From an uncultured Verrucomicrobiota bacterium (GTDB taxonomy: Bacteria; Verrucomicrobiota; Verrucomicrobiia; Chthoniobacterales; JACTMZ01): 64,000 nucleotides of DNA. The notes under the pieces are model-generated. The model was not told the origin of the DNA and did not search any database. It saw nothing but the letters and a program-made list of their open reading frames with translations. Numbering within the stretch: position 1 is the first letter of the stretch; every line of letters begins with the position of its first letter. The stretch is from contig CAJBKE010000002.1 of assembly GCA_903953565.1 (NCBI GenBank), forward strand, positions 1-64,000, written 5' to 3'. The position numbers and the translations under genes were made by a program. Positions 1-64,000 of this stretch are shown one piece after another.

Positions 1-2
1 GC

Positions 3-794
3 AACTCGAACTCATTGGTCAACCAAGGCAGCGGCGTGATCAATGGCGGTGTCGAGATGACCGGAAGCAACAACTCCGTCACCCTCTTCACTGGCAGCGT
101 GATCAGTGGCGCCCTGAACATGGGCACCAACACGAATTCCCTTCTGACACTCGACGGCGCGGGGACTTCCTTGTTCTCCAGCGCGATCACCGGCACGACG
201 ACCTTCGCGGGTGGGCTCACCAAGCAGGGCGCCGGGATCTGGACGATCGATCGCACGCTGAATGCCTCCTCCGTGACGATTAGCGCAGGCACTCTCGAAC
301 TGGCCAATGCCACCGGTTCGGCCTTGGGCTCTAACACATCGGTTAGCGCCAGCAGCGGCGCCACGCTGCTCGTCTCGCAAAGCAACCAAGTGAACAACAA
401 CGCCACGGTCACCCTGAGTGGCGGCACGATCACGCGCGGCAGCGGGGTGAGCGAAGTCTTCGGCGACCTCAACCTCACGCAGGCCTCGTTCCTCGACTTC
501 GGCACGGGTACGGCGGGCAACCTGACCTTCGGCACTTACGCACCGAGCGCCTTACTCACGATCAACAACTTCGCTCCAGGCAACACGCTCGTCTTCGGCA
601 GCGACCTGAGGAGCACGATCAACAACACGAGCCTGTTCCAGTTCAGCGGCGGATTCACCTCAGCTTGGAATGACGGCAACAGCACCTTCACCATCACCGC
701 CATCCCCGAGCCCTCGACCTACGTCGCCGCGATCGCCCTGCTCGCCCTCATGCTCTGGCCCCTCCGCCACCGGTTGTGCGGCAAGGTTTCCTGA
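3..794 (+). CDS. PEP-CTERM surface protein with autotransporter-type beta-strand repeats (5' partial)
   Basis: The frame is open from the first bases of the window, so the N-terminus lies upstream and only the last 263 residues are seen. The visible part is rich in Gly, Ser, Thr and Asn. It contains a repeat of the autotransporter-associated beta-strand type (TKQGAGIWTI followed by ISAGTLELA, about residues 76-102). The C-terminus has the PEP-CTERM sorting layout: IPEPSTYVAA, a short hydrophobic helix, then a basic tail (LRHRL). In known systems such proteins are exported, anchored at the inner face of the envelope and processed by an exosortase. No exosortase gene is present in this window. 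The role is probably surface or extracellular matrix; the exact function is unknown. Confidence 0.8.
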   Translation, partial: NSNSLVNQGSGVINGGVEMTGSNNSVTLFTGSVISGALNMGTNTNSLLTLDGAGTSLFSSAITGTTTFAGGLTKQGAGIWTIDRTLNASSVTISAGTLELANATGSALGSNTSVSASSGATLLVSQSNQVNNNATVTLSGGTITRGSGVSEVFGDLNLTQASFLDFGTGTAGNLTFGTYAPSALLTINNFAPGNTLVFGSDLRSTINNTSLFQFSGGFTSAWNDGNSTFTITAIPEPSTYVAAIALLALMLWPLRHRLCGKVS

Positions 795-795
795 C

Positions 796-897
796 CAGAC
801 CGCCCAAAGGTTTCAGACTTTGATCGCAGGGTGGATCGCGATGTCCCATCGCGATTTCCGGACTGAAAAATCGCGCTCTGAGAGCGCGATCCACCTG
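796..897. repeat. R-family palindromic repeat, copy R1
   Basis: The core GTGGATCGCGATGTCCCATC begins at 831 and the unit closes with GCGATCCACC near 896. Two inner hairpins (TCGCGATG/CATCGCGA and TCGCGCTC/GAGCGCGA) sit between outer GTGGATC/GATCCAC arms. On the left, AAAGGTTTCAGACTTTGATC matches the outer flank of copy R7 in inverse orientation. It lies between convergent genes and is in the opposite orientation to most other copies. Confidence 0.85.
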
Positions 898-996
898 TTC
901 GCGCGCGGCGGGTGTTTTGATTTACGGGCAAAAACCCGGACCGGGCGGCTGGTGTCAAATCGGTCCGCTGCCAGCTGCTGGCAGAGCTGTTGAACC

Positions 997-1188
997 CTAC
1001 ATCTTGAACTCGGGGATGTCTTCCGCGACGCGCGGTGTTTTTTCCCGGAGTTTCAGAGCGACAATGATTTCCTCGAAAGCACGCACGGCAACTTCGTAGG
1101 GGACCCTGCTGGGTGGGTCTTCCATGGGGCGGTCGAAGACCGGGAGTTCGAAATCGTCTTCGGGTCTGAGCATGTTCAATTTTGGCAC
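997..1188 (-). CDS. Small conserved protein, paralogue of the 59-aa protein at 1488-1667
   Basis: A 63-residue protein with a GTG start that overlaps the end of the upstream nucleotidyltransferase remnant by 13 nt. It shares almost its whole length with the protein encoded at 1488-1667: FELPVF near the N-terminus, PYEVAxRAFEEII in the middle and EDIPEFKM at the end. The middle is probably helical. I do not recognise a named family. The repeated pairing downstream of a nucleotidyltransferase suggests a functional partner, possibly antitoxin-like, but this is inference only. The short, charged composition argues against membrane localisation. Confidence 0.6.
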   Translation of the reverse strand: MPKLNMLRPEDDFELPVFDRPMEDPPSRVPYEVAVRAFEEIIVALKLREKTPRVAEDIPEFKM

Positions 1189-1400
1189 ATCTGGCGGATG
1201 CGCTCCAGTGCTTCATCTCCTCCGTAGCGGCGGATCAGAGAGGCGAAGGTTTCTTCGTTCGGGTCGAGTCCGTGGAGTTCGATAAGTTTCCGGATATCGA
1301 GCCAGTCTTGACCGGCTTTTTGCGGATCACGGTCGCTGCTTCGCGAGGCATGCAGCTTCAATGCGACCATGTGCTGAGGCCTGAGTTCGTGGCTTGAGTG
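1176..1400 (-). pseudogene. 5'-truncated copy of the nucleotidyltransferase at 1682-2218
   Basis: From an internal ATG at 1370 the frame reads HMVALKLHASRS, DWLDIRKLIELHGLD and RRYGGDEALERIRQ. These match the C-terminal third of the intact protein encoded at 1682-2218 (HMVALKLHAARS, DWTDIRQLVKRHNLD, VRYGGEEALERLKN). Upstream of about 1400 the frame stays open to 1466 but reads through repeat T1, so homology stops there. The N-terminal domain with the catalytic Gly-Gly and Asp motifs is missing. The remnant cannot be an active nucleotidyltransferase. It still precedes its small partner gene, as in the intact module. Confidence 0.75.
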
Positions 1401-1403
1401 AGT

Positions 1404-1492
1404 TGTAGCGGCGGCGTCCTCGCCGCCGGTTGTTTGTCGAAAACGGCCGTCGCCGGGGATCCGCACACGGCGGACAGGCTGGCGACGCTACA
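1404..1492. repeat. T-family repeat, copy T1
   Basis: The unit opens with TGTAGCGGCGGCGTCCTCGC and closes with GGCGACGCTACA, giving complementary TGTAGC/GCTACA ends. It lies at the breakpoint of the truncated nucleotidyltransferase. Its terminal CTA provides, on the minus strand, the TAG stop of the small gene at 1488-1667. Confidence 0.75.
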
Positions 1493-1667
1493 TCTTGAAC
1501 TCGGGGATGTCTTCGATGGGGTGCGAGGTCTTCTCGCGGAGCTTGAAGGCGGCGATGATTTCCTCGAAGGCGCGGGCGGCAACTTCATAGGGAACGGGCT
1601 CGGGTTCTTGCATCGTGCCCGTGAAGACCGGCAGCTCGAAGTATTCGTTCCGTTTGTCGTCGCTCAC
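1488..1667 (-). CDS. Small conserved protein paired with the nucleotidyltransferase
   Basis: A 59-residue protein on a GTG start, 14 nt downstream of the nucleotidyltransferase stop, so probably co-transcribed. The sequence shows EYFELPVFTGTM, then PYEVAARAFEEIIAAFKLRE, and ends EDIPEFKM. It is clearly paralogous to the protein at 997-1188, and both follow a nucleotidyltransferase gene. There is no Cys and no signal peptide or membrane segment. The TAG stop lies within repeat T1. Function is unknown; a small partner or antidote of the nucleotidyltransferase is one possibility. Conservation between the two copies is the main evidence that this is a real gene. Confidence 0.65.
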   Translation of the reverse strand: MSDDKRNEYFELPVFTGTMQEPEPVPYEVAARAFEEIIAAFKLREKTSHPIEDIPEFKM

Positions 1668-1681
1668 AGGTCAACCATCGG

Positions 1682-2218
1682 TCATGAGCCGGGATTTTTC
1701 AACCTCTCGAGCGCTTCCTCGCCTCCGTAGCGGACCACAATGGTGGCGAACTCGCGGTCGGCTGTATCGAGATTATGCCTTTTGACGAGCTGGCGTATAT
1801 CGGTCCAGTCTTTACCCGGATCGCTGCGCGAAGGGCTGCGCGCAGCATGCAGTTTCAGAGCAACCATATGCCGCGCGGATGGCACCTTGATGTTCACTTG
1901 ACCATGGACTTTTTTGCCCGCCTCATCGCTAAGAGTTTTCCACGTTGTCTGATTGACATACATGATGTCGACCCGTGGCCAGCCGGGTGTGCTGTGGTGA
2001 AATTGGTCGAATGCTTCGGTGCGGTTGCTCAGGCTGTAACCGAAGCCAAGAAGGGTTTGTTCCCAACTTTCTCTTGTCTCCTGCGGACCGAGAAAATCCA
2101 CATCCATGGTCAGACGTTGGTAGCCAAGGTGGCTCATGGCTTGGCCTCCTATGAGGAGGAAGTCCATATTGCGCTTCGTCGCTTCCTCCGTGAGGCGTTC
2201 GATGAGTTCGAGGATCAT
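1682..2218 (-). CDS. Nucleotidyltransferase-fold protein (AbiEii/DUF6036-like)
   Basis: A 178-residue protein. About residues 20-45 carry LIGGQAMSHLGYQRLTMDVD, the nucleotidyltransferase pattern of Gly-Gly-x-Ala followed by a Thr-x-Asp-x-Asp acidic pair. A third acidic position is plausible in RVDIMYV (about residue 85). The second half (HMVALKLHA, DWTDIRQLV) resembles the helical region seen in AbiEii-like and nucleotide-binding 'minimal nucleotidyltransferase' proteins. Family members include toxins of type IV or MNT/HEPN-type systems, but others have no known role. It is followed by the 59-aa gene and by a decayed duplicate of the same pair. I am confident of the fold and unsure of toxin activity. 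Confidence 0.7.
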   Translation of the reverse strand: MILELIERLTEEATKRNMDFLLIGGQAMSHLGYQRLTMDVDFLGPQETRESWEQTLLGFGYSLSNRTEAFDQFHHSTPGWPRVDIMYVNQTTWKTLSDEAGKKVHGQVNIKVPSARHMVALKLHAARSPSRSDPGKDWTDIRQLVKRHNLDTADREFATIVVRYGGEEALERLKNPGS

Positions 2219-2230
2219 GGCGGGGTGACG

Positions 2231-3334
2231 TCAGCGTAGCACACCGAGCACGGCCTGGGCGGAGGAAATGGCTCCTGGAGCGATAAGTTTTTCGCGGACT
2301 TTCCCGAAGTTCGCGCGCATGGCAGCGCGATGGGCTGCATCGTCGAGAAGAAGCATGCTTTCCGAGGCCAAAGCCGTCGGCGTGGCGTCTTGTTGGATGA
2401 ATTCTTTGACGATTTCTTTTCCGGCGAGAAGGTTGGCCATGCCGAGGTGGGGGACTTTGATCACGGCGCGGCCAGCCAGATAGGTGAGTGGCGAGACTTT
2501 GTAAACGAGGGCATAGGGGAGTCCGCAGAGCGTGGCTTCGAGAGTGGCGGTGCCGGAGGCGACGAGGCCTGCAGCGGCGGTTTGCATGAGGTCGCGCGCG
2601 TTGCGGAGGCCGATGTCGCAGCCGACGCCGGCCTGCGCGGCCATCTCGCGCATGAGGGCTTGGAGTTTTTCCGAGGACGCGGCGCCGGCGAAGACGGTTT
2701 GTGGACGGCGGGCGAGGACAATTTTGGCCGCGGTAAGCATGGCCGGGAAAATTTTCCGCACCTCGCGTTCGCGGCTGCCGGGCAAGAGCGCAAAGAGGTT
2801 CGGCTTGCGCGCTTCGTCGCCGAGAATCTCCAGCTTCGTCGCCATGGGGTGACCGACAAAATCGGTGTGGAGACCGGATTTTTCGTAGAGATCTTTTTCG
2901 AAGGGAAAGATACAGAACATGCGGTCGAGCCAGCGCGCCATGCGGGGGATTCGGGCGCGGTTCCAAGCCCAGACCTGCGGGCTGATGTAATAAAGGAGTC
3001 TGGTGTTTGGGCGGTGCGACTGCAGAGCTTTGGCCAGGCGGAGGTTGAAGCCGGGGTAGTCGACAAAGAGGACGGCATCGGGTTTTTCCCGGGCGATGCG
3101 ATCGAGAGTTTCCCGGAATTTTTGGCGGAAGTAGCCGTAGCGTCGGAGGACGTCCCAAAGGCCGACAACGGCCGCATCGTGCGTCCAGTCTTCGACGTCG
3201 GTGCTCATGGCGTGGAGCTTGGGTCCGCCCAGGCCCGAGATCTGCAAATCAGGACGAACGGATTTTAGCTCCTCGAGCAACGCGGCAGCGTGGGTATCGC
3301 CGCTCGTTTCGCCGGCTACGACGAAGATTCGCAT
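2231..3334 (-). CDS. lpxB: Lipid-A-disaccharide synthase
   Basis: LpxB condenses UDP-2,3-diacylglucosamine with lipid X to form the lipid A disaccharide at the inner membrane surface (GT19 family). The 367-residue length is normal. The N-terminus reads MRIFVVAGETSGDTHAA, the typical LpxB opening, followed by GLGGPKLHAMSTD. The donor-binding half carries LFALLPGSREREVRKIFPA and ASGTATLEATLCGLP, both family signatures. It is the last gene of the lpxI / oxidoreductase / lpxB group, starting 4 nt after the oxidoreductase stop. The product of the LpxI step encoded two genes upstream is one of its substrates, so the operon makes biochemical sense. Confidence 0.95.
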   Translation of the reverse strand: MRIFVVAGETSGDTHAAALLEELKSVRPDLQISGLGGPKLHAMSTDVEDWTHDAAVVGLWDVLRRYGYFRQKFRETLDRIAREKPDAVLFVDYPGFNLRLAKALQSHRPNTRLLYYISPQVWAWNRARIPRMARWLDRMFCIFPFEKDLYEKSGLHTDFVGHPMATKLEILGDEARKPNLFALLPGSREREVRKIFPAMLTAAKIVLARRPQTVFAGAASSEKLQALMREMAAQAGVGCDIGLRNARDLMQTAAAGLVASGTATLEATLCGLPYALVYKVSPLTYLAGRAVIKVPHLGMANLLAGKEIVKEFIQQDATPTALASESMLLLDDAAHRAAMRANFGKVREKLIAPGAISSAQAVLGVLR

Positions 3335-3338
3335 GGGA

Positions 3339-4274
3339 TCAGGTGCGCTGCGGGGCGCGTTCCGCGATCTGCCGCGTGATACGCACGGCCAGCTCGAGCG
3401 CCGCGGCAGCCTCGTCGCCCCCGACCTTGGGCTGCGCGCCGGCGCGGGCGCATTCGATGAAATGGTGCAGTTCGCGTTGGAGCGGTTCGCCTTTGTCGAT
3501 GGTGACGCGTTCGCGGACGATCTTGCCGTCCTTGAGGCGGAACATTTTCGCGGTCTGCTTTTGGTAGTTGAGCGATAGATATGCGTCTTCTTGGAAAAGC
3601 CGGATCTCGCGCATTTTTTTCATGCTGATGCGGCTGGCGGTGACATTGGCCACCGCACCATTGGCGAAATGCAGACGCACGCTGGCGATGTCCTCGCCTT
3701 TGCTCAGGACGGCCACGCCGACCGCATCGACGCTGGTCACGGGGGATTTGACCAGATGGAGGATGATGTCGAGGTCGTGGATCATCACGTCGAGGACGAC
3801 GCCGATGTCGAGGCTGCGTCCGGGGTAGGGCGAAAGGCGGGTGACTTCGAGGAAGCGCGGATGGTTGAGGCGTTGTTCGAGGGCGTCGAGGGCGGGATTG
3901 AAACGCTCGATGTGTCCGACCTGCAGGACGAGTCCGCGTTCGCGGGCAAAGTCGGACATTTCCGCGGCCTGCTCGGGGGTTTCCGCGATGGGTTTCTCGA
4001 CCAGCACGTGGCGTCCGGCACCGAGGAGTTTCATCACAATCTCGTGGTGGAGGGCCGTCGGCGCGGCGACCGAGACGGCGTCACAGCGCTCGATGAGATC
4101 GTCGAGCGAGGTGGCGACAGTGCCGCCGAATTTGCGGACCGCTTTTTCGGCCGCCGCGGTGTTCGCATCGTAGATGGCGGCGAGTTCGGCATTTTCCAGC
4201 TCGCCGTAAATGCGGGCGTGGTTCCAGCCCATGCTACCGACGCCGACGACACCGGCGCGAATTTTGGTGCTCAT
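3339..4274 (-). CDS. Gfo/Idh/MocA-family oxidoreductase of the lipid A operon
   Basis: A 311-residue NAD(P)-dependent oxidoreductase. The N-terminal Rossmann fold begins RAGVVGVGSMGWNHARIYGE and includes VLVEKPIAET, the conserved Glu-Lys-Pro of the family, near residue 95. The C-terminal half is the usual alpha/beta substrate domain. The start codon overlaps the lpxI stop (ATGA) and lpxB follows after 4 nt. A homologous placement is known for GnnA, the UDP-GlcNAc 3-dehydrogenase that feeds 3-amino lipid A, so a UDP-sugar substrate is plausible. No GnnB-like aminotransferase is present here, so the assignment to GnnA is only suggestive. Confidence 0.85.
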   Translation of the reverse strand: MSTKIRAGVVGVGSMGWNHARIYGELENAELAAIYDANTAAAEKAVRKFGGTVATSLDDLIERCDAVSVAAPTALHHEIVMKLLGAGRHVLVEKPIAETPEQAAEMSDFARERGLVLQVGHIERFNPALDALEQRLNHPRFLEVTRLSPYPGRSLDIGVVLDVMIHDLDIILHLVKSPVTSVDAVGVAVLSKGEDIASVRLHFANGAVANVTASRISMKKMREIRLFQEDAYLSLNYQKQTAKMFRLKDGKIVRERVTIDKGEPLQRELHHFIECARAGAQPKVGGDEAAAALELAVRITRQIAERAPQRT

Positions 4275-5086
4275 GATTTCACTCCGATGATGGAAATTTT
4301 GTGCTCGTTGGCCAAGGCGCGGAGGCGGTCGGGCTCGACCAGCAGGGTGCGTCCGGCCTCGACGGCGAGAGCGGAGAGTCCGGCCGAGGCTCCGGCTTCG
4401 AGGGTGAGGGGACCGACGACCGGAACATCGAAGCGAAAGTCCTGGTTCGGTTTGGAGACTTTGACCGCGACGGCTTGGCCGCGTCCGAGAGCGGCGCCGC
4501 GCTTGATTGCTTCGTTGGTGCCCTCGAATCCTTCGACGGCGAGGACGGTGCCGTTGCGGACCACGACGGTTTGGCCGATATCGAGGCGACTGACTTCTTT
4601 GGCGATGCGCAGACCGAACGCGACATCGTCATTGGTCCGGCGCCTCGGGGTCGGTCCGGCAAAGTGCCCTTCGGGGGCGAGAAATTCCTCGAGAAAGGTG
4701 GTCGCGGGAAGAAGTTCGACGCCGGTTTTGGCGAGTTGATCGGCGACCGCTCCGAAGAGCGTCTCGGCATTGCGTTCTTTGAGCTTGGCCAGCACGAGCA
4801 GCGCGGCGAAGTCGGGGCGGAGGTCGAAGAGATTTTTCGGGGCAATTTGTCCGGCCATGATGGCCTTTGTCGCGCCGGTCTCTTTGGCGTAGGAAACAAG
4901 TTTGCCGAGTTGTCCGACCCGCAGCCAACGCAGGTCGTCCACCAAGCCGGACAGTGCCGGATCGGTCTCGTTCTCGAACGCGGCGGCGCAAAGGCGTTTC
5001 ACCCCCTGGCGGCGGGCAGCCTCGGCGAGCTGGAACGGATAGTGTCCGTTCCCGGCGATGATGAGAAGCGTATCGGGCGTGCTCAA
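4271..5086 (-). CDS. lpxI: UDP-2,3-diacylglucosamine pyrophosphatase LpxI
   Basis: LpxI hydrolyses UDP-2,3-diacylglucosamine to lipid X, replacing the unrelated LpxH of E. coli. From a TTG start at 5086 the protein has 271 residues and begins STPDTLLIIAGNGHYPFQLA, matching the family N-terminus. The frame is open further upstream (to an ATG at 5233), but that extension would cross a low-complexity repeat and overlap the PIN gene, so the later start is preferred. Later motifs include GQIAPKNLFDLRPD (about residue 75) and DIGQTVVVRNGTVLAVEGFE. It overlaps the next gene by ATGA. Confident on family; the start is uncertain. Confidence 0.9.
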   Translation of the reverse strand: MSTPDTLLIIAGNGHYPFQLAEAARRQGVKRLCAAAFENETDPALSGLVDDLRWLRVGQLGKLVSYAKETGATKAIMAGQIAPKNLFDLRPDFAALLVLAKLKERNAETLFGAVADQLAKTGVELLPATTFLEEFLAPEGHFAGPTPRRRTNDDVAFGLRIAKEVSRLDIGQTVVVRNGTVLAVEGFEGTNEAIKRGAALGRGQAVAVKVSKPNQDFRFDVPVVGPLTLEAGASAGLSALAVEAGRTLLVEPDRLRALANEHKISIIGVKS

Positions 5087-5125
5087 CGCGCTGGATTCTC
5101 GGGGGGCTCGCGGATAACCGCGAGA

Positions 5126-5155
5126 GTTTTCAGTGTTCAGTGTTCGGTTTTCAGC
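5126..5155. repeat. CTGAAAAC/GAACACTGA-type low-complexity repeat
   Basis: The stretch GTTTTCAGTGTTCAGTGTTC, followed by GGTTTTCAG, is made of overlapping TTTTCAG and GTGTTC words. Similar strings recur at 16064-16190, 34880-34898 and 56246-56332. They are lower in GC than their surroundings and always intergenic. Confidence 0.6.
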
Positions 5156-5199
5156 AGGACTGAAGTCTGGGTTTTGGGGCGCCCTTCTCCAAGGCTGCT

Positions 5200-5643
5200 T
5201 CAGCTGCGGCTTTCGCCTTCCAGAGGGTTCCACAGCTTGCGGAAGCCTAGTCCTTGAAAGTCTTTTGGGTTACCTGTGGCGAATTCGTTGACCCCCGCAT
5301 GGCGCAGTGTCAGTCCCAAGCGGACGTCTATGATGCGGCGGAACGCGAAATTGGAGCGCTGGGTCCAACCCCAGACTTCATCCATGACCGGTGCCGATTC
5401 GACCAGGCGCCAGTTGCGATTATTGCGCAGAGCCTGGCAGTAACGTCCTGCCTCCGCTGCAGACATCGGGTTGCGGAAAATTTTGGCGTTGCAGAGCTTG
5501 AGGAAAACCTCGACCAGCATCACCTCCGCGATGGCGATATCGCGGCGCGTGGCAGCATCCTCGAGAAAAGCCCGTGCCGCCGCGTGGTTCGGGGAGTCTT
5601 CGTTCGCCGAATGGACGATGATGTTGGTGTCGAAACTGGTCAT
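5200..5643 (-). CDS. PIN-domain ribonuclease toxin (VapC-like)
   Basis: A 147-residue PIN-domain protein. It starts MTSFDTNIIVHSANEDS, with the first acidic residue of the PIN site in FDTN. The second acidic site is EVMLVEVF (about residue 40), and further acidic positions follow in PVMDEVW and VNEFATGNPKDF. VapC toxins usually cleave tRNA or rRNA and are held by a cognate antitoxin. The start overlaps the stop of the upstream ribbon-helix-helix gene (ATGA), the normal antitoxin-first layout. There is no sign of decay. Toxin activity and target are inferred from family. Confidence 0.85.
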   Translation of the reverse strand: MTSFDTNIIVHSANEDSPNHAAARAFLEDAATRRDIAIAEVMLVEVFLKLCNAKIFRNPMSAAEAGRYCQALRNNRNWRLVESAPVMDEVWGWTQRSNFAFRRIIDVRLGLTLRHAGVNEFATGNPKDFQGLGFRKLWNPLEGESRS

Positions 5644-5876
5644 GCTTCGTCGCGGGAGGCCAGGTCCCAGTCTTTCTCGGGGATAAGTGGTGCACCCATG
5701 CGCCGCGCCGCCGGCAGCTTCCAGCGTTTCGCGGCAGCTCGTCCTGCGGGATAGTCGCGCACCATGGTCTCGAGCCCGCGTCGCACCACCTCGGCAAAGC
5801 TCATTTCGTTTTCGGCGGCGATGCGCTTTGCTTCGTCGTAGAGGTTGTCAGGAAACTGGACCTGTGTTTTTACCAT
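5640..5876 (-). CDS. Ribbon-helix-helix antitoxin (VapB-like)
   Basis: A 78-residue protein. The N-terminal 45 residues fit a ribbon-helix-helix DNA-binding fold: TQVQFPDNLYDEAKRIAAEN then MSFAEVVRRGLETMV. The remaining C-terminal segment (WKLPAARRMG, IPEKDWDLAS) would be the toxin-neutralising tail. It overlaps the PIN-domain gene by 4 nt and is transcribed first. Antitoxins of this kind usually repress their own promoter, which would lie in the roughly 90 bp shared with the divergent photolyase gene. I see no obvious operator palindrome there. Confidence 0.8.
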   Translation of the reverse strand: MVKTQVQFPDNLYDEAKRIAAENEMSFAEVVRRGLETMVRDYPAGRAAAKRWKLPAARRMGAPLIPEKDWDLASRDEA

Positions 5877-5966
5877 GATGGCAAAATGCCACTACACTGC
5901 GCTTCCGTCAAGCCTCGTCCGGTATGGCTGGAATGCGGGCAAGGCAAACGGCATGGTGTAACGTTA

Positions 5967-7358
5967 ATGAAGCGGGCAATTCACTGGTTCCGGCGGGATT
6001 TACGCATCACGGACAACACGGCTTTGGCTGCGGCGGCGAAGGAGGCGGAGGAGGTGGTGCCGGTTTATGTGGTGAGCGATTGGAAAAAGAATCACCGTTG
6101 GACGGGGGCGGCGCGCCAGACGTTTCTTTGCGGGTCTTTGGCGGCGTTGGACGGGAATTTGCGGGCCATCGGCAGCGGGCTCGTCGTGCGCGAGGGGGAG
6201 GCCGAGGAGGTGCTGGTGAAATTGGCACGCGAGACGAAAGCGGAGGCGGTCTTCACCAACCGGGATCCGGATTTGTTCGGCCGCGGCGCCGAGATGCGCG
6301 TGGCGAAGATGCTGGCGGAGGACGGATGCGAACTGCGGACATTCAAAGATACGGCCATCCACGAGCGGGATGAGGTCAAGACGGGCCAAGGCGGGAATTT
6401 CCGGGTCTTCACGCCTTACTCGCGGGCTTGGGCCAAGTTGGACAAGCCGGCGGCAGGTCCGGCGCTGAAAAAACTCAATTCGCCGGATGGCATCAAGAGC
6501 GCGGCACTGCCGACGCCGGCGCATTGGGGGCTCAAGGATTTCACCGGCGGGGTCGAACCCGGGGAAAAAGCGGCTCGGGCGCGGCTGAAAAAATTTCTCT
6601 CCGGACCGATCCATGCTTACGGAGAAACGCGTGATTTGATGGGTGAAGATGGGACATCGCGGATCTCGCAGGACTTGCGTCACGGATTGCTTTCCATTCG
6701 CGAGGTTTACCATCGGGCCAAGGATGCGGCCGAGGGTTCAAGTGCCACCGGACGCAACAACGTGTGGAAGTTCATCAGCGAACTGATCTGGCGGGAGTTC
6801 TATTTTCAAATCCTTTGGCACTATCCCGAGGTGTTGGAGCACGAGTTCAACGCGAAATACCGCGGGATGGAGTGGGATCAGGACCAAGCCAAATACCGCG
6901 CGTGGTGCGAAGGGCGGACCGGATTTCCCATCGTCGATGCGGCCATGCGACAGCTGAACGAGACGGGCTACATGCACAACCGTTCGCGCATGATCGCGGC
7001 CATGTTCCTGACCAAGGATCTTCATCTCGATTGGCGGCTGGGCGAACAGTATTTCATGCAGACGCTGATTGACGGCGAGATCGCGAGCAACAATGGCGGA
7101 TGGCAGTGGAGCGCGGGCACGGGCGCGGACGCGGCGCCGTATTTCCGCATTCAGAATCCGTGGAGTCAGACCAAGCGCTACGACCCTGCGGGCAAATACA
7201 TCAAACAATGGGTGCCGGAGTTGGCCGATCTTCCGGCGGCAAAATTCCTCGATGCGCCCGCGGATGGGAAACCGATCGCGGCGGGTTATCCGTTGCCGAT
7301 AGTCGATCATTCGACCGAGCGCGATGAGACGTTGCGGCGGTTCAAAATGGTGGCGTAG
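5967..7358 (+). CDS. phrB: Deoxyribodipyrimidine photolyase (cryptochrome/photolyase family)
   Basis: A 463-residue class I photolyase that repairs UV-induced cyclobutane dimers using FADH and blue light. The ATG at 5967 is chosen because MKRAIHWFRRDLRITDN is the canonical N-terminus; the 27 upstream codons in frame are not family-like. The antenna domain occupies about residues 1-130. The FAD-binding domain carries WREFYFQILWHYP, TGYMHNRSRMIAAMFLTKDL and NNGGWQWSAGTGADAAPYFR, all signatures of the catalytic domain. It overlaps or abuts rsmE downstream. Whether the substrate is CPD or (6-4) dimers is not decided by what I can see; CPD is the default for this layout. Confidence 0.9.
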   Translation: MKRAIHWFRRDLRITDNTALAAAAKEAEEVVPVYVVSDWKKNHRWTGAARQTFLCGSLAALDGNLRAIGSGLVVREGEAEEVLVKLARETKAEAVFTNRDPDLFGRGAEMRVAKMLAEDGCELRTFKDTAIHERDEVKTGQGGNFRVFTPYSRAWAKLDKPAAGPALKKLNSPDGIKSAALPTPAHWGLKDFTGGVEPGEKAARARLKKFLSGPIHAYGETRDLMGEDGTSRISQDLRHGLLSIREVYHRAKDAAEGSSATGRNNVWKFISELIWREFYFQILWHYPEVLEHEFNAKYRGMEWDQDQAKYRAWCEGRTGFPIVDAAMRQLNETGYMHNRSRMIAAMFLTKDLHLDWRLGEQYFMQTLIDGEIASNNGGWQWSAGTGADAAPYFRIQNPWSQTKRYDPAGKYIKQWVPELADLPAAKFLDAPADGKPIAAGYPLPIVDHSTERDETLRRFKMVA

Positions 7359-7363
7359 TGGTC

Positions 7364-8095
7364 ATGGCCCGTTTTTTCGTTCCGGCTTCGGATTGGGATT
7401 CGGCACATTTGCCGGAATCCGAGGCGCGCCATGCCTCGCAGGTGCTGCGCATGGCGGGCGGTGATCGTGCGGTGGTTTTCGACGGCACGGGCCGAGCGGC
7501 GGAGGTTGAGCTGACCGAGGTGGCGAAGAAACGCGTTGGCTTCCGCGTTCTGCGCGAATGGAACGAGGTGCGTGTGCAGCCTGCAATTCATCTCATCGTT
7601 GCCTTGATCAAAAACGAGCGATTCGACTGGCTGGTGCAAAAGGCAACCGAGCTAGGCGCTGCGTCGATCCGTCCGGTCGCGGCGGAGCGCAGTGTGGTGA
7701 AGCTTGGCGGCAAGGATGCCGAAAAAAGGCGCGGCAAATGGGAGCAGATCGCGGTTGAGGCGGCGAAGCAGTGCGGCCACTTGGTCTTGCCGGAGATGTT
7801 TCCCGTCGCCTTGCCGCGCGAGGCCTTCGGTTCGGCGCCGGACGGGCTCAAAGGCATTCCTGCCTTGCACTCGGATGGTGTAACGCTCGGTCAGTTTTTC
7901 GGCGGCGAGGCGAGCAATGTCACTTTTGCCATCGGCCCCGAGGGGGATTGGACTGAGGAGGAAATGGCATCCGCCACGGATTGCGGATTCGCTCCCCTGC
8001 ATTTGGGCAAGCACGTGCTGCGCAGCGAGACGGCAGCATTGCATGTGCTCAGCGCGGCGGCGCATCACTATCATGGAGGGGTGGGGGGAGTATGA
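7364..8095 (+). CDS. rsmE: 16S rRNA m3U1498 methyltransferase
   Basis: RsmE methylates U1498 of 16S rRNA in the 30S decoding region using SAM. The 243-residue protein starts MARFFVPASDW after the photolyase stop; an in-frame GTG at 7358 overlaps that stop and is a possible alternative. The N-terminal PUA-like domain is followed by a SPOUT domain with NERFDWLVQKATELGA, then the trefoil-knot motifs FAIGPEGDWTEEE and LGKHVLRSETAAL, which form the SAM pocket. Length and motifs are typical. It is probably co-transcribed with the photolyase, a pairing with no obvious functional logic. Confidence 0.93.
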   Translation: MARFFVPASDWDSAHLPESEARHASQVLRMAGGDRAVVFDGTGRAAEVELTEVAKKRVGFRVLREWNEVRVQPAIHLIVALIKNERFDWLVQKATELGAASIRPVAAERSVVKLGGKDAEKRRGKWEQIAVEAAKQCGHLVLPEMFPVALPREAFGSAPDGLKGIPALHSDGVTLGQFFGGEASNVTFAIGPEGDWTEEEMASATDCGFAPLHLGKHVLRSETAALHVLSAAAHHYHGGVGGV

Positions 8096-8100
8096 GCCGA

Positions 8101-8230
8101 ACCACTAAAAAGCTCCCGACGTCTGGCAAGGTGGATCGCGCTCTCCGAGCGCGATATCTCAGTCTACAAATCGCGATGGGGACATCGCGATCCACCCTAG
8201 GATCAGAGTCTGAAATCTTTCGGGGTCTGT
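8101..8230. repeat. R-family palindromic repeat, copy R2
   Basis: The core runs from GTGGATCGCGCTCTCCGAGC at 8131 to GCGATCCACC at about 8196. Outer flanks CCCGACGTCTGGCAAG on the left and CAGAGTCTGAAATCTTTCGG on the right match R7. It lies between rsmE and bioD, which are co-directional, and occupies nearly the whole gap. Confidence 0.85.
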
Positions 8231-8231
8231 C

Positions 8232-8855
8232 ATGAGTCATTACTTCATCACCGGAACGGACACCGATTGCGGCAAAACTTTCGTCACCGCGCTTTTGGTC
8301 AAAGCGGCGCGCGCGGCGGGGGTCGATGCCATCGGCGCAAAGCCCTTTTGCTGCGGTCCACGCACCGATGTGGAAATTCTGGCCGAAGCCTCCGGCGGCG
8401 CGGAATCGCTCGATGCGATCAATCCTATATGGCTGCAAACTCCGGCCGCCCCGAGGGCCTGCGAGTTGCTCGGCGAAGCTGCGGTCGATGTCTCCAAAGC
8501 ACTGTCCGTTGTTCGCGATTTGGCGCGGAAGCATCAGCAGGTTTTCTGCGAGGGCGCCGGCGGCTGGCTGGTGCCTATCACCAAGGATTACACCATCGCG
8601 GATTTCGCCGCGGAACTGGGTTGGCCGGTGATCGTGGTGGTGCGCAACAAGCTTGGTGCGCTCAATCACACGCTGCTTACACTGGAAAGCATACGTCGCC
8701 GAGGGTTGCCTTTCGCCGGGATTATACTCAACGATCTGGAAGGCCAGCCGGACGAAGCCACGCGGACGAACCGCAGGGTGCTTGAGGAGAGTTGTGCCTG
8801 TCCGATTCTGGTCGAGATTACCCGCGGTCAAACTTCCCTGCCACCCGCTATTTGA
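8232..8855 (+). CDS. bioD: Dethiobiotin synthetase
   Basis: BioD closes the ureido ring of dethiobiotin from DAPA, CO2 and ATP, the penultimate step of biotin synthesis. The protein has 207 residues. The P-loop is at the N-terminus: FITGTDTDCGKTFVTALL, close to the family GTDTxxGKT pattern. A second motif, FCEGAGGWLVPI (about residue 105), matches the conserved EGAGG region. No other bio gene is in the window, so the pathway is completed elsewhere. Its last 8 nt overlap the convergent L,D-transpeptidase gene. The protein is slightly shorter than E. coli BioD. Confidence 0.92.
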   Translation: MSHYFITGTDTDCGKTFVTALLVKAARAAGVDAIGAKPFCCGPRTDVEILAEASGGAESLDAINPIWLQTPAAPRACELLGEAAVDVSKALSVVRDLARKHQQVFCEGAGGWLVPITKDYTIADFAAELGWPVIVVVRNKLGALNHTLLTLESIRRRGLPFAGIILNDLEGQPDEATRTNRRVLEESCACPILVEITRGQTSLPPAI

Positions 8856-9777
8856 TGACCACCTTGGTGCCGACGGGCACTTGTTTGAAAAAAGATGCGG
8901 CGTCTTTGTGGCGCATGCGGATGCAGCCGTGCGAGGCGGGGTATCCCGGAAGGTTGCCAACGTGGAATCCGATTTCCCCGCAGGACAAGCGCATGAAGAA
9001 TGGCATGTCGGCGGGATAGAGAGTGGAGCGCCATTTGCGGTGTTTGTCGGTCACCACGTATTCGCCGGCCGGGGTGCGGAAACCCTTGCGTCCGGTCGAC
9101 ACCGGAGCTGATCCGGTTGCCACGCCATCGCGGGTCAGGGTTGCCGTTTGCGCTTCGAGATCGACCTCAATCAGGAGTCGTGCGACCTCGGAGTCGGGGG
9201 AGATGCCGAGAAGGTGCTGCATGACTTCGACATGTCCCCCTTTGCCGGCCAGCCAGAGCGCGAACGTCTTGTGCCGCTTGGTGCGCGCCGTGGGCGAAGC
9301 GCCGTTCTCCATGAGCAGCTTTGCCATGGCTGCATCGCCTTTCCCCGCCGCCAGCATGAGCGGAGTCACGCCTTGCTCGACAGTGACGAAGTAATGCATG
9401 TGATTTCCACGGAATCGCGCGACGAAATCCGGATCAGCCGGCAGGGGCAGTGTGTCGTTCAGGTTCGCGCCGTCCGCGAGGAGTGAAAGCACCTTGTCGC
9501 GGTCACCGTCGGCCACCGCGCGAAAAAGCTCGGTGATGGCCGCCTGATGCGCCGCTTTATCTGGCGCAATCGGGGTCAGCTGCAGTGCTTGGTTGACCAA
9601 AAAAGCCTTCTCGTGCGGTGCGGGCAGCGGCTCGCCCCAGAATTTTTCCGGCAGGGGAACCTGCGGAGAAGCTTCCGGTGCGAGCGCCATTGCCTTCGGC
9701 TCGAAAGGCGAGGGCTCCGGCCCGGTTTCGGCCAGGGCCCGCGATGCCAGGAGGAGCGGAAGAATCAGTCTGCGCAC
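8848..9777 (-). CDS. Exported ankyrin-repeat / L,D-transpeptidase (YkuD) fusion
   Basis: A 309-residue protein with a short signal peptide (MRRLILPLLLASRALAE). About residues 85-200 contain ankyrin-type helices: ELFRAVADGDRDKVLSLLAD, TPLMLAAGKGDAAMAKLLME and GGHVEVMQHLL. The C-terminal 110 residues are a YkuD catalytic domain with HVGNLPGYPASHGCIRM, holding the His and the Ser-His-Gly-Cys-Ile-Arg active site. L,D-transpeptidases cross-link peptidoglycan stem peptides or attach proteins to them in the periplasm. Bacterial fusions of YkuD with ankyrin repeats are unusual; the repeats probably mediate a protein contact. Substrate is unknown. Confidence 0.88.
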   Translation of the reverse strand: MRRLILPLLLASRALAETGPEPSPFEPKAMALAPEASPQVPLPEKFWGEPLPAPHEKAFLVNQALQLTPIAPDKAAHQAAITELFRAVADGDRDKVLSLLADGANLNDTLPLPADPDFVARFRGNHMHYFVTVEQGVTPLMLAAGKGDAAMAKLLMENGASPTARTKRHKTFALWLAGKGGHVEVMQHLLGISPDSEVARLLIEVDLEAQTATLTRDGVATGSAPVSTGRKGFRTPAGEYVVTDKHRKWRSTLYPADMPFFMRLSCGEIGFHVGNLPGYPASHGCIRMRHKDAASFFKQVPVGTKVVIK

Positions 9778-9872
9778 GTGCCGTTCCTAACGGACGCGCC
9801 GCGGGGAGACAACACGGTTTGCGCCGGATCGGGGCTTGTCCGGCTGCGGCGAACGGAGAAGATGCCCGCGTG

Positions 9873-10451
9873 ATGAAGGGCTCCACACTGTCGTGCGTTT
9901 TGCTCGCTGCTGTCCTCGTGTCCTCTGCTCTGGGGAGAAAACCCGATGTGGGATTCGTGCCGACACCGCCATCAGCCGTTGCGCGCATGGTGGAAATGGC
10001 GGATATACGCCCGGGAGATTCGGTCTACGATCTCGGCTGCGGGGACGGAAGAATCGTCATTGCCGCGGCGAAGGAGCAAAAGATCAAAGCGGTCGGGGTG
10101 GATATCGATCCGGAACGCGTGGCCGAATCGCGCGAAAATGTCCGCGCCGCCGGGTTGGAGTCATCGGTGGAAATCCGCCAAGCCGACGTCTTCGATTTGG
10201 ATCTGTCCGGTGCGGATGTTGTTTTTCTTTATCTCACGCCGCGGCTGAACGCGCGATTGATGCCGCAACTGCGCAAGCTCAAGCCCGGGGCGCGGATCAT
10301 TTCCTACGAATTCGACATGGGAGCGGCGAAGCCGGTGGAGTTGGACAGGGAAAAATTTGACCGCTATGGCGAGCAGCGGATCTACAAATGGATCGTGCCG
10401 TGGGAAGAGAGCGATGCAGCGGGGTGGGATATCTTCCGGATGACGCCTTGA
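9873..10451 (+). CDS. Class I SAM-dependent methyltransferase with an N-terminal signal/anchor
   Basis: A 192-residue protein. The ATG at 9873 gives a hydrophobic signal or anchor segment (STLSCVLLAAVLVSSALG), then PTPPSAVARMVEMADI. The SAM-binding motif I is VYDLGCGDGRIVIAAA (about residues 53-68), followed by the acidic motif VGVDIDPERV and DVVFLYLTP. A frame extension to 9618 exists but is antisense to the neighbouring gene and unlikely. The motif order resembles the FAM173-like methyltransferase group, members of which modify lysines in proteins. If the signal peptide is real the enzyme is membrane-facing or periplasmic, which is odd for a SAM-dependent enzyme; a membrane anchor with the catalytic domain inside is the alternative. 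Confidence 0.8.
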   Translation: MKGSTLSCVLLAAVLVSSALGRKPDVGFVPTPPSAVARMVEMADIRPGDSVYDLGCGDGRIVIAAAKEQKIKAVGVDIDPERVAESRENVRAAGLESSVEIRQADVFDLDLSGADVVFLYLTPRLNARLMPQLRKLKPGARIISYEFDMGAAKPVELDREKFDRYGEQRIYKWIVPWEESDAAGWDIFRMTP

Positions 10452-10468
10452 TAGGGATAAGTGTGAGG

Positions 10469-10530
10469 AAATCGCGATGGGCTTCCGGCCCGTAGAGCCT
10501 ACCGCTCGGAGAGACATCGCGATCCACCGG
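10469..10530. repeat. R-family palindromic repeat, degenerate copy R3
   Basis: AAATCGCGATGGGCTTCC at the left and GACATCGCGATCCACC at the right match the right half of the R unit. The central part is replaced by CCCGTAGAGCCTACCGCTCG, which resembles a stretch near 51870. It lies between convergent genes. Confidence 0.65.
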
Positions 10531-10531
10531 A

Positions 10532-10894
10532 TCAGCGTCGGGTCTCGGTGACGACCAGCCTGATTTCGTAGGGGTTACCGGGTTCATCGGTCACGACGAA
10601 GATGCGGTAAGCCCTGGTGCCCCATTTGCCTTTCGGGGCGTAGGTGAAGGGAATGACGGCGCTCTCCCCGGGGGCGTAGTCGCGCTTGTCTGGTTTGGCG
10701 ACAATGCAACCGCAGGAAGGGGCCACCGCGCGAAGGCGGATGGGTTGGGCGGAGTTGTTGGTGAAGCGGAATTCCCCCGCCACTTTGCCTGCGCCCTCCA
10801 GGGACTCGATGGCGACCTCGGTTTGATCCCAGGTGAGGCCTCCGCCGAGGGCGATCGATGGAAGCAAGAGTGCCAGGCAGAGGGCGAGTTTCAT
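10532..10894 (-). CDS. DUF1573-family exported protein
   Basis: A 120-residue protein beginning MKLALCLALLLPSIALG, a clear signal peptide; the ATG at 10894 is preferred over upstream in-frame codons for that reason. The mature part is an immunoglobulin-like DUF1573 domain: TNNSAQPIRLRAVAPSCGCI, then GESAVIPFTYAPKGKWG. The Cys-Gly-Cys after 'APS' is a hallmark of the family. DUF1573 proteins are periplasmic or outer-surface and of unknown function. It is divergently arranged with sufE, leaving about 78 bp between the starts for both promoters. Confidence 0.85.
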   Translation of the reverse strand: MKLALCLALLLPSIALGGGLTWDQTEVAIESLEGAGKVAGEFRFTNNSAQPIRLRAVAPSCGCIVAKPDKRDYAPGESAVIPFTYAPKGKWGTRAYRIFVVTDEPGNPYEIRLVVTETRR

Positions 10895-10972
10895 TTGCTG
10901 TGTTCTACATCGTGACGCGGCGGTGTCCATCTTGGGCTCGCCTTTGGGCGGTGGGGAAATCTTAATATCCCG

Positions 10973-11437
10973 ATGGCCTATCCGGAAAAGTTGCAAAAAA
11001 TCATCGATCTCTTCGAAGTGCTGCCCGAGGAGGAAAAGCGCGAAACCCTGATCGCCTATGCCGACCAAGCGGCTGCGCAGGCGCCGAAGGATGGCGAGAC
11101 GTTTGCCTTGGAAGACGTGCGCAAAGACGAGGAATGCACGGACACCGTGGGGGTGTTTCTCGCGGTGGACGCTGACCGCAAAGTGAAGTTCCGTATCTCG
11201 CTCGGTCCGCAGGTGCAGACGCTGACCCGTGCGATGACGGCGATCCTGTGCAAGGGCTTCGACGGTGCATCGATCGACGAGGTGATGGATGTGCCGGCGG
11301 ATTTCGTGCCGAGGATTGTCGGCGCCCAGTTGGTGCGGCAGCGCAGCCAGACGGTCTATTACATCCTCACGCGGATGAAGAGCGCGTGTAAGGTGTGGCT
11401 GAATCGGGAACGGGCGAAGGGCAACGCTGAAGGCTGA
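10973..11437 (+). CDS. sufE: SufE-type cysteine desulfuration protein
   Basis: SufE accepts persulfide sulfur from a SufS-type cysteine desulfurase and passes it to the Fe-S scaffold. The 154-residue protein has the typical opening YPEKLQKIIDLFEVLPEEEK. The sulfur-accepting cysteine is in DEECTDTVGVFLAVD (about residue 52), and the helical C-terminal half contains GFDGASIDEVMDVP. The C-terminal part (NRERAKGNAEG) is slightly extended. No sufS, sufB, sufC or sufD is nearby, so it acts with genes elsewhere. Confidence 0.92.
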   Translation: MAYPEKLQKIIDLFEVLPEEEKRETLIAYADQAAAQAPKDGETFALEDVRKDEECTDTVGVFLAVDADRKVKFRISLGPQVQTLTRAMTAILCKGFDGASIDEVMDVPADFVPRIVGAQLVRQRSQTVYYILTRMKSACKVWLNRERAKGNAEG

Positions 11438-11473
11438 GACTAAACCTCAAAAGGGTCTCGGCGTTTGGTGGGA

Positions 11474-11540
11474 GTGGATCGCGCCGTCCCGGCGCGATGT
11501 TTCAATCAGACAATCGCGATAGGGACATCGCGATCCACCG
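11474..11540. repeat. R-family palindromic repeat, copy R4
   Basis: The core GTGGATCGCGCCGTCCCGGC begins at 11474 and the unit ends GACATCGCGATCCACC. Both inner hairpins and outer arms are intact. It lies between convergent sufE and the UGPase gene. Confidence 0.87.
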
Positions 11541-11582
11541 GCCGATCAAATCCGAAAAGTTTTAGGGACGGGTATGAACGCT

Positions 11583-12986
11583 CTAGATTTCGGCGGCCAC
11601 TTCGGAATAAGAGCCGGCCCGGACCGTGGCTGGACGATGGCCGTGATTGATGAATTTCACCGCGCCTTCACAGACGACTCCATCCTCGAACCGCCAGGGT
11701 CCTTCCACGCGGAAATGCGAGCAGTGGCGAAGGGAAGGAGCGCGGCGTTCGAAGCCGGCTTCGAGTCCGGTCAGCGTTTTGTAGTAACGATCCTCCAGGA
11801 TGACTTCCGGCGGGACACCGTTGCGTTCGGGGACAAGTTCCAGCCTCTCGTCCTCGGTCAGCCGGTAAGCATCGGAGCGCAGGGCGAGAAGGTCCGATGT
11901 TGTTTTGACCGGAGCAAAGCGTGTGCGGGGCACGAGCACTGCTCCGGAATTGGCAAAGCATTCGATGGCGGCCCCCATGGCGGTCTCGAGTTGCAGGACC
12001 TGCGGGGAAGAAGGGGTCCGTGGATCGACCGTTTTGGTGTTTTTGATCAAGGGCAACGGAAGCGCACCGCCGTTCTCCTCGAGCGCAGCAAGTAAATCGG
12101 AGACGCGCAGCCAGAGCGTGTTGGTGTTGAAGTAACGATGGCGCCCGATGTCTTGGAAGGCCGTGAGGTCCGCCTCCGGGCACTGGGCCACTTCACGCAG
12201 CACGAGTCGCCCGTCGCTCTTACGGCGGGCGAGGTGTCCGCCTTTGCGGTCGGACGCGGTGCGCTCGGCGACTTCCATGAGGAAGGAAAGACCGCTCTGC
12301 GCGAACCATGCGAGGAGACCTGCATCAACGGTCGCCCCGAGATTGTCGCTATTGGAAACAAAGAGGTATTCCACACCTTCGTCGGCGAGGCGTTGCAGCC
12401 ATCCGGATCCGAGGAGTGACGGGTAGAGGTCGCCATGTCCGGGCGGGCACCATTCCAAGTCGGGATCTTGCGGCCACTCCACGGGCTGCAACGAAGCGGC
12501 GAGAAGCTTCGGGACTTTATTTTGGAGGAAATCGAGTTTTCCGTCCGGAGCGAGTTCGGTATAGCGCGAAAGGTAAGCAAGCGTGTCCGCAGACGTGCTG
12601 AAACTGTCCATGAGGAGGAAGCGCGGTCCTTTGGTGCCCGCGTCGGCGCGCAGCCAGAGGATCTGGCGGGCGATGAAGTCGAGGAAGGTGAGTCCGTCTT
12701 TGACCGGAATGAGCGACTTGGCTTTTTCCAGCCCCATGCTGGTGCCCAGTCCGCCGTTGAGTTTGATCACGCAGAGCCGGTCAAGCAGGGCGGGATCGGG
12801 CGATGCGGACTTGATGTCGGCCAGCGCAGGAATTCCGTCGGCGGGATCGATAGAGTCCTCGGCCATGAGGCCCGCTTGGCCGGATGCCGCCTGGCGCCAG
12901 GCGCGTTCGAAGCTGGCACAGGCGGCGGAAGACAATGCGGCTTCCCGCATTTTTCGCACCGCTTCCTCGAGTCCGCGCTCGTCCAT
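11583..12986 (-). CDS. UTP-glucose-1-phosphate uridylyltransferase, eukaryotic (UGP2/UDPGP) type
   Basis: The enzyme makes UDP-glucose from UTP and glucose-1-phosphate. From the ATG at 12986 it has 467 residues and belongs to the UDPGP family found in eukaryotes rather than the short bacterial GalU family. Evidence is the nucleotide loop VIKLNGGLGTSMGLEKAKSL (about residue 70), then FLLMDSFSTSADTLAYL, SNSDNLGATVDAGLLAWF and the late motif NTNTLWLRVSDLL. It begins 7 nt after the aspS stop, so it is probably the third gene of the hisS-aspS-UGPase operon. UDP-glucose may serve exopolysaccharide or glycogen-type synthesis. Confidence 0.9.
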   Translation of the reverse strand: MDERGLEEAVRKMREAALSSAACASFERAWRQAASGQAGLMAEDSIDPADGIPALADIKSASPDPALLDRLCVIKLNGGLGTSMGLEKAKSLIPVKDGLTFLDFIARQILWLRADAGTKGPRFLLMDSFSTSADTLAYLSRYTELAPDGKLDFLQNKVPKLLAASLQPVEWPQDPDLEWCPPGHGDLYPSLLGSGWLQRLADEGVEYLFVSNSDNLGATVDAGLLAWFAQSGLSFLMEVAERTASDRKGGHLARRKSDGRLVLREVAQCPEADLTAFQDIGRHRYFNTNTLWLRVSDLLAALEENGGALPLPLIKNTKTVDPRTPSSPQVLQLETAMGAAIECFANSGAVLVPRTRFAPVKTTSDLLALRSDAYRLTEDERLELVPERNGVPPEVILEDRYYKTLTGLEAGFERRAPSLRHCSHFRVEGPWRFEDGVVCEGAVKFINHGHRPATVRAGSYSEVAAEI

Positions 12987-12993
12987 GGCCGCG

Positions 12994-14763
12994 TCAGGAT
13001 TTCTTGGTCGAGGCGATATACAGCTCACGGAGCTGTTTGAAGTCCACGTTCGCGGGTGAACCGGTCATGAGTTCGACGCCGCGGTTGTTTTTCGGGAAGG
13101 CAATGACGTCGCGGATCGACTCGGCGTGCGCGAGGAGCATGACGAGGCGGTCGAGACCGAGGGCGATGCCGCCGTGAGGTGGGGCGCCGAATTTGAAGGC
13201 TTTGAGCAGGTGGCCGAACATGGAGGTCTGTTGCTCCTCATTGACCCCGAGAACGCTGAACATCTGCGACTGGAGGTCGGCTTCGTGGATCCGGATGCTA
13301 CCGCCGCCGATTTCCACGCCGTTGAGGACGATGTCATAAGCCTCGGCGCGAACCTCGGCGTATTGTCCGGATTCGAGGAGCTGAACGTCGTCGGCTTTGG
13401 GGCGGGTGAACGGATGGTGCACCGCGTTCCATTTCTGCTCCTCCTCGCTCCAGGCGAGCAGAGGAAAATCGACCACCCAGAGAAAATCGAGACGTCGTGG
13501 ATCGTGCGTGATGCCGAGGAGTTCGACCGCCCGCAGACGGACGCGTCCGAGGACCTCGCAGACGGTTTCCCATTTGTCGGCGCCGAAGAGGACGAGATCG
13601 CCTTCCTCAATGCCGAGCCGTTCCTTGAGCGCGGTTTTCTCCGCGTCGGTGAAAAATTTGACGATGGGCGACTTCCATTCGCCGTTCTCGCACTTGATGA
13701 AGGCGAGGCCCTTGGCCCCGAATTGCTTGGCCATTTCGGTCAGTTCCTCGATCTGGCCGGTGGTGATTTTGGCCAGGCCTTTGGCATTGAGGGCGCGGAC
13801 CACACCGCCGCCGTCGAGGGCTCCGCGGAAGACTTTGAATTCGGTGCCGGCGAAAACATCGCCGACATCGACGATCTCCTGCGCCCAGCGCGTGTCGGGT
13901 TTGTCGCTGCCGAAGCGATCCATCGCCTCACGGTGCGTCATGCGGAGGAACGGTGTCTTGATCTCCACGCCCCAAGCTTCGCGGAAGACGGCGACGAACA
14001 TTTTCTCGATGAGGGCGAAGATGTCCTCCGCGCCGACGAAGCTCATTTCGATGTCGGCCTGGGTGAACTCCGGTTGGCGGTCGGCGCGGAGGTCCTCGTC
14101 GCGGAAGCAGCGGGCGATCTGGAAATATTTTTCCACCCCGGCGGCCATGAGGAGTTGTTTGTATTGCTGCGGCGCTTGGGGGAGTGCGTAAAAGGATCCG
14201 GGGTTGAGGCGACTTGGCACGAGGAAGTCGCGTGCGCCTTCCGGCGTGCTCTTGCTCAAGATGGGTGTTTCGATTTCCCAGAAACCGTCGGCATCGAGGA
14301 CATCGCGCACTGTCTTGATCACGCGGTGACGCAGGCGGAGGTTAGCCGCCATGGCGGGGCGGCGCAGATCGAGGTAACGGTGGGTGAGTCGCAGGTCCTC
14401 GTTGGCCACCTGCTCGTCCAGCGGGAAGGGCAGGACCTCGGCTTTGTTGAGAATTTTCACTTCATCGGCCACGAGTTCGACTTCGCCGGTGGAAAGCTTG
14501 GCGTTCTCCGTTCCGGCAAGGCGCCGGGCGATGGTTCCCGATACCTGGATGACATCCTCATCGCGCAAGCTGTGGGCGGTTTCGGCGACCGTGGCGTGCT
14601 CCTCCGGACGGAAGACGACTTGCGTCATGCCTTCGCGGTCGCGCAGGTCGACGAAGATAACGCCGCCGTGATCGCGGCGTGATCCGACCCAGCCGGCGAG
14701 GGTGGCGCGTTGACCGATATCCTTGGCGCGCAGGGCGCCGCAATGACAACTCCGGAAATTCAT
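12994..14763 (-). CDS. aspS: Aspartyl-tRNA synthetase (bacterial type)
   Basis: A 589-residue class II synthetase, the normal bacterial length with a GAD insertion domain. The N-terminal OB-fold contains [20 protein letters not shown]. Motif 2 is [20 protein letters not shown] and motif 3 is [20 protein letters not shown], near the C-terminus. The ATG at 14763 overlaps the hisS stop (ATGA), so the two are translationally coupled. Whether it also charges tRNA-Asn (non-discriminating) depends on whether the genome encodes AsnS or GatCAB, which this window does not show. Confidence 0.95.
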
Positions 14764-16022
14764 GGCGCGGGAGTCTGGAGATTCGCCGCCCAATCGGCAA
14801 GCGCCTCTTGGGCCAGATCCGTCTCGGTCCGCGCCTTGAGATCTTTCACCTTCAGCTTCGGCCACTCGTTGCCGACGACCAGCGCGACGGAGGCGCCGGA
14901 GGCGTCAGCATCCTTGAATTGCCGCGCCACCTTGTCGGATTGCAGGGGATAATCAACGCGCCGGCCCAAAGAGCGCAGGAGTTGCACGACACCCAGCGCC
15001 TCGTTGCGGCGCGATTCGTCGGCCACCACGACGAAAACGTCGCATGCTTGGCCGTCGGCCATGGCGGCTTCCATCTTGGCCCGCGTGTCGGGCAGGTCGG
15101 CCAAGAGGTCGCCGAGGACGACATCGCCGATGCCGAATCCGATGGCCGGGAGATCGACCTTGCCGTCGCTCAGGTCGGAGAGCAACCGGTCGAAACGTCC
15201 CCCGCCGGCGATGGCCCGGCGGTCTTGGCGGCGATCGAACACCTCGAAGACGAGGCCGGTGTAATAGGCGAGTCCGCGCACGATGCGCAGGTCGAGTTGG
15301 CAAAATCCCTCGAGCCCGCGTGCGGCAAGATTTTCGTTCAAGGCGGTGAAGAATGCCGGTCGGGCGGTTTCGATAAAATCCGTGAGGTCGCCCAGGGTCA
15401 GGCCGAACGGCGCGAGTTTTGCCTGCAGCGCTTCGGGCGAATCGCGCTCCAACTTGTCGATGACGGAAAGCACCTCGCGGGCTTTGGTTTCGTCCGTGAC
15501 GCCTTTGCCGGCGAGAAACTTCATCCATGCCCGGCGGTCGCTGACCCGCACCACGATGTCATTCTCGGTCAGTCCGAAGGCGCGCATCGTCTCGATGAGC
15601 AGGGCGAGCATCTCGGCATCGGCCGCGGAGGAATCGTCGCCGACGAGGTCGCAGTTGAGTTGCAGGAATTCCCGCAAGCGTCCGCTCTGTTGTTTTTCGT
15701 AGCGGAAGAACGGGGCGATGCTGAACCACTTGATCGGTTTGCGATATTCGCGCGCTTTGGCGATGAGCATGCGGGCGACGGTCGGGGTCATTTCCGGTCG
15801 CAGGGCGACCTCGCGTTCGCCCTTGTCGGTGAAAGAAAAGAGCTGGCCGAGAATTTCGCCCCCGCTGTTTTTTTTGCGGTAGAGGTCGAGCGGTTCGAGG
15901 GTGGGTCCGTCGTATTCGCGGAAGCCGAATGAACGCGCGATACGGCGCCACGTGCCGGTGATATAGTTCCGGCGCGCGCACTCATTCGGGAAAAAATCCC
16001 GGAAACCGGGCAGGGATTGCAT
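14760..16022 (-). CDS. hisS: Histidyl-tRNA synthetase
   Basis: A 420-residue class II synthetase starting [18 protein letters not shown]. The aminoacylation core shows [34 protein letters not shown] (motif 2) and the histidine-specific [13 protein letters not shown]. The C-terminal anticodon-binding domain begins near residue 320 with [18 protein letters not shown]. The ATG at 16022 is preferred over an upstream in-frame start at 16043. It leads the hisS-aspS-UGPase operon and is divergent from recF, with about 170 bp between the two starts. aspS after hisS is a common bacterial gene order. Confidence 0.95.
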
Positions 16023-16193
16023 AGCGTCCGGGCATTCCAACACGGAAAGGGGTGCCGGGACGAGTTTTCAGTGGTTCCGTTTTCGGTTTTCAGCGAGAAG
16101 AACCGAGGCCCCGGCGCCCACGTCCGCCAACCCGCGCCGGTGGATCGCATTTTCCGGCTGAATCACCGAACACTGAATACCGAACACTTTTCC
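16023..16193. other. Divergent intergenic region between hisS and recF
   Basis: The region must contain promoters for both operons. It holds two blocks of the CTGAAAAC/GAACACTGA-type repeat (16064-16095 and 16160-16190). No strong sigma-70 box pair, DnaA box cluster or terminator hairpin is recognisable by eye. Confidence 0.5.
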
Positions 16194-17246
16194 ATGCTCG
16201 ATTCGCTTGTTCTGCACGATTTCCGCTGCTTCCCGCGGGCGGAATTCCATCCGGCCCCGGGCCTGAATCTGCTTAGCGCCCCCAATGCCAGCGGGAAGTC
16301 TTCGTTGCTCGAAGCGATTTGCGTGCTGCTTCGTCTGCAATCCCCGCGGGCTGGAGCGTTGGCCGAGGCGGTGCGGCGCGGGGCTCCCGGCTTTTCGCTG
16401 CTGGGGCGCTGCGGCGACCGTAATTTGGCCTGCCATTATTCCTCGGCCGAAGGACGCCAGCTCAAACTCGACGATGTGCCGCAAGGGAAGTCCGATGCTT
16501 ACCTCGGGGTGGGACTCGCTGCCTTTTTTTGCAACGAGGACATCGAGCTGGTTCGCGGCACGTCGTCCAAACGCCGGCGCTTCCTCGATTTCCTCGGGAG
16601 CCAATGCGATCCGGGTTATCTAAAAAATTTGCGGGCTTACGAGCGTGCTTTGCGTTCGCGGAATTTCCTGCTCAAGGAAGGTCCGCATCGCGGGCGGGAG
16701 TTGGCGGCTTACGACGGTCCGCTTCTTTCCGCCGGCGAATACCTCGGGTCGGCGCGGACCAAGCTTTGCGAGGAGTTACGGCCGCTTTTCGCGCGGTATG
16801 CTGCGGCGATCAGCGCCAAAGACGAGGCCGTGTCGCTGCGCTACGAGCGTTCGGGCGGACATGATTTCCCCGCGGCCCTGGCCGCGAGCGCAGAGGAAGA
16901 GCGACGCTTGCGGCAAACCGTGGTTGGTCCGCATCGCGACGATGTTTCTCTCGAGGTCGATGGAGCGGCGGCAGCTTCCTTTGCCAGCGAGGGGCAGCAA
17001 CGAACGTTGTCGATCGCGCTGCGGCTCGCGCAGGCGGAGTTGATCCGTTCACGCCGCGGTTCGCCGCCGGTTTACCTGCTCGACGATGTGTTCGGCGAAC
17101 TCGATACCGAGCGGCGGCGGCGTTTGTTGCAGGCCCTGCCGGGTGATGCGCAGCGTATTCTGACCACAACGACGTGGCAGTGGTTGGAAGAGGCCGGCGA
17201 TGCGGCGGATTGGACGATCCGCGATGGGCGCGTGGAGATGCGGTGA
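16194..17246 (+). CDS. recF: DNA replication and repair protein RecF
   Basis: RecF is an SMC-like ATPase that helps load RecA at single-strand gaps. From the ATG at 16194 the protein has 350 residues, near the family norm. The N-terminus is MLDSLVLHDFRCFPRAEF. The P-loop reads LLSAPNASGKSSLLEAICVL (about residues 25-44), with Ala in place of the usual first Gly. The signature and Walker B regions are ASEGQQRTLSIALRLAQAEL and VYLLDDVFGELDTERRRRLL, both canonical. It is not next to dnaA or dnaN. The altered P-loop residue should be read against close homologues before inferring loss of function. Confidence 0.93.
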   Translation: MLDSLVLHDFRCFPRAEFHPAPGLNLLSAPNASGKSSLLEAICVLLRLQSPRAGALAEAVRRGAPGFSLLGRCGDRNLACHYSSAEGRQLKLDDVPQGKSDAYLGVGLAAFFCNEDIELVRGTSSKRRRFLDFLGSQCDPGYLKNLRAYERALRSRNFLLKEGPHRGRELAAYDGPLLSAGEYLGSARTKLCEELRPLFARYAAAISAKDEAVSLRYERSGGHDFPAALAASAEEERRLRQTVVGPHRDDVSLEVDGAAAASFASEGQQRTLSIALRLAQAELIRSRRGSPPVYLLDDVFGELDTERRRRLLQALPGDAQRILTTTTWQWLEEAGDAADWTIRDGRVEMR

Positions 17247-17251
17247 GGGTG

Positions 17252-17280
17252 CGGCCCGCTGGGCCAGCGGGCCCTACCGG
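17252..17280. repeat. G-family repeat, copy G1
   Basis: GCGGCCCGCTGGGCCAGCGG, followed by GCCCTACCGG, forms a strong hairpin (CCCGCTGG/CCAGCGGG). It separates recF and the convergent amidase gene. The CTA at 17274-17276 is the amidase TAG stop on the minus strand. Confidence 0.75.
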
Positions 17281-18149
17281 GGGGAGTTGCCAGCGAGTGT
17301 CACTAATGCACCGTAATGCTCGGGGCGGCGGTCGCGAAAGAAACCCCACTGGGCACGTTGGTTGCGGATGGCATCGAGATCGAAGGTGTGCGTGAGGACG
17401 GTTTCGCTCGTGCGGTCAGCCTCGGCCACTTTGGCGCCGGTTTCGTCCGCGATGAACGACGAACCGTAGAAGGTCATTTCGGAATTCTTTCCTTTTTCCG
17501 TTCCAATGCGGTTCGAAGCGACGAGCGGGACCATGTTCGACGCGGCGTGGCCTTGCATGGCGCGTTGCCAGTGCCCGCTCGAATCCCAATCGGGAAATTG
17601 CGGTTCGGTGCCGATCGCGGTGGGGTAGAGGAGCACCTCAGCCCCGCCGAGGACAAGACACCGCGCGGTTTCGGGAAACCATTGGTCCCAGCAGATGCCG
17701 AGGCCGACTTTGCCGAACTTGGTGTCCCAGACCCGGAAGCCGGTGTCGCCGGGATTGAAGTAATATTTTTCCTGATACCCGACGCCGTCCGGAATGTGCG
17801 TCTTGCGGTAGATGCCGAGCAACTCGCCGCCCGCATCGATCATCGCGACCGAGTTGAAATACGCCTGATTGTCGCGCTCGAAAAAGCTGAAGGGCAGAAC
17901 GACATCCAGCTCGCGGGCCAGCTTCTGGAATCGGGCGATACCGTCGTTACCCTCGACGGGGCGGGCCAATTCGAAATGGCCGGGCAATTGATCTTGGCAG
18001 AAATAGGGCGTCTCGAAAAGTTCCTGGATGAGGATGATGTTCGCGCCCTGTGCGGCGGCTTGGCGGATCAGTTTTTCAGCGCGCTCGAGACTTTCGGTCT
18101 GGTCCTTGCCGCAGGCCATCTGCGTGGCCGCCAGAGTGACGTTGCGCAT
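17274..18149 (-). CDS. aguB: N-carbamoylputrescine amidase (nitrilase superfamily)
   Basis: A 291-residue amidase that converts N-carbamoylputrescine to putrescine, ammonia and CO2. The Glu-Lys-Cys triad is visible: Glu in IILIQELFETPYFCQ (about residue 43), Lys in GIYRKTHIPDGVGYQEKYYF (about 115) and Cys in GLGICWDQWFPETARCL (about 152). The flanking residues match the AguB branch rather than a generic amidase. No agmatine deiminase is in the window, although the pair is often linked. The last codons and stop lie at the edge of repeat G1. Confidence 0.92.
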   Translation of the reverse strand: MRNVTLAATQMACGKDQTESLERAEKLIRQAAAQGANIILIQELFETPYFCQDQLPGHFELARPVEGNDGIARFQKLARELDVVLPFSFFERDNQAYFNSVAMIDAGGELLGIYRKTHIPDGVGYQEKYYFNPGDTGFRVWDTKFGKVGLGICWDQWFPETARCLVLGGAEVLLYPTAIGTEPQFPDWDSSGHWQRAMQGHAASNMVPLVASNRIGTEKGKNSEMTFYGSSFIADETGAKVAEADRTSETVLTHTFDLDAIRNQRAQWGFFRDRRPEHYGALVTLAGNSPR

Positions 18150-18158
18150 GGCGGTCAG

Positions 18159-18611
18159 TCAGGCGTTTTCTTTTTTGCGCAGACGCAACGTGATGCGTTT
18201 CATGCGGGCGCTATCATCGGGGCTCCAGCTTTGGATCTCCGGGTTGTCTTTGAACGCCTGATGCACGAGCCAGCGGTCGTAGGCATTGAGCGGTTCGGTC
18301 TGCAAGGGTTTGCCGCGTTCCTTCACGAGGTCGGCGATGGCGCGCATTTTTTCGACCAAGCGGTCGTTGCGCATGGCGCGGCGGTGCTCGACGTCGACGG
18401 TGACTCGCGGGGCCTTCGGGTCGCCGGCTTGGAGGAGGCGGTTGAGAAGGTATTGGATGTCCTCGAGCGTTTCGTCGTTGCGACCGGTCAGCAGGTCGGC
18501 ATCGCTCGTGTAGATTTGCAGGACAAGCCCGTGTTCGTTGGGCTGCTCCTCGATCTGCACGGCGAAACCGAGGTAGCCGAGCATGGTGTCGAGGATCTCT
18601 TTCGGGGTCAT
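18159..18611 (-). CDS. jag: Jag/KhpB-type KH-R3H RNA-binding protein
   Basis: A 150-residue protein. The N-terminal half fits a KH-like fold with LTGRNDETLEDIQYLLNRLL (about residues 40-60), in place of the usual LIGRxG-type turn. The C-terminal half has R3H features: RNDRLVEKMRAIADLVKERG then PLNAYDRWLVHQAFKDNPEI. Jag (EloR/KhpB) binds RNA and is encoded next to yidC in many bacteria. The start overlaps the yidC stop (ATGA). It is shorter than Jag of Gram-positives because it lacks the N-terminal Jag-N domain. Confidence 0.87.
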   Translation of the reverse strand: MTPKEILDTMLGYLGFAVQIEEQPNEHGLVLQIYTSDADLLTGRNDETLEDIQYLLNRLLQAGDPKAPRVTVDVEHRRAMRNDRLVEKMRAIADLVKERGKPLQTEPLNAYDRWLVHQAFKDNPEIQSWSPDDSARMKRITLRLRKKENA

Positions 18612-20395
18612 GGGCCCGATCTTCGTTTTTTCCCTTTGCCCGCCTCAAGCGCTTTCTTTTGCGTCACGGCTTTCTTTTCGAGCACGGGGAGCGGTTTGTT
18701 GCGGGTCGCGTAGAGTTGGATGACGGAAATGATGTTCTGCGTGGTCCAGTAGAGGGACAGGGCGGAGGCGAAGTTGTAGGCGAAAAGGATGAAAATGAGC
18801 GGCATGAACATGAACATGCGGCGTTGGACAGCGTCACCGGTCTTGGGGGTGAGTTGCATCTGCCAGAGCATGGTGGCTGCCATGAGGAGGGGTAAGATGT
18901 TGATGGGGAATCCCAGGATGTGGCCCACGGTGTCCGGCTGGGAGAGGTCCTTGACCCAGAGGAAAGACGAGTTGCGCAGCTCGATGGCTGTCCCCAGCAT
19001 CGAGTAGAAGCCGAAGAAAATCGGGATCTGGATGAGCATGGGAAAGCAGCCGCTGAACGGATTGACCCCGTAGTCCTTGTAGAGCTTCATCAGCTCTTGG
19101 TTCATCTTGGTCGGGTCGTCTTTGTATTTCTCCCGCAGCTCGGTCATTTTCGGCGAGAGAGCAGCCATGCGGCGCATCGAGTCGGTTGCTTTGTTCTGCA
19201 GCGGCCAAAGCAGGGCCTTGATAATGATGGTCAGGGCGATGATGGCCGCGGCAAAGTTGCCGAGGAGACTGTGCAGCGCGTTCATCGAGTAGAGCAGGAT
19301 TTCGCTGACCCACTTGAAGATGCCGAAATGCATGACCTCCTGTTCGCCCTGGCCGAGCTTGGACAGGCGGCCGAGGTCCTTCGGGCCGCTGTAAATTTGG
19401 AAGGTCCATGATTTGGTTTGGCCGGGCTCGAGCCGGAATCCGGGCAATCCGAGTGCGCCCTCGATCCCCAAAACTTTCTTCTCCGCGTCGCCGGCATGCA
19501 GCAGGTCGAGTCGCCGCGCCCAGACCGATGTGCCGCGGTCGCCTTCGGTCACGGCAAGGATGTTGACGAAATACTGATTCTTGGAAGCCGCCCAGCCGAT
19601 GTTGTCCGTCTTTTGCTCGTAGAAATTTTGTGCGGCGCGCAGCTCGATGCCGGTCAACGGGATGGAGCTTTCGTTGAACCAATTGACGTCGGTGAACGTC
19701 GTCTTGCCATCGCGAGACCAGTCGAAGCCGGTATAAATCGTCATGTCGGTCGAATGGACCGGCGCCGCGCCACCCGTGCTCAGGAAATAACCGGTGCGTT
19801 GCACAGGGTTCGCGCCGGCGTTGGTGAAGTCGAGGGTCAGGCTGACCGTGTAGTTGCCCTTGCCTTGATCGGTCTCCGACACGGCATAGGTCTTGCGAAT
19901 CTGCAGACCGTCGGGCTGGTCGAGAACGAAGACCGCTTCGTTCGGTGCCCCGGGTGAGGTTGCGGCGAAACCGCCGAGCGCGGTGCCTGCTTGCTCGCTC
20001 AGCGCGCCGATGGGCAGGGCCTCGGGGATATTGAGCGAAACATTCGCGCCGTTTTCGCCGAGGTGATCGAGCAGTTCGACCGTGGCAATGCCGCCTGCAT
20101 CGCTGACAAAATTGAAATTGGCCAGACCCGTCGTGACGGTCTGTGTTTCCCGTGGCACGGACGGAAGCGCGGCAGCGGGCGCAGGCGCGGCAGACGTGAC
20201 TGCCGGCACGGCAGGCGTGGCGGGTGTTTCGGAAGCTGGTGTCGGAGTCGCCGCTGCGGCTTGAGCTTGTTCCGCCACGCGGCGTTGCTCGGCCAGTTGC
20301 TCCGGCGTGGGTGCGTAGTATTGGACGTAAGCCCATTGCCACAACCCGAGAGCCGCGACGCAAGCAATGACAACGGTCCAGGCCTTGCGATCCAT
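18608..20395 (-). CDS. yidC: Membrane protein insertase YidC
   Basis: YidC inserts and folds inner-membrane proteins with or without SecYEG. The 595-residue protein has the Gram-negative form: an N-terminal membrane helix (AWTVVIACVAALGLWQWAYV), a Pro/Ala-rich linker, a large periplasmic domain (about residues 85-350) and the C-terminal five-helix core. The core has FAAAIIALTIIIKALLWPLQ, the KYKDDPTKMNQELMKLYKDY cytoplasmic loop, NPFSGCFPMLIQIPIFFGFY and a final helix ALSLYWTTQNIISVIQLY. The C-terminal tail is Lys-rich, which suits ribosome contact. It is flanked by yidD and jag, the classical order. Confidence 0.96.
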   Translation of the reverse strand: MDRKAWTVVIACVAALGLWQWAYVQYYAPTPEQLAEQRRVAEQAQAAAATPTPASETPATPAVPAVTSAAPAPAAALPSVPRETQTVTTGLANFNFVSDAGGIATVELLDHLGENGANVSLNIPEALPIGALSEQAGTALGGFAATSPGAPNEAVFVLDQPDGLQIRKTYAVSETDQGKGNYTVSLTLDFTNAGANPVQRTGYFLSTGGAAPVHSTDMTIYTGFDWSRDGKTTFTDVNWFNESSIPLTGIELRAAQNFYEQKTDNIGWAASKNQYFVNILAVTEGDRGTSVWARRLDLLHAGDAEKKVLGIEGALGLPGFRLEPGQTKSWTFQIYSGPKDLGRLSKLGQGEQEVMHFGIFKWVSEILLYSMNALHSLLGNFAAAIIALTIIIKALLWPLQNKATDSMRRMAALSPKMTELREKYKDDPTKMNQELMKLYKDYGVNPFSGCFPMLIQIPIFFGFYSMLGTAIELRNSSFLWVKDLSQPDTVGHILGFPINILPLLMAATMLWQMQLTPKTGDAVQRRMFMFMPLIFILFAYNFASALSLYWTTQNIISVIQLYATRNKPLPVLEKKAVTQKKALEAGKGKKRRSGP

Positions 20396-20658
20396 CAGCG
20401 CAGTGCCTCCGTCAGTCGAACTTCACGCGCCGGGGGCACGGGGTCGCAGCCGCAACCGCCCCATGGGTGGCAGCGGCAAATCCTCTTCAGTCCGAGCCAG
20501 CCGCCGTGCATCGCGCCGTGTGATTCCACGGCCTCGAGAAAATATTGCGAGCAACTCGGCTCGTAACGGCAACCGGATCCCGGTCCGCCCAGCCAGAGGA
20601 GGAAGGGCGAGATCGTCCATTGGTAAAGACGGATGGCGAAGCGGACGACGATCTTCAT
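20395..20658 (-). CDS. yidD: Membrane protein insertion efficiency factor YidD
   Basis: An 87-residue protein from the ATG at 20658. It shows the family signature: [39 protein letters not shown] and [17 protein letters not shown]. The conserved cysteines are all present. YidD is a small membrane-associated protein between rnpA and yidC that helps insertion. Its start overlaps the rnpA stop and its stop overlaps the yidC start by one base (TGATG), which indicates tight coupling. The larger open frame extending to 20901 is antisense-like upstream and is not used. Confidence 0.93.
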
Positions 20659-21011
20659 GCCTTGAGATATCCGGCGCGTGCGGTCAGCGCACGCCATTCC
20701 TCGGTCAGCGCGGCGAAGGTTGCGCCCACCGCGGCGCGGCGCAGGACGACGACCATCCACAGGCCGCCGGGCAAGAGGCTGCGATGCACGCGGAAAATTT
20801 CGCGGATTCGCCGGCGGGCGCGGTTGCGTTCGACCGCCGTGCCGGTGCGGCGCGCGGTGATGACTCCGAGCCGTGCCGGTTCGGAAGTGGAGCTTTGCCA
20901 AGTGCCGAGGACCATGAAGTTTCCGTGCTGCGATTTACCGTGGGAGCGGACTGCGGTGAATTCCGCGCGGCGCGCGAGGCGAGCCGGCTTGGGCAAGGTG
21001 AGCGCAGCCAT
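20655..21011 (-). CDS. rnpA: Ribonuclease P protein component
   Basis: RnpA is the protein subunit of RNase P, which matures tRNA 5' ends. From the ATG at 21011 it has 118 residues. The family motif is [20 protein letters not shown] (about residues 59-78), the conserved RNR block. Upstream, [20 protein letters not shown] matches the typical N-terminal strand. It lies 29 nt after rpmH and overlaps yidD (ATGA). The RNA subunit is encoded only about 8 kb away at 28858-29252. Confidence 0.92.
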
Positions 21012-21040
21012 CAAGCCGCTTGGTGAAGCGGAACAACCGG

Positions 21041-21214
21041 TCAAGCGCCGGTGTGACGCGCGTATTGCACCTCGGCGCCCTTGGGCAGCAGGCGTTTGCG
21101 TCCGCGCTGGCGGCGGCGGGCCAAGGTGGCGCGGCCGCCTTTGGTTTTCATGCGGGCACGGAAGCCATGCTGGCGTTTGCGGGTGCGCTTGGAAGCTTGG
21201 TAAGTTCTTTTCAT
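21041..21214 (-). CDS. rpmH: Ribosomal protein bL34
   Basis: A 57-residue, very basic protein beginning [20 protein letters not shown], with [17 protein letters not shown] after it, both diagnostic of L34. It is about ten residues longer than the E. coli protein at the C-terminus ([10 protein letters not shown]). The ATG at 21214 is the canonical start. It heads the rpmH-rnpA-yidD-yidC-jag cluster. In many bacteria dnaA lies immediately upstream; here a NYN-domain gene is divergent instead. Confidence 0.96.
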
Positions 21215-21306
21215 GGGACAAAAAGTTCGTGCCGTAACCGTGGCAGACCAGCCAGCATGGGGAAACAGGGGCAGCTTGTCAAACAAACCCGGCCACCCCT
21301 GAAGCC

Positions 21307-21753
21307 ATGACCCGCGAATTCCTTCTGGTCGACGCCCACAACGTCATTTTTGCCCACCCGGAACTGTCCGCCCTCCACCGCCGGAACCCCACGGCGGCTC
21401 GCGAGGAACTGGTCCGGCTCCTTGAGCGCCATCAGGATGCGGCTGGCGTCCGTGTGGTCGTTGTCTTCGACGGGGGCTCGCAAGCCAAAGCCAGCACTGA
21501 TCTCTCCGGTCCTGCCGGCGTGCAGGTGTTTTATCCGCGGTCCGGTCAAACCGCCGACGCCATCATCGAGCGTCTCGTCCTCAAATACGCCGCCACGCAT
21601 CGCTTGACCGTAGCGACCAATGACAATCTCATCCGCACCGCCGCGGTGGCCGCCGGGGCCTCGACGACCGGTGCGGAAACGCTCTTTGATGAGATGGGCC
21701 GCGCGGAGGGCGAGGTGCGGGCGACGCTCGAGAAGCTTCGGCGGCGGAGGTAG
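21307..21753 (+). CDS. NYN-domain (YacP-like) RNA-associated protein
   Basis: A 148-residue protein of the PIN-like NYN superfamily. The N-terminal acidic site is [16 protein letters not shown]. The second is [14 protein letters not shown], and the third region is [19 protein letters not shown], with the acidic Asn-Asp pair typical of YacP (Rae1) proteins. YacP/Rae1 is a ribosome-associated endoribonuclease in Bacillus. It is divergent from rpmH. The role in translation-linked RNA decay is inferred from family only. Confidence 0.87.
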
Positions 21754-21772
21754 AGGTGAGCGCTATTTTTTT

Positions 21773-21838
21773 GGTGGATCACGCCGTCCCGGCGTGATGT
21801 CCGTCATCCAAATCGCGATGAGACATCGCGATCCACCT
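21773..21838. repeat. R-family palindromic repeat, copy R5
   Basis: GGTGGATCACGCCGTCCCGG at the left with a compensating GCGTGATG shows that the hairpin is conserved even where the sequence differs (CACGCC/GGCGTG). It ends GACATCGCGATCCACC. It lies between convergent genes. Confidence 0.87.
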
Positions 21839-21885
21839 TGGTCGGTGCGTGGAATTTTGGGAGGCGTGACCGGGATAGAAGCGCC

Positions 21886-22653
21886 TCAGCGGATAATCCC
21901 GCGTCCGCTCGTTTCGATGAACGTGCAGAGCTCGTTCAGCTCGGGGCTCTCGGGAAGCTCCTTGCGGATCGTTTCGACGGCTTGCTTCACGTTCATTTTG
22001 CCGCGGTAGAGGATGCGGTAAGCTTCCTTGAGGGCGCGGATGGTTTCCGGGGCGAAGCCGGCGCGTTCGAGTCCTACTTGGTTGATCCCGCGAACTTCGG
22101 CCGGGTTGCCGTCGGCGATGAAGAACGGGGGGACGTCCTGCACGATTTTCGAGCATCCGCCGGTGATGGCATGGCGTCCGACGCGGCAGAATTGGTGGAT
22201 CGCGGTGAGTCCCCCGATCACGGCGTGGTCGGCGACTTGGACGTGTCCGGCCAGGGTGCCGTTGTTGGAGAAGATGACGCGATCGCCGACGATGCAGTCG
22301 TGCGCGATGTGCGCGTAGGCGAGGAAGTTTCCCCCGCTGCCGATGATCGTTTTCGTGCCGGGCAAGGTGCCGCGGTTCACCGTGCAGAATTCGCGGAAGG
22401 TGTTGCCGTCGCCGATTTCGAGAAAGGTTGGCTCGCCTTCGTATTTGAGGTCCTGCGTTTTTTGTCCGATCGACGTGTAAGCGAAAAAGAAATTGCCGCG
22501 GCCGACTTTGGTCGGGCCCATCACCGTGACATGGTGTTGTAGTTCGGTGTCTTCGCCGATGACGACGTCCGGCCCGACCACGCAGTAGGGCCCGATGCGG
22601 GCGCCGGAGGCGATTTTCGCCGAGGGATCGACGATGGCGGTCGGGTGGATCAT
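21886..22653 (-). CDS. lpxA: Acyl-[ACP]-UDP-N-acetylglucosamine O-acyltransferase
   Basis: LpxA performs the first step of lipid A synthesis, acylating UDP-GlcNAc at O-3. The 255-residue length is typical. It starts MIHPTAIVDPSAKIASGARI, the beginning of the left-handed beta-helix of hexapeptide repeats. The catalytic His is expected in LAYAHIAHDCIVGDRVIFSN (about residue 120). IHQFCRVGRHAITGGCSKIV is also a conserved LpxA stretch. The C-terminal helical domain ends the protein. It overlaps the end of lpxC-fabZ (ATGA). The ORF extending upstream to 22986 is not used. Confidence 0.95.
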   Translation of the reverse strand: MIHPTAIVDPSAKIASGARIGPYCVVGPDVVIGEDTELQHHVTVMGPTKVGRGNFFFAYTSIGQKTQDLKYEGEPTFLEIGDGNTFREFCTVNRGTLPGTKTIIGSGGNFLAYAHIAHDCIVGDRVIFSNNGTLAGHVQVADHAVIGGLTAIHQFCRVGRHAITGGCSKIVQDVPPFFIADGNPAEVRGINQVGLERAGFAPETIRALKEAYRILYRGKMNVKQAVETIRKELPESPELNELCTFIETSGRGIIR

Positions 22654-23957
22654 TCGGAGACGAGGCCGAAGAGGAGGTTGCCTTCGCTGACGATCTCGCC
22701 GTTGACCGTGCAGGAGCAGGCGGCGCGGGCCATGGTTTTGCGCGAGCGGGTCAGCTCGCAGTGGATGAACAGCGTGTCGCCCGGGAAGACGGGTTTGCGG
22801 AATTTCACTTCGTCGGCGCTCATGAAGTAGCCGATTTTTCCGGAGTTCTGCGTGTTCAGCATCATGAGGATGCTGGCCACTTGGGCCATGGCTTCGACTT
22901 GCAAGACGCCGGGCATGACCGGATGACCGGGGAAGTGTCCTTGGAAAAAGGGTTCGTTGATCGTGACCGACTTCACTCCGGTGCACTTGGTGTCGCCTTC
23001 GAAGGCGACGATGCGGTCGACCATGAGGAACGGATACCGGTGCGGGAGGATCTTCATGATCTCCGTGGTGGGAAGAACGCGTTCGCCGACGGGCAATTTC
23101 GCCGGCGGGATCATGGCCATCATTTTGGCGTGCTCTTTGGCGATGGCCAAAGCCAGCTCGGTGTTCGGTCCGTGTCCGGGGCGCACAGCGACGACATGAC
23201 CGAGGATCGGGCGTCCCACGAGGGTGAGATCGCCGACGATATCGAGGATCTTGTGGCGGACAAATTCGTCGGGGAAGCGCAGGGGTTCCTTGCTCAGGAC
23301 GGATTCGCCGCGGATGACGATGGCATTTTCCAGACTGCCGCCGCGGATCAGGCCCTTTTCCATGAGTGGTTCGACGTCCTCGTAATGGACGAAGGTGCGC
23401 GCCGGGGCGATTTCCTTCTCATAGGTCTCTGGTGTGATTTCGAGGCTGAGGTATTGCGTGTGATTGCCGTCGGGCCCGGCTTGGGTGCAGGAAACGCGGA
23501 ACGTGGTGTCGGGGAGAATGACGAGGATCGAGCCGTTCTTCGAATGGATGGCGACCGGCTCGCGGATCTCGCAGTAGCGGCGTGGCGCGTCCTGTTCGGC
23601 AATGCCGGCCTTTTTGATCAAGGCAACGTAGGGCGCGGCGCTGCCGTCGCCGATCGGCGGCTCGTTGGCATCCATCTCGATGAGCGCGTTATCCACGCCG
23701 AGGCCGGTCAGGGCGGAAAGAATGTGCTCCACGGTATGCACCTTGACGTTGCCCTCGATGAGGGTGGTGGCGCGTTCGACGGTGCGGACATTGGACGCCA
23801 GAGCGTCGACGGTCGGCCGGTCTTTGAGGTCGGTGCGGCGGAATTTGAAACCGTGGTCGACCGGAGCGGGGTGAATGGTGAGAGTGACTTTCTCGCCGGT
23901 GTGCAATGAGACGCCGGCGAGCGACGCGGGACCGGATAGGGTGTGTTGTTTTTGCAT
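22650..23957 (-). CDS. lpxC/fabZ: Bifunctional LpxC deacetylase / FabZ dehydratase fusion
   Basis: A 435-residue fusion. Residues 1 to about 285 are LpxC, the zinc-dependent deacetylase and committed step of lipid A synthesis: TVEHILSALTGLGVDNALIE contributes a zinc His, and FVRHKILDIVGDLTLVGRPI holds the other zinc ligands. Residues from about 290 are FabZ, a hotdog-fold 3-hydroxyacyl-ACP dehydratase: ILPHRYPFLMVDRIVAFEGD and QGHFPGHPVMPGVLQVEAMA with the catalytic His. Such fusions are known in Bacteroidetes and in PVC-type bacteria. An in-frame TTG two codons upstream is less likely than the ATG at 23957. The following gene is lpxA. Confidence 0.95.
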   Translation of the reverse strand: MQKQHTLSGPASLAGVSLHTGEKVTLTIHPAPVDHGFKFRRTDLKDRPTVDALASNVRTVERATTLIEGNVKVHTVEHILSALTGLGVDNALIEMDANEPPIGDGSAAPYVALIKKAGIAEQDAPRRYCEIREPVAIHSKNGSILVILPDTTFRVSCTQAGPDGNHTQYLSLEITPETYEKEIAPARTFVHYEDVEPLMEKGLIRGGSLENAIVIRGESVLSKEPLRFPDEFVRHKILDIVGDLTLVGRPILGHVVAVRPGHGPNTELALAIAKEHAKMMAMIPPAKLPVGERVLPTTEIMKILPHRYPFLMVDRIVAFEGDTKCTGVKSVTINEPFFQGHFPGHPVMPGVLQVEAMAQVASILMMLNTQNSGKIGYFMSADEVKFRKPVFPGDTLFIHCELTRSRKTMARAACSCTVNGEIVSEGNLLFGLVSE

Positions 23958-23979
23958 GGGCAAGGGTGGGCGGCGGACG

Positions 23980-24645
23980 TCAGGTGGACAGTTGTCCGTC
24001 CATTAACGCGATTTGCCGGTTGGCCGCGGCGGCGGCTTCCGGGCTGTGGGTCACCATTATTAGGGTGGCGAGCCTTTGGGAGGCAATCTTTTGGAAAAGC
24101 TCGAGGATGCGCGCGGCATTGTCCGAGTCGAGGTTGCCGGTCGGTTCATCGGCCAGCACGAGCGCGGGGCGATGGACCAGCGCACGGGCCACGGCGGCGC
24201 GCTGCATTTCTCCCCCGCTCAGCTGGTGCGGGAAGGCGTGGGTCCGCGGGGTCAATCCGACCAATTCGAGCATTTCCCCGGCGCGGGCGCGGGCTTGCTT
24301 GGTGCTGTCGCCACGCAGCAAGAGTGGAAGCTCGACGTTTTCCACCGCGGTCATGGCGGGGAGGAGGTTGAAAAATTGGAAGATGATACCGAGGCGCTCG
24401 CGGCGGTAGGCGGTAAGCTCGGCTTCCCCGGCCCCGTGGAGGGCGAGGCCGTCGACCGTGATCTGGCCGGAGGTTGGTTGGTCGAGCCCACCGAGGAGGT
24501 TGAGGAGGGTGCTTTTGCCGCAGCCGCTCGGTCCGGTCACCGCGCAGAACGAATGCGGTGCGATGTCGAGCGAGACGTCGCGCAAGGCGTGCACTTCGCC
24601 GGCGGGCGAGGGATAAATGCGGGAGACATGACGCAGAGTGATCAT
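23980..24645 (-). CDS. ABC transporter ATPase of the LolD/MacB type
   Basis: A 221-residue ATPase from the ATG at 24645. Walker A is GPSGCGKSTLLNLLGGLDQP, the signature is QLSGGEMQRAAVARALVHRP and Walker B is ALVLADEPTGNLDSDNA. The RLGIIFQFFNLLPAMTAVEN segment is typical of the LolD/MacB/FtsE group. LolD powers lipoprotein release together with LolC/E. No permease adjoins it, but a LolC/E-type permease is encoded at 58769-60055. Its start codon region overlaps that of the divergent pseudouridine synthase by 18 nt. The partner assignment is inference. Confidence 0.87.
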   Translation of the reverse strand: MITLRHVSRIYPSPAGEVHALRDVSLDIAPHSFCAVTGPSGCGKSTLLNLLGGLDQPTSGQITVDGLALHGAGEAELTAYRRERLGIIFQFFNLLPAMTAVENVELPLLLRGDSTKQARARAGEMLELVGLTPRTHAFPHQLSGGEMQRAAVARALVHRPALVLADEPTGNLDSDNAARILELFQKIASQRLATLIMVTHSPEAAAAANRQIALMDGQLST

Positions 24646-25422
24646 CCGGAACACCAGATTTTCCGCTCGGCGCGGCGGGCGCAAGACAACTTCCGTGTGG
24701 TGGACGAGGGGAAGGATTGGATCGTGGTGGACAAACCGGCTGGGTTGCTCACGCATCCGACGCGTCCCGATGGCACTCCGACATTGTGGGATGGTTTGCG
24801 TCAGTTGCTGGCCTACGAACTGGCGAACCGCGGACAGTTGTCGATCATTACGCGCCTCGACCGCGAGACGAGCGGTCTGGTTCTCCTCGCGCTGACCCGC
24901 GGGCGGGCGCGTGATCTCGGCTTGGCCATGCAGCGTGGCGCCATCGGCAAGGAATACCTCGCGATCGTGCGCGGTTGGCCGGAATGGGAAACGATGGCGA
25001 TCGATGCACCGATCATCCGGCAAGGCGAAGTGTGCGACTCGCCGGTGTGGCTGAAGCGTTGTGTCGATGCGCGCGGCGCGGAGGCGGTGACGGAATTTTG
25101 CGTCGAGCGGCGTTTCGAGCGGGCGGAGGGAAAGTTCGCCCTGCTGAGGGCGCGGCCGCGCACGGGGCGGACGCACCAGATCCGGGTGCATGCGGCTCAC
25201 GCGGGGTTTTCTTTGGTCGGGGACAAGATTTACGGAGGGCGGGAAGGTGGGGCTTATCTGGAATTTATCGAGACGGGATGGACGCCGAAGCTGGCGGAGG
25301 AGCTTCTGTTGCCGCGCCATGCTTTGCATGCCAGCGCTTTGGAGTTCGAGACCGGGGAGGGGCGGCGCGAGGTGCGGAGCGGAATGCCGCCTGATTTGGC
25401 GGCCTTTGATTTTGGGAGGTGA
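24628..25422 (+). CDS. RluA-family pseudouridine synthase
   Basis: A 264-residue synthase converting uridine to pseudouridine in rRNA or tRNA. From the ATG at 24628 it reads VVDEGKDWIVVDKPAGLLTH, the usual beginning of the catalytic domain. The catalytic Asp is in IITRLDRETSGLVLLALTRG, with Thr where many paralogues have His. The late motif RPRTGRTHQIRVHAAHAGFS is conserved. There is no S4 domain at the N-terminus. Target site not assignable. The start overlaps the divergent ATPase start, so a later GTG start remains possible. Confidence 0.87.
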   Translation: MTQSDHPEHQIFRSARRAQDNFRVVDEGKDWIVVDKPAGLLTHPTRPDGTPTLWDGLRQLLAYELANRGQLSIITRLDRETSGLVLLALTRGRARDLGLAMQRGAIGKEYLAIVRGWPEWETMAIDAPIIRQGEVCDSPVWLKRCVDARGAEAVTEFCVERRFERAEGKFALLRARPRTGRTHQIRVHAAHAGFSLVGDKIYGGREGGAYLEFIETGWTPKLAEELLLPRHALHASALEFETGEGRREVRSGMPPDLAAFDFGR

Positions 25423-25457
25423 ACGCGGGTGGGGCTGTGCTATGTTGGACGATTCTT

Positions 25458-26912
25458 ATGTCCGACTACCTTCGCGTGGCGGGAATCCTTCTGGAAGTCC
25501 TGCTGCTCTTTAACCTGATCATTATTGCCCACGAACTGGGCCATTTCCTCGCTGCGCGCTGGCGCGGTTTGGTCGTGGAAAAATTCGGCATCTGGTTCGG
25601 CAAGCCGATCTGGAAGAAAACCATCGGCGGTGTGGAATACAGCCTCGGGTCGATTCCCGCCGGCGGGTTCGTGGCTTTGCCGCAGTTGGCGCCGATGGAA
25701 GCGGTCGAAGGGGACAGCAGGCATGACCGCGCCACGTTGCCGCCGGTCTCGGCTCTCGACAAAATCATCGTCGCGCTTTCTGGTCCGGTGGCCAGCATGC
25801 TGCTGGCGCTGCTCTGTGCGGTCATCGTTTGGTATGTCGGCCGCCCGGTCAGCCAAGCCGAGAGCACGACGGTCATCGGCTATGTGGTGCCCGACGGACC
25901 CGCGGCCAAAGCCGGCCTGCAGCCCGGCGACAAAATTCTCGAGGTCAACCGCCATCCGGTGACCAAGTTCGCCGGCATGGGCAACATGCGGCAGAGCGTG
26001 ACGTGGAATGTCGTCCGCAGCGAAGAGCCGCTCATTCCGGTCAAATTCGAGCGTGATGGAGCGGTGCAGACGGTCGAAGTCGAACCGGTCACGCCCGAAC
26101 GCGAGGGCTGGGGGCGCCGACCGCTGAGGCAGATCGGGATAGCGCCAGCCACCACACCGATGGTGGCGAAGGTTTTTCCGGACAGTCCCGCTGCCGCGGC
26201 AGGCATCCAACCTCGCGATCTGATCACCGCAGTCGACGGACAACCGTTGCTCAGCCTGGCTTCGCTTTCGGAATTTCTCAATACCCACCCGGCAGGCAAA
26301 CCCATTGATCTCACTGTGCAGCGCGGCGACGAGACGCTGCAATTACCCGTCACGCCTCTGCTTCCCGAGGGTGAGGACAAGCCGCGCGTCGGGATTTTGT
26401 GGGATGACCGCGGGGTTACCGTGCTCGAGCATCCCAACCCGGTCCAATTGGTCGTCGGCAGCGTTCGCACCATGGTCGACACGTTGTCGGCGGTTTTCTC
26501 GCCACGCAGCGATATCAAGGCCGAGCATCTGAGCGGTCCGGTCGGGATCATGCGCATTTACTACCTGCTCTTCGAGTCACCGGATGGTTGGCGCTTGGCC
26601 CTCTGGTTCAGCGTCGTGCTCAACGTCAATCTGGCCTTGCTCAACCTGCTGCCCATCCCCGTTTTGGATGGCGGCCACATCACCCTGGCCATCATCGAAG
26701 CAATCCGGCGCAAACCGATCAATGTGCGGGTGCTGGAAATCGTCCAGAGCGGCTTCGCCTTCCTCATCATCGGCTACATGCTCTACATCACATTCTTCGA
26801 CGTGCAGGACTTGCCGTGGCGCGGCAAGAGTGTGGAGCCGCCGGCGGAGTTGAAGTTCACGCCAGCTCCGGACAAGGCCGGCGCCGCGGACGGCGCCGCT
26901 ACAGGAATGTAG
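25458..26912 (+). CDS. rseP: Site-2 protease RseP-type intramembrane metalloprotease
   Basis: A 484-residue zinc intramembrane protease. The active site HExxH is in LIIIAHELGHFLAARWRG (about residues 20-37), and the third ligand is in NLLPIPVLDGGHITLAIIEA near the C-terminus. Two PDZ regions follow the first helices: VPDGPAAKAGLQPGDKILEV and FPDSPAAAAGIQPRDLITAV. RseP-type proteases cleave anti-sigma factors or signal peptides in the inner membrane. The final codons (GAADGAATGM) and the TAG stop come from repeat T2, so the C-terminal tail is repeat-derived. It is followed closely by ispG. Confidence 0.93.
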   Translation: MSDYLRVAGILLEVLLLFNLIIIAHELGHFLAARWRGLVVEKFGIWFGKPIWKKTIGGVEYSLGSIPAGGFVALPQLAPMEAVEGDSRHDRATLPPVSALDKIIVALSGPVASMLLALLCAVIVWYVGRPVSQAESTTVIGYVVPDGPAAKAGLQPGDKILEVNRHPVTKFAGMGNMRQSVTWNVVRSEEPLIPVKFERDGAVQTVEVEPVTPEREGWGRRPLRQIGIAPATTPMVAKVFPDSPAAAAGIQPRDLITAVDGQPLLSLASLSEFLNTHPAGKPIDLTVQRGDETLQLPVTPLLPEGEDKPRVGILWDDRGVTVLEHPNPVQLVVGSVRTMVDTLSAVFSPRSDIKAEHLSGPVGIMRIYYLLFESPDGWRLALWFSVVLNVNLALLNLLPIPVLDGGHITLAIIEAIRRKPINVRVLEIVQSGFAFLIIGYMLYITFFDVQDLPWRGKSVEPPAELKFTPAPDKAGAADGAATGM

Positions 26913-26933
26913 CGTCGGCGTCCTCGCCGACGA
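26880..26933. repeat. T-family repeat, copies T2 (back to back)
   Basis: CGGACGGCGCCGCTACA is followed 4 nt later by TGTAGCGTCGGCGTCCTCGC. The two half-units face each other. The first lies inside the rseP coding sequence and the second provides its TAG stop. Confidence 0.75.
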
Positions 26934-26942
26934 ATGCGCGCG

Positions 26943-28709
26943 ATGAGCAGCGAACTTCCGCCACCGTTTTATCCGGAGCGACGACGCAGTCGCGCGGTGC
27001 GCGTGGGTTCGACCGGGATCGGGGGAGAGAATCCCGTGCGGGTCCAATCGATGCTGACCTGCGACACGATGGATACCGAAGCCTGCGTGCGCGACTCGAT
27101 CGCGCTGGCCGATGTCGGCTGCGAAATCGTGCGCATCACCGCGCCGACCGTCAAAGATGCGCGCAACCTTGAGCCCATCCGCGATGCGTTACGCGCGCGT
27201 GGATGCAACGTGCCGCTGGTGGCGGATATCCATTTCAAACCCGAAGCAGCGCTCGAATCAGCCAAATGGGTCGAAAAGGTGCGGGTCAATCCGGGTAATT
27301 ACGCCGACTCGAAAAAATTCGCCGTGCGCGAATATACCGACGGTCAATACGCGGAAGAAATCGAACGCATCCGCGAAAAATTCGCGCCTTTGGTCAAACT
27401 GTGCCAAGAGCGTGGCGTCTCCATGCGCATTGGGACGAACCACGGATCGCTGAGCGACCGTATCATGAACCGCTACGGCGATACGCCGCTCGGCATGGTG
27501 GAAAGTGCCCTGGAATTCGCCCGCATCGCACGGGAGATGAACTATCACGACTTCGTTTTTTCGATGAAGGCGTCGAATCCGAAAGTCATGATCGCCGCTT
27601 ACCGCCTGTTGGTCTCACGCCTGGCTGCGGAAGGACCGGATTGGAACTATCCGATCCACCTCGGCGTGACCGAAGCGGGCGATGGCGAGGATGGCCGGAT
27701 CAAAAGCGCGGTGGGTATCGGTTCGCTCTTGGCTGATGGGATTGGCGACACCATCCGGGTGAGTTTGACCGAGGACAGTGTGCACGAGATTCCGGTGGCC
27801 AAGGAGTTGGTCGCGCTTTTTGCCGGGAACTGCGAAGGATGGACTGGCGGCGAGAAACTCTCCTTCGATCCGTTCTCCTACACGCGCCGTGCGAGTGCAA
27901 AGCTGACCATCAACGGAATCCCCCTTGGCAGCGATGAAGTGCCGCGAGTTGTGGTGACGCGGAAGCATTTCGATGCGGTGGCGCACAAGTTGTCCGCGTT
28001 GGGGGACTTCCAGCCCGAGTTGGTCTACGAAGATTTGCCGATCGTCGAAATCGATCCGCGCAATGCCAGTGAGGTTGCCGAATTGAACGCGCGTCCGCAG
28101 GCCTGCCTTGTCACGGTGAAAGACGGACTCGATCTTCCGGTCATTGCCGCGTTCCGTTTGCTCGCGGCCAAGGTTGAAGCGCGTCATCCGATTCTCTTGA
28201 AGGACTCGCTCGATCCGCGGCCTGATCCGCAGGCGCCTTTCGTGCGGACGCTGCTTGCCGCGAGCGCCCGCTTGGGTTCACTCCTGTGCGACGGGATCGG
28301 CGATGCCATCTTGCTACGAACGGAGGATGCTCCGGGGCAAACGCTGCGTTTGTCCTACAACATTCTTCAGGCGGTGGGCGCGCGCATCTTCAAGACGGAT
28401 TACGTGGCCTGTCCGAGCTGCGGACGGACGTTGTTCAACCTCCAGGAGACGACAGCAAGGATCAAAGCGGTCACGCAACATTTGAAGGGCGTGAAAATTG
28501 CCATCATGGGCTGCATCGTGAATGGTCCGGGCGAGATGGCCGATGCCGATTTCGGCTACGTCGGGGGAGCACCCGGCAAAGTGAACCTTTATGTCGGCAA
28601 GAAAGCGGTGAAGTTCAACATTCCGGAGGCCGAAGCGGTGGATCGCTTGGTCGATTTGATCAAGGAACACGGGCGGTGGGTGGAAGCGAAAGAGAAGGCT
28701 GAAGCCTGA
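26943..28709 (+). CDS. ispG: 4-hydroxy-3-methylbut-2-enyl diphosphate synthase, long form
   Basis: IspG (GcpE) makes HMBPP in the MEP isoprenoid pathway and uses a [4Fe-4S] cluster. At 588 residues it is the long form with an inserted middle domain, as seen in Chlamydiae, Bacteroidetes and plants. The N-terminal TIM barrel includes NPVRVQSMLTCDTMDTEACV and VPLVADIHFKPEAALESAKW. The cluster-binding domain has YVACPSCGRTLFNLQETTAR and IAIMGCIVNGPGEMADADFG, with the cysteines. The ATG at 26943 is chosen over one at 26934 because it lies outside repeat T2. Probably co-transcribed with rseP. Confidence 0.95.
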   Translation: MSSELPPPFYPERRRSRAVRVGSTGIGGENPVRVQSMLTCDTMDTEACVRDSIALADVGCEIVRITAPTVKDARNLEPIRDALRARGCNVPLVADIHFKPEAALESAKWVEKVRVNPGNYADSKKFAVREYTDGQYAEEIERIREKFAPLVKLCQERGVSMRIGTNHGSLSDRIMNRYGDTPLGMVESALEFARIAREMNYHDFVFSMKASNPKVMIAAYRLLVSRLAAEGPDWNYPIHLGVTEAGDGEDGRIKSAVGIGSLLADGIGDTIRVSLTEDSVHEIPVAKELVALFAGNCEGWTGGEKLSFDPFSYTRRASAKLTINGIPLGSDEVPRVVVTRKHFDAVAHKLSALGDFQPELVYEDLPIVEIDPRNASEVAELNARPQACLVTVKDGLDLPVIAAFRLLAAKVEARHPILLKDSLDPRPDPQAPFVRTLLAASARLGSLLCDGIGDAILLRTEDAPGQTLRLSYNILQAVGARIFKTDYVACPSCGRTLFNLQETTARIKAVTQHLKGVKIAIMGCIVNGPGEMADADFGYVGGAPGKVNLYVGKKAVKFNIPEAEAVDRLVDLIKEHGRWVEAKEKAEA

Positions 28710-28730
28710 GTGGGAAACTTGAATGGGGGA

Positions 28731-28801
28731 TGTAGCGGAGCTCTGCGGGCGCCGGAGCCTGTAAAGCGACAAGGCAGCGACGGTCACAGACCGACGCTAC
28801 A
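28731..28801. repeat. T-family repeat, copy T3
   Basis: TGTAGCGGAGCTCTGCGGGC at the left and CGGTCACAGACCGACGCTACA at its right end. The right half matches copies T4 and T9. It lies between ispG and the RNase P RNA. Confidence 0.7.
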
Positions 28802-28857
28802 AACAAGGAAGGCAGCCCGCGGTTGCGAAAGTCATTCGCCGGGCATAGCTTTCTCAC

Positions 28858-29252
28858 GGCGGGTGGCCGGCGGCCGCTGCGCGGTTCGCCCGCGCAGAGG
28901 AAAGTCCGGACACCTCGGGGCAGCACGCCGCGTGCAAACGCGGGGCCGGCGGACGCAAGTCCGCCGCCACGGATAGTGTCGCAGAAAATATACCGCCTGC
29001 CTCGGCAGGTAAGGTTGAAATGGCGGGGTAAGAGCCCACCGCGCGGCGAGTGATCGTCGCGGCAGGACAAACCCCGTGCGGTGCAAGACAGAACAGGAAT
29101 GACGGCCCGCCCCGGCCGTCCCGCGCAAGCGGGACACATTCCGGGTATTAGTCGCACCCCGCGCAAGCGGGGCGCCGGTGGCAACACCGGTGAGAGAAAT
29201 GGTCGCCCGGACGGTTCGCCGTCCGACAGAATCCGGCTTACGGCCACCCGCC
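28858..29252 (+). ncRNA. rnpB: RNase P RNA, bacterial class A
   Basis: Catalytic RNA of RNase P, about 395 nt. The ends pair to form helix P1: GGCGGGTGGCC at 28858-28868 with GGCCACCCGCC at 29242-29252. Universally conserved blocks are present in order: GAGGAAAGTCCGGACACC near 28897, AAGAGCCCACCGCGC near 29030, and GAGAGAAATGG followed by ACAGAATCCGGCTTACGG near the 3' end. Variable arms contain GC-rich hairpins such as GTCCCGCGCAAGCGGGAC. A short T run follows P1 and probably ends transcription. The overlapping open frames are not genes. Confidence 0.95.
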
Positions 29253-29256
29253 CTTT

Positions 29257-30830
<1,574 letters not shown>

Positions 30831-30834
<4 letters not shown>

Positions 30835-31259
30835 TTGTGTTCGACCCCGAATTTGCGCAGCAGAGCGTGTTCGCTTTTGTCCCAACCGGCTGCCGCCGCG
30901 ACATAGATCGCAGCCAGAATCCACGCCATGAAGAATTGCGAGAGCGCGTAAGCGTAGGCGAGATTGACGTCGCCCCAGACCTTTTTCTCCATCAGTCCGG
31001 GAAACCAGCCCACGCCGATAGGGAGCAGAAAGTAGTAGACGATGAAGAAAATAGTCGCCGGAACAATGAGGCGCATTTTGCGGCGAACCAACGCTTTGAA
31101 GTCGGTGTCTTTGGCAATGCGGTCCCACTGCACGGGATCGATATCCTCGTCGGCGGTGCGCTCGTGCCCGGGTTTTGCGCCTCTACAGCCCAGCGGGGCG
31201 ATGTCGGTCTGGGAACCGACGGCAGGTGTAAGGTCTTGGTCGCCGTGGGGGGATAACAT
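30831..31259 (-). CDS. DUF485 (YjcH-like) inner-membrane protein
   Basis: A 142-residue protein with two membrane helices: RLIVPATIFFIVYYFLLPIG and YAYALSQFFMAWILAAIYVA. The conserved layout is DUF485, the partner of ActP-type symporters. The N-terminal 50 residues are longer and less conserved than in YjcH. The ATG at 31259 is chosen; the longer open frame to 31364 would translate the tRNA-Pro gene. It overlaps actP by ATGA. Function of DUF485 is unproven; it may stabilise the symporter. Confidence 0.85.
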
Positions 31260-31303
31260 TCGAGGGATATGATCAAGCCGCAGGGGACTTGGGAAGTCCA
31301 AGG

Positions 31304-31380
31304 TGGTCGGGCTGGTGGGATTTGAACCCACGGCCTCTGCGTCCCGAACGCAGCGCTCTACCAAGCTGAGCCACAGCCCG
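31304..31380 (-). tRNA. tRNA-Pro (CGG)
   Basis: The minus strand folds as a cloverleaf: acceptor CGGGCTG/CAGCCCG, D arm GCTCAGCTTGGTAGAGC, anticodon arm CTGCGTTCGGGACGCAG with anticodon CGG, and T arm GTGGGTTCAAATCCCAC. The discriminator base is A and the CCA end is encoded (31304-31306). It lies 44 nt upstream of the DUF485 gene on the same strand. Confidence 0.96.
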
Positions 31381-31473
31381 TGATCAGATCGGACTTATCG
31401 CATGGGGCGGGTCGGGTGGCAAGCGGGGACAACGATGGACGGAGCGGTTTTGAGATTTGACCCCGTGTGTGCT

Positions 31474-31543
31474 TGTAACGGCGGTCTGTGACCGTCGGAC
31501 CACAAAAAAGAAAAGGCACCAACGGTCACAGACCGCCGCTACA
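31474..31543. repeat. T-family repeat, copy T4
   Basis: TGTAACGGCGGTCTGTGACC at the left pairs with GGTCACAGACCGCCGCTACA at the right, so the whole 70-nt unit can fold into one long hairpin with an A-rich loop. It lies between tRNA-Pro and ccsA, in a 245-nt gap with no gene. Confidence 0.8.
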
Positions 31544-31626
31544 TTTTCAGGTCGGGATTCGGGCGCCTTTTCCTCGGCGATCTCTGTGTCCTCTGCGATT
31601 CTTGTTTTTAAAGACCGCCGCCGAAA

Positions 31627-33288
31627 TCAGGCGGGGACGTGTTGGGCTTTTTGGGCGCCGCGGTGGCGGATCACGGCGGTTCCGACGTAAATGGCTTCGG
31701 CGGCGAGGAAGGCGAGGACGTATTCTTCTCCACCAACGCCGAAGCCGTAGCTGTGGAGTCCTGCGCCGAGGACGTAGTTCACGCCATACCAGGCCATGAT
31801 GATGCCGGCGAAATTGACCACGGCGGCCACGGCGATGCCGAAGTCACCCCACCAACCGGCCATTTTGCCGTGGATGGCGACGACATACATAAGCAGCGCG
31901 ATGAGGGCCCATGTTTCCTTGGGATCCCAGCCCCAGAAACGTCCCCAGCTGTAATTGGCCCACACACCTCCAAGGATGGTTCCGGCTGCGAGCAAAATGA
32001 GACCGACGAACATCATTCGGTAGAGCCATTCGTGCAGCGGACGGATAGCTTCGGCGGTCTCCGGCTTGCGGATGTAGCGCCAGAGGACGACGTGGGCGAA
32101 ACCCAGGGCGAGCGCGAAGGCGGCGTAGCTCAAGGTGATGGTGAGCACATGGACGGTGAGCCAAAAATTATCGCGCAGCACGGGGACGAGCGGATCAAGA
32201 CGCGCGGGCATAGCCACGGGAAGGCTGCGCACGAGGAGCAGGCAGAGGAAACTGACGGGCAAAGCGCTCAGGAGCATGAGGCGGTTGCGGTAGACGGCGT
32301 AGAAGATGAGTCCGAAAAGCACAGTCCCCATGGCGACCCAGACGACCGACTCATACATGTTGGTCACGGGGGCGCGTTCCGCGATGAGGACGCGCAGGAA
32401 GATTCCGTAAAGCATGAAGCCGAGGGACAATGCACTCAACGCGACCCCGCCGCGCAGCAGCCAATGGCGCGCTCCATGCCGTGCTCCGGCCATAAGGAGC
32501 AAGGCAGCAGGCACGAGCAACCACATTGCGGTGTCGAAAGGTTTGAGGCGGTTGTAGAAATTCTCGCGGCTGACCACCGATTCGGTCGGATAAATGTCGG
32601 GATTGAGTGCGCGGAGATCATCGACCAGCCGTTGGGCGGCGGCATCGAAAGCCGCGTTGTCGCCCTCGCGCCCGGCCATGTTCAAATTGCGCAGATCCTG
32701 CAAAATGGGCGCGGCTTTTTCCGGCGGGTAGGCCACGGCCAGTTGGTCGATGGACAGCCATGGTGCGCCCGCGGGCGAGCCCGGCGGGGGCGGGGCGATG
32801 AGGAAAGCGGTGGTCGCGCCGAGCGCGTCGAAGAGTTGCAACCGTCCGAGCACAGTCTGGGCTTCCGAATTCATGCGAGGCACCGGTTCGCCGGCTTGGC
32901 GCAGGGAGGCCGCTTCCTGCGAGAGTGTGGAGAGACCGGTTGCGGCGGCGAGTTCCTTGCGAGTGAAACGTTTGCGGGTGGCATCCAAGCCGAGCTGTTC
33001 GACCAGCGGACGGTAGGAGATGAGGATCATTGGTTCCGTGCTCCAGTCGCGCGTGGCGAAAAGGTTGGAGAAAGCGAACGCGCTGCCGTTGAAAGATTCC
33101 CCGTCGGTCGTGCGCACCGGATCGCGTCCGGCGATCTTGACCAGCACCTCGTGTCCGAATGTGCCGATGGGCTTGCGACGTCCGGAATCCTGCACGGCGA
33201 GGTATTCCCAAGGTCCGATGTCGGCCGCGGGCGGGGCGGCGGGCAACACGGCGGCGGTGGTGAGAAGGATGGCGAGGATGAGTTTCAC
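31627..33288 (-). CDS. ccsA: Cytochrome c biogenesis protein CcsA/ResC type (system II)
   Basis: A 553-residue protein. The first 240 residues are a periplasmic region after a signal segment (MKLILAILLTTAAVLPA). The C-terminal half has about eight membrane helices. The haem-handling Trp-rich motif is WGRFWGWDPKETWALIALLM (about residue 465), diagnostic of CcsA, and a conserved His lies in LTVHVLTITLSYAAFALALG. CcsA and ResB together export haem and attach it to apocytochrome c. It overlaps resB by ATGA. The long N-terminal extension is not part of minimal CcsA and may contact other maturation factors. Confidence 0.92.
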   Translation of the reverse strand: MKLILAILLTTAAVLPAAPPAADIGPWEYLAVQDSGRRKPIGTFGHEVLVKIAGRDPVRTTDGESFNGSAFAFSNLFATRDWSTEPMILISYRPLVEQLGLDATRKRFTRKELAAATGLSTLSQEAASLRQAGEPVPRMNSEAQTVLGRLQLFDALGATTAFLIAPPPPGSPAGAPWLSIDQLAVAYPPEKAAPILQDLRNLNMAGREGDNAAFDAAAQRLVDDLRALNPDIYPTESVVSRENFYNRLKPFDTAMWLLVPAALLLMAGARHGARHWLLRGGVALSALSLGFMLYGIFLRVLIAERAPVTNMYESVVWVAMGTVLFGLIFYAVYRNRLMLLSALPVSFLCLLLVRSLPVAMPARLDPLVPVLRDNFWLTVHVLTITLSYAAFALALGFAHVVLWRYIRKPETAEAIRPLHEWLYRMMFVGLILLAAGTILGGVWANYSWGRFWGWDPKETWALIALLMYVVAIHGKMAGWWGDFGIAVAAVVNFAGIIMAWYGVNYVLGAGLHSYGFGVGGEEYVLAFLAAEAIYVGTAVIRHRGAQKAQHVPA

Positions 33289-34814
33289 TTAGTGAGAGCA
33301 GGAGTGCGGTTCGTGTCGGAGTGGTCAACAGCCGTCGCCGGGGACGGCGACGCTACAGAAGATCCGGGGCGGCGGAAGATGAACATGGTAACGAGGCCGG
33401 CGCAGAGGATGAGCGAGCCGACCCATTTGCCCAGCCAGCCCGGATCGCGGAGAATTTGCACCGAGCTTTGCGAGAGGTCGTTGGGATTCCACGAGGCTTG
33501 CGAGATTTTGTAGGTCAGTCCGGTGAGGGAACGCCAGAGGGCCTGCGGATAGTTGGCCGGTTGGTTCATCGAGCAGGAACCGGTGCCGCCGATTTTTCCG
33601 TCGGGGAGTACCATGGCCAAATCGCTGCGGAACGAGGCGGGTTCGTCGGTGCCCTCGTTGCGTTCGACGGTGAAATTTTCCAGCACGAGTCCGAAAGGCA
33701 GGTCGGCCACTTCCCAGCCATAGGCGATTTCGAGAGGAAAGGTGCCGGTCGGCAGACTGACGCGCCAACCGGCGCCGACCCATTGTTCGACGGTGCGATC
33801 GGCCTTGCTGGCGCGAACGAGTATGCCGTCGAGCAGGCCTTGCCCCGGAGGAATCGGCTCGCCGGCCGGCAAGGGACGGAAATCAAATCCGGCTTGCGCT
33901 GTGGGAAGAATTTCGCGGGCTTCAATCGTCCAGTCATTCCACCCGGTGATGACCGGTTGATCCGCGGCGAGCTGGGTGGAGGAAACTTGGCGTCCGGCGG
34001 CGAAAATTTCGAGTTGCAGCTTTCCGTCGGGTTGCGCGACGAGGACGGCGCGGTTGGCGGCTCCGGTAGTCGGGGCAGGCGCGCCGGGTTTGGCCAGATC
34101 GACCGTGATGAGTCCGAGATCGAGACGGTTGTGATTGCGGTCGCCGGCCAGCAACCATTGCTCAATGGTCTGGTTCATGGCTTTGGTCTGCAGACGGATG
34201 AGCACCGCGGGACTGCCGGCGGGTGCGGTGGCGGGACGGAAGTTGGCAATGAGCCGCGGTGAGTCGGCCACGGCTTGCAGTTTCCACCCGCCGGGAGTCG
34301 TCCACAGATCGAGCGGATCTCCGGTCTGCACGCGCAGCGGTTGCCGTCCGAGTTCGATCATCACGGCGCGTTGAGCGTCCGGATCGCGCACCGTGATTTG
34401 CCGGGTTTGCAGGACGAGTTTGTTGTCCGGAGGAGAGTCTTTGAAAAGGGTCATCGTTCCCTCGATCCCCCAAGCCTGACCGACAACAGAACCGATCATG
34501 ACGATGATGATGCCCAAGTGGGTGAGGAGGAATCCGGTGTGGTATTGTTTCCACGGCCAGCGCATGAATGCGCTGCAAATGAGGTTGGCGCCGAGGAAGA
34601 GCAACCACAGGTGGAACCACGGTGCTTCGTAGATCCAAGTGCGGGCCGTATCCGCATCGAACTTCGACTCGGCAATAGTGCCGACGATGCTCATGACAAT
34701 GAGCACGCTCAACAGGATGACCGCCAGCCGCAGCGAAGCGAAGAACCGGAAGACCGGATCGCGTTTCCAAGCATACCGCGGCGGGCGCGAAGGGCCGGCA
34801 CCGGGTGACGTCAT
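33285..34814 (-). CDS. resB: Cytochrome c biogenesis protein ResB type (system II)
   Basis: A 509-residue protein. The N-terminal part has the ResB layout: FFASLRLAVILLSVLIVMSI with VGTIAESKFD, then WFHLWLLFLGANLICSAFMR and YHTGFLLTHLGIIIVMIGSV. A large periplasmic domain follows, and a last helix lies near residue 475 (WVGSLILCAGLVTMFIF). The ATG at 34814 is preferred to the open frame running to 35390, which crosses the repeat cluster. The C-terminal tail after the last helix (SVASPSPATAV) is translated from repeat T5. It pairs with ccsA, with overlapping stop and start. Confidence 0.9.
   Translation of the reverse strand: MTSPGAGPSRPPRYAWKRDPVFRFFASLRLAVILLSVLIVMSIVGTIAESKFDADTARTWIYEAPWFHLWLLFLGANLICSAFMRWPWKQYHTGFLLTHLGIIIVMIGSVVGQAWGIEGTMTLFKDSPPDNKLVLQTRQITVRDPDAQRAVMIELGRQPLRVQTGDPLDLWTTPGGWKLQAVADSPRLIANFRPATAPAGSPAVLIRLQTKAMNQTIEQWLLAGDRNHNRLDLGLITVDLAKPGAPAPTTGAANRAVLVAQPDGKLQLEIFAAGRQVSSTQLAADQPVITGWNDWTIEAREILPTAQAGFDFRPLPAGEPIPPGQGLLDGILVRASKADRTVEQWVGAGWRVSLPTGTFPLEIAYGWEVADLPFGLVLENFTVERNEGTDEPASFRSDLAMVLPDGKIGGTGSCSMNQPANYPQALWRSLTGLTYKISQASWNPNDLSQSSVQILRDPGWLGKWVGSLILCAGLVTMFIFRRPGSSVASPSPATAVDHSDTNRTPALTK
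33329..33357. repeat. T-family repeat, copy T5 inside resB
   Basis: CAGCCGTCGCCGGGGACGGC, followed by GACGCTACA, is identical over about 27 nt to copy T6. It lies within the last 25 codons of resB. Confidence 0.8.
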
Positions 34815-34879
34815 GAAGGCTAATACGCTAAATGGGGCGCTTCCGGAGTCAAGGAAGGGCGGATCGGGCAAGGGCGGAA

Positions 34880-34898
34880 GGCTGAAACCTGAAAACTG
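34880..34898. repeat. CTGAAAAC-type low-complexity repeat
   Basis: GGCTGAAACCTGAAAACTGA is of the same type as the strings at 5126, 16064 and 56246. It sits upstream of resB, within the repeat-rich gap. Confidence 0.5.
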
Positions 34899-34916
34899 AG
34901 TGAGACGCAAGCAGCG

Positions 34917-35070
34917 GTTGGTTGGGCCAGCCGACCCTACTGGGAATGAACGGCCGTCGCCGGGGACGGCGACGCTACAGGGGCTGTTGATCGAGGCGGG
35001 GAAGGTGGATCGCGCCGTCCCGGAGCGATTTTGTCTGCGGGAAATCGCGATGGGGACATCGCGATCCACC
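34917..35070. repeat. Cluster of G2, T6 and R6 repeats
   Basis: Three repeat families lie side by side in the gap between the PAS gene end and resB. G2 is GTTGGGCCAGCCGACCCTAC near 34921. T6 is CGGCCGTCGCCGGGGACGGC with GACGCTACA to 34979. R6 begins GGTGGATCGCGCCGTCCCGG at 35004 and ends ATCGCGATCCACC at 35070. The gap from 34815 to 35113 contains nothing else recognisable. Confidence 0.8.
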
Positions 35071-35113
35071 TGGGGTGACGTTGGCGGGTGCGGTGAGACG
35101 GGGCGTCGACGGC

Positions 35114-38044
35114 TCAATCGACGCGTCGGGTGATACCGACGAGGCGGGTGGGGTGGCCTTGTTTGTTGCGCTCGATGAAAACACTGGCACGCACGCGCCG
35201 CGGCTCCTGGCCGGTCGGGTGCGCAGTGAATTCGTAGGTCAGATGGTTCTCGGTGATGGGTAGAGAACTCATCCGCTGCATGAGTTCGGGCAAGCAATCC
35301 CCCGTTATATCTCGCCAAGCTTTGAAGAGCTGCGCGGGATCCGTGATGGAGCGATCGATGCCGTTGATTTCGTAGTTGGTCGGACTCCAATTGAGGTCGC
35401 CGAGTCCGAAAACGTGCTCAAACGTTCCGAATTGTCCACCCTCCAGCGCGGCGGCAAGGCGCTCTTGTGCGTTGTGCAATTCGCGCTCTTCCTCGAGTTC
35501 GCAAGTCACGTCGCGGTTGATGCCGACAACGCGCGTGTTGCGCCCCTCTTCGTCGTGAGTAATCACGTAGGTGGAGAGAATGTCGTGGATGGAGCCGTCT
35601 GGCCATTGCACGCGGAGGCGGTCCTGTCCGCTCGTGCCTCCGTTCGCGATGAGGCGTTTCAATTCGTAGGTCAGGCGCTCCTGATCTTCCTCGCTGTTGG
35701 CCTTGACCCACACTTCCTTTGGATCGGTGGCGTCCGGGTATCCGAAAAGGGCGAAAGATTGACGGTCCCAATGCAGGGTGTCTTTGACCGGATTCCAATC
35801 CCAGATGCCGAATTCGGCGACGTCTTGCGCGATGTGGAGCCGTTTGTTCGTCGCCTGCAGTTCGCGCCGTGTATCTTGCAGTGCGGTGACGTCAGTGAGG
35901 GCGGACAGAAATCCGGTTTGTTTTCCGTCCGCGTTCATGATCGGAGAAACGGTGATGATGACGTCGAACAAAGTTCCGTCCTTTTTGCGCAGCCTGAGTT
36001 GGAATCCTTCCAGCGGAGTTTTTCCCTGTAAGTGGAGTTCGAACGCGCGTTGTATGTTCTCATGCTCTTCATCCGGCCAGCAAGGGTAGGGAGGTTTCCA
36101 TTTGAGTATCTCCTCATTGCTGTAGCCGAACATTTGGCAACATGCATTGTTGGCTGAAGTCGGGCCCCCGTCCGATCCGATCTCGATCAAACCAACGGTA
36201 GTGCTCTTCTCGAGCGCGTCCCGGTAGTTAAGTTCCTGGCGAAGTTCTTTTTCGGCTGCGACCAGTTCGCGCCGCGTCTTTTGGATAGCGCTGATGTCGG
36301 CGACAGCGCCAAGAACGGCGAAGGGTTTTCCGTTGCTGCCGAGCACCGTGGAAACGTTGACCAAAGCATCAAAGCGCGAGCCGTTTTTGCGGCAGAAGAC
36401 CAACTCGAATCCGCTGGTCGGACTGTTCCCGGAAAGCGCCTGCTCGAGTGCCGCAAGTATTCGTGGCCGTTCGTCGACGGGCCAGTAGGGCTCATCTGGA
36501 GGGATGGCGGCTTTCAGCTCCTCTTCGCTAAAGCCGGTCATGACGCAGAAAGCGGGGTTCGCGCTAAGCGTCCTCCTCTCCATGTTGCGAACCACGATGC
36601 CAACGCCCAGCGATTGCTCGATGGCCTCGCGGAAGCGGAGTTCCCGCTTGGTGGCCGCCTCGGCGTCGCGGAGTGCCGTGGTGTCCCGCAGCGTGCAGGT
36701 GAGGTTGTTGAGAAGCTTGGTTTTGGGGTCAGCCAGCACCTCGGCGCGGCTTTGCAGCACGCGCAGAGAACCGTCGGGTAACACGACACGGAACTCGCGC
36801 TGGAAATTGTGCCCTTCCTTCCTCGCCGAGCGCAACAGGCTGCGCACGGTTTCGCGTTCGTCCGGTGCGACGACCTCAAGGAGGCCTTCCGACGAAGCCG
36901 ACGCCGAGTCGCCGACACCGAGCAAGCGGCGAGTCTGGGGAGTCCATTCCATGCGGTCGGCGGCGAAATCCCAGGTCAGACTCCCCGTCTCGGCCAGCGA
37001 TTGCATCTGGTCGAAAGCGATCCGCAGTCCTTCGATGCGCGCAGCCAGATCCTTTTCCGGGGTGACGTCCACGCCGAAGGAAAGAATTTCCTGTGCGTTG
37101 CCTTTGCTGTCGAATGTGGCCCTGTCGCGCCAACGCACCCAGCGGATGGTGCCGTCCGCCAACACAACGCGATGCTCCGCCACGCTGACGGGATTCCGGC
37201 GCGACAATTTGCGCACGCTGGCAATCGCGTCGCTGCGGTCGGCGGGTGGAATCAGGTCGAGATAGTTGGTGCCGACAAGTTGCTCCCGCGATTTCCCGAA
37301 GAACCGACTGTACGCGCTGTTCACAGCGAGAAGCGTTCCCTCCGGCGTGCTGGAGCAGGCCATTTCGGTGTGTCCATCAAGGAGGCGCTGCATGGGCGCC
37401 GTTTTCTTTTTCTCACGCGCGAGACTCTCGGCCACCGTGATCCGCATTTGTTCCACCACGTCCGAACCGGGTTCTGGTGTGGTCATCGCCGGCCCGACCT
37501 CCTGCATGAGATTTCGGAGCCGGTTGGTCACCCGCCGCTTGAGCAGGAGCCACGCGAGCGCGAAGAGCAGGGCGAAAGTGACGCACGAGGCGAAGGCGAA
37601 AGCACGAATTGCCTGTGTCACGAAAACGAAGGCATCGGCTTGCCTGCGCAATGTGATCACGCCGAGTGGCGTGCCGTCTGCCGACGTGACTGCACTCCAG
37701 GCTTCGACAAAGGGCCCGGCATCAAGAAAACGGGGCGACTTCCAGGCAGGCGTGCTCTCCGGCGGCAGAAAATCCAGCGTGTGCAACCCCGCACGCTCGA
37801 ACTCCTCGGTCAGTTCCTGTGGAGTCCTCTCGTTGAGACGTTCGCCGAAAACCACGGCGCTGAATTGCGCATACCGCTCGGCACGGAGCAAGTCGCGTTC
37901 CATAGCCAGCGGTTCGAAAAATTGACGTGCGGCCAGACCCGAAACCACGACCAAGATAAAAAACAACGCGGTGATCGGCGCGAGGATTTGCCAGGCAAGC
38001 ACGGACCCGGGATCGGGACCGGATTTGGCATCGGAGAGCGGCAT
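35114..38044 (-). CDS. Membrane-anchored multi-PAS sensor protein without an output domain
   Basis: A 976-residue protein. Two membrane helices (about residues 17-42 and 140-165) bracket an extracytoplasmic sensor region. About six PAS domains follow, recognisable by repeated N-terminal caps and DGxxR-type ends: VLADGTIRWVRWRDRATFD, VVLPDGSLRVLQSRAEVLAD, CRKNGSRFDALVNVSTVLGS, RKKDGTLFDVIITVSPIMNA and QWPDGSIHDILSTYVITHDE. The protein ends within or just after the sixth PAS domain (LVGITRRVD). No HisKA, HATPase, GGDEF, EAL or HTH region is present, which is unusual. It may signal by protein contact or be a 3'-truncated kinase; the repeat cluster starts 44 nt after its stop. Confidence 0.85.
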   Translation of the reverse strand: MPLSDAKSGPDPGSVLAWQILAPITALFFILVVVSGLAARQFFEPLAMERDLLRAERYAQFSAVVFGERLNERTPQELTEEFERAGLHTLDFLPPESTPAWKSPRFLDAGPFVEAWSAVTSADGTPLGVITLRRQADAFVFVTQAIRAFAFASCVTFALLFALAWLLLKRRVTNRLRNLMQEVGPAMTTPEPGSDVVEQMRITVAESLAREKKKTAPMQRLLDGHTEMACSSTPEGTLLAVNSAYSRFFGKSREQLVGTNYLDLIPPADRSDAIASVRKLSRRNPVSVAEHRVVLADGTIRWVRWRDRATFDSKGNAQEILSFGVDVTPEKDLAARIEGLRIAFDQMQSLAETGSLTWDFAADRMEWTPQTRRLLGVGDSASASSEGLLEVVAPDERETVRSLLRSARKEGHNFQREFRVVLPDGSLRVLQSRAEVLADPKTKLLNNLTCTLRDTTALRDAEAATKRELRFREAIEQSLGVGIVVRNMERRTLSANPAFCVMTGFSEEELKAAIPPDEPYWPVDERPRILAALEQALSGNSPTSGFELVFCRKNGSRFDALVNVSTVLGSNGKPFAVLGAVADISAIQKTRRELVAAEKELRQELNYRDALEKSTTVGLIEIGSDGGPTSANNACCQMFGYSNEEILKWKPPYPCWPDEEHENIQRAFELHLQGKTPLEGFQLRLRKKDGTLFDVIITVSPIMNADGKQTGFLSALTDVTALQDTRRELQATNKRLHIAQDVAEFGIWDWNPVKDTLHWDRQSFALFGYPDATDPKEVWVKANSEEDQERLTYELKRLIANGGTSGQDRLRVQWPDGSIHDILSTYVITHDEEGRNTRVVGINRDVTCELEEERELHNAQERLAAALEGGQFGTFEHVFGLGDLNWSPTNYEINGIDRSITDPAQLFKAWRDITGDCLPELMQRMSSLPITENHLTYEFTAHPTGQEPRRVRASVFIERNKQGHPTRLVGITRRVD

Positions 38045-38137
38045 GGCCGGTTGAAATTGTCGGATGCCTGCGCCCTTGGCAAGAGCCCGAGGCTTGCGCG
38101 TTGGCAGTGGCGGGGCGCTGTGTCATGTTTTGCCGCG

Positions 38138-38851
38138 ATGGATACCGCGCTTATCACCGGCTGCAGTCGCGGCATCGGGCTTGCTTTGGTCCGGGAAATG
38201 GCCGCCCGCGGTTGGCACGTGCTGGCCGGCGCCCGTCATCCCGCGGCGGCGCACGCCTTGCAGGCGGTGGCGCAAAATGCATCACCCGGTTCCGTCGACA
38301 TTCTCACCCTCGACGTGCGCCATGACGAGAGCGTCCAAGCAGCGGCCGAAGAAGCGGCGGCCAAAGTCCGCCGCCTCGACGTGCTGGTCAACAATGCCGG
38401 CGTTTTTCCGGAAAACGGGAGCGAGTCGCTCGAACAGCTTCCGCTCGAATGTTTCGAGGACGCCTTCAGCGTCAACGTGGTAGGGGTGGCGCGTGTCACG
38501 AGGATGTTTCTCCCGCTTTTGACGCGGGCGGCGCATCCGCGGGTCATCAACATGAGTTCGCTCGCCGGTTCGATCGGGGAAAAGGAAGACTCTCGCTATT
38601 ATTGCTACAGTGCGTCCAAGGCCGCCCTCAACATGCTCACACGGGCCATGGCGGCGGAATTGCGTCCGCGCGGTGTCACCGTGGTGGCCGTCACTCCGGG
38701 CTGGGTGAAGACCGAGCTGGGCGGACCGAACGCGAAGATCAGTGCGGAGGAGTCGGCGCGCAGTCTGGCTGCGACCATCGATCGTGTTTCGCACCATGAT
38801 GCGGGGCAATTCCTCGACCGGGACGGCAACAAAGCGGCGACGACCTGGTAA
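38138..38851 (+). CDS. Short-chain dehydrogenase/reductase (CsgA/C-factor-like)
   Basis: A 237-residue classical SDR. The cofactor motif is ALITGCSRGIGLALVREMAA and the structural motif is LDVLVNNAGVFPENGSE. The catalytic Ser-Tyr-Lys set is in INMSSLAGSIG and YYCYSASKAALNMLTRAMAA. The ATG at 38138 is chosen; the longer open frame upstream is antisense to the PAS gene. Sequence features resemble the C-factor group of SDRs, but the substrate is not identifiable. It is divergent from the PAS gene and precedes lysS by 47 nt. Confidence 0.87.
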   Translation: MDTALITGCSRGIGLALVREMAARGWHVLAGARHPAAAHALQAVAQNASPGSVDILTLDVRHDESVQAAAEEAAAKVRRLDVLVNNAGVFPENGSESLEQLPLECFEDAFSVNVVGVARVTRMFLPLLTRAAHPRVINMSSLAGSIGEKEDSRYYCYSASKAALNMLTRAMAAELRPRGVTVVAVTPGWVKTELGGPNAKISAEESARSLAATIDRVSHHDAGQFLDRDGNKAATTW

Positions 38852-38898
38852 TTTCGTCTGGTGCGTGTCGCGTGCGCCCCGCATTCTTCCCTGCTGCC

Positions 38899-40353
38899 AT
38901 GAATGATGTGAACAGTCTTACCGCCGTGCGCCTCGAAAAGCGCGCGGCTTTGGAAGCCGCCGGACTCCGCCCCTATGGTGGAGCGTTTCCCGTGAGCGGC
39001 GATGTGGGTGATGTTCGTGCCGCTTTTGCCGAAGGCAAAGCGGTATCCGTGGCCGGTCGCGTGACCGCGCGCCGCGATATGGGCAAGAGCCATTTTCTCG
39101 ATGTCAGCGACCACAGCGGGCGGCTGCAGGTCTATCTGCAGGACAAGGCGATCGGCGAAGACGGTATCGCGCTCTACGACCGCCTGGATATCGGCGACTT
39201 CATCGGTGTCGAAGGCGAGTGCTTCACCACGAAAACCGGCGAACCTTCGGTCAAAGCCACGCGGTTCGTTATCCTGAGCAAATCGCTGCATCCGTTGCCG
39301 GAGAAATGGCACGGACTTCAGGACATCGAGGCGCGGCACCGTCAGCGTTACCTCGATCTGATTTCCAACGAGCACGCGCGCGACATATTCCGCAAACGTT
39401 TCGCCATCATCCGCGAAATCCGCACCTTCTTCGAGGAGCGCGGTTTTCTCGAGGTGGAGACGCCCATGATGCAAGCGGTGGCGGGAGGGGCAGCGGCCAC
39501 ACCTTTCGAGACGCACCACAATGCGCTCGGCCTGGATTTGTATCTGCGCATCGCGCCGGAATTGTATCTCAAGCGTCTGCTCGTCGGCGGATTCACCAAG
39601 GTTTTCGAGCTCAACCGCAATTTCCGCAACGAGGGTGTTTCCCGTCGCCACAATCCGGAATTCACCATGCTCGAGGCCTACTGGGCTTACGCCGACTTCG
39701 AAATGATGGCCGAATTGGTCGAGGATCTTGTCTGCCGCGTGGCCGAGCGCGTCTGTGGCGGACTCAAGATCGAGCACAAGGATGCCGAGGGGAATGTGAC
39801 GCGCGTGATCAACCTGCAGCGCCCGTGGCGCCGGGCGCGCTATGGCGATTTGGTCGAGGGTGCCGAGCCCGGTTGGTTCGCCCGCGATGCCTCCGCACGC
39901 CGCACCCGCGCTTTGGAGCTCGGTCTAGATATCTCCCATTGCGTCGAGGACTACGAAGTGACGCAGCACGTTTTCGAAAAGCTGGTCGAAGAAAAAACGG
40001 TCGATCCGTGCTTCGTTACGCATTGTCCCAAGGAACTGATTCCGTTGGCCAAGACCAACCCGGATGACCCGAATGCGCTCGATGTCTTCGAGTTGATCAT
40101 GAACGGCCAGGAGATCGCGCCGGGGTATTCCGAGTTGAATGATCCCGTCATCCAGCGCGCGCGCCTCACGGAACAATCCGGCGGCGAGCAGCACAAGATC
40201 GACGAGGAATTCCTCCAAGCTCTGGAATACGGCATGCCGCCCGCCGGAGGCATGGGTATGGGCATTGACCGTCTCGTCATGCTGCTGACCGGCGCCGATT
40301 CCATCCGCGAGGTTATCCTCTTCCCTCATCTCAAGCCGCGCGCGGACGCGTGA
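38899..40353 (+). CDS. lysS: Lysyl-tRNA synthetase, class II
   Basis: A 484-residue class II LysRS. The OB-fold domain contains VAGRVTARRDMGKSHFLDVS. Motif 2 is LNRNFRNEGVSRRHNPEFTM followed by LEAYWAYADFEMM, and motif 3 is GGMGMGIDRLVMLLTGADSI. It begins at the ATG at 38899, and the MFS gene follows after 10 nt. No class I LysRS is seen. The length is typical of bacterial LysS. Confidence 0.96.
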   Translation: MNDVNSLTAVRLEKRAALEAAGLRPYGGAFPVSGDVGDVRAAFAEGKAVSVAGRVTARRDMGKSHFLDVSDHSGRLQVYLQDKAIGEDGIALYDRLDIGDFIGVEGECFTTKTGEPSVKATRFVILSKSLHPLPEKWHGLQDIEARHRQRYLDLISNEHARDIFRKRFAIIREIRTFFEERGFLEVETPMMQAVAGGAAATPFETHHNALGLDLYLRIAPELYLKRLLVGGFTKVFELNRNFRNEGVSRRHNPEFTMLEAYWAYADFEMMAELVEDLVCRVAERVCGGLKIEHKDAEGNVTRVINLQRPWRRARYGDLVEGAEPGWFARDASARRTRALELGLDISHCVEDYEVTQHVFEKLVEEKTVDPCFVTHCPKELIPLAKTNPDDPNALDVFELIMNGQEIAPGYSELNDPVIQRARLTEQSGGEQHKIDEEFLQALEYGMPPAGGMGMGIDRLVMLLTGADSIREVILFPHLKPRADA

Positions 40354-40363
40354 ACTCGCGGCG

Positions 40364-41680
40364 ATGAAGGCGGCCAGCGTCTATCCGCCGGGCGCCCTGA
40401 ACGTCAACGGCTTCAGTTTCTTTAATGCCGTCTCGTTCCAGATCGTGCTCGGCGCGCCGGTTATTCTTTTCGCCAAGTCGCTGGGCGCTTCGTCCTTCGT
40501 GCTCGGCACCATCGCCGCGCTCACCCCGCTGCTCAACATCCTGCAGTTGCTCGCCGCGCGATTCCTGCACCGCGTGGGATACAAACGCTTTCTCCTCTCC
40601 GGATGGGGCGCGCGCACATTTTTCACCTTCTGCATCGCCGTTCTCCCGCTGCTTCCCGGCCTTTCCATCCCGACGCGGCTGGGACTGCTCATCGCCGCTT
40701 TGTTCTGTTTCAATTTGCTCCGCGGATTTTCCGCCGGTGCCTGGTTGCCGTGGCTGACCGCGCTCGTGCCTGCGCCGGTGCGTGGACGTTTTCTCTCGCG
40801 CGACAATGCTTTCATGCACCTCGGTTGCTTGGCCGCGCTGCTCCTCTCCGCTTGGGTCATGACGGGCTCGGTTGAGGCGGACGAATACGCGGCGGTTTTC
40901 GGGATCGGTCTCTTGTCCGCGTTGGTCAGCCTGTGGTTTGTCCACCGCATCCCCGAGGTGGAATCGGCGGAGGATCGGAAGCAATCCGGCGTTGCCGTGC
41001 CGTGGGGCGCCATGCTGCGGTTTCCGCCCTTCGCCAAGCTCCTGTGGTTCACCACCATTTATATGACAGTGATTGGAAGCCTCGGTGTTTTCACTGTCGA
41101 GTATCTGGTTGTCCGCGGAAAATTTGCAGAGTCGATGATCCTGCTTTTGAGCGCGTGGTCTTTCGTCGGGGCTTTGGCCGGTTTGGCCATCACGGCCCCG
41201 CGGCTCGATGCGACGGGGAGCAAACCGTGGTTGCGCCACGGGTTGGTCATCATGGTTTTGGTCATTCTCGGCTGGTTCTTCCTCGCTGCCGGTCTCTTGC
41301 CGGGATGGCCGGCCTTGGTCGCTGGGCTGAATTTCTTCGGCGGTTTGGCCGGGGCGATTTTCGGCGTGGCCAACACCAGAATCATGATGGGCAGCGTGCC
41401 GGCCATGGGGCGCAACCACTTCTTCGCGCTCTTCACCGTTGTTTCCGGGCTCGGTCTCGGAGGGGCACCCATGGTGTGGGGAGCCATGCTCGACACGCTG
41501 GGAACACTAGATGTTGTGTTGGGTGTGATGACGGTGAATCGCTATTCCGTTTACTTCGCCGCGCTTGTCGTGCTCGCTTGGCTCGCGCTGCGTTTGATTC
41601 CGGGATTGCACGAGGGCGCGGCGATCGAGGCGGCGCCACCCACCACGACGGATGCGCGACCCGTTGCTCCGGTGGAGTGA
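40364..41680 (+). CDS. Major facilitator superfamily transporter
   Basis: A 438-residue membrane protein with about 12 predicted helices, for example VSFQIVLGAPVILFAKSLGA, SFVLGTIAALTPLLNILQLL and LGLLIAALFCFNLLRGFSAG. The central cytoplasmic loop (EDRKQSGVAVPWG) separates two six-helix halves, as expected for MFS. The pattern LVPAPVRGRFLSRDNAFMHL in the N-half resembles the MFS loop with basic residues. The substrate cannot be inferred. It starts 10 nt after lysS and is probably co-transcribed. No diagnostic motifs of a specific drug or sugar family are visible. Confidence 0.82.
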   Translation: MKAASVYPPGALNVNGFSFFNAVSFQIVLGAPVILFAKSLGASSFVLGTIAALTPLLNILQLLAARFLHRVGYKRFLLSGWGARTFFTFCIAVLPLLPGLSIPTRLGLLIAALFCFNLLRGFSAGAWLPWLTALVPAPVRGRFLSRDNAFMHLGCLAALLLSAWVMTGSVEADEYAAVFGIGLLSALVSLWFVHRIPEVESAEDRKQSGVAVPWGAMLRFPPFAKLLWFTTIYMTVIGSLGVFTVEYLVVRGKFAESMILLLSAWSFVGALAGLAITAPRLDATGSKPWLRHGLVIMVLVILGWFFLAAGLLPGWPALVAGLNFFGGLAGAIFGVANTRIMMGSVPAMGRNHFFALFTVVSGLGLGGAPMVWGAMLDTLGTLDVVLGVMTVNRYSVYFAALVVLAWLALRLIPGLHEGAAIEAAPPTTTDARPVAPVE

Positions 41681-41765
41681 TGCTCGTTTAATCGCATTCC
41701 TTGCAGACACGCGTCGTCTCTTTTGTTCTAATGTCCGGCCGGTTTCGCGCCGATTCCGCCCACAC

Positions 41766-43091
41766 ATGCTGCGCAACTTCGTTATAATCGCTGCCGCCCT
41801 TGCCGTTTCGCAGGCCAAGGTCGCGGCGCAGGATATTTTCCGCCCGTCTCAGGGCGGACAGATGTCGGTTGCGCCCGGAGTCGCCTCCCAATTGCCGCGC
41901 GGTGGATTCGATGGCGGCGCGCCCATGTCGATGGCGGGGCCGGGGGGCGGTGGCGGTCGCTACAACATGAAAATGGGACCCGTGCAGATGAACTTCAGCG
42001 CCGGCATGGGCGCCGCCTACAACACGAACATCAACGGTTCGAACAACAGCGGTAACAACAACAACAACGGCGGTTTTTATCTCACGCCGCGGGTCGGTGC
42101 CGCGATTTATTGGCCTTTTTCCAAGGTCAACAACTTCAGCCTCAATTTGCAGACCGGCTACAACTATTACCTGACCGGCAACGTCGACAATCAGCAGCAG
42201 TTCTATCTCTCCCCGGGTTCGCAATTGGCCTTCAACATTTTCGTGCAGGACGTGAATATCACGATCTACACACGTCCTTCGATCACGACGAATCCCGCGT
42301 ACAATCCGTCCATCAGTGGTGGCGGCAACTACAACGTGGCCAACAACGTGGCCGGCATCAATGTCGCGTGGGACCTCAACGACGTGCTCCTCAACGTTGG
42401 ACTCGCCAATTCGCTCAACTACTCCCTGACCAACGATTACACCAACCAGAACAGCACCGGCAACCAGATCTACGCCAACGGTTCCTTCATGGTGCAGCCT
42501 TACCTCCGTCTCGGGCTGCAAGGTTCGGCCTCGACCATTTATTACTTCGAGGGTTCCTCGCAGGGGGCCAACTCGCTCAACGACGGCATCAGCTTCATGC
42601 TCGGTCCCTTTGCCACGGGAAATCTCACCCGCTACACGACGTGGTCGGCCGGCGTTGGTTGGCAGATTTCCCAATTCAACGAAAACAACAACCCGCTTAA
42701 CACCGGCAATGCGAGCAACCCGTATTTTTACTTCTCCATCTCGAATGAGCTGAATCGCTATTTCACCCACGGCTTCAGCGCGAGCTTCGAGACCGCCCCC
42801 AGCTACCAGTCAAATTTTGTGCAACTCTTCACTTTGAGCTATAATTATTCATGGATCCTCATCCGCGATTGGTCGCTCGGCGGCAGCATGTTCTTCAACA
42901 ACGGTTCCGAGTCGCCCGGACCGAACTCGCAGGATTTCAACCAAGCTGGGTTCAATCTGTCCCTCGGCTACCAGCTGACGAAAAACTGGTTTGCCAACGT
43001 CTACTACAGCTTTATAGGTAGGGGGTCCACAGTGCCTGGTGACCAATACAATCAGCAAATCATCGGCGTGAATCTTAATTACGCGTTCTAA
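41766..43091 (+). CDS. Outer-membrane beta-barrel protein of the exopolysaccharide export set
   Basis: A 441-residue exported protein with a signal peptide (MLRNFVIIAAALAVSQAKVA). The N-terminal 60 residues are Gly/Met-rich, followed by an Asn-rich turn (NINGSNNSGNNNNNGGFYLT). The rest alternates aromatic and polar residues in strands such as NNFSLNLQTGYNYYLTGN and VQLFTLSYNYSWILIRDWSL, and it ends with an aromatic-terminated strand (GVNLNYAF), typical of barrel proteins. The next two genes are Wza-like and Wzc-like, so an outer-membrane porin or secretin for polysaccharide is plausible. It has no close match I can name. Confidence 0.78.
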   Translation: MLRNFVIIAAALAVSQAKVAAQDIFRPSQGGQMSVAPGVASQLPRGGFDGGAPMSMAGPGGGGGRYNMKMGPVQMNFSAGMGAAYNTNINGSNNSGNNNNNGGFYLTPRVGAAIYWPFSKVNNFSLNLQTGYNYYLTGNVDNQQQFYLSPGSQLAFNIFVQDVNITIYTRPSITTNPAYNPSISGGGNYNVANNVAGINVAWDLNDVLLNVGLANSLNYSLTNDYTNQNSTGNQIYANGSFMVQPYLRLGLQGSASTIYYFEGSSQGANSLNDGISFMLGPFATGNLTRYTTWSAGVGWQISQFNENNNPLNTGNASNPYFYFSISNELNRYFTHGFSASFETAPSYQSNFVQLFTLSYNYSWILIRDWSLGGSMFFNNGSESPGPNSQDFNQAGFNLSLGYQLTKNWFANVYYSFIGRGSTVPGDQYNQQIIGVNLNYAF

Positions 43092-43103
43092 CCTTTAGTG
43101 CTC

Positions 43104-43850
43104 ATGGACTTGCCCAAGAAACTAACCGCTCTTCGCCTCCTGGCCGCATGCGGCTTTTTGGCCGTTGCCGGGTCGCTTTGGGCTCAGCCTCTGCCCGCGG
43201 TGGCCCGACCGGCCGATGCCGTTTCGCCCCAACCCGTGTCGGCGCCGGGATCCGCCCAGAGTTCCATGCCCTCCGGCATTTCCAGCACCGCGGCGGTCTC
43301 GGCCACGGTTTCCATGGAAGTGCTCGACGACTCGCGACCACTTTCCATCGGCGATGCAGTCAACGTTCGCATCGTCGAGGACCGCGATCCGCCCGTCACC
43401 CTCCAAATCAAAGACTCCGGGGACCTCGAGGTTCCGTATGTCGGCCGCGTCCGCGCCGCCGGTCTCACCCCGCGTCGGCTGGCTTACGCCATCAAGGCGG
43501 AACTTGAGCGGGATTATTACCACAACGCGACGGTCATTATCGGGCTCGACACCGCGCGGCAGCAGTCGGCTGGGCTTTTCTACATCACCGGCATGGTTGG
43601 TTCGCCCGGGCCGCAGGAAATCCCCACCTACGAAACGCTCACCGTGAGCAAAGCCATCCTCCGCGCCGGCGGATTTTCCAACTTCGCCAACCAGCGCAAG
43701 GTCAAGCTGACCCGCGCCGGACCCAACGGACAGACCGACACGCAGATCATTGATGTGAAGGAAATCCTCGAGCGCGGTCGCCTTGACCTCGATGTGGAAA
43801 TCCGCCCCAACGACTTTATCGTCGTCCCCGAGCGTCTGATCAACTTCTAG
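43104..43850 (+). CDS. Polysaccharide export protein, Wza/SLBB family
   Basis: A 248-residue protein with signal peptide (LLAACGFLAVAGSLWA). The Poly_export domain begins near residue 80: PLSIGDAVNVRIVEDRDPPV then LEVPYVGRVRAAGLTPRRLA. An SLBB-type segment follows (YITGMVGSPGPQEIPTYETL). Wza family proteins form the outer-membrane channel for capsule or EPS. The signal peptide has no convincing lipobox, so it is not an obvious lipoprotein. It lies between the barrel protein and the Wzc-like kinase, 13 nt before the latter. The ATG at 43104 is chosen over an in-frame GTG at 43098. Confidence 0.88.
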   Translation: MDLPKKLTALRLLAACGFLAVAGSLWAQPLPAVARPADAVSPQPVSAPGSAQSSMPSGISSTAAVSATVSMEVLDDSRPLSIGDAVNVRIVEDRDPPVTLQIKDSGDLEVPYVGRVRAAGLTPRRLAYAIKAELERDYYHNATVIIGLDTARQQSAGLFYITGMVGSPGPQEIPTYETLTVSKAILRAGGFSNFANQRKVKLTRAGPNGQTDTQIIDVKEILERGRLDLDVEIRPNDFIVVPERLINF

Positions 43851-43863
43851 CTCCCCGCGCGCC

Positions 43864-45960
43864 ATGCCCAATCTTCCCGACACAACCCCTCTCGGCTCCC
43901 AGCAGCATGAGCGCGCGGAGATCCTGCAGCTCACGTTCCAGCGCTACAAATACATGCTGCAGAACTGGTGGTGGATTCCGCTCCTTACCACGGCGATCGG
44001 CCTCGGTCTTCAGGCGTGGATGGTCCTCAGTGCGCCGCCCAAATACCAATCCTCCGGCCGCCTCATGGTCTCCGGCAAAATCGCCCTGCCAGAAGGTGCG
44101 GTCTACAGCGAGGAGGCGGCCAACTTCTTCGGCACCCAGCTCGAGCTCCTGCAGAGCAGCGAAGTGGCCCGCCGCGCCGACGCCCGCGTCATGGCGCTCA
44201 ACCCGAACCTCGAGAAAGTTCCGGTCAGTCTCTACGCCAGCATCATCCCGAAGACCTCGATCTTCGCCGTCACCGCGCAGGGCCTACAGCCGCAGCAGAC
44301 CAAAGCCTATCTCGATGCCGTGATGGATGAATTCATCGCCTACCGCCGGTCGATGCGCTCCGACAAATCCGACGTAACCCTCAGCGCCATCACCGACCAG
44401 GTTGTCGATTTGGAGAAAGACCTGCGCAAAGCCGAAGAAGAGCTCTTCAACTGGCAGAAGGAAAACAACCTCGTCTTCTTGCAGGAGGAGGGGAACAGCG
44501 CCGGTGTTTACCTCGCGCAGTTGAACCGCCAGCTCGCCAACCTCCGCACCGAATATCAGCTGCTCGAAACGCTGTCCCTCGAGCAGAACCTCGAACGCCA
44601 GGGCCAATTGGAAAACGTCGTGGATTCCAACAAGGATGCTGTCGGCGCCATCATGCGCGGGTTCGGGCCGGCCTCCGATTACCTCAAGGCCCGCCAGGAA
44701 CTCCAACTCCTCCGTGCGCAATACGTCGAAATGGGCGTCAACCTCAAGCCGCGCCATCCCAAGATGGCCGAACTCGCCCAGCGCATCGGTTTGCAAGAAC
44801 GCCTCATGGAAATTTTCCAAGCGCAGACCTCCGAACAGTTCATCTCGCAGATGGACTCGCTCCGCGTGCAGATCCAGAACACCGAGAAAGGCATCAAGGA
44901 GTGGGAAGTCAAAGCCCTCGACTTGAGCCGCCGCCTCGGCGAATTCGAGCGCCTCAAGAGCGAAGTCGAGCGCCGCAAGGGACTCTACGAACGTCTGCTC
45001 GCCAGCGTGCAAAGCGTCGACGTCAACCGCAACATCGATCAGGACACCATCAACGTCATGGAATACGGCGCACAGCCCTCCGTCGTTCGTCCCGACCTCG
45101 GCCGCGCTCTGCTCATGGGCGGCCTCGGCGGATTTGCCGTCGGCCTCGGCATCCTTCTGCTCATCGGAAAACTCGACGACCGCTACATCTCCGTCTCCGA
45201 ACTCGAAGCCCACTCCGAACTCGATGTGGTCGGTCTCATCCCGCGCCTCAAGAGCTCGGAAATGCATGCCCTCGAAGAGGGCGACAAGCGTCACATTCTC
45301 GTCGAATCGTTCCGCAATATCCGTTCGAGCATGCTCTTCATGCCCGCGGGTGACTTCAATCCGAAGAGCTTTCTCATCAGCAGCGCCATTCCGGGTGAGG
45401 GGAAATCCACCTTGGCCACGGACTTGGCCGTCACCATGGCGCTGTCCGGCTCGAAAACCCTCCTCATCGACGGTGACTTGCGCCGCGGCCGCCTCAACCG
45501 CCATTTTGCCGCCAAAAGCGAACCCGGCCTCGCCGAAGTGCTCAAAGAAATGGTGCCGCTCGACGAAACCATCGTCACGACCCAGTTGGCGAACCTCCAT
45601 TTCATGCCGCGCGGTAAGGTCATGGCCGCCGGCACCGAGCCGCTTCCCGGGGCGAAATTCAGCAAGCTGCTCAACACGCTCAACGACAAATTCGACTACA
45701 TCATCATCGACAGCTGCCCCGTCCTGGCCGCCGACGACTCCAGCGCCATGGCGCCGCTCGTCGATGCCGTGTTCTTCGTCGTCCGCGCCCGCTTCACCTC
45801 CGCCCGCCTCTTCATCCGGTCGCTCAAGTTGCTCGCCGTCCGCGGCGTTATGGTGCGCGGACTCATCTACAACTGCGCGGAAATGGGCAGCAGCGATTAC
45901 CCGTATTACCAATACAAGGAATACCATCGCGCGGCCACGGCGCCCGCGGCAAAAACTTGA
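43864..45960 (+). CDS. Polysaccharide co-polymerase / tyrosine autokinase, Wzc type
   Basis: A 698-residue fusion of a Wzz-like membrane part and a CpsD-type kinase. The first helix is NWWWIPLLTTAIGLGLQAWM. A periplasmic coiled-coil region follows (about residues 170-380), then a second helix near residue 420 (GLGGFAVGLGILLLIG). The kinase has Walker A in SSAIPGEGKSTLATDLAVTM, A' in TLLIDGDLRRGRLNRHF and B in KFDYIIIDSCPVLAADDSSA. The C-terminal end has clustered tyrosines (YPYYQYKEYH), the autophosphorylation region. It controls polymer length and export with the Wza-like protein. No glycosyltransferases for the polymer are adjacent. Confidence 0.9.
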   Translation: MPNLPDTTPLGSQQHERAEILQLTFQRYKYMLQNWWWIPLLTTAIGLGLQAWMVLSAPPKYQSSGRLMVSGKIALPEGAVYSEEAANFFGTQLELLQSSEVARRADARVMALNPNLEKVPVSLYASIIPKTSIFAVTAQGLQPQQTKAYLDAVMDEFIAYRRSMRSDKSDVTLSAITDQVVDLEKDLRKAEEELFNWQKENNLVFLQEEGNSAGVYLAQLNRQLANLRTEYQLLETLSLEQNLERQGQLENVVDSNKDAVGAIMRGFGPASDYLKARQELQLLRAQYVEMGVNLKPRHPKMAELAQRIGLQERLMEIFQAQTSEQFISQMDSLRVQIQNTEKGIKEWEVKALDLSRRLGEFERLKSEVERRKGLYERLLASVQSVDVNRNIDQDTINVMEYGAQPSVVRPDLGRALLMGGLGGFAVGLGILLLIGKLDDRYISVSELEAHSELDVVGLIPRLKSSEMHALEEGDKRHILVESFRNIRSSMLFMPAGDFNPKSFLISSAIPGEGKSTLATDLAVTMALSGSKTLLIDGDLRRGRLNRHFAAKSEPGLAEVLKEMVPLDETIVTTQLANLHFMPRGKVMAAGTEPLPGAKFSKLLNTLNDKFDYIIIDSCPVLAADDSSAMAPLVDAVFFVVRARFTSARLFIRSLKLLAVRGVMVRGLIYNCAEMGSSDYPYYQYKEYHRAATAPAAKT

Positions 45961-46000
45961 TCCCCGCCGCCGCGCGCGTAGACTCGCGGATCTTGTCATC

Positions 46001-46073
46001 GGCTAGGTAGCTCAGTTGGCAGAGCAGAGGACTGAAAATCCTCGTGTCGGGGGTTCGATTCCCTCCCTAGCCA
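46001..46073 (+). tRNA. tRNA-Phe (GAA)
   Basis: A complete cloverleaf: acceptor GGCTAGG/CCTAGCC, D arm GCTCAGTTGGCAGAGC, anticodon arm GAGGACTGAAAATCCTC with anticodon GAA, and T arm GGGGGTTCGATTCCCTC. The discriminator base is A. Unlike the tRNA-Pro above, the CCA end is not encoded (CCT follows). Confidence 0.96.
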
Positions 46074-46565
46074 CCTCCTCTCATCATCAATGACTTAAGG
46101 AGGAAGTTCGCCGAAATCGGTCGAAAATGTTAGCAAAAGCATAACATTGGCATAACCCGGTGGTTTTCTGCAGCAATCGGGCGTGTTCGTCGGCCATTGA
46201 TTTTCCTGCCGACTTGGCGACCGTGGTCCTCTCATATCAAACACCAAAAGGTTTTCGACGTCTCGTAAGGTGGATCGCGCCGTCCCGGCGCGATGATTCA
46301 GTCGAGAAATCGCGATGGGACATCGCGATCCACCCAGCGCTCAAAGTCTGAAACCTTTTGCGATCTGGTATCACTCCACAGTCCAACCCGCTGCGCTAGG
46401 GTAGCTTCGGACTGTTATAGTCGTTTGGTGTAGCAGCGCCGCTTTGCCGGGGGCTCTGAGGAACCGGAATCAGCCCCGTTCGACTGACGATAGCCCGGCG
46501 GGATTCTGCAGATGCTGCCACTTGACCGCTTGGGTTGTGCTGCGTTGCCGGGTAGAACGGCGCTT
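46074..46565. other. Long intergenic region with repeat R7
   Basis: A gap of about 490 nt between tRNA-Phe and the DUF72 gene. It holds the complete R7 repeat (46238-46372) and otherwise no coding region or RNA gene that I can support. Short open frames there do not resemble proteins. Confidence 0.6.
46238..46372. repeat. R-family palindromic repeat, full-length copy R7
   Basis: The most complete unit, about 135 nt. The core GGTGGATCGCGCCGTCCCGG to CATCGCGATCCACCC spans 46269-46335. The outer flanks are imperfectly inverted: ACACCAAAAGGTTTTCGACG on the left and GTCTGAAACCTTTTGCGATC on the right (AAAAGGTTT/AAACCTTTT). Ends, inner hairpins and size resemble a small non-autonomous mobile element or REP-type unit. 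Confidence 0.87.
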
Positions 46566-47327
46566 ATGTCGCCGAGCCGCAGAAGCTGTCGTGTGGTGCC
46601 GGTGCGCATTGGCTTGGCCGGGTGGAGTGAGGCGGCGAGCCGCCATGGCAAACTTTTGCCTGCGGTGGTGGAGGGGGCGACGGGGTTGCAGCGCTACGCG
46701 GGTGCGTTCGGTTTCGTCGAAATCAACTCGAGTTTCTACCGCCAAGTGCGGCCGGACACCTACGAGAAGTGGGCGGGGGAGGTTCCCGAAGGATTCTGTT
46801 TCTCGGTCAAAATGCACCGGCTCATCACCCACTACACGCGCCTGAAAAACACCGAGTTGCTCGGTGATTTTTTTGGTTCGGTGACGGGGCTTGGCGCGAA
46901 ACTTGCCGTTGTGCTGGTGCAACTGCCGCCCACGCTGGTCTTCGATGCGGAAGTGGCGGACCGGTTTTGGTCGGCCTTGCGAAAACTTTACCGTGGCTGC
47001 GCTGTCTGCGAGCCGAGGCATGCTTCATGGCAGGAGCCCGCGGCGCTGAAGCTTCTCGGCCAGCACGGCATCGGTCCGGTGCTCACCGAAATTCCCGCGG
47101 CGAAGGAGGATCCGTTGCGCGGGGCAAAAAGGGAGATTCCGCTTTACGTCCGTTTACACGGGACGCCGCGCAAATACTACAGCTCCTACGGCGACCAGGA
47201 CCTGGCGCGTCTGGCGGAGTTCCTCGCGGACCATGCGGACCGGCGGCGCTACGTGGTCTTCGACAACACCGCCGGTCCGGCCGGGGTGCGGAATGCTTTG
47301 GATTTGAAGCGGCTGGTGGCGGCTTAA
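46566..47327 (+). CDS. DUF72-family protein
   Basis: A 253-residue protein of the DUF72 (YecE-like) TIM-barrel-like family. It starts near VPVRIGLAGWSEAASRHGKL, then has FVEINSSFYRQVRPDTYEKW and FCFSVKMHRLITHYTRLKNT, the family hallmarks. RPHASW-type and VRLHG-type motifs appear later as CEPRHASWQEPAALKLL and PLYVRLHGTPRKYYSSY. DUF72 function is unknown; a nucleic-acid or nuclease role has been suggested. The ATG at 46566 is chosen; an in-frame alternative exists at 46512. Confidence 0.88.
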   Translation: MSPSRRSCRVVPVRIGLAGWSEAASRHGKLLPAVVEGATGLQRYAGAFGFVEINSSFYRQVRPDTYEKWAGEVPEGFCFSVKMHRLITHYTRLKNTELLGDFFGSVTGLGAKLAVVLVQLPPTLVFDAEVADRFWSALRKLYRGCAVCEPRHASWQEPAALKLLGQHGIGPVLTEIPAAKEDPLRGAKREIPLYVRLHGTPRKYYSSYGDQDLARLAEFLADHADRRRYVVFDNTAGPAGVRNALDLKRLVAA

Positions 47328-47409
47328 GACGCTGGCCAGCGTGCGTGAAACCAACTATAGCGATCTGAGTTATGTTTTGGCTGCAGCACCCAGTGCCGCG
47401 ATTCAGACG

Positions 47410-47468
47410 CTTCGTCGGCGGGGACGCCAACGCTACAGTTGATGTAGCGGCGCCGTCCTCGGCGCCGG
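47410..47468. repeat. T-family repeat, copy T7 (facing half-units)
   Basis: CGTCGGCGGGGACGCCAACG with CTACA is followed 5 nt later by TGTAGCGGCGCCGTCCTCGG. The two half-units face each other, as in T2. The copy lies between the DUF72 gene and the channel-like gene. Confidence 0.7.
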
Positions 47469-47504
47469 ACCGAGGCCACGGCATTCTTTAAACCGCTCGA
47501 GGCC

Positions 47505-48143
47505 GTGAACATGGAAGCAGAAGATCCCTTGGAGAAACGCGAACACTGGCGCTTGGCCGCCCTTATGGTCTGCGTGCAGTTGCTCGATTTAGCCGTGACG
47601 GACAAGCTGTGCTCAAGCGGGGAACTCAACACAGCGGGCGTGGCTATGGTGCAGACGTTCCATTATGGCAGCAATTTCCTTCTCCTTCTCCTTCTTTCCC
47701 TCATCGTCTTGGCCATACTCCACCCGCACTCGCGCATTATCCGGCCCGGGCTGACCGCCTATTTGGGGTTTGCCTTGCTGCATCTGGTGGTCAATGTCGG
47801 TGCTCTTCTCCTGAGCGCCACGGCCAAGGCCACGGGGCTGGCCAGCCTGTGGGACGTGGGCGCGATCGGGGCGATGACTGTCCTGACCTTTGCGGCATGT
47901 TATTGGATGCTCGATCGGTCCACGGAGGGCGGCGCGTTTGTCATTCCCGGACGCGACGGACCTCTGAAAGATCCGAAGTTGTTCGACTACGTCTACCTGT
48001 CCTTCGACACGTCGACGACCTTCGGTCCCACGCTGGAAGTGCCGGTCTGCAGACGGGCCAAAGTTTTGATGATGCTGCAGGTGGCTCTTTCGATTGTGAT
48101 TCTCACCGTGCTGCTCTCAAGGGCGGTCAACGCGGTGGGCTGA
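47505..48143 (+). CDS. Membrane protein with a channel-like pore segment (DUF1345-like)
   Basis: A 212-residue membrane protein with about four to five helices (for example FLLLLLLSLIVLAILHPHSR, LGFALLHLVVNVGALLLSAT and GAIGAMTVLTFAACYWML). Near residue 168 it reads FDYVYLSFDTSTTFGPTLEV, which resembles the pore helix and filter of two-helix potassium channels (xxFSxxTxTTxGxGD), but with GPT in place of GYG. The last helix (VLMMLQVALSIVILTVLLSR) follows as an inner helix would. The selectivity filter is not canonical, so ion selectivity cannot be claimed. It lies 54 nt upstream of katG. GTG (47505) and ATG (47511) are both possible starts. Confidence 0.7.
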   Translation: MNMEAEDPLEKREHWRLAALMVCVQLLDLAVTDKLCSSGELNTAGVAMVQTFHYGSNFLLLLLLSLIVLAILHPHSRIIRPGLTAYLGFALLHLVVNVGALLLSATAKATGLASLWDVGAIGAMTVLTFAACYWMLDRSTEGGAFVIPGRDGPLKDPKLFDYVYLSFDTSTTFGPTLEVPVCRRAKVLMMLQVALSIVILTVLLSRAVNAVG

Positions 48144-50408
<2,265 letters not shown>

Positions 50409-50440
50409 ACCGCAGTTGACGCAGACCGCTCAAATGCAAA

Positions 50441-50466
50441 TGTAGCGGCAGCGTCCTCGCGGTTTT
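50441..50466. repeat. T-family repeat, partial copy T8
   Basis: TGTAGCGGCAGCGTCCTCGC followed by GGTTTTT lies 32 nt after the katG stop. It may also serve as part of a terminator because of the trailing T run. Confidence 0.55.
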
Positions 50467-50484
50467 TTGGCGGGTGCGTAGGGG

Positions 50485-50649
50485 CCCGATCCCGGCAGCG
50501 CCCAAGTCATTGCCACCGCCGTGGGTCGCGCCGTCGCCGCGCTTCCCAATGCCAAGTCTATTGCCGCTGCTCTCGCCAGAGCTTTTACCTCATGGATACA
50601 TGAGACTTTTGCTCAACCCCGCGATGAAAGACGGTCTCACCGTCCGTGA
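50485..50649 (+). pseudogene. Possible remnant of an Ala-rich exported protein
   Basis: One frame reads GSAQVIATAVGRAVAALPNA followed by KSIAAALARAFTSW, an Ala-rich helix-like stretch reminiscent of C-terminal parts of verrucomicrobial surface proteins. It has no convincing start and is cut by a stop at 50647. The remaining 50409-50679 gap contains only this and repeat T8. Confidence 0.25.
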
Positions 50650-50679
50650 GATGATGGAGTTCTCCGGTGCCGGTAACGG

Positions 50680-51189
50680 CTAAGAGACCTTGCGGCGTCG
50701 CGCCAACCAAGCCCCCGTGATAGCCGCGAAAGCCAACAGTGCGGCGGTCGAGGGCTCGGGCACGACGACCGTTCCTTTGAAGGCCAGCGGGGTATCTAGA
50801 CCTCCTTGCCCGAGGGAACTCTCGGCTTGGAACCCGTAGAGACGGAGGGTGAGGTTGGGCACTCCCGGGGCAGACGGAGCGAACAAAACGAGTTTGTTGC
50901 CCGCGTAGGTGTCCGTTGACGCGGTGTCCGGCAAGGTCAGAACTCCCGCGGCGAGATTGATGGCGGGATTCAGCGAAATGAAGTTGGTGATAGCGGCCGC
51001 GAATCCGTCGAGACTCGAACGCCATTCAAATTGGCGTGGACCGGAGGAACTCCTACGCAGCGCGAAATCCAATTCCAGCGAATTGATCGCCGCAAAGGGT
51101 ATGGGAGAAATTCTGTCCGCAGTGAGCGAAAACTCGAAAAATTGGTTCGTGGCGATTGCCAGACGTTCAGAACCTTTACGTGGTTGGTA
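50680..51189 (-). pseudogene. 5'-truncated PEP-CTERM protein
   Basis: The frame is open from just after the stop of the small gene at 51190 down to 50680. From 51129 downward it encodes FEFSLTADRISPIPFAAINS, then LDFALRRSSSGPRQFEWRSS, which matches the body of small PEP-CTERM proteins. It ends VVVPEPSTAALLAFAAITGA with WLARRRKVS, a complete PEP-CTERM sorting tail. There is no signal peptide, so the N-terminus is lost. A TTG at 51072 could start a 130-residue product, but without a signal peptide it would not reach the exosortase. It is best read as a gene fragment. Confidence 0.7.
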
Positions 51190-51366
51190 TCAATCCTCGC
51201 CTTCGCCGGAAGCGGCCAGGTGGGTCTTGATAATATGCTCGGCTTCCTCATGGACGGTGCGGCCATTTCGTCGGGCGGACTCGGTGAGCGCCTCGCTCGT
51301 CTCAGACGAGAGATACGGGACGGGCAACTCTTCACCGATGGATTGTGAGTGGGAGGAACTGCTCAT
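51190..51366 (-). CDS. Small FitA-like ribbon-helix-helix protein
   Basis: A 58-residue gene with an ATG at 51366. The sequence contains LPVPYLSSETSEALTESARR, then NGRTVHEEAEHIIKTHLAAS, which matches the Arc/FitA-type antitoxin pattern (L..RA..NGRS...E....L). No PIN-domain toxin follows it; the next frame downstream is a PEP-CTERM remnant in the same reading frame. It is therefore an orphan antitoxin-like gene or a remnant of a lost toxin-antitoxin pair. The divergent gene at 51462 encodes another small ribbon-helix-helix-like protein. Confidence 0.55.
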   Translation of the reverse strand: MSSSSHSQSIGEELPVPYLSSETSEALTESARRNGRTVHEEAEHIIKTHLAASGEGED

Positions 51367-51461
51367 CGGGATCGTTGTATTACTTTACTATTACAGGCGC
51401 AATCCGAAAGCGGTTGAGCGGAAAGAGTTTGGGTGTATCTTCATCGTCATGCTCACTCACT

Positions 51462-51668
51462 ATGCCTTCGAACACAGACACAGCTAAGCCGGTCACCGTC
51501 CGCCTCACCGCCAAGGAAGTGAAGCGCCTCGACGCCCTCGCGGCGAAGTCCGGCATGACCCGCCACCGGTATATGTCCTTCGTGCTCGACCGCGCGATGA
51601 ACAGCGGCTTGGTGGTCAAGGAGAGCGTACAATACGCCGAGTCCAGCCCCCTCAGGGAAGCCTCCTGA
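51462..51668 (+). CDS. Small ribbon-helix-helix (CopG-like) protein
   Basis: A 68-residue protein. PVTVRLTAKEVKRLDALAAK, followed by SGMTRHRYMSFVLDRAMN, fits a beta-strand plus two-helix ribbon-helix-helix fold. The ATG at 51462 gives the natural N-terminus; a GTG at 51345 would add a poorly conserved extension. No toxin gene follows (the next 450 nt are repeats). It may be an orphan antitoxin or a small regulator. Confidence in the fold is moderate. Confidence 0.6.
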   Translation: MPSNTDTAKPVTVRLTAKEVKRLDALAAKSGMTRHRYMSFVLDRAMNSGLVVKESVQYAESSPLREAS

Positions 51669-51796
51669 GCGTGCCGGGTGTTTATCGGGCCGTGCAGGAG
51701 GGGCCCCGTCACCGCAGGAATCTACCCCCGCGGGCATTCCTCTTGCGTCTCATACCAATCGCCCGAAGCTTATGGACTTCAGCCATGTTTGACCCC

Positions 51797-51823
51797 GGTA
51801 GGGCCCGCTGGCTCAGCGGGCCG
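51797..51823. repeat. G-family repeat, copy G3
   Basis: GGTAGGGCCCGCTGGCTCAG, followed by CGGGCC, is a hairpin of the same composition as G1, in opposite orientation. Confidence 0.7.
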
Positions 51824-51951
51824 CTGCCTTTGACGTAAGAAAGCGTGCGGACTGCTGGCCTCATGCCCGTAGAGCTATACGGCTCGGAGAGGCCAGTCGT
51901 CCCTACCACCCCCAGACCAAAAGTCTGATCGCAAGGGGACGTTGGTGTTAT

Positions 51952-52014
51952 AGCGACAAACCGAAAGGGTTCTCCGCGTTTTGGCAATGTGGATCGTGGC
52001 GTCTTCGCGCGATT
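51952..52014. repeat. R-family palindromic repeat, degenerate copy R8
   Basis: The left flank AAACCGAAAGGGTTCTCCGC and the start of the core (TGTGGATCGTGGCGTCTTCG) are recognisable. The right half is missing, and a G-family unit begins 24 nt later. Confidence 0.55.
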
Positions 52015-52038
52015 AGGTGGCCGCTGTATTGATTAGCC

Positions 52039-52117
52039 GGGTAGGGCGCGGCGTCCCCGACGCGCCGTGCACGTTTCCGCGTTTAGCGCGGCGGGTCCGG
52101 AGGCCCCGCCCTACCTG
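52039..52117. repeat. G-family repeat, copy G4
   Basis: GGGTAGGGCGCGGCGTCCCC at the left and GAGGCCCCGCCCTACC at the right are complementary ends of an approximately 79-nt unit. It ends 10 nt before the stop of the convergent metallopeptidase gene. Confidence 0.7.
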
Positions 52118-52126
52118 ATTGTTCTT

Positions 52127-52486
52127 TCAATCCAAGTCACGCTCGGCGAGGGCTTCCTCATCGAGTCCGAGGTAGTGACCGAGTTCGTGCAGGTAGGTGC
52201 GGCGGACTTCTTCTTGGAACGTCGTTCCGGCGTCCTCGCATTCGTCCAAAATGTTCTCGAGATACAGGATGATTTGCGGCGGCGGACCGGGATCGTTGGC
52301 GTGTTCGTGGCGGGGGGCGCCGACGAAAAGTCCGAGGATGTCCGGATCGAGTCCGTCTTGGACCAAGTCTTCCGCGGGAAAATCCTCGAAGCAGACCGGG
52401 ACCTGCCGGGCTGCGTCGCGCAATTCGGCGGGGAGGCGGTGCAGGGTTTGCACGACAATGCGCCGGGCGGTCTGGTGATGGTTCAT
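52127..52486 (-). CDS. Zincin-like metallopeptidase (PF06262 type)
   Basis: A 119-residue protein. The C-terminal zinc-binding motif is TYLHELGHYLGLDEEALAE, an HExxH with a downstream Asp typical of the family. Other conserved parts are QIILYLENILDECEDAG and the N-terminal RRIVVQTLHRLPAEL. Family members are small, cytoplasmic and of unknown substrate. The ATG at 52486 overlaps the stop of the glycosyltransferase gene (ATGA), so the two are translationally coupled. A longer open frame to 52972 is antisense-like and is not used. Confidence 0.85.
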   Translation of the reverse strand: MNHHQTARRIVVQTLHRLPAELRDAARQVPVCFEDFPAEDLVQDGLDPDILGLFVGAPRHEHANDPGPPPQIILYLENILDECEDAGTTFQEEVRRTYLHELGHYLGLDEEALAERDLD

Positions 52487-53439
52487 GGACGGTTCAGACG
52501 CCTCGTGGCGCGTTCGCGCAATCGCGCACCGGCACTCGTTCCCGCCGGTTGCCGGCAGAGGGCGCCTTGGTAGAAGGCGCACCAGCCGTCCCATAATGTG
52601 CCCGGCCCGCATCCTTCGGTGCGGACATAGCGTTTGAAATTGCCCGCGAGGTAACTTCTGAGGTGCGCACTGTGCGGGGAGTGGAAGGCGAGGTAGGCAA
52701 GATTTTGCAGCAGGGCAAGAAACTTGAGGCGATGTGCGCTCCGCGCGGTCGCCGGGTTTGCCGGCGGGGGCCGATGAGGCACGAGTGATTGCGCGGTGAA
52801 AACACCGCCGAGACTTGCACTGATCCGCATGGAAAGTTCGAGGTCCTCGCCGAGCATCCAGAAATCCTCGCGGAACGGACCGGAGTTTTCCAAGGCCCGC
52901 CGCGTGTAGAGCATGCAGGCGCCCGTGGCCCAGCAAAAGGGATGCGGGGCATCGCCCAAAGCGCGGCGGCACTCCTCGGGCGTGGTGGCGCGGCGGATGG
53001 CCGAACGCAGTGCCGTTTCGCGCGGTTCGGGAAAACCCCAGAGGTGCCCGTGTTCGTCGAAGAGCAGCGGGGCAGCGGTGGCTGCACCCGAGGTCTTCAT
53101 CGCATCGAGCAGCAGGCGCAGCGTATCGGGCGGCGGGACAACGTCATCATCAAGAACAAGAACGTGCGTGACGGCGGAGTTCCGCAGCGCGTTTGCGATC
53201 GCGGTGTTCCAGGCCGGGCCGGGCCCGTTGTTGACCGGACGTGGCAGCCAAGTGACCTCGGGATAAGCGGCGCACAGGGCGCAAGTTTCTCCGGACGATG
53301 CATTGTCGGCCACATGGACGCCGCCGGACAGCGGTGTATCGCTTTTTCGCAGTGCCTCCAGCAGGCGGGCCAGTTCCGCATCGCGCCGGTAGGTGGCGAT
53401 GGCAGCGGCCACGCAGGGGGAGGGAGTCGTCGGGTTCAT
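52483..53439 (-). CDS. Glycosyltransferase family 2 (GlfT2/rhamnosyltransferase-like)
   Basis: A 318-residue GT-A glycosyltransferase. The nucleotide-sugar loop is AAAIATYRRDAELARLLEAL, and the metal site is HVLVLDDDVVPPPDTLRLLL with its Asp-Asp-Asp. WATGACMLYTRRALENSGPF and FWMLGEDLELSMRISASLGG match the acceptor side with the catalytic Glu-Asp. There is no membrane anchor. The donor and acceptor sugars cannot be assigned. It is followed with a 4-nt overlap by the metallopeptidase gene, an unusual pairing. Confidence 0.88.
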   Translation of the reverse strand: MNPTTPSPCVAAAIATYRRDAELARLLEALRKSDTPLSGGVHVADNASSGETCALCAAYPEVTWLPRPVNNGPGPAWNTAIANALRNSAVTHVLVLDDDVVPPPDTLRLLLDAMKTSGAATAAPLLFDEHGHLWGFPEPRETALRSAIRRATTPEECRRALGDAPHPFCWATGACMLYTRRALENSGPFREDFWMLGEDLELSMRISASLGGVFTAQSLVPHRPPPANPATARSAHRLKFLALLQNLAYLAFHSPHSAHLRSYLAGNFKRYVRTEGCGPGTLWDGWCAFYQGALCRQPAGTSAGARLRERATRRLNRP

Positions 53440-53487
53440 AGCGGCATGGAGATTGCAGGAGGGACGAGGCTCGGTTATGCAGATGGC

Positions 53488-54018
53488 ATGCTAAGTCGCC
53501 CCATATGGCTGGCAATGATGCTCTTTGCCTCCGCTCCGGGAGTTTTCGCCCAGCAGCAGGAACAGCGGATGCTGGATCGCATCATGAATCCCGACCGCGA
53601 CCGCGCCAATCCCATGGGGGTGAAAGCCTTCGCGAGCAAGCCGTATGAGGGCCGGGAGTTCCGCGGGATCAGCGAGTTCACCGGGGTCAAAACGGCACAG
53701 ACCAAGGAATATGCCACCCGTGAGTTCCTCGGGATACGCAACCCCTGGTTCGGCAAGAAGGTCTATGCCACCGAAACAGCCCAAGGTCTGCGCGGTTATG
53801 CGTCGGCCGACCGCGAATACTCCTCGCGTGCGGCGGTGGAGACCCGCACGGTTAGCGACGGGGCGCGTGCGGCCGATTTGCGCAACAACACCGAGGCTGA
53901 AGCGGGACGACGTTTTTTGGGACGCGGAAAATCGCAGGATTCGATCAACACGGCCTATCCCTCGCAGGGCTCCATGACGATTGACGAAGTGCGGGAACTG
54001 CTCAACCGTCCCCGTTGA
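53488..54018 (+). CDS. Exported protein of unknown function
   Basis: A 176-residue protein starting MLSRPIWLAMMLFASAPGVF with a probable cleavage after Ala-Gln (FAQQ). The mature part is basic and polar, with recurring short motifs: GREFRGISEF, TREFLGIRNP and DREYSSRAAV. No cysteine, no membrane helix and no known domain are visible. The C-terminal end (GSMTIDEVRELLNRP) is probably helical. It lies 4 nt before tyrS and probably shares its transcript. I do not recognise the family; it looks like a lineage-specific envelope protein. Confidence 0.7.
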   Translation: MLSRPIWLAMMLFASAPGVFAQQQEQRMLDRIMNPDRDRANPMGVKAFASKPYEGREFRGISEFTGVKTAQTKEYATREFLGIRNPWFGKKVYATETAQGLRGYASADREYSSRAAVETRTVSDGARAADLRNNTEAEAGRRFLGRGKSQDSINTAYPSQGSMTIDEVRELLNRPR

Positions 54019-54022
54019 GCGC

Positions 54023-55195
54023 ATGAGTCCCGCCGAATCCCTCGAAATTCTTTGCCGCGGTTGCGCGGAAATCATCAGCCGCGAAGAGCTGAAGAAAAAA
54101 TTGTCCGCCGGGCGTCCGCTCCGCGTCAAATTGGGCGTCGATCCGACGGCGCCGGACATTCACTTCGGTCATACCGTCGGATTGCAAAAGCTGAGGCAAT
54201 TCCAGGATCTCGGGCACGAGGGAATTCTCATCATCGGTGACTTCACGGCCATGATCGGCGACCCGAGCGGCCGCTCGGCCACACGCCCTCAACTGACCCA
54301 CGAGGACGTCATGGCCAACGCCAAGACTTATCAGGAGCAGGCCTTCAAGGTGCTCGATCGCGCCAAGACGAAAGTTGTCTTCAACGGGGATTGGTTCAAG
54401 AAAATGACCTTCACCGACGTGATCAAGCTGAACAGTCGCGTGACCTTGCAGCAGATGCTGCAGCGGGAAGATTTTCGCGAACGCATGGACAAGTCATTGC
54501 CCGTCCGTGCCCATGAACTGCAATATCCGATCATGCAGGGATGGGATTCGGTGGTGATTCAAGCCGACATCGAACTGGGCGGCACCGACCAGCTTTTCAA
54601 CATCATGGTCGGGCGCGATCTGCAGAAAGAGGAGGGACAAGAGGCCCAAGTGGCCATGATGCTTCCCATCCTCGAGGGACTTGATGGCACGCAGAAGATG
54701 AGCAAGAGCCTCGGCAACGCCATCGGGGTGAGTGAAGCGCCCGGAGAAATGTTCGGCAAAGTGATGAGTATCTCCGACGACTTGATGGCGCGTTGGTATG
54801 GTCAGTTGCTGGGCCGCGCGGTCGAGGCGGATGCCCATCCCATGGCCGCAAAGAAAGAATTGGCCCGCTCGCTGGTCGAACGATTCCACTCATCCGACGC
54901 AGCCGGCCACGCTCTGGCCGAATTCGAAAAGCGCTTCAGTGGACGCGATCTGGAAAATGCAGAACTGCCGTCGTTCGCGCCGTCTGCCCCCTCGCTCGAC
55001 GTCATCACCGCCGGCACTGAGGCCTACGTGCAGTGTTTCGGACAGACCAAATCGCGCGGCGATGTCCGGCGATTGGTCGTGCAGGGCAGCGTGCAATGGC
55101 GCGGGGAAAAAGTGACGGACCCCAAAGCCGTCCTCGATCTTTCCCAGTCCGGCATTCTGCGCTTGGACAAAACGCGCGCGGTAAGGGTGGGGTGA
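54023..55195 (+). CDS. tyrS: Tyrosyl-tRNA synthetase
   Basis: A 390-residue class I synthetase. The HIGH-type motif is DPTAPDIHFGHTVGLQKLRQ and the KMSKS motif is DGTQKMSKSLGNAIGVSEAP. The tyrosine pocket region is HELQYPIMQGWDSVVIQADI. The C-terminal S4-like RNA-binding domain begins near residue 325 (GDVRRLVVQGSVQWRGEK). The form is the TyrS2/TyrZ-like branch rather than the E. coli form. The ATG at 54023 follows the exported protein gene by 4 nt. Confidence 0.95.
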   Translation: MSPAESLEILCRGCAEIISREELKKKLSAGRPLRVKLGVDPTAPDIHFGHTVGLQKLRQFQDLGHEGILIIGDFTAMIGDPSGRSATRPQLTHEDVMANAKTYQEQAFKVLDRAKTKVVFNGDWFKKMTFTDVIKLNSRVTLQQMLQREDFRERMDKSLPVRAHELQYPIMQGWDSVVIQADIELGGTDQLFNIMVGRDLQKEEGQEAQVAMMLPILEGLDGTQKMSKSLGNAIGVSEAPGEMFGKVMSISDDLMARWYGQLLGRAVEADAHPMAAKKELARSLVERFHSSDAAGHALAEFEKRFSGRDLENAELPSFAPSAPSLDVITAGTEAYVQCFGQTKSRGDVRRLVVQGSVQWRGEKVTDPKAVLDLSQSGILRLDKTRAVRVG

Positions 55196-55204
55196 ATCCA
55201 AGCT

Positions 55205-55271
55205 TGTAGCGGCGGTCTATGACCGCCGGGTCCTTTTCGAACGGCACCGACGGTCATAGACCGCCGCTACA
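55205..55271. repeat. T-family repeat, copy T9
   Basis: TGTAGCGGCGGTCTATGACC at the left pairs with GGTCATAGACCGCCGCTACA at the right. It begins 10 nt after the tyrS stop, and its terminal CTA is the TAG stop of the convergent YkgJ-like gene. Confidence 0.8.
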
Positions 55272-55707
55272 AAATGGAGGAAATTGCCGCGGGTAGCGCG
55301 CGGGGACCATCGCCGCCGAGTTGTTCATCGATTTGCTCGAGTCGGCGGATGAGGTCGATCACCTCGCGCCGCGCGTAGGGTCCGCCGGCGGCGGCGCAGA
55401 AATGGGTGCGGCAGCCGAAGGGGCGGTCTTCGTAGATGAGGCAGCGTGAAGTCTGGGGGTCGAGCATCGGACAGGCACCATCATCGCGCGATGGAAGAGC
55501 TTTGCGTCCGGTGGCTTTCCATGCGCGGGCGGCGAGTAATGCCTCACCTCGGGTCAGATACGGGGTTTTGCCGGTCAGCTTGAAATGACAGCACTGCGTG
55601 CGGAGTTCGCAATTTCGCTCGATCGGGCGCGCGGCGAGGTCACGGTAAACGGCGCGGACTTCGGCGAGTGCGGCGGACAGCGAAGTCCGCCCTCCAGAGG
55701 AGTGCAT
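55267..55707 (-). CDS. YkgJ-family cysteine-cluster protein
   Basis: A 146-residue protein. The Cys cluster is CELRTQCCHFKLTGKTPYLT, then CPMLDPQTSRCLIYEDRPFG and CRTHFCAAAGGPYARREVID. This is the CxxxxCC...C...C pattern of YkgJ (UPF0153), thought to bind zinc or an Fe-S cluster. The ATG at 55707 lies 1 nt after the FKBP stop, so the genes are adjacent and co-directional. The TAG stop comes from repeat T9. The partner relationship with the Cys/His-rich FKBP is suggestive but unproven. Confidence 0.82.
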   Translation of the reverse strand: MHSSGGRTSLSAALAEVRAVYRDLAARPIERNCELRTQCCHFKLTGKTPYLTRGEALLAARAWKATGRKALPSRDDGACPMLDPQTSRCLIYEDRPFGCRTHFCAAAGGPYARREVIDLIRRLEQIDEQLGGDGPRALPAAISSIL

Positions 55708-55708
55708 G

Positions 55709-56239
55709 TCAGTGGCAGCCGCAACCGCCGCTGTTGCCGCCGCAGCAACCATCATCTTCGCCGTGCGAATGCGCGTGGTGGACGTGGCCGTGGGCAATTT
55801 CTTCCGGGGTGGCGGGACGCACATCCCGGACGGTGACATTGAAGGTCAGTGTCTCCCCGGCCAGCGGATGATTGGCGTCCACCGTGACGGTGTCACCATC
55901 CACTGCGACCACGACGACATTGTCAGCGCCATGCTGGCTGGTGGCGCGGAAACGCATACCGGGTTTGATCTCGGCGCCTTCGGGGAAAATGGAGCGATCG
56001 ACTTTCCCCATGCGCTGCTCGTCGCGCAGACCGTAGGCTTCGACCGGAGGAACGATGACGTCCAGTTGGTCGCCGGACGCTTTACCCTGCAGAGCTTTTT
56101 CGAGGCCCGGTATAATGCTCGCGTAGCCGTGGACATAGGCCATGGGCTGGCCCCCTTGGGTTGAACTGTCGAGAAGCTCTGAGCGGCTGTTGCGGACTTC
56201 GTAGTCAAAGAGAACGGCGTGGTCTTTGGAGATTTTCAT
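55709..56239 (-). CDS. slyD: SlyD-type FKBP peptidyl-prolyl isomerase
   Basis: A 176-residue FKBP with the insert-in-flap domain. It shows YASIIPGLEKALQGKASGDQ and VPPVEAYGLRDEQRMGKVDR, the SlyD-type FKBP core. The C-terminal tail is rich in His and Cys (HGHVHHAHSHGEDDGCCGGN, then GGCGCH), like the nickel-binding tail of E. coli SlyD. It folds proline-containing substrates and can bind metal. The YkgJ-like gene follows after 1 nt. In E. coli SlyD supports hydrogenase maturation; no hydrogenase genes are in this window. Confidence 0.92.
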   Translation of the reverse strand: MKISKDHAVLFDYEVRNSRSELLDSSTQGGQPMAYVHGYASIIPGLEKALQGKASGDQLDVIVPPVEAYGLRDEQRMGKVDRSIFPEGAEIKPGMRFRATSQHGADNVVVVAVDGDTVTVDANHPLAGETLTFNVTVRDVRPATPEEIAHGHVHHAHSHGEDDGCCGGNSGGCGCH

Positions 56240-56245
56240 TTGGGA

Positions 56246-56332
56246 TAGTGTTCGGGTTTCAGTGTTCGTTGATGGTCAGTTCGGAAGGAGAGAAGTAAAC
56301 GCCCCAATGGCTTTGCTGAAAACTGTAAACTG
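56246..56332. repeat. CTGAAAAC/GAACACTGA-type low-complexity repeat
   Basis: GTGTTCGGGTTTCAGTGTTC and, later, GCTGAAAACTGTAAACTGAG match the strings at 5126 and 16064. They lie between the DUF3820 gene and slyD. Confidence 0.5.
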
Positions 56333-56382
56333 AGCCGAGTCTGCGAGACGGGCCCGAGCCAATCAGTGAAAACACCGATCCG

Positions 56383-56604
56383 CTATTTGCGGAACGGCGC
56401 GAAGGCATGATCCGCACCCTGGCGTTTGGCCTCCAGGACGATTTGCAGCAACCGCCCGAGATCGCCCGACGGCCAACCCTTCTGCTCGAACCAGCAAAGG
56501 TATTCGGCCGGCAAATCATAGAGTTTGCGTCCCGAGAATTTCCCGAACGGCATGGTCCAAGTGCGCAGCTTTTCCCAATCGGCGGCGGCTTGCACGGGGT
56601 CCAT
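56383..56604 (-). CDS. DUF3820-family protein
   Basis: A 73-residue protein with the DUF3820 signature: TMPFGKFSGRKLYDLPAEYL followed by CWFEQKGWPSGDLGRLLQIV. The family is small, soluble and of unknown function; members have been linked by annotation to quorum-related regulation, which is not well supported. From the ATG at 56604 the length matches the family. It is upstream of slyD on the same strand, with about 140 nt between them. Confidence 0.8.
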   Translation of the reverse strand: MDPVQAAADWEKLRTWTMPFGKFSGRKLYDLPAEYLCWFEQKGWPSGDLGRLLQIVLEAKRQGADHAFAPFRK

Positions 56605-56710
56605 GGGAGCAGCATGAGGCGAAGATTGGGGATTTGAAATTTCAGATTTGGGATTGGTGCAGATCAGGGGATTCAAAATTTCCGATTTGAGAGGGGGGCG
56701 GCGAGGTGGG

Positions 56711-57595
56711 ATGGTGGCACCTATGCCCGAGTTCGCCGACGATCCCTCGAACACTCCCCACGACGACCTGCATTACCGCGAATACAAAATCCTCCTGCGT
56801 CCGGAGCGTTTCACGTCCCCGCAGGCCTTCAAGGACTTTTGGCACGTGGTGAAAGGAGTGGCGGGGGAGAATGATGTCCGGATCGAGGAGGCGGAAAATG
56901 CCTTCGTCAATCAAGTCCGCGAAGTGCTCTTTTTCGACACGCCGGCTTACGATCTCTACAACAACCATTTTATCGTCCGGTTGCGCACGCTTTACCACGA
57001 TGGTTGGCCGATGGGGACGCCGGAGCTGACCGTGAAGTTTCGTCATCCGGAGCTGGAGAGAGCGGCCGCCGTCGATATCCGCCCCGCGCTCGCCGGGGAG
57101 ACCCGGATCAAATTCAAACAGGAGCTGCTCCCGCTCAAAAACCGCCTTGGCGATATCCGTTCGATCTACTCCCACAACTCGGTGCTGGCCTTGCCCCGCG
57201 AGGCGATGAACTTCGCCTTGGAAAACATCACCCACGCTTTTCCGGCTTTCCGCGAAGTGGAGGCGAAGGGAACGGGGCCGATCGCGCTGGTCAACGACAT
57301 GGCGGTCGAGGAGGTCCAGGTGAACGTCGGGTTGACGCACTTCGGTCATCACTACAACGGCAAGACCACGATCGCCGTGTGGCGCAGTCGCAAGCTCGAG
57401 ACGCCGGTCTGCGGGGAGTTTGCTTTCCAGTGCAAATTCAAAAAGTCCGACGACTTGCATCCGGATACGCTGGCCAAGGCGGATGCCTTTCACAAAGAGC
57501 TGCAGATGAAAGCGGCGGACTGGGTGCTGCTCGGCACGACGAAGACAGCGATGGTCTACGGTCTGGGCAACAAAACTGTGGTCAATCATGAGTGA
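56711..57595 (+). CDS. CYTH-like domain protein
   Basis: A 294-residue protein from the ATG at 56711. The layout resembles the CYTH / triphosphate-tunnel fold: an N-terminal Glu-x-Lys strand (LHYREYKILLRPERF), then VLFFDTPAYDLYNNHFIVRL followed by RT, TPELTVKFRHPELERAAAV and, later, RIKFKQELLP and TIAVWRSRKLE. CYTH enzymes act on triphosphates (adenylate cyclase class IV, thiamine triphosphatase, polyphosphate polymerase). It overlaps the first chrA gene by 8 nt. An in-frame ATG at 56723 is an alternative start. I am confident of neither substrate nor activity. Confidence 0.6.
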   Translation: MVAPMPEFADDPSNTPHDDLHYREYKILLRPERFTSPQAFKDFWHVVKGVAGENDVRIEEAENAFVNQVREVLFFDTPAYDLYNNHFIVRLRTLYHDGWPMGTPELTVKFRHPELERAAAVDIRPALAGETRIKFKQELLPLKNRLGDIRSIYSHNSVLALPREAMNFALENITHAFPAFREVEAKGTGPIALVNDMAVEEVQVNVGLTHFGHHYNGKTTIAVWRSRKLETPVCGEFAFQCKFKKSDDLHPDTLAKADAFHKELQMKAADWVLLGTTKTAMVYGLGNKTVVNHE

Positions 57596-58148
57596 AGCGG
57601 TGCCCCGGGTTTCGCTGGCCAAGATCTTTGCGGTCTTCGCGCTGATCGGCGTGACCAGTTTCGGTGGCGGCATCGTGGCCTACCTGCGCCGCGCCCTGGT
57701 GGAGAAGGAGAAGTGGCTCGATGACGAGTCGTTCATGGCGGCGTTGGAAATTTCACAGACGCTGCCCGGTCTGAATTCGACCAACATGAGCGTGATTGTC
57801 GGACGAAAGTTGCGTGGCGCGCTCGGTGCGCTGGTCGCCGTGCTGGGTATGGTCTTGCCCGGTGCGGCCATCGTCACCGCGTTGGGCTTTGCCTACGTGG
57901 CGCTGCGGCATGATCCGAAGATCGCTATGGTCCTGACCGGCGTGGCCGCGGCCGCGGTGGGGCTGCTTTTGCAGGTCACACTGAAGATTGGCTGGAAGCA
58001 GCTGATGCGTCCGCAAGACCTGGTCTTCGTCATCGCCGTTTTCGTGGCGGTGGGGCTTTTGCATATTTCCATGGTCGTCACTTTGGTCACGTTGGCACCG
58101 ATCGCCATTTGGATGTATCGGCCGCGCGCGGAGAAAGAAGGGGCATGA
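57588..58148 (+). CDS. chrA1: Chromate transporter, N-terminal half (short-chain ChrA)
   Basis: A 186-residue protein of the short-chain CHR family with about six helices. The conserved opening is FALIGVTSFGGGIVAYLRRA, then WLDDESFMAALEISQTLPGL followed by NSTNMSVIVGRKL. Members usually act as a pair of homologous halves. It starts 8 nt before the end of the CYTH-like gene and overlaps the second half by ATGA. Chromate is the assigned substrate of the family; sulfate or another anion is possible. Confidence 0.9.
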   Translation: MSEAVPRVSLAKIFAVFALIGVTSFGGGIVAYLRRALVEKEKWLDDESFMAALEISQTLPGLNSTNMSVIVGRKLRGALGALVAVLGMVLPGAAIVTALGFAYVALRHDPKIAMVLTGVAAAAVGLLLQVTLKIGWKQLMRPQDLVFVIAVFVAVGLLHISMVVTLVTLAPIAIWMYRPRAEKEGA

Positions 58149-58690
58149 ACAAGATTGTCGAACTGATCAACACGTTCGCCCTGCTTTCCCTGCTCGCGGT
58201 GGGCGGCGGCACGGCGGTGCTTCCCGAAATGAAGCACGATGCGGTGCAGGTGCATCACTGGGTGACCGACACGCAGTTCGCCCAGATCTACAGCCTCGGC
58301 CAGCTCGCGCCGGGTCCGAACATGACCTGCGTCATCCTCATCGGCTACGAGGTGGCCGGTGTGGCCGGGTTGGTTGCGGTGTTGGTCGCCTTTTTCTTTC
58401 CCGCGTGTCTTCTTTGTTATTTCGTCAGCCAGACTTGGGATGCGGCCGCCGGATCACCCTGGCGGAGTGCCGTGCAACGCGGCATGGCTCCGATCGTCAT
58501 CGGCCTCATGCTCGCCGGTTGCTACGCGCTGGGCAGAACGGCAACCCTCAATCCGGCCAAAGGATGGGATTTCAATCTGATCACTCTCGGCATCGGCGTC
58601 GCCGTGGTGGTGATCCTCAGCACGACGCGCATTAATCCCGCGCTGACCATTCTTGCCGGAGGCGTGGCGGGATTTTTTCTGCTGGGGTGA
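58145..58690 (+). CDS. chrA2: Chromate transporter, second half (short-chain ChrA)
   Basis: A 181-residue protein with the ChrA motif LAVGGGTAVLPEMKHDAVQV, then WVTDTQFAQIYSLGQLAPGP followed by NMTCVILIGYEVAG. It has about six helices. The ATG at 58145 overlaps the stop of the first half. Together the two proteins would form the anion exporter as a heterodimer, in contrast to the single long-chain ChrA of Pseudomonas. G5 repeat follows after 2 nt. Confidence 0.9.
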   Translation: MNKIVELINTFALLSLLAVGGGTAVLPEMKHDAVQVHHWVTDTQFAQIYSLGQLAPGPNMTCVILIGYEVAGVAGLVAVLVAFFFPACLLCYFVSQTWDAAAGSPWRSAVQRGMAPIVIGLMLAGCYALGRTATLNPAKGWDFNLITLGIGVAVVVILSTTRINPALTILAGGVAGFFLLG

Positions 58691-58691
58691 G

Positions 58692-58766
58692 GGAAGGGCG
58701 GGGCGTCCCGACCCGCCGTGGTTGTTGGTGTGATTTCGGCGCGTCGAGGACGCCGCGCCCTACCGG
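58692..58766. repeat. G-family repeat, copy G5
   Basis: GGCGGGGCGTCCCGACCCGC at the left and CGTCGAGGACGCCGCGCCC with CTACC at the right. It fills the gap between convergent chrA2 and the permease gene and ends 3 nt before the permease stop. Confidence 0.65.
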
Positions 58767-58768
58767 TC

Positions 58769-60055
58769 TTACTCGTAGCGCAGGGCACTGACGGGATCCA
58801 TGCGGGCGGCGAACCAGGCAGGAATGACCGCGGCCACCGTGCAAATGGCGAAGGCGCTCGCGCATATGATGGCGATATCCGAGGGCACGATTTCCGCGGG
58901 AATTTCGGCGAACTGGTAAATCGACTGCGGAAAAATCTCGACCCCGAGAACGCCGGAGAGCCATTGGCTCACCTGGTTGCGGTATTGCACGAGCCAGATG
59001 CCGGCGGCCAGTCCGATGAGGGTGCCGAAAATGCCGACCACGATGCCTTGTCCGACAAACACCCCGATGATTTGTCCGGTGCGGGCCCCGAGCGCCTTGA
59101 GGATTCCGATCTCGCGCGTCTTCTGCACGGTCACGGTGATGAGCGTGTTCATGATCCCGAAGGCGGCCACGATGACAATGAAGAGCAGAATGAAAAACAT
59201 GACATTGCGCTCCATGTGGATGGCCTCGAACAGTTCGCGGTTCATGTCCATCCAAGTCGAAACCCCCAAGGCGGGATCAATGCGGCCCTCCATGCGCGCA
59301 CGGACGGCCGCGGCTTGGTAGGGGTGCACGGTTTTGATGGTCAGTCCGTGCACGCCGTCACCCAGTCCGTATAGCTCCTGGCCGATGTGCAGCGGCACGA
59401 TGAGGAATTCGGAGTCGTAGAGGTAACGTCCGGAGGAAAAGATGCCGGTCACGGTGAGTTCGAGAGGCAGGATCATTTCGCGCAACTCGCCGGCGGGTTT
59501 GGTTTTGTCCCCGCTTTTTTCCAGGTCGTTGATCGTGTCGACAATTTCCTCGAGGTTGCCCGGCGAGTAGATGGTGATGGTATCGCCGACGCCGACTCCG
59601 AGGATGCCGGCAAGAGCGGACCCGATGACCGTCTCATTGCCATCGAGCTTCATGGAGCCGGCAACGATGAAATCCTGCAGTGCGGTGACATCGCGTTCGG
59701 ACTCGGGGTCGATGGCGCGGATCTTCGGAGCGAGGCGGCGTCCCATGAACTCGGCCAGCACGGGCCCTTGCACGAAGGGGGCGACGCCGGTCACACCTTC
59801 GACGGCACGGATTTTTTCCGCTTGTCCCGGCCAATCCAAGAGAATGGTTTCCCCGCCGGCCACGAGGTGGGCGTCGAAACCGAGCACTTTGCGCCGCAGT
59901 TCCTGCTCGAAACCGGTCATGACCGAAATGACCAGAATCAACACCATGATTCCCAGCGTGACGCCGAGAATGGAGATCACGGTGATCAGACTGAGGAAGG
60001 TCCGCTTCGGCCGCAGATAGCGCAGCGCGAGGAAAAGGCTGAAGGGCTTGGTCAT
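58769..60055 (-). CDS. LolC/LolE-type ABC transporter permease
   Basis: A 428-residue permease with the four-helix MacB/LolCE arrangement. The first helix is RTFLSLITVISILGVTLGIM with VLILVISVMTGF. The long periplasmic domain (about residues 50-270) follows, and then three helices: NVMFFILLFIVIVAAFGIMN, IIGVFVGQGIVVGIFGTLIG and VPSDIAIICASAFAICTVAA. The EIGILKALGARTGQI loop is the coupling segment that contacts the ATPase. In Gram-negative bacteria LolCDE extracts lipoproteins for transfer to LolA. No ATPase is adjacent; the nearest is at 23980-24645. Confidence 0.9.
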   Translation of the reverse strand: MTKPFSLFLALRYLRPKRTFLSLITVISILGVTLGIMVLILVISVMTGFEQELRRKVLGFDAHLVAGGETILLDWPGQAEKIRAVEGVTGVAPFVQGPVLAEFMGRRLAPKIRAIDPESERDVTALQDFIVAGSMKLDGNETVIGSALAGILGVGVGDTITIYSPGNLEEIVDTINDLEKSGDKTKPAGELREMILPLELTVTGIFSSGRYLYDSEFLIVPLHIGQELYGLGDGVHGLTIKTVHPYQAAAVRARMEGRIDPALGVSTWMDMNRELFEAIHMERNVMFFILLFIVIVAAFGIMNTLITVTVQKTREIGILKALGARTGQIIGVFVGQGIVVGIFGTLIGLAAGIWLVQYRNQVSQWLSGVLGVEIFPQSIYQFAEIPAEIVPSDIAIICASAFAICTVAAVIPAWFAARMDPVSALRYE

Positions 60056-60170
60056 CGTAAAGTTTTCGGGGTTTTCAGGTAGCCGGAAGCAAGAGGGAGT
60101 CTTCCGCAGGTGGCGGTTGGAAGCAAAGGATTTGCTCGCGGACCGACGGATGGTGTTTTATGGGCACTCT

Positions 60171-60920
60171 ATGAGCAAACCATTCGAAGGACAGGTGGCA
60201 GTGGTGACCGGAGCGGGACGCGGGATCGGCGAGGCGATCGCCAAAAACCTGGCCGACAAAGGCGCAAAAGTCGCGGTGATCAGCCGCACGGAGTCCAATG
60301 CGGGCAAGACGGCCGAGGCCATCAATGCGGAGCACCCCGGTGCGGCCAAAGCCTATGCGGTCGACGTGGCAGACTTTCAGGCGGTGCAGGAACTGGCCGA
60401 CACCATTTTCAAGGATTTCGGCAAAGTGGACATTCTGGTCAACAATGCGGGAGTGACGCGCGACGGCCTGAGTATGCGTATGAGCAGCGAGGACTGGGAT
60501 GTCGTCGTGGACACCAACCTCAAGGGTGCCTTCAATTTTATCCGCGCCGTGCAGCGCCCCATGGCCAAGCAGCGCAGCGGCCGCATAATCAATATCAGCT
60601 CGGTGAGCGGCATCATGGGCAATGCGGGCCAGGCGAATTACGCCGCGAGCAAGGCGGGGTTGATCGGTCTGACCAAAACGATCGCGCGTGAGTTGTCCGG
60701 CCGCGGAATCACGGTGAACGCGGTTGCTCCCGGATTTATCGAGACGGACATGACCAATGTGCTGCCCGAAAGTATCCGCACGGCGGTGGTTGAGCGCATC
60801 CCGCTCGGGCGTTTCGGAGCCCCGGACGACATTGCTGCAGCGGTGGCCTTTCTTGCCGGCGCCGAGAGCGGTTACATCACAGGCCAGACCCTTGTCGTCG
60901 ACGGCGGGATGGTCATGTAG
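60171..60920 (+). CDS. fabG: 3-oxoacyl-ACP reductase
   Basis: A 249-residue SDR, the FabG of fatty acid elongation. The cofactor motif is AVVTGAGRGIGEAIAKNLAD, and VDILVNNAGVTRDGLSMRMS is typical of FabG. The catalytic Ser-Tyr-Lys are in INISSVSGIMGNAGQANYAA and SKAGLIGLTKTI. The end (YITGQTLVVDGGMVM) is canonical. It is followed by sixA after 2 nt. No fabD, fabF or acpP is adjacent, so it is not in the usual fab cluster. FabG is the best fit but a close paralogue cannot be excluded. Confidence 0.9.
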   Translation: MSKPFEGQVAVVTGAGRGIGEAIAKNLADKGAKVAVISRTESNAGKTAEAINAEHPGAAKAYAVDVADFQAVQELADTIFKDFGKVDILVNNAGVTRDGLSMRMSSEDWDVVVDTNLKGAFNFIRAVQRPMAKQRSGRIINISSVSGIMGNAGQANYAASKAGLIGLTKTIARELSGRGITVNAVAPGFIETDMTNVLPESIRTAVVERIPLGRFGAPDDIAAAVAFLAGAESGYITGQTLVVDGGMVM

Positions 60921-60922
60921 CC

Positions 60923-61396
60923 ATGCTGCTTTGTTTGCTTCGTCATGCGGAGGCCGAAGTGCTGGCCGCGAGCGACCGGGCCCGCCGCCTCACTTCCAAG
61001 GGCGAGGAGCAGGCGGAGCGGGTCGGGAAATTTTGCCGCAAACAGGAGATCGTTCCCGCGGTGATTTTGACCAGCCCGGTGACGCGTGCCCTGCAAACGG
61101 CAAAGCTTGTCGCGAAGAGTCTCGCCGATGCGGAACTCATCGAAGTGCCTTGGGCGCAATGCGGCATGGACCCGTGGGCGGCGATGGATGAGCTGAAGGC
61201 CTATGCCAAACTTCCGTCGGTCATGCTGGTCGGGCATCAGCCGGACCTCGGTGCGTTGGCCGCGGTATTGCTCGGAATGAACAACGTGCAGCATTTGCAC
61301 GTGCGCAAGGCGTTGTTGATAGGAATTGATGCGTCGCACGGTTTGTCGACGGGGGCAGGCGTGCTGGAGTTTTTCGTCCCGGTGAAGTTAATGTAA
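60923..61396 (+). CDS. sixA: SixA-type phosphohistidine phosphatase
   Basis: A 157-residue histidine phosphatase. The catalytic Arg-His is in LLCLLRHAEAEVLAASDRAR, with TSKGEEQAERVGKF after it, and the second His is in SVMLVGHQPDLGALAAVLLG. The LTSPVTRALQTAKLVAKSL stretch is also a SixA signature. SixA removes phosphate from histidine in phosphorelay or PTS proteins. It starts 2 nt after fabG and probably shares a transcript. Confidence 0.9.
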   Translation: MLLCLLRHAEAEVLAASDRARRLTSKGEEQAERVGKFCRKQEIVPAVILTSPVTRALQTAKLVAKSLADAELIEVPWAQCGMDPWAAMDELKAYAKLPSVMLVGHQPDLGALAAVLLGMNNVQHLHVRKALLIGIDASHGLSTGAGVLEFFVPVKLM

Positions 61397-61429
61397 CGCG
61401 CCAGAGGCGCGTCCCTGGAGCATGGTGCG

Positions 61430-62260
61430 GTGAGGATGAAAAAGATGATCGATCTGCAGGCGACTTTGGCGTGCGGGCAGGTTTTTCACTGGACCGATCG
61501 GGTCGATGGTTCTTGGGAGGGAGTCGTGGACGACCGCTTGGCCGTGGTCCGGGAGGGTGGGGGGCGATTGGTCGTCGTGGAGGGCGATGCGGAGTTCTTG
61601 GGTGACTATTTTGCCCTCGATGACGACCTGGACGAGATTTACGGGGGATTTCCCGGGGATCCGACCATGCTCGCGGCCTTGGACTTTTGCCGGGGTCTGC
61701 GGATAATCCGCCAACCAACGTGGGAGTGTCTGGCCACGTTCATCACGTCCTCAATGAAGCAAGTCGCTCACATAAGACAGATGTCATTCGCGCTGCGCGC
61801 GCGTTTCGGTCTCGCCGTGCGCGGGACCGAGTGGCGCACTTATCCGACCGCGGGGAGTCTGGCCGCGGCTTCGGAAGACGAATTGCGTGCCTGCGGTCTC
61901 GGTTATCGCGCCAAAAATCTCCGGGCCACCGCGCAGCGCGTTGCTTCGGGGGAGGTGGACTTGGAAGCGTGGCGGGACCTCGATGACACCGCTTTGCGTG
62001 AGGCCCTCTGCACGCTGCCGGGTGTCGGACGCAAGGTTGCCAACTGCGCGATGCTCTTCGGCTACGGGCGCCTCGGAGCTTTTCCGGTGGATACGTGGAT
62101 CGCGCGCATCATGCGCAAAAATTACTGGCGAGGGCGCGCCAAACCCACCCCGCTGGCGCTGGAGCGGCGCTTGGCCAAACGTTTCGGTCCGCACGCCGGC
62201 TACGCGCAGCAATATCTTTTCCATCACGCACGAATGGCGCAACGGAGGGCGGCGGCATGA
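61430..62260 (+). CDS. OGG1-like 8-oxoguanine DNA glycosylase/lyase
   Basis: A 276-residue DNA glycosylase of the eukaryote-like OGG1 branch of the HhH-GPD family. The N-terminal domain has LACGQVFHWTDRVDGSWEGV with VDDRLAVV, like the OGG N-domain. The HhH motif and catalytic Lys are in LCTLPGVGRKVANCAMLFGY, and the catalytic Asp is in GRLGAFPVDTWIARIMRKNY. It excises 8-oxoguanine opposite cytosine and nicks the strand. Its stop overlaps the start of the TonB-like gene (ATGA). The use of an OGG1 type rather than MutM alone is a notable choice. Confidence 0.88.
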   Translation: MRMKKMIDLQATLACGQVFHWTDRVDGSWEGVVDDRLAVVREGGGRLVVVEGDAEFLGDYFALDDDLDEIYGGFPGDPTMLAALDFCRGLRIIRQPTWECLATFITSSMKQVAHIRQMSFALRARFGLAVRGTEWRTYPTAGSLAAASEDELRACGLGYRAKNLRATAQRVASGEVDLEAWRDLDDTALREALCTLPGVGRKVANCAMLFGYGRLGAFPVDTWIARIMRKNYWRGRAKPTPLALERRLAKRFGPHAGYAQQYLFHHARMAQRRAAA

Positions 62261-63231
62261 GCGGAACGCAGGTCATGGAAAAACGAAAGACGACCCGCCG
62301 CACGTGGTGGGCGCTGCTTTTCTCCCTGCTCGTCCATCTGACGATCATTCTCGCGGTGGCGTGGATCTATTTTCTGGAAATGGAACCTCCGCCCGAGCCG
62401 GTCGAAGAGATCGAGATCACATTCATGGAGCCGCCGGCTGCTCCGCCGCAACCGACCTTCGTCGATACATCCGCGCCCGAGGCGGAGAAACCTCCGGAGA
62501 ATGCAACCTTCGAGTCGGATCGCGACACCGCGGCAGCTTCGCCCGATGCGGCGACGGGTGCGGAACCATTGCCATCCCAGGATGGGCGTGAGCAGAATTT
62601 TCTCGAACTCGAAAAGCAGGAACTGGCCTTGGCCGAGGTGGACAAAGCCCCGCCGGCTCCCGAGTCACCGCCGTCGCAACCTGCGCCTCCACAGCCTCCG
62701 CAGCCCGAGGAAACACAGCAAACCAAAGCCGAGGAAAAGAAGCCGGAGCCGACCGAAGCTGATGCTGTTTTGGCCGCTGCACAACCGCAGGAGAAAAAAG
62801 AGCCCGTCGATCAGCGTCCCCCGCCCGCCCCGCCGCCCGCCAAGCCCTCTTACCAGCGTCAGGCCCGTCCGACGCGTTTGAGCGGCAACGTGAGCAATCG
62901 CGGACGCGCGGCCGTCGAGTCTCAGGCCACCCCGCTGGGGCGCTACCGCAAGCAGATCACCGATGCGATCGGCTCGAGCTGGTATCATCATATCCGTCCG
63001 CGCATGGACCTCTTCAGCTACGGGACCGTGTCCGTTGTCTTCGTCATTGATCGCAAGGGCAAGGTGCGTCGTCCGCGTGTCGTTTCCAATACTTCGAACG
63101 AAAGTTTTGAAATTGTGACGGTCGAGTCTATCCTCGCGTCCGAGATTCCGCCTATCCCGCCAGATATCTTACCGACGCTGGAGGGCGGTCAGATCGAAAT
63201 GGACTACACATTTAGCATCATCACCAACTGA
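62257..63231 (+). CDS. tonB: TonB-like energy transducer
   Basis: A 324-residue protein with the TonB layout. One N-terminal helix (WWALLFSLLVHLTIILAVAW) is followed by a long Pro/Glu-rich region (about residues 50-210, with PAPPQPPQPEETQQ and RPPPAPPPAKPSYQ), then a C-terminal domain beginning near residue 225 (PLGRYRKQITDAIGSSWYHH). The C-terminal domain resembles TolA/TonB-type folds. TonB, ExbB and ExbD use the proton gradient to drive outer-membrane uptake. It is followed 4 nt later by exbB. It overlaps the upstream OGG1-like gene. Confidence 0.85.
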   Translation: MSGTQVMEKRKTTRRTWWALLFSLLVHLTIILAVAWIYFLEMEPPPEPVEEIEITFMEPPAAPPQPTFVDTSAPEAEKPPENATFESDRDTAAASPDAATGAEPLPSQDGREQNFLELEKQELALAEVDKAPPAPESPPSQPAPPQPPQPEETQQTKAEEKKPEPTEADAVLAAAQPQEKKEPVDQRPPPAPPPAKPSYQRQARPTRLSGNVSNRGRAAVESQATPLGRYRKQITDAIGSSWYHHIRPRMDLFSYGTVSVVFVIDRKGKVRRPRVVSNTSNESFEIVTVESILASEIPPIPPDILPTLEGGQIEMDYTFSIITN

Positions 63232-63235
63232 GACG

Positions 63236-63865
63236 ATGGAAGCTTTCCAAGGAGCCGTTAATTTCTTCGTGCATGGTGGACCTTTCATGGTCCTCCTCTT
63301 GCTGCTTTCCATCAGTGCCGGCACGGTAATTCTCTTGCGCGGGTTCGCCTTGCGCGAGCGGCTGATCATGCCCTCCGAACTCGAGGAGGCGGTGCTCGGA
63401 CTGCAACCGGGCGATTCGCTCCAGCGTGTTTCCTCACTGGCCAAGCAGAGCAATTCGCCGCTCGGTCGCATCATCACAGTCTGCCTGCAGCACCTCAATT
63501 GGCCGCGGCAGGAAAATGTCGAAGCTGTGCAGGTGCGTGCGCGCCACGAGGTGGTGCGCATGGAGAGCGGCATGGCCATGCTCGAAATGACGACCGGTGT
63601 GGCGCCGTTGCTGGGGCTGCTCGGGACTTTATCCGGACTGGTCGGCGTCTTCGCCAACTTGGGCGGTGGTGCGAGCGGGGGCGACCCGATCGCGGTGGCG
63701 CGGGGAATTGCCGAGGCGCTCAACACGACAATCGTCGGTCTTGCGGTGGCGGCACCCAGTCTCATTGCGCACAATTATTTCCAGCGCAAAATCGAAACCA
63801 TGGCAGTGGGCATGGAGGGTTTGGTCGCGGACCTTCTCGCCAAGTGCTACCCGGAGCACCGTTAG
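63236..63865 (+). CDS. exbB: ExbB/TolQ-type biopolymer transport protein
   Basis: A 209-residue MotA/TolQ/ExbB channel protein with three helices. The first is MVLLLLLSISAGTVILLRGF. The conserved core is MLEMTTGVAPLLGLLGTLSG, then LVGVFANLGGG and IAEALNTTIVGLAVAAPSLI. ExbB forms the proton channel with ExbD and couples to TonB. The gene order tonB-exbB-exbD is preserved. Confidence 0.92.
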   Translation: MEAFQGAVNFFVHGGPFMVLLLLLSISAGTVILLRGFALRERLIMPSELEEAVLGLQPGDSLQRVSSLAKQSNSPLGRIITVCLQHLNWPRQENVEAVQVRARHEVVRMESGMAMLEMTTGVAPLLGLLGTLSGLVGVFANLGGGASGGDPIAVARGIAEALNTTIVGLAVAAPSLIAHNYFQRKIETMAVGMEGLVADLLAKCYPEHR

Positions 63866-63871
63866 ACGACC

Positions 63872-64000
63872 GTGGGCGCGGGTTTCTACACGAAGAAGCG
63901 GCGCGCGCCGTCAATCATCATCGTTTCGTTGATCGACATCTTGGCGATCCTATTGATCTTTTTCATCGTCACGACGACATTCAAAAAGGATCAGCCGCAG
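63872..64000 (+). CDS. exbD: ExbD/TolR-type protein (3' partial)
   Basis: The last 43 codons of the window from a GTG at 63872 read YTKKRRAPSIIIVSLIDILA, followed by ILLIFFIVTTTFKKD. This is the ExbD/TolR N-terminus: a basic stretch, then one membrane helix with the conserved Asp in SLIDIL that carries the proton. The gene runs beyond the window. It starts 6 nt after exbB. Confidence 0.85.
   Translation, partial: MGAGFYTKKRRAPSIIIVSLIDILAILLIFFIVTTTFKKDQPQ

Follow-up and report, generated by a model that had tools for sequence, protein, structure and literature searches.

Did a dispersed repeat make the protein ends in which it is found? The question is raised by resB, whose last codons hold such a repeat in the 64,000-nucleotide stretch of DNA analyzed here (the window). 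The original prediction proposed that the C-terminal tails of two different membrane proteins, ResB and RseP, are both derived from this repeat. The window lies within a 2.86-Mb draft genome of 70 contigs that is 95.7% complete. Genes were called with our own codon-based script, an imperfect caller by which 89% of the window is coding. The resB gene (ResB family, PF05140, by Pfam and translation; 33285..34814, minus strand) is read from 34814 to a stop at 33287-33285, and its 509-residue translation ends FIFRRPGSSVASPSPATAVDHSDTNRTPALTK. Its stop overlaps, as GTGA, the GTG start of the next gene, which Pfam places in the cytochrome c assembly family (ResC/CcsA-like; 31627..33288, minus strand). 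The closest named ResB relatives belong to MAGs labeled Chthoniobacterales or Chthoniobacter (Verrucomicrobia). The comparisons within the genus cover 11 genomes, namely the genome that contains the window (G000) and ten congeners (G001-G010).

The repeat is a 25-nt dispersed palindrome, TGTAGCGTCGCCGTCCCCGGCGACG. The copy in the resB tail (33333..33357, minus strand; T5 of the original prediction) is a perfect match to the search pattern TGTAGCGNCGNCGTCCNCGNCGNCG and is read in frame as VASPSPAT. The same 25-mer is found in intergenic DNA at 34955..34979 on the minus strand (T6), and positions 33327-33358 and 34949-34980 are 97% identical. The last 26 codons of resB do therefore include a dispersed repeat nearly identical to an intergenic copy, as had been proposed. 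With up to two mismatches allowed, the pattern has 42 matches in the G000 genome, a modest number for a REP family, compared to 0 for a reversed-pattern control. With at most one mismatch, there are 33 matches in G000, 43 in G006, 31 in G004, 20 in G010, nine in G002, five in G005, and one each in G001 and G003. No match was found at this threshold in G007, G008, or G009, and copies are present in 8 of the 11 genomes.

The 25-mer folds into an 8-bp hairpin (approximately −14 kcal/mol) behind an unpaired TGTAG, with the GTAG foot at one end of the palindrome. The search pattern fixes all stem pairs except two, so that only these two can show compensatory change. They are standard pairs (G-T included), of several types, in 138 and 143 of the 146 copies in the fetched regions of five genomes. 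These copies include 39 close pairs (78 of 146 copies), all in opposite orientation. By its foot, its covarying hairpin, its dispersed and mostly intergenic copies, and its inverted pairs, the repeat in resB and rseP is classed as a GTAG-type REP. The palindrome is apparently mobile, and its presence and absence differ between species.

ResB ends in FIFRRP followed by a tail of 26 residues. The repeat encodes about 10 of these, which is consistent with the idea that it created the tail by extending a protein that formerly ended after the last helix. However, the repeat is present in resB in 0 of 10 congeners, and all 10 have a tail of 11-25 residues after the RRP of the last helix. The tail has 25 residues in G006; 24 in G005, G001, G002, and G010; 23 in G004 and G008; and 11-13 in G003, G007, and G009. 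The G010 tail was counted by hand from the printed sequence, because the script had trimmed it at an RRP farther along. The five nearest congeners also share the end of the tail, reading RTPQLS, RAPQLS, or RPPQLS where our genome reads RTPALT, and they likewise have GTGA at the resB stop. Orthologues that lack the repeat thus have the same tail at its end, although not in its middle. On these grounds the repeat was rejected as the origin of the whole ResB tail, and we consider it very unlikely that the repeat created it.

Because all congeners have the tail without the repeat, and the five nearest also its end, the tail is old. The sequence comparison indicates that the repeat did not create this preexisting tail but took the place of its middle, lengthening it by one or two codons on balance. 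The small size of this change relative to the five nearest congeners counts somewhat against a simple insertion, the nearest ResB compared being 84% identical. Pairwise alignments also disagree within the tail on the exact ends of the insertion. The perfect pattern match suggests that the insertion in resB is recent. A repeat located within a protein tail is not the same as a tail made by a repeat.

A different history is seen at rseP (Peptidase_M50, PF02163, and PDZ by Pfam; 25419..26912, plus strand, with an uncertain exact start codon). Pattern matching places a pair of REPs at its end. The first copy (26879..26903, minus strand) is read as AGAADGAAT, and the second (26908..26932, plus strand) supplies the stop codon, the TAG at 26910-26912 being that of its TGTAG. 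Together, the two copies account for the stop and roughly the final 10 codons of rseP. In G006, G002, and G001, as in our own genome, RseP ends at the same TAG, 17 residues after ELKF, and the pair or its remains are present; the pair is clearly decayed in G001 and G002. The pair is missing from G005, G007, G008, G003, and G009, in which 4, 7, 9, 12, and 17 residues, respectively, follow ELKF. Outside this comparison are G004, where the script halted at an early in-frame stop, and G010, from which no orthologue was obtained. Since pair-free congeners span 4-17 residues, the length of our RseP is within the natural range. The REP-derived end looks dispensable, because it is common to three congeners and absent from five.

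These comparisons support the derivation of the RseP end (about 10 codons plus the stop) from REPs. The proposal that two membrane-protein genes have repeat-derived tails therefore holds for RseP and fails for ResB. Both tails are presumably translated, given the open frame. Downstream from the REP pair is an ispG/gcpE reading frame (26934..28709, plus strand, by Pfam), which probably starts at 26943, at an ATG in alignment with the sequences of congeners. At the end of rseP, G008 and G003 have ATGA, in which the stop shares bases with an ATG. The alignment suggests that this ATG begins ispG; if so, the REP pair has parted two genes whose reading frames overlap in other members of the genus. 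The genome also encodes a second RseP-like protein (G000:C43:702-2042) that is 57% identical to the RseP of the window.

The explanation that we favor, with a probability of about 0.85, is that a GTAG-type REP entered the resB tail in frame and that an ancestral pair entered the rseP-ispG junction. This REP, a miniature palindrome of a sort whose movement is attributed to RAYT (Y1) transposases, would have spread in this Chthoniobacterales genus. In resB, one copy would have inserted in frame in the 3′ portion of the gene, within a hydrophilic tail that already existed and changes fast. It would have replaced the central part of that tail and kept intact both the original tail end and the GTGA shared with the neighboring gene. 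The pair at rseP-ispG would have entered in an ancestor common to at least three congeners, supplying about 10 codons and TAG. Both insertions were probably tolerated because the protein ends concerned are dispensable. The resB copy would then be an orthologue-checked case of a REP that entered coding sequence and left the gene unbroken. A draft of 70 contigs in which an identical 25-mer occurs at several places could in principle have fused unrelated pieces at the repeat. Such an artefact is extremely improbable here, since the resB reading frame continues across the repeat, as do the end of the tail and the join with the following gene, in the same way as in congeners, and four separately assembled genomes agree at rseP.

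To place the two genes among other copies of the family, the 146 copies can be divided by position: 101 were called intergenic, 23 inside a gene, and 22 as supplying the TAG stop of the upstream gene. Copies with identical flanks were dropped from these counts, and the unfetched copies are all those of G005 (5), G001 (1), and G003 (1), one of the nine in G002, and one of the 31 in G004. At least one call is wrong: in G006 an antisense frame was called over rseP (L141), so that both copies of the rseP pair were scored as inside a gene, although one of them supplies the rseP stop. Of the 22 genes that end at a REP stop, 19 have Pfam support, including those for IleRS-like, LysA, RpiA, PdxJ, RibF, and TGT proteins; so do 11 of the 18 genes with an internal copy (15 of 23 copies). 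In all 11, the copies lie outside the matched domains as judged by eye. They are found at the C-terminus (resB, rseP, L152, and L159), near the N-terminus (L035, L150, and L185, where the start is perhaps miscalled), or between two domains (L038, L135, L151, and L199). Both L152 and L159 (G006) end with a pair plus stop like rseP, as does L191 (G010), a weak call without a Pfam match. Copies inside genes occupy five of the six frames, and the sixth contains TAG.

The interdomain copies at L038, L135, and L151 are located in a 2-oxoacid dehydrogenase E2 (lipoyl/acyltransferase), between the two domains of an adenine deaminase, and in a HisKA/receiver protein, respectively. At L199 (G010), a REP pair (2002-2026 and 2042-2066) lies between the ImuB-like (IMS) and DnaE2-like parts of a 1083-aa frame, and perhaps joins two neighboring genes. 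DnaE2 is also named among REP-tagged proteins in PMC3733652.

The effect of a REP stop on protein length was examined for five genes of our own genome. By eye, the ends of 40 of 44 orthologues are no more than one codon away from that of the REP-stop gene (lysA 8/9, degT 8/8, rpiA 10/10, pdxJ 8/10, and ribF 6/7), with three further ribF loci without a match left outside the 44. Several orthologues carry their own REP or its remains (pdxJ in G004, G005, G002, and G003; ribF in G005 and G002; lysA in G006), and thus not all of them are empty sites. The agreement of 40 of 44 ends indicates that a REP at a stop codon usually leaves protein length unchanged. For the same reason, the notion that repeats make tails fails as a rule.

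The two sides of the copies were also compared. Of 91 copies, 40 have the foot at −5 to +10 nt from a stop on the same strand. On the opposite side, 8 of 67 copies come within 10 nt of the end of a gene on the other strand (Fisher 1.1e-5, treating paired and orthologous copies as independent). With single copies only, the values are 23 of 47 and 2 of 26 (p 2.9e-4). These counts require a gene score of at least 20, which retains 20 of the 22 REP stops. By genome, a strong contrast is seen in G000 (17/29 vs 1/17) and a weaker one in G004 (10/22 vs 2/18); it is not significant in G006 (10/25 vs 5/19, p 0.52) or G002 (3/5 vs 0/4), and G010 shows none (0/10 vs 0/9). It is conceivable, if rather improbable, that REPs prefer stop codons, with the foot towards the gene, by the target of the enzyme and not by selection alone, yielding new stops and occasional kept tails such as that of RseP. 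If true, this preference would account for the frequent REPs beside gene ends.

Gene-end REPs might instead be kept for function, as RNA hairpins at or near the stop that tune translation, message stability, and the coupling of resB-resC and rseP-ispG. The predicted −14 kcal/mol of the 25-mer and the clustering of copies near stops are consistent with this possibility, as is work cited in PMC12306157, in which E. coli REPs within 15 nt of a stop lower translation. However, in resB the hairpin lies within the reading frame, 48 nt ahead of its stop, and of the congeners compared at rseP, five are without the pair and two have it in decayed form. Retention for function is therefore unlikely, although it retains some weight.

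The favored explanation, insertion of a mobile REP, invokes a Y1 transposase. A profile search for PF01797 (Y1 transposase) gave no match at E 0.001 in our own genome, a draft that is 95.7% complete, and a resident RAYT was rejected on that basis. Matches are present in 6 of the 11 genomes, where they form 16 regions. In four of these, the neighboring REPs either share the foot of the resB repeat or belong to the sister family GTGGATCGCG. At L110, TGTAGCG-foot REPs flank the Y1 match on both sides, and at L108 a pair of them lies on one side. At L112 and L113 (congeners G010 and G002), GTGGATCGCG REPs flank the match on both sides. The remaining 12 regions are without same-foot or GTGGATCGCG REPs, and four among them (L101, L103, L105, and L111) have other GTRG-footed hairpins. 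Because the inner stem of the L108 and L110 REPs is unlike that of the resB repeat, movement of the latter by such an enzyme is an inference. In one stem class, 24 of 40 copies have a C immediately before TGTAG. This gives CT, the dinucleotide that REP transposases cut according to PMC8266576. We treat this match as a lead only.

The resB and rseP cases fit a published pattern, since stop-supplying and intragenic GTAG REPs are already known in this phylum. GTAG-tagged REPs have a GTAG foot, a palindrome of 20-40 bp, and an arrangement in pairs (Di Nocera et al. 2013, PMC3733652). That paper also reports foot TAGs that serve as stop codons and copies inside genes, describes Opitutus terrae (Verrucomicrobia) as richest in intragenic GTAG REPs, and discusses insertions in flexible linkers as possibly neutral. 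The elements studied here share the foot, palindrome type, pairs, TAG stops, intragenic copies, and phylum, but are other copies in another genus. The REP-RAYT systems, REPtrons, and BIMEs described in PMC2817692 and PMC8266576 likewise include inverted pairs and REPs beside a Y1 gene, as we observe in congeners. In contrast, no transposase was detected in our own genome, and the REPs linked to transposases in congeners are of sister types. Rickettsia palindromic elements, as cited in PMC3733652, are also palindromic repeats read in frame inside genes, but they belong to other families, and that paper assigns RPE-4 and RPE-6 to the CGTC-tagged REPs. In the accessible literature on Verrucomicrobia REPs and on REP stop codons or C-terminal extensions, supplements aside, we found no report of REPs at resB or rseP.

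Other REP-like families are present in the window. The sister family with a GTGG foot, GTGGATCGCG, forms six pairs of about 64 nt each (831-894, 8131-8195, 11474-11538, 21774-21836, 35005-35069, and 46270-46333). A GTAGGGC-foot family is found at 17253-17277, 51798-51822, 52041-52114, and 58738-58763. Hairpins of the TGTAGCGGCGGTCTATGACCGCCG type are located at 55204-55272, 28763-28801, and 31470-31543, and this subfamily adjoins Y1 transposase matches in G002 and G006. The window also contains a 111-nt direct repeat (994-1104 and 1485-1595), whose two copies are 78% identical and 491 nt apart.
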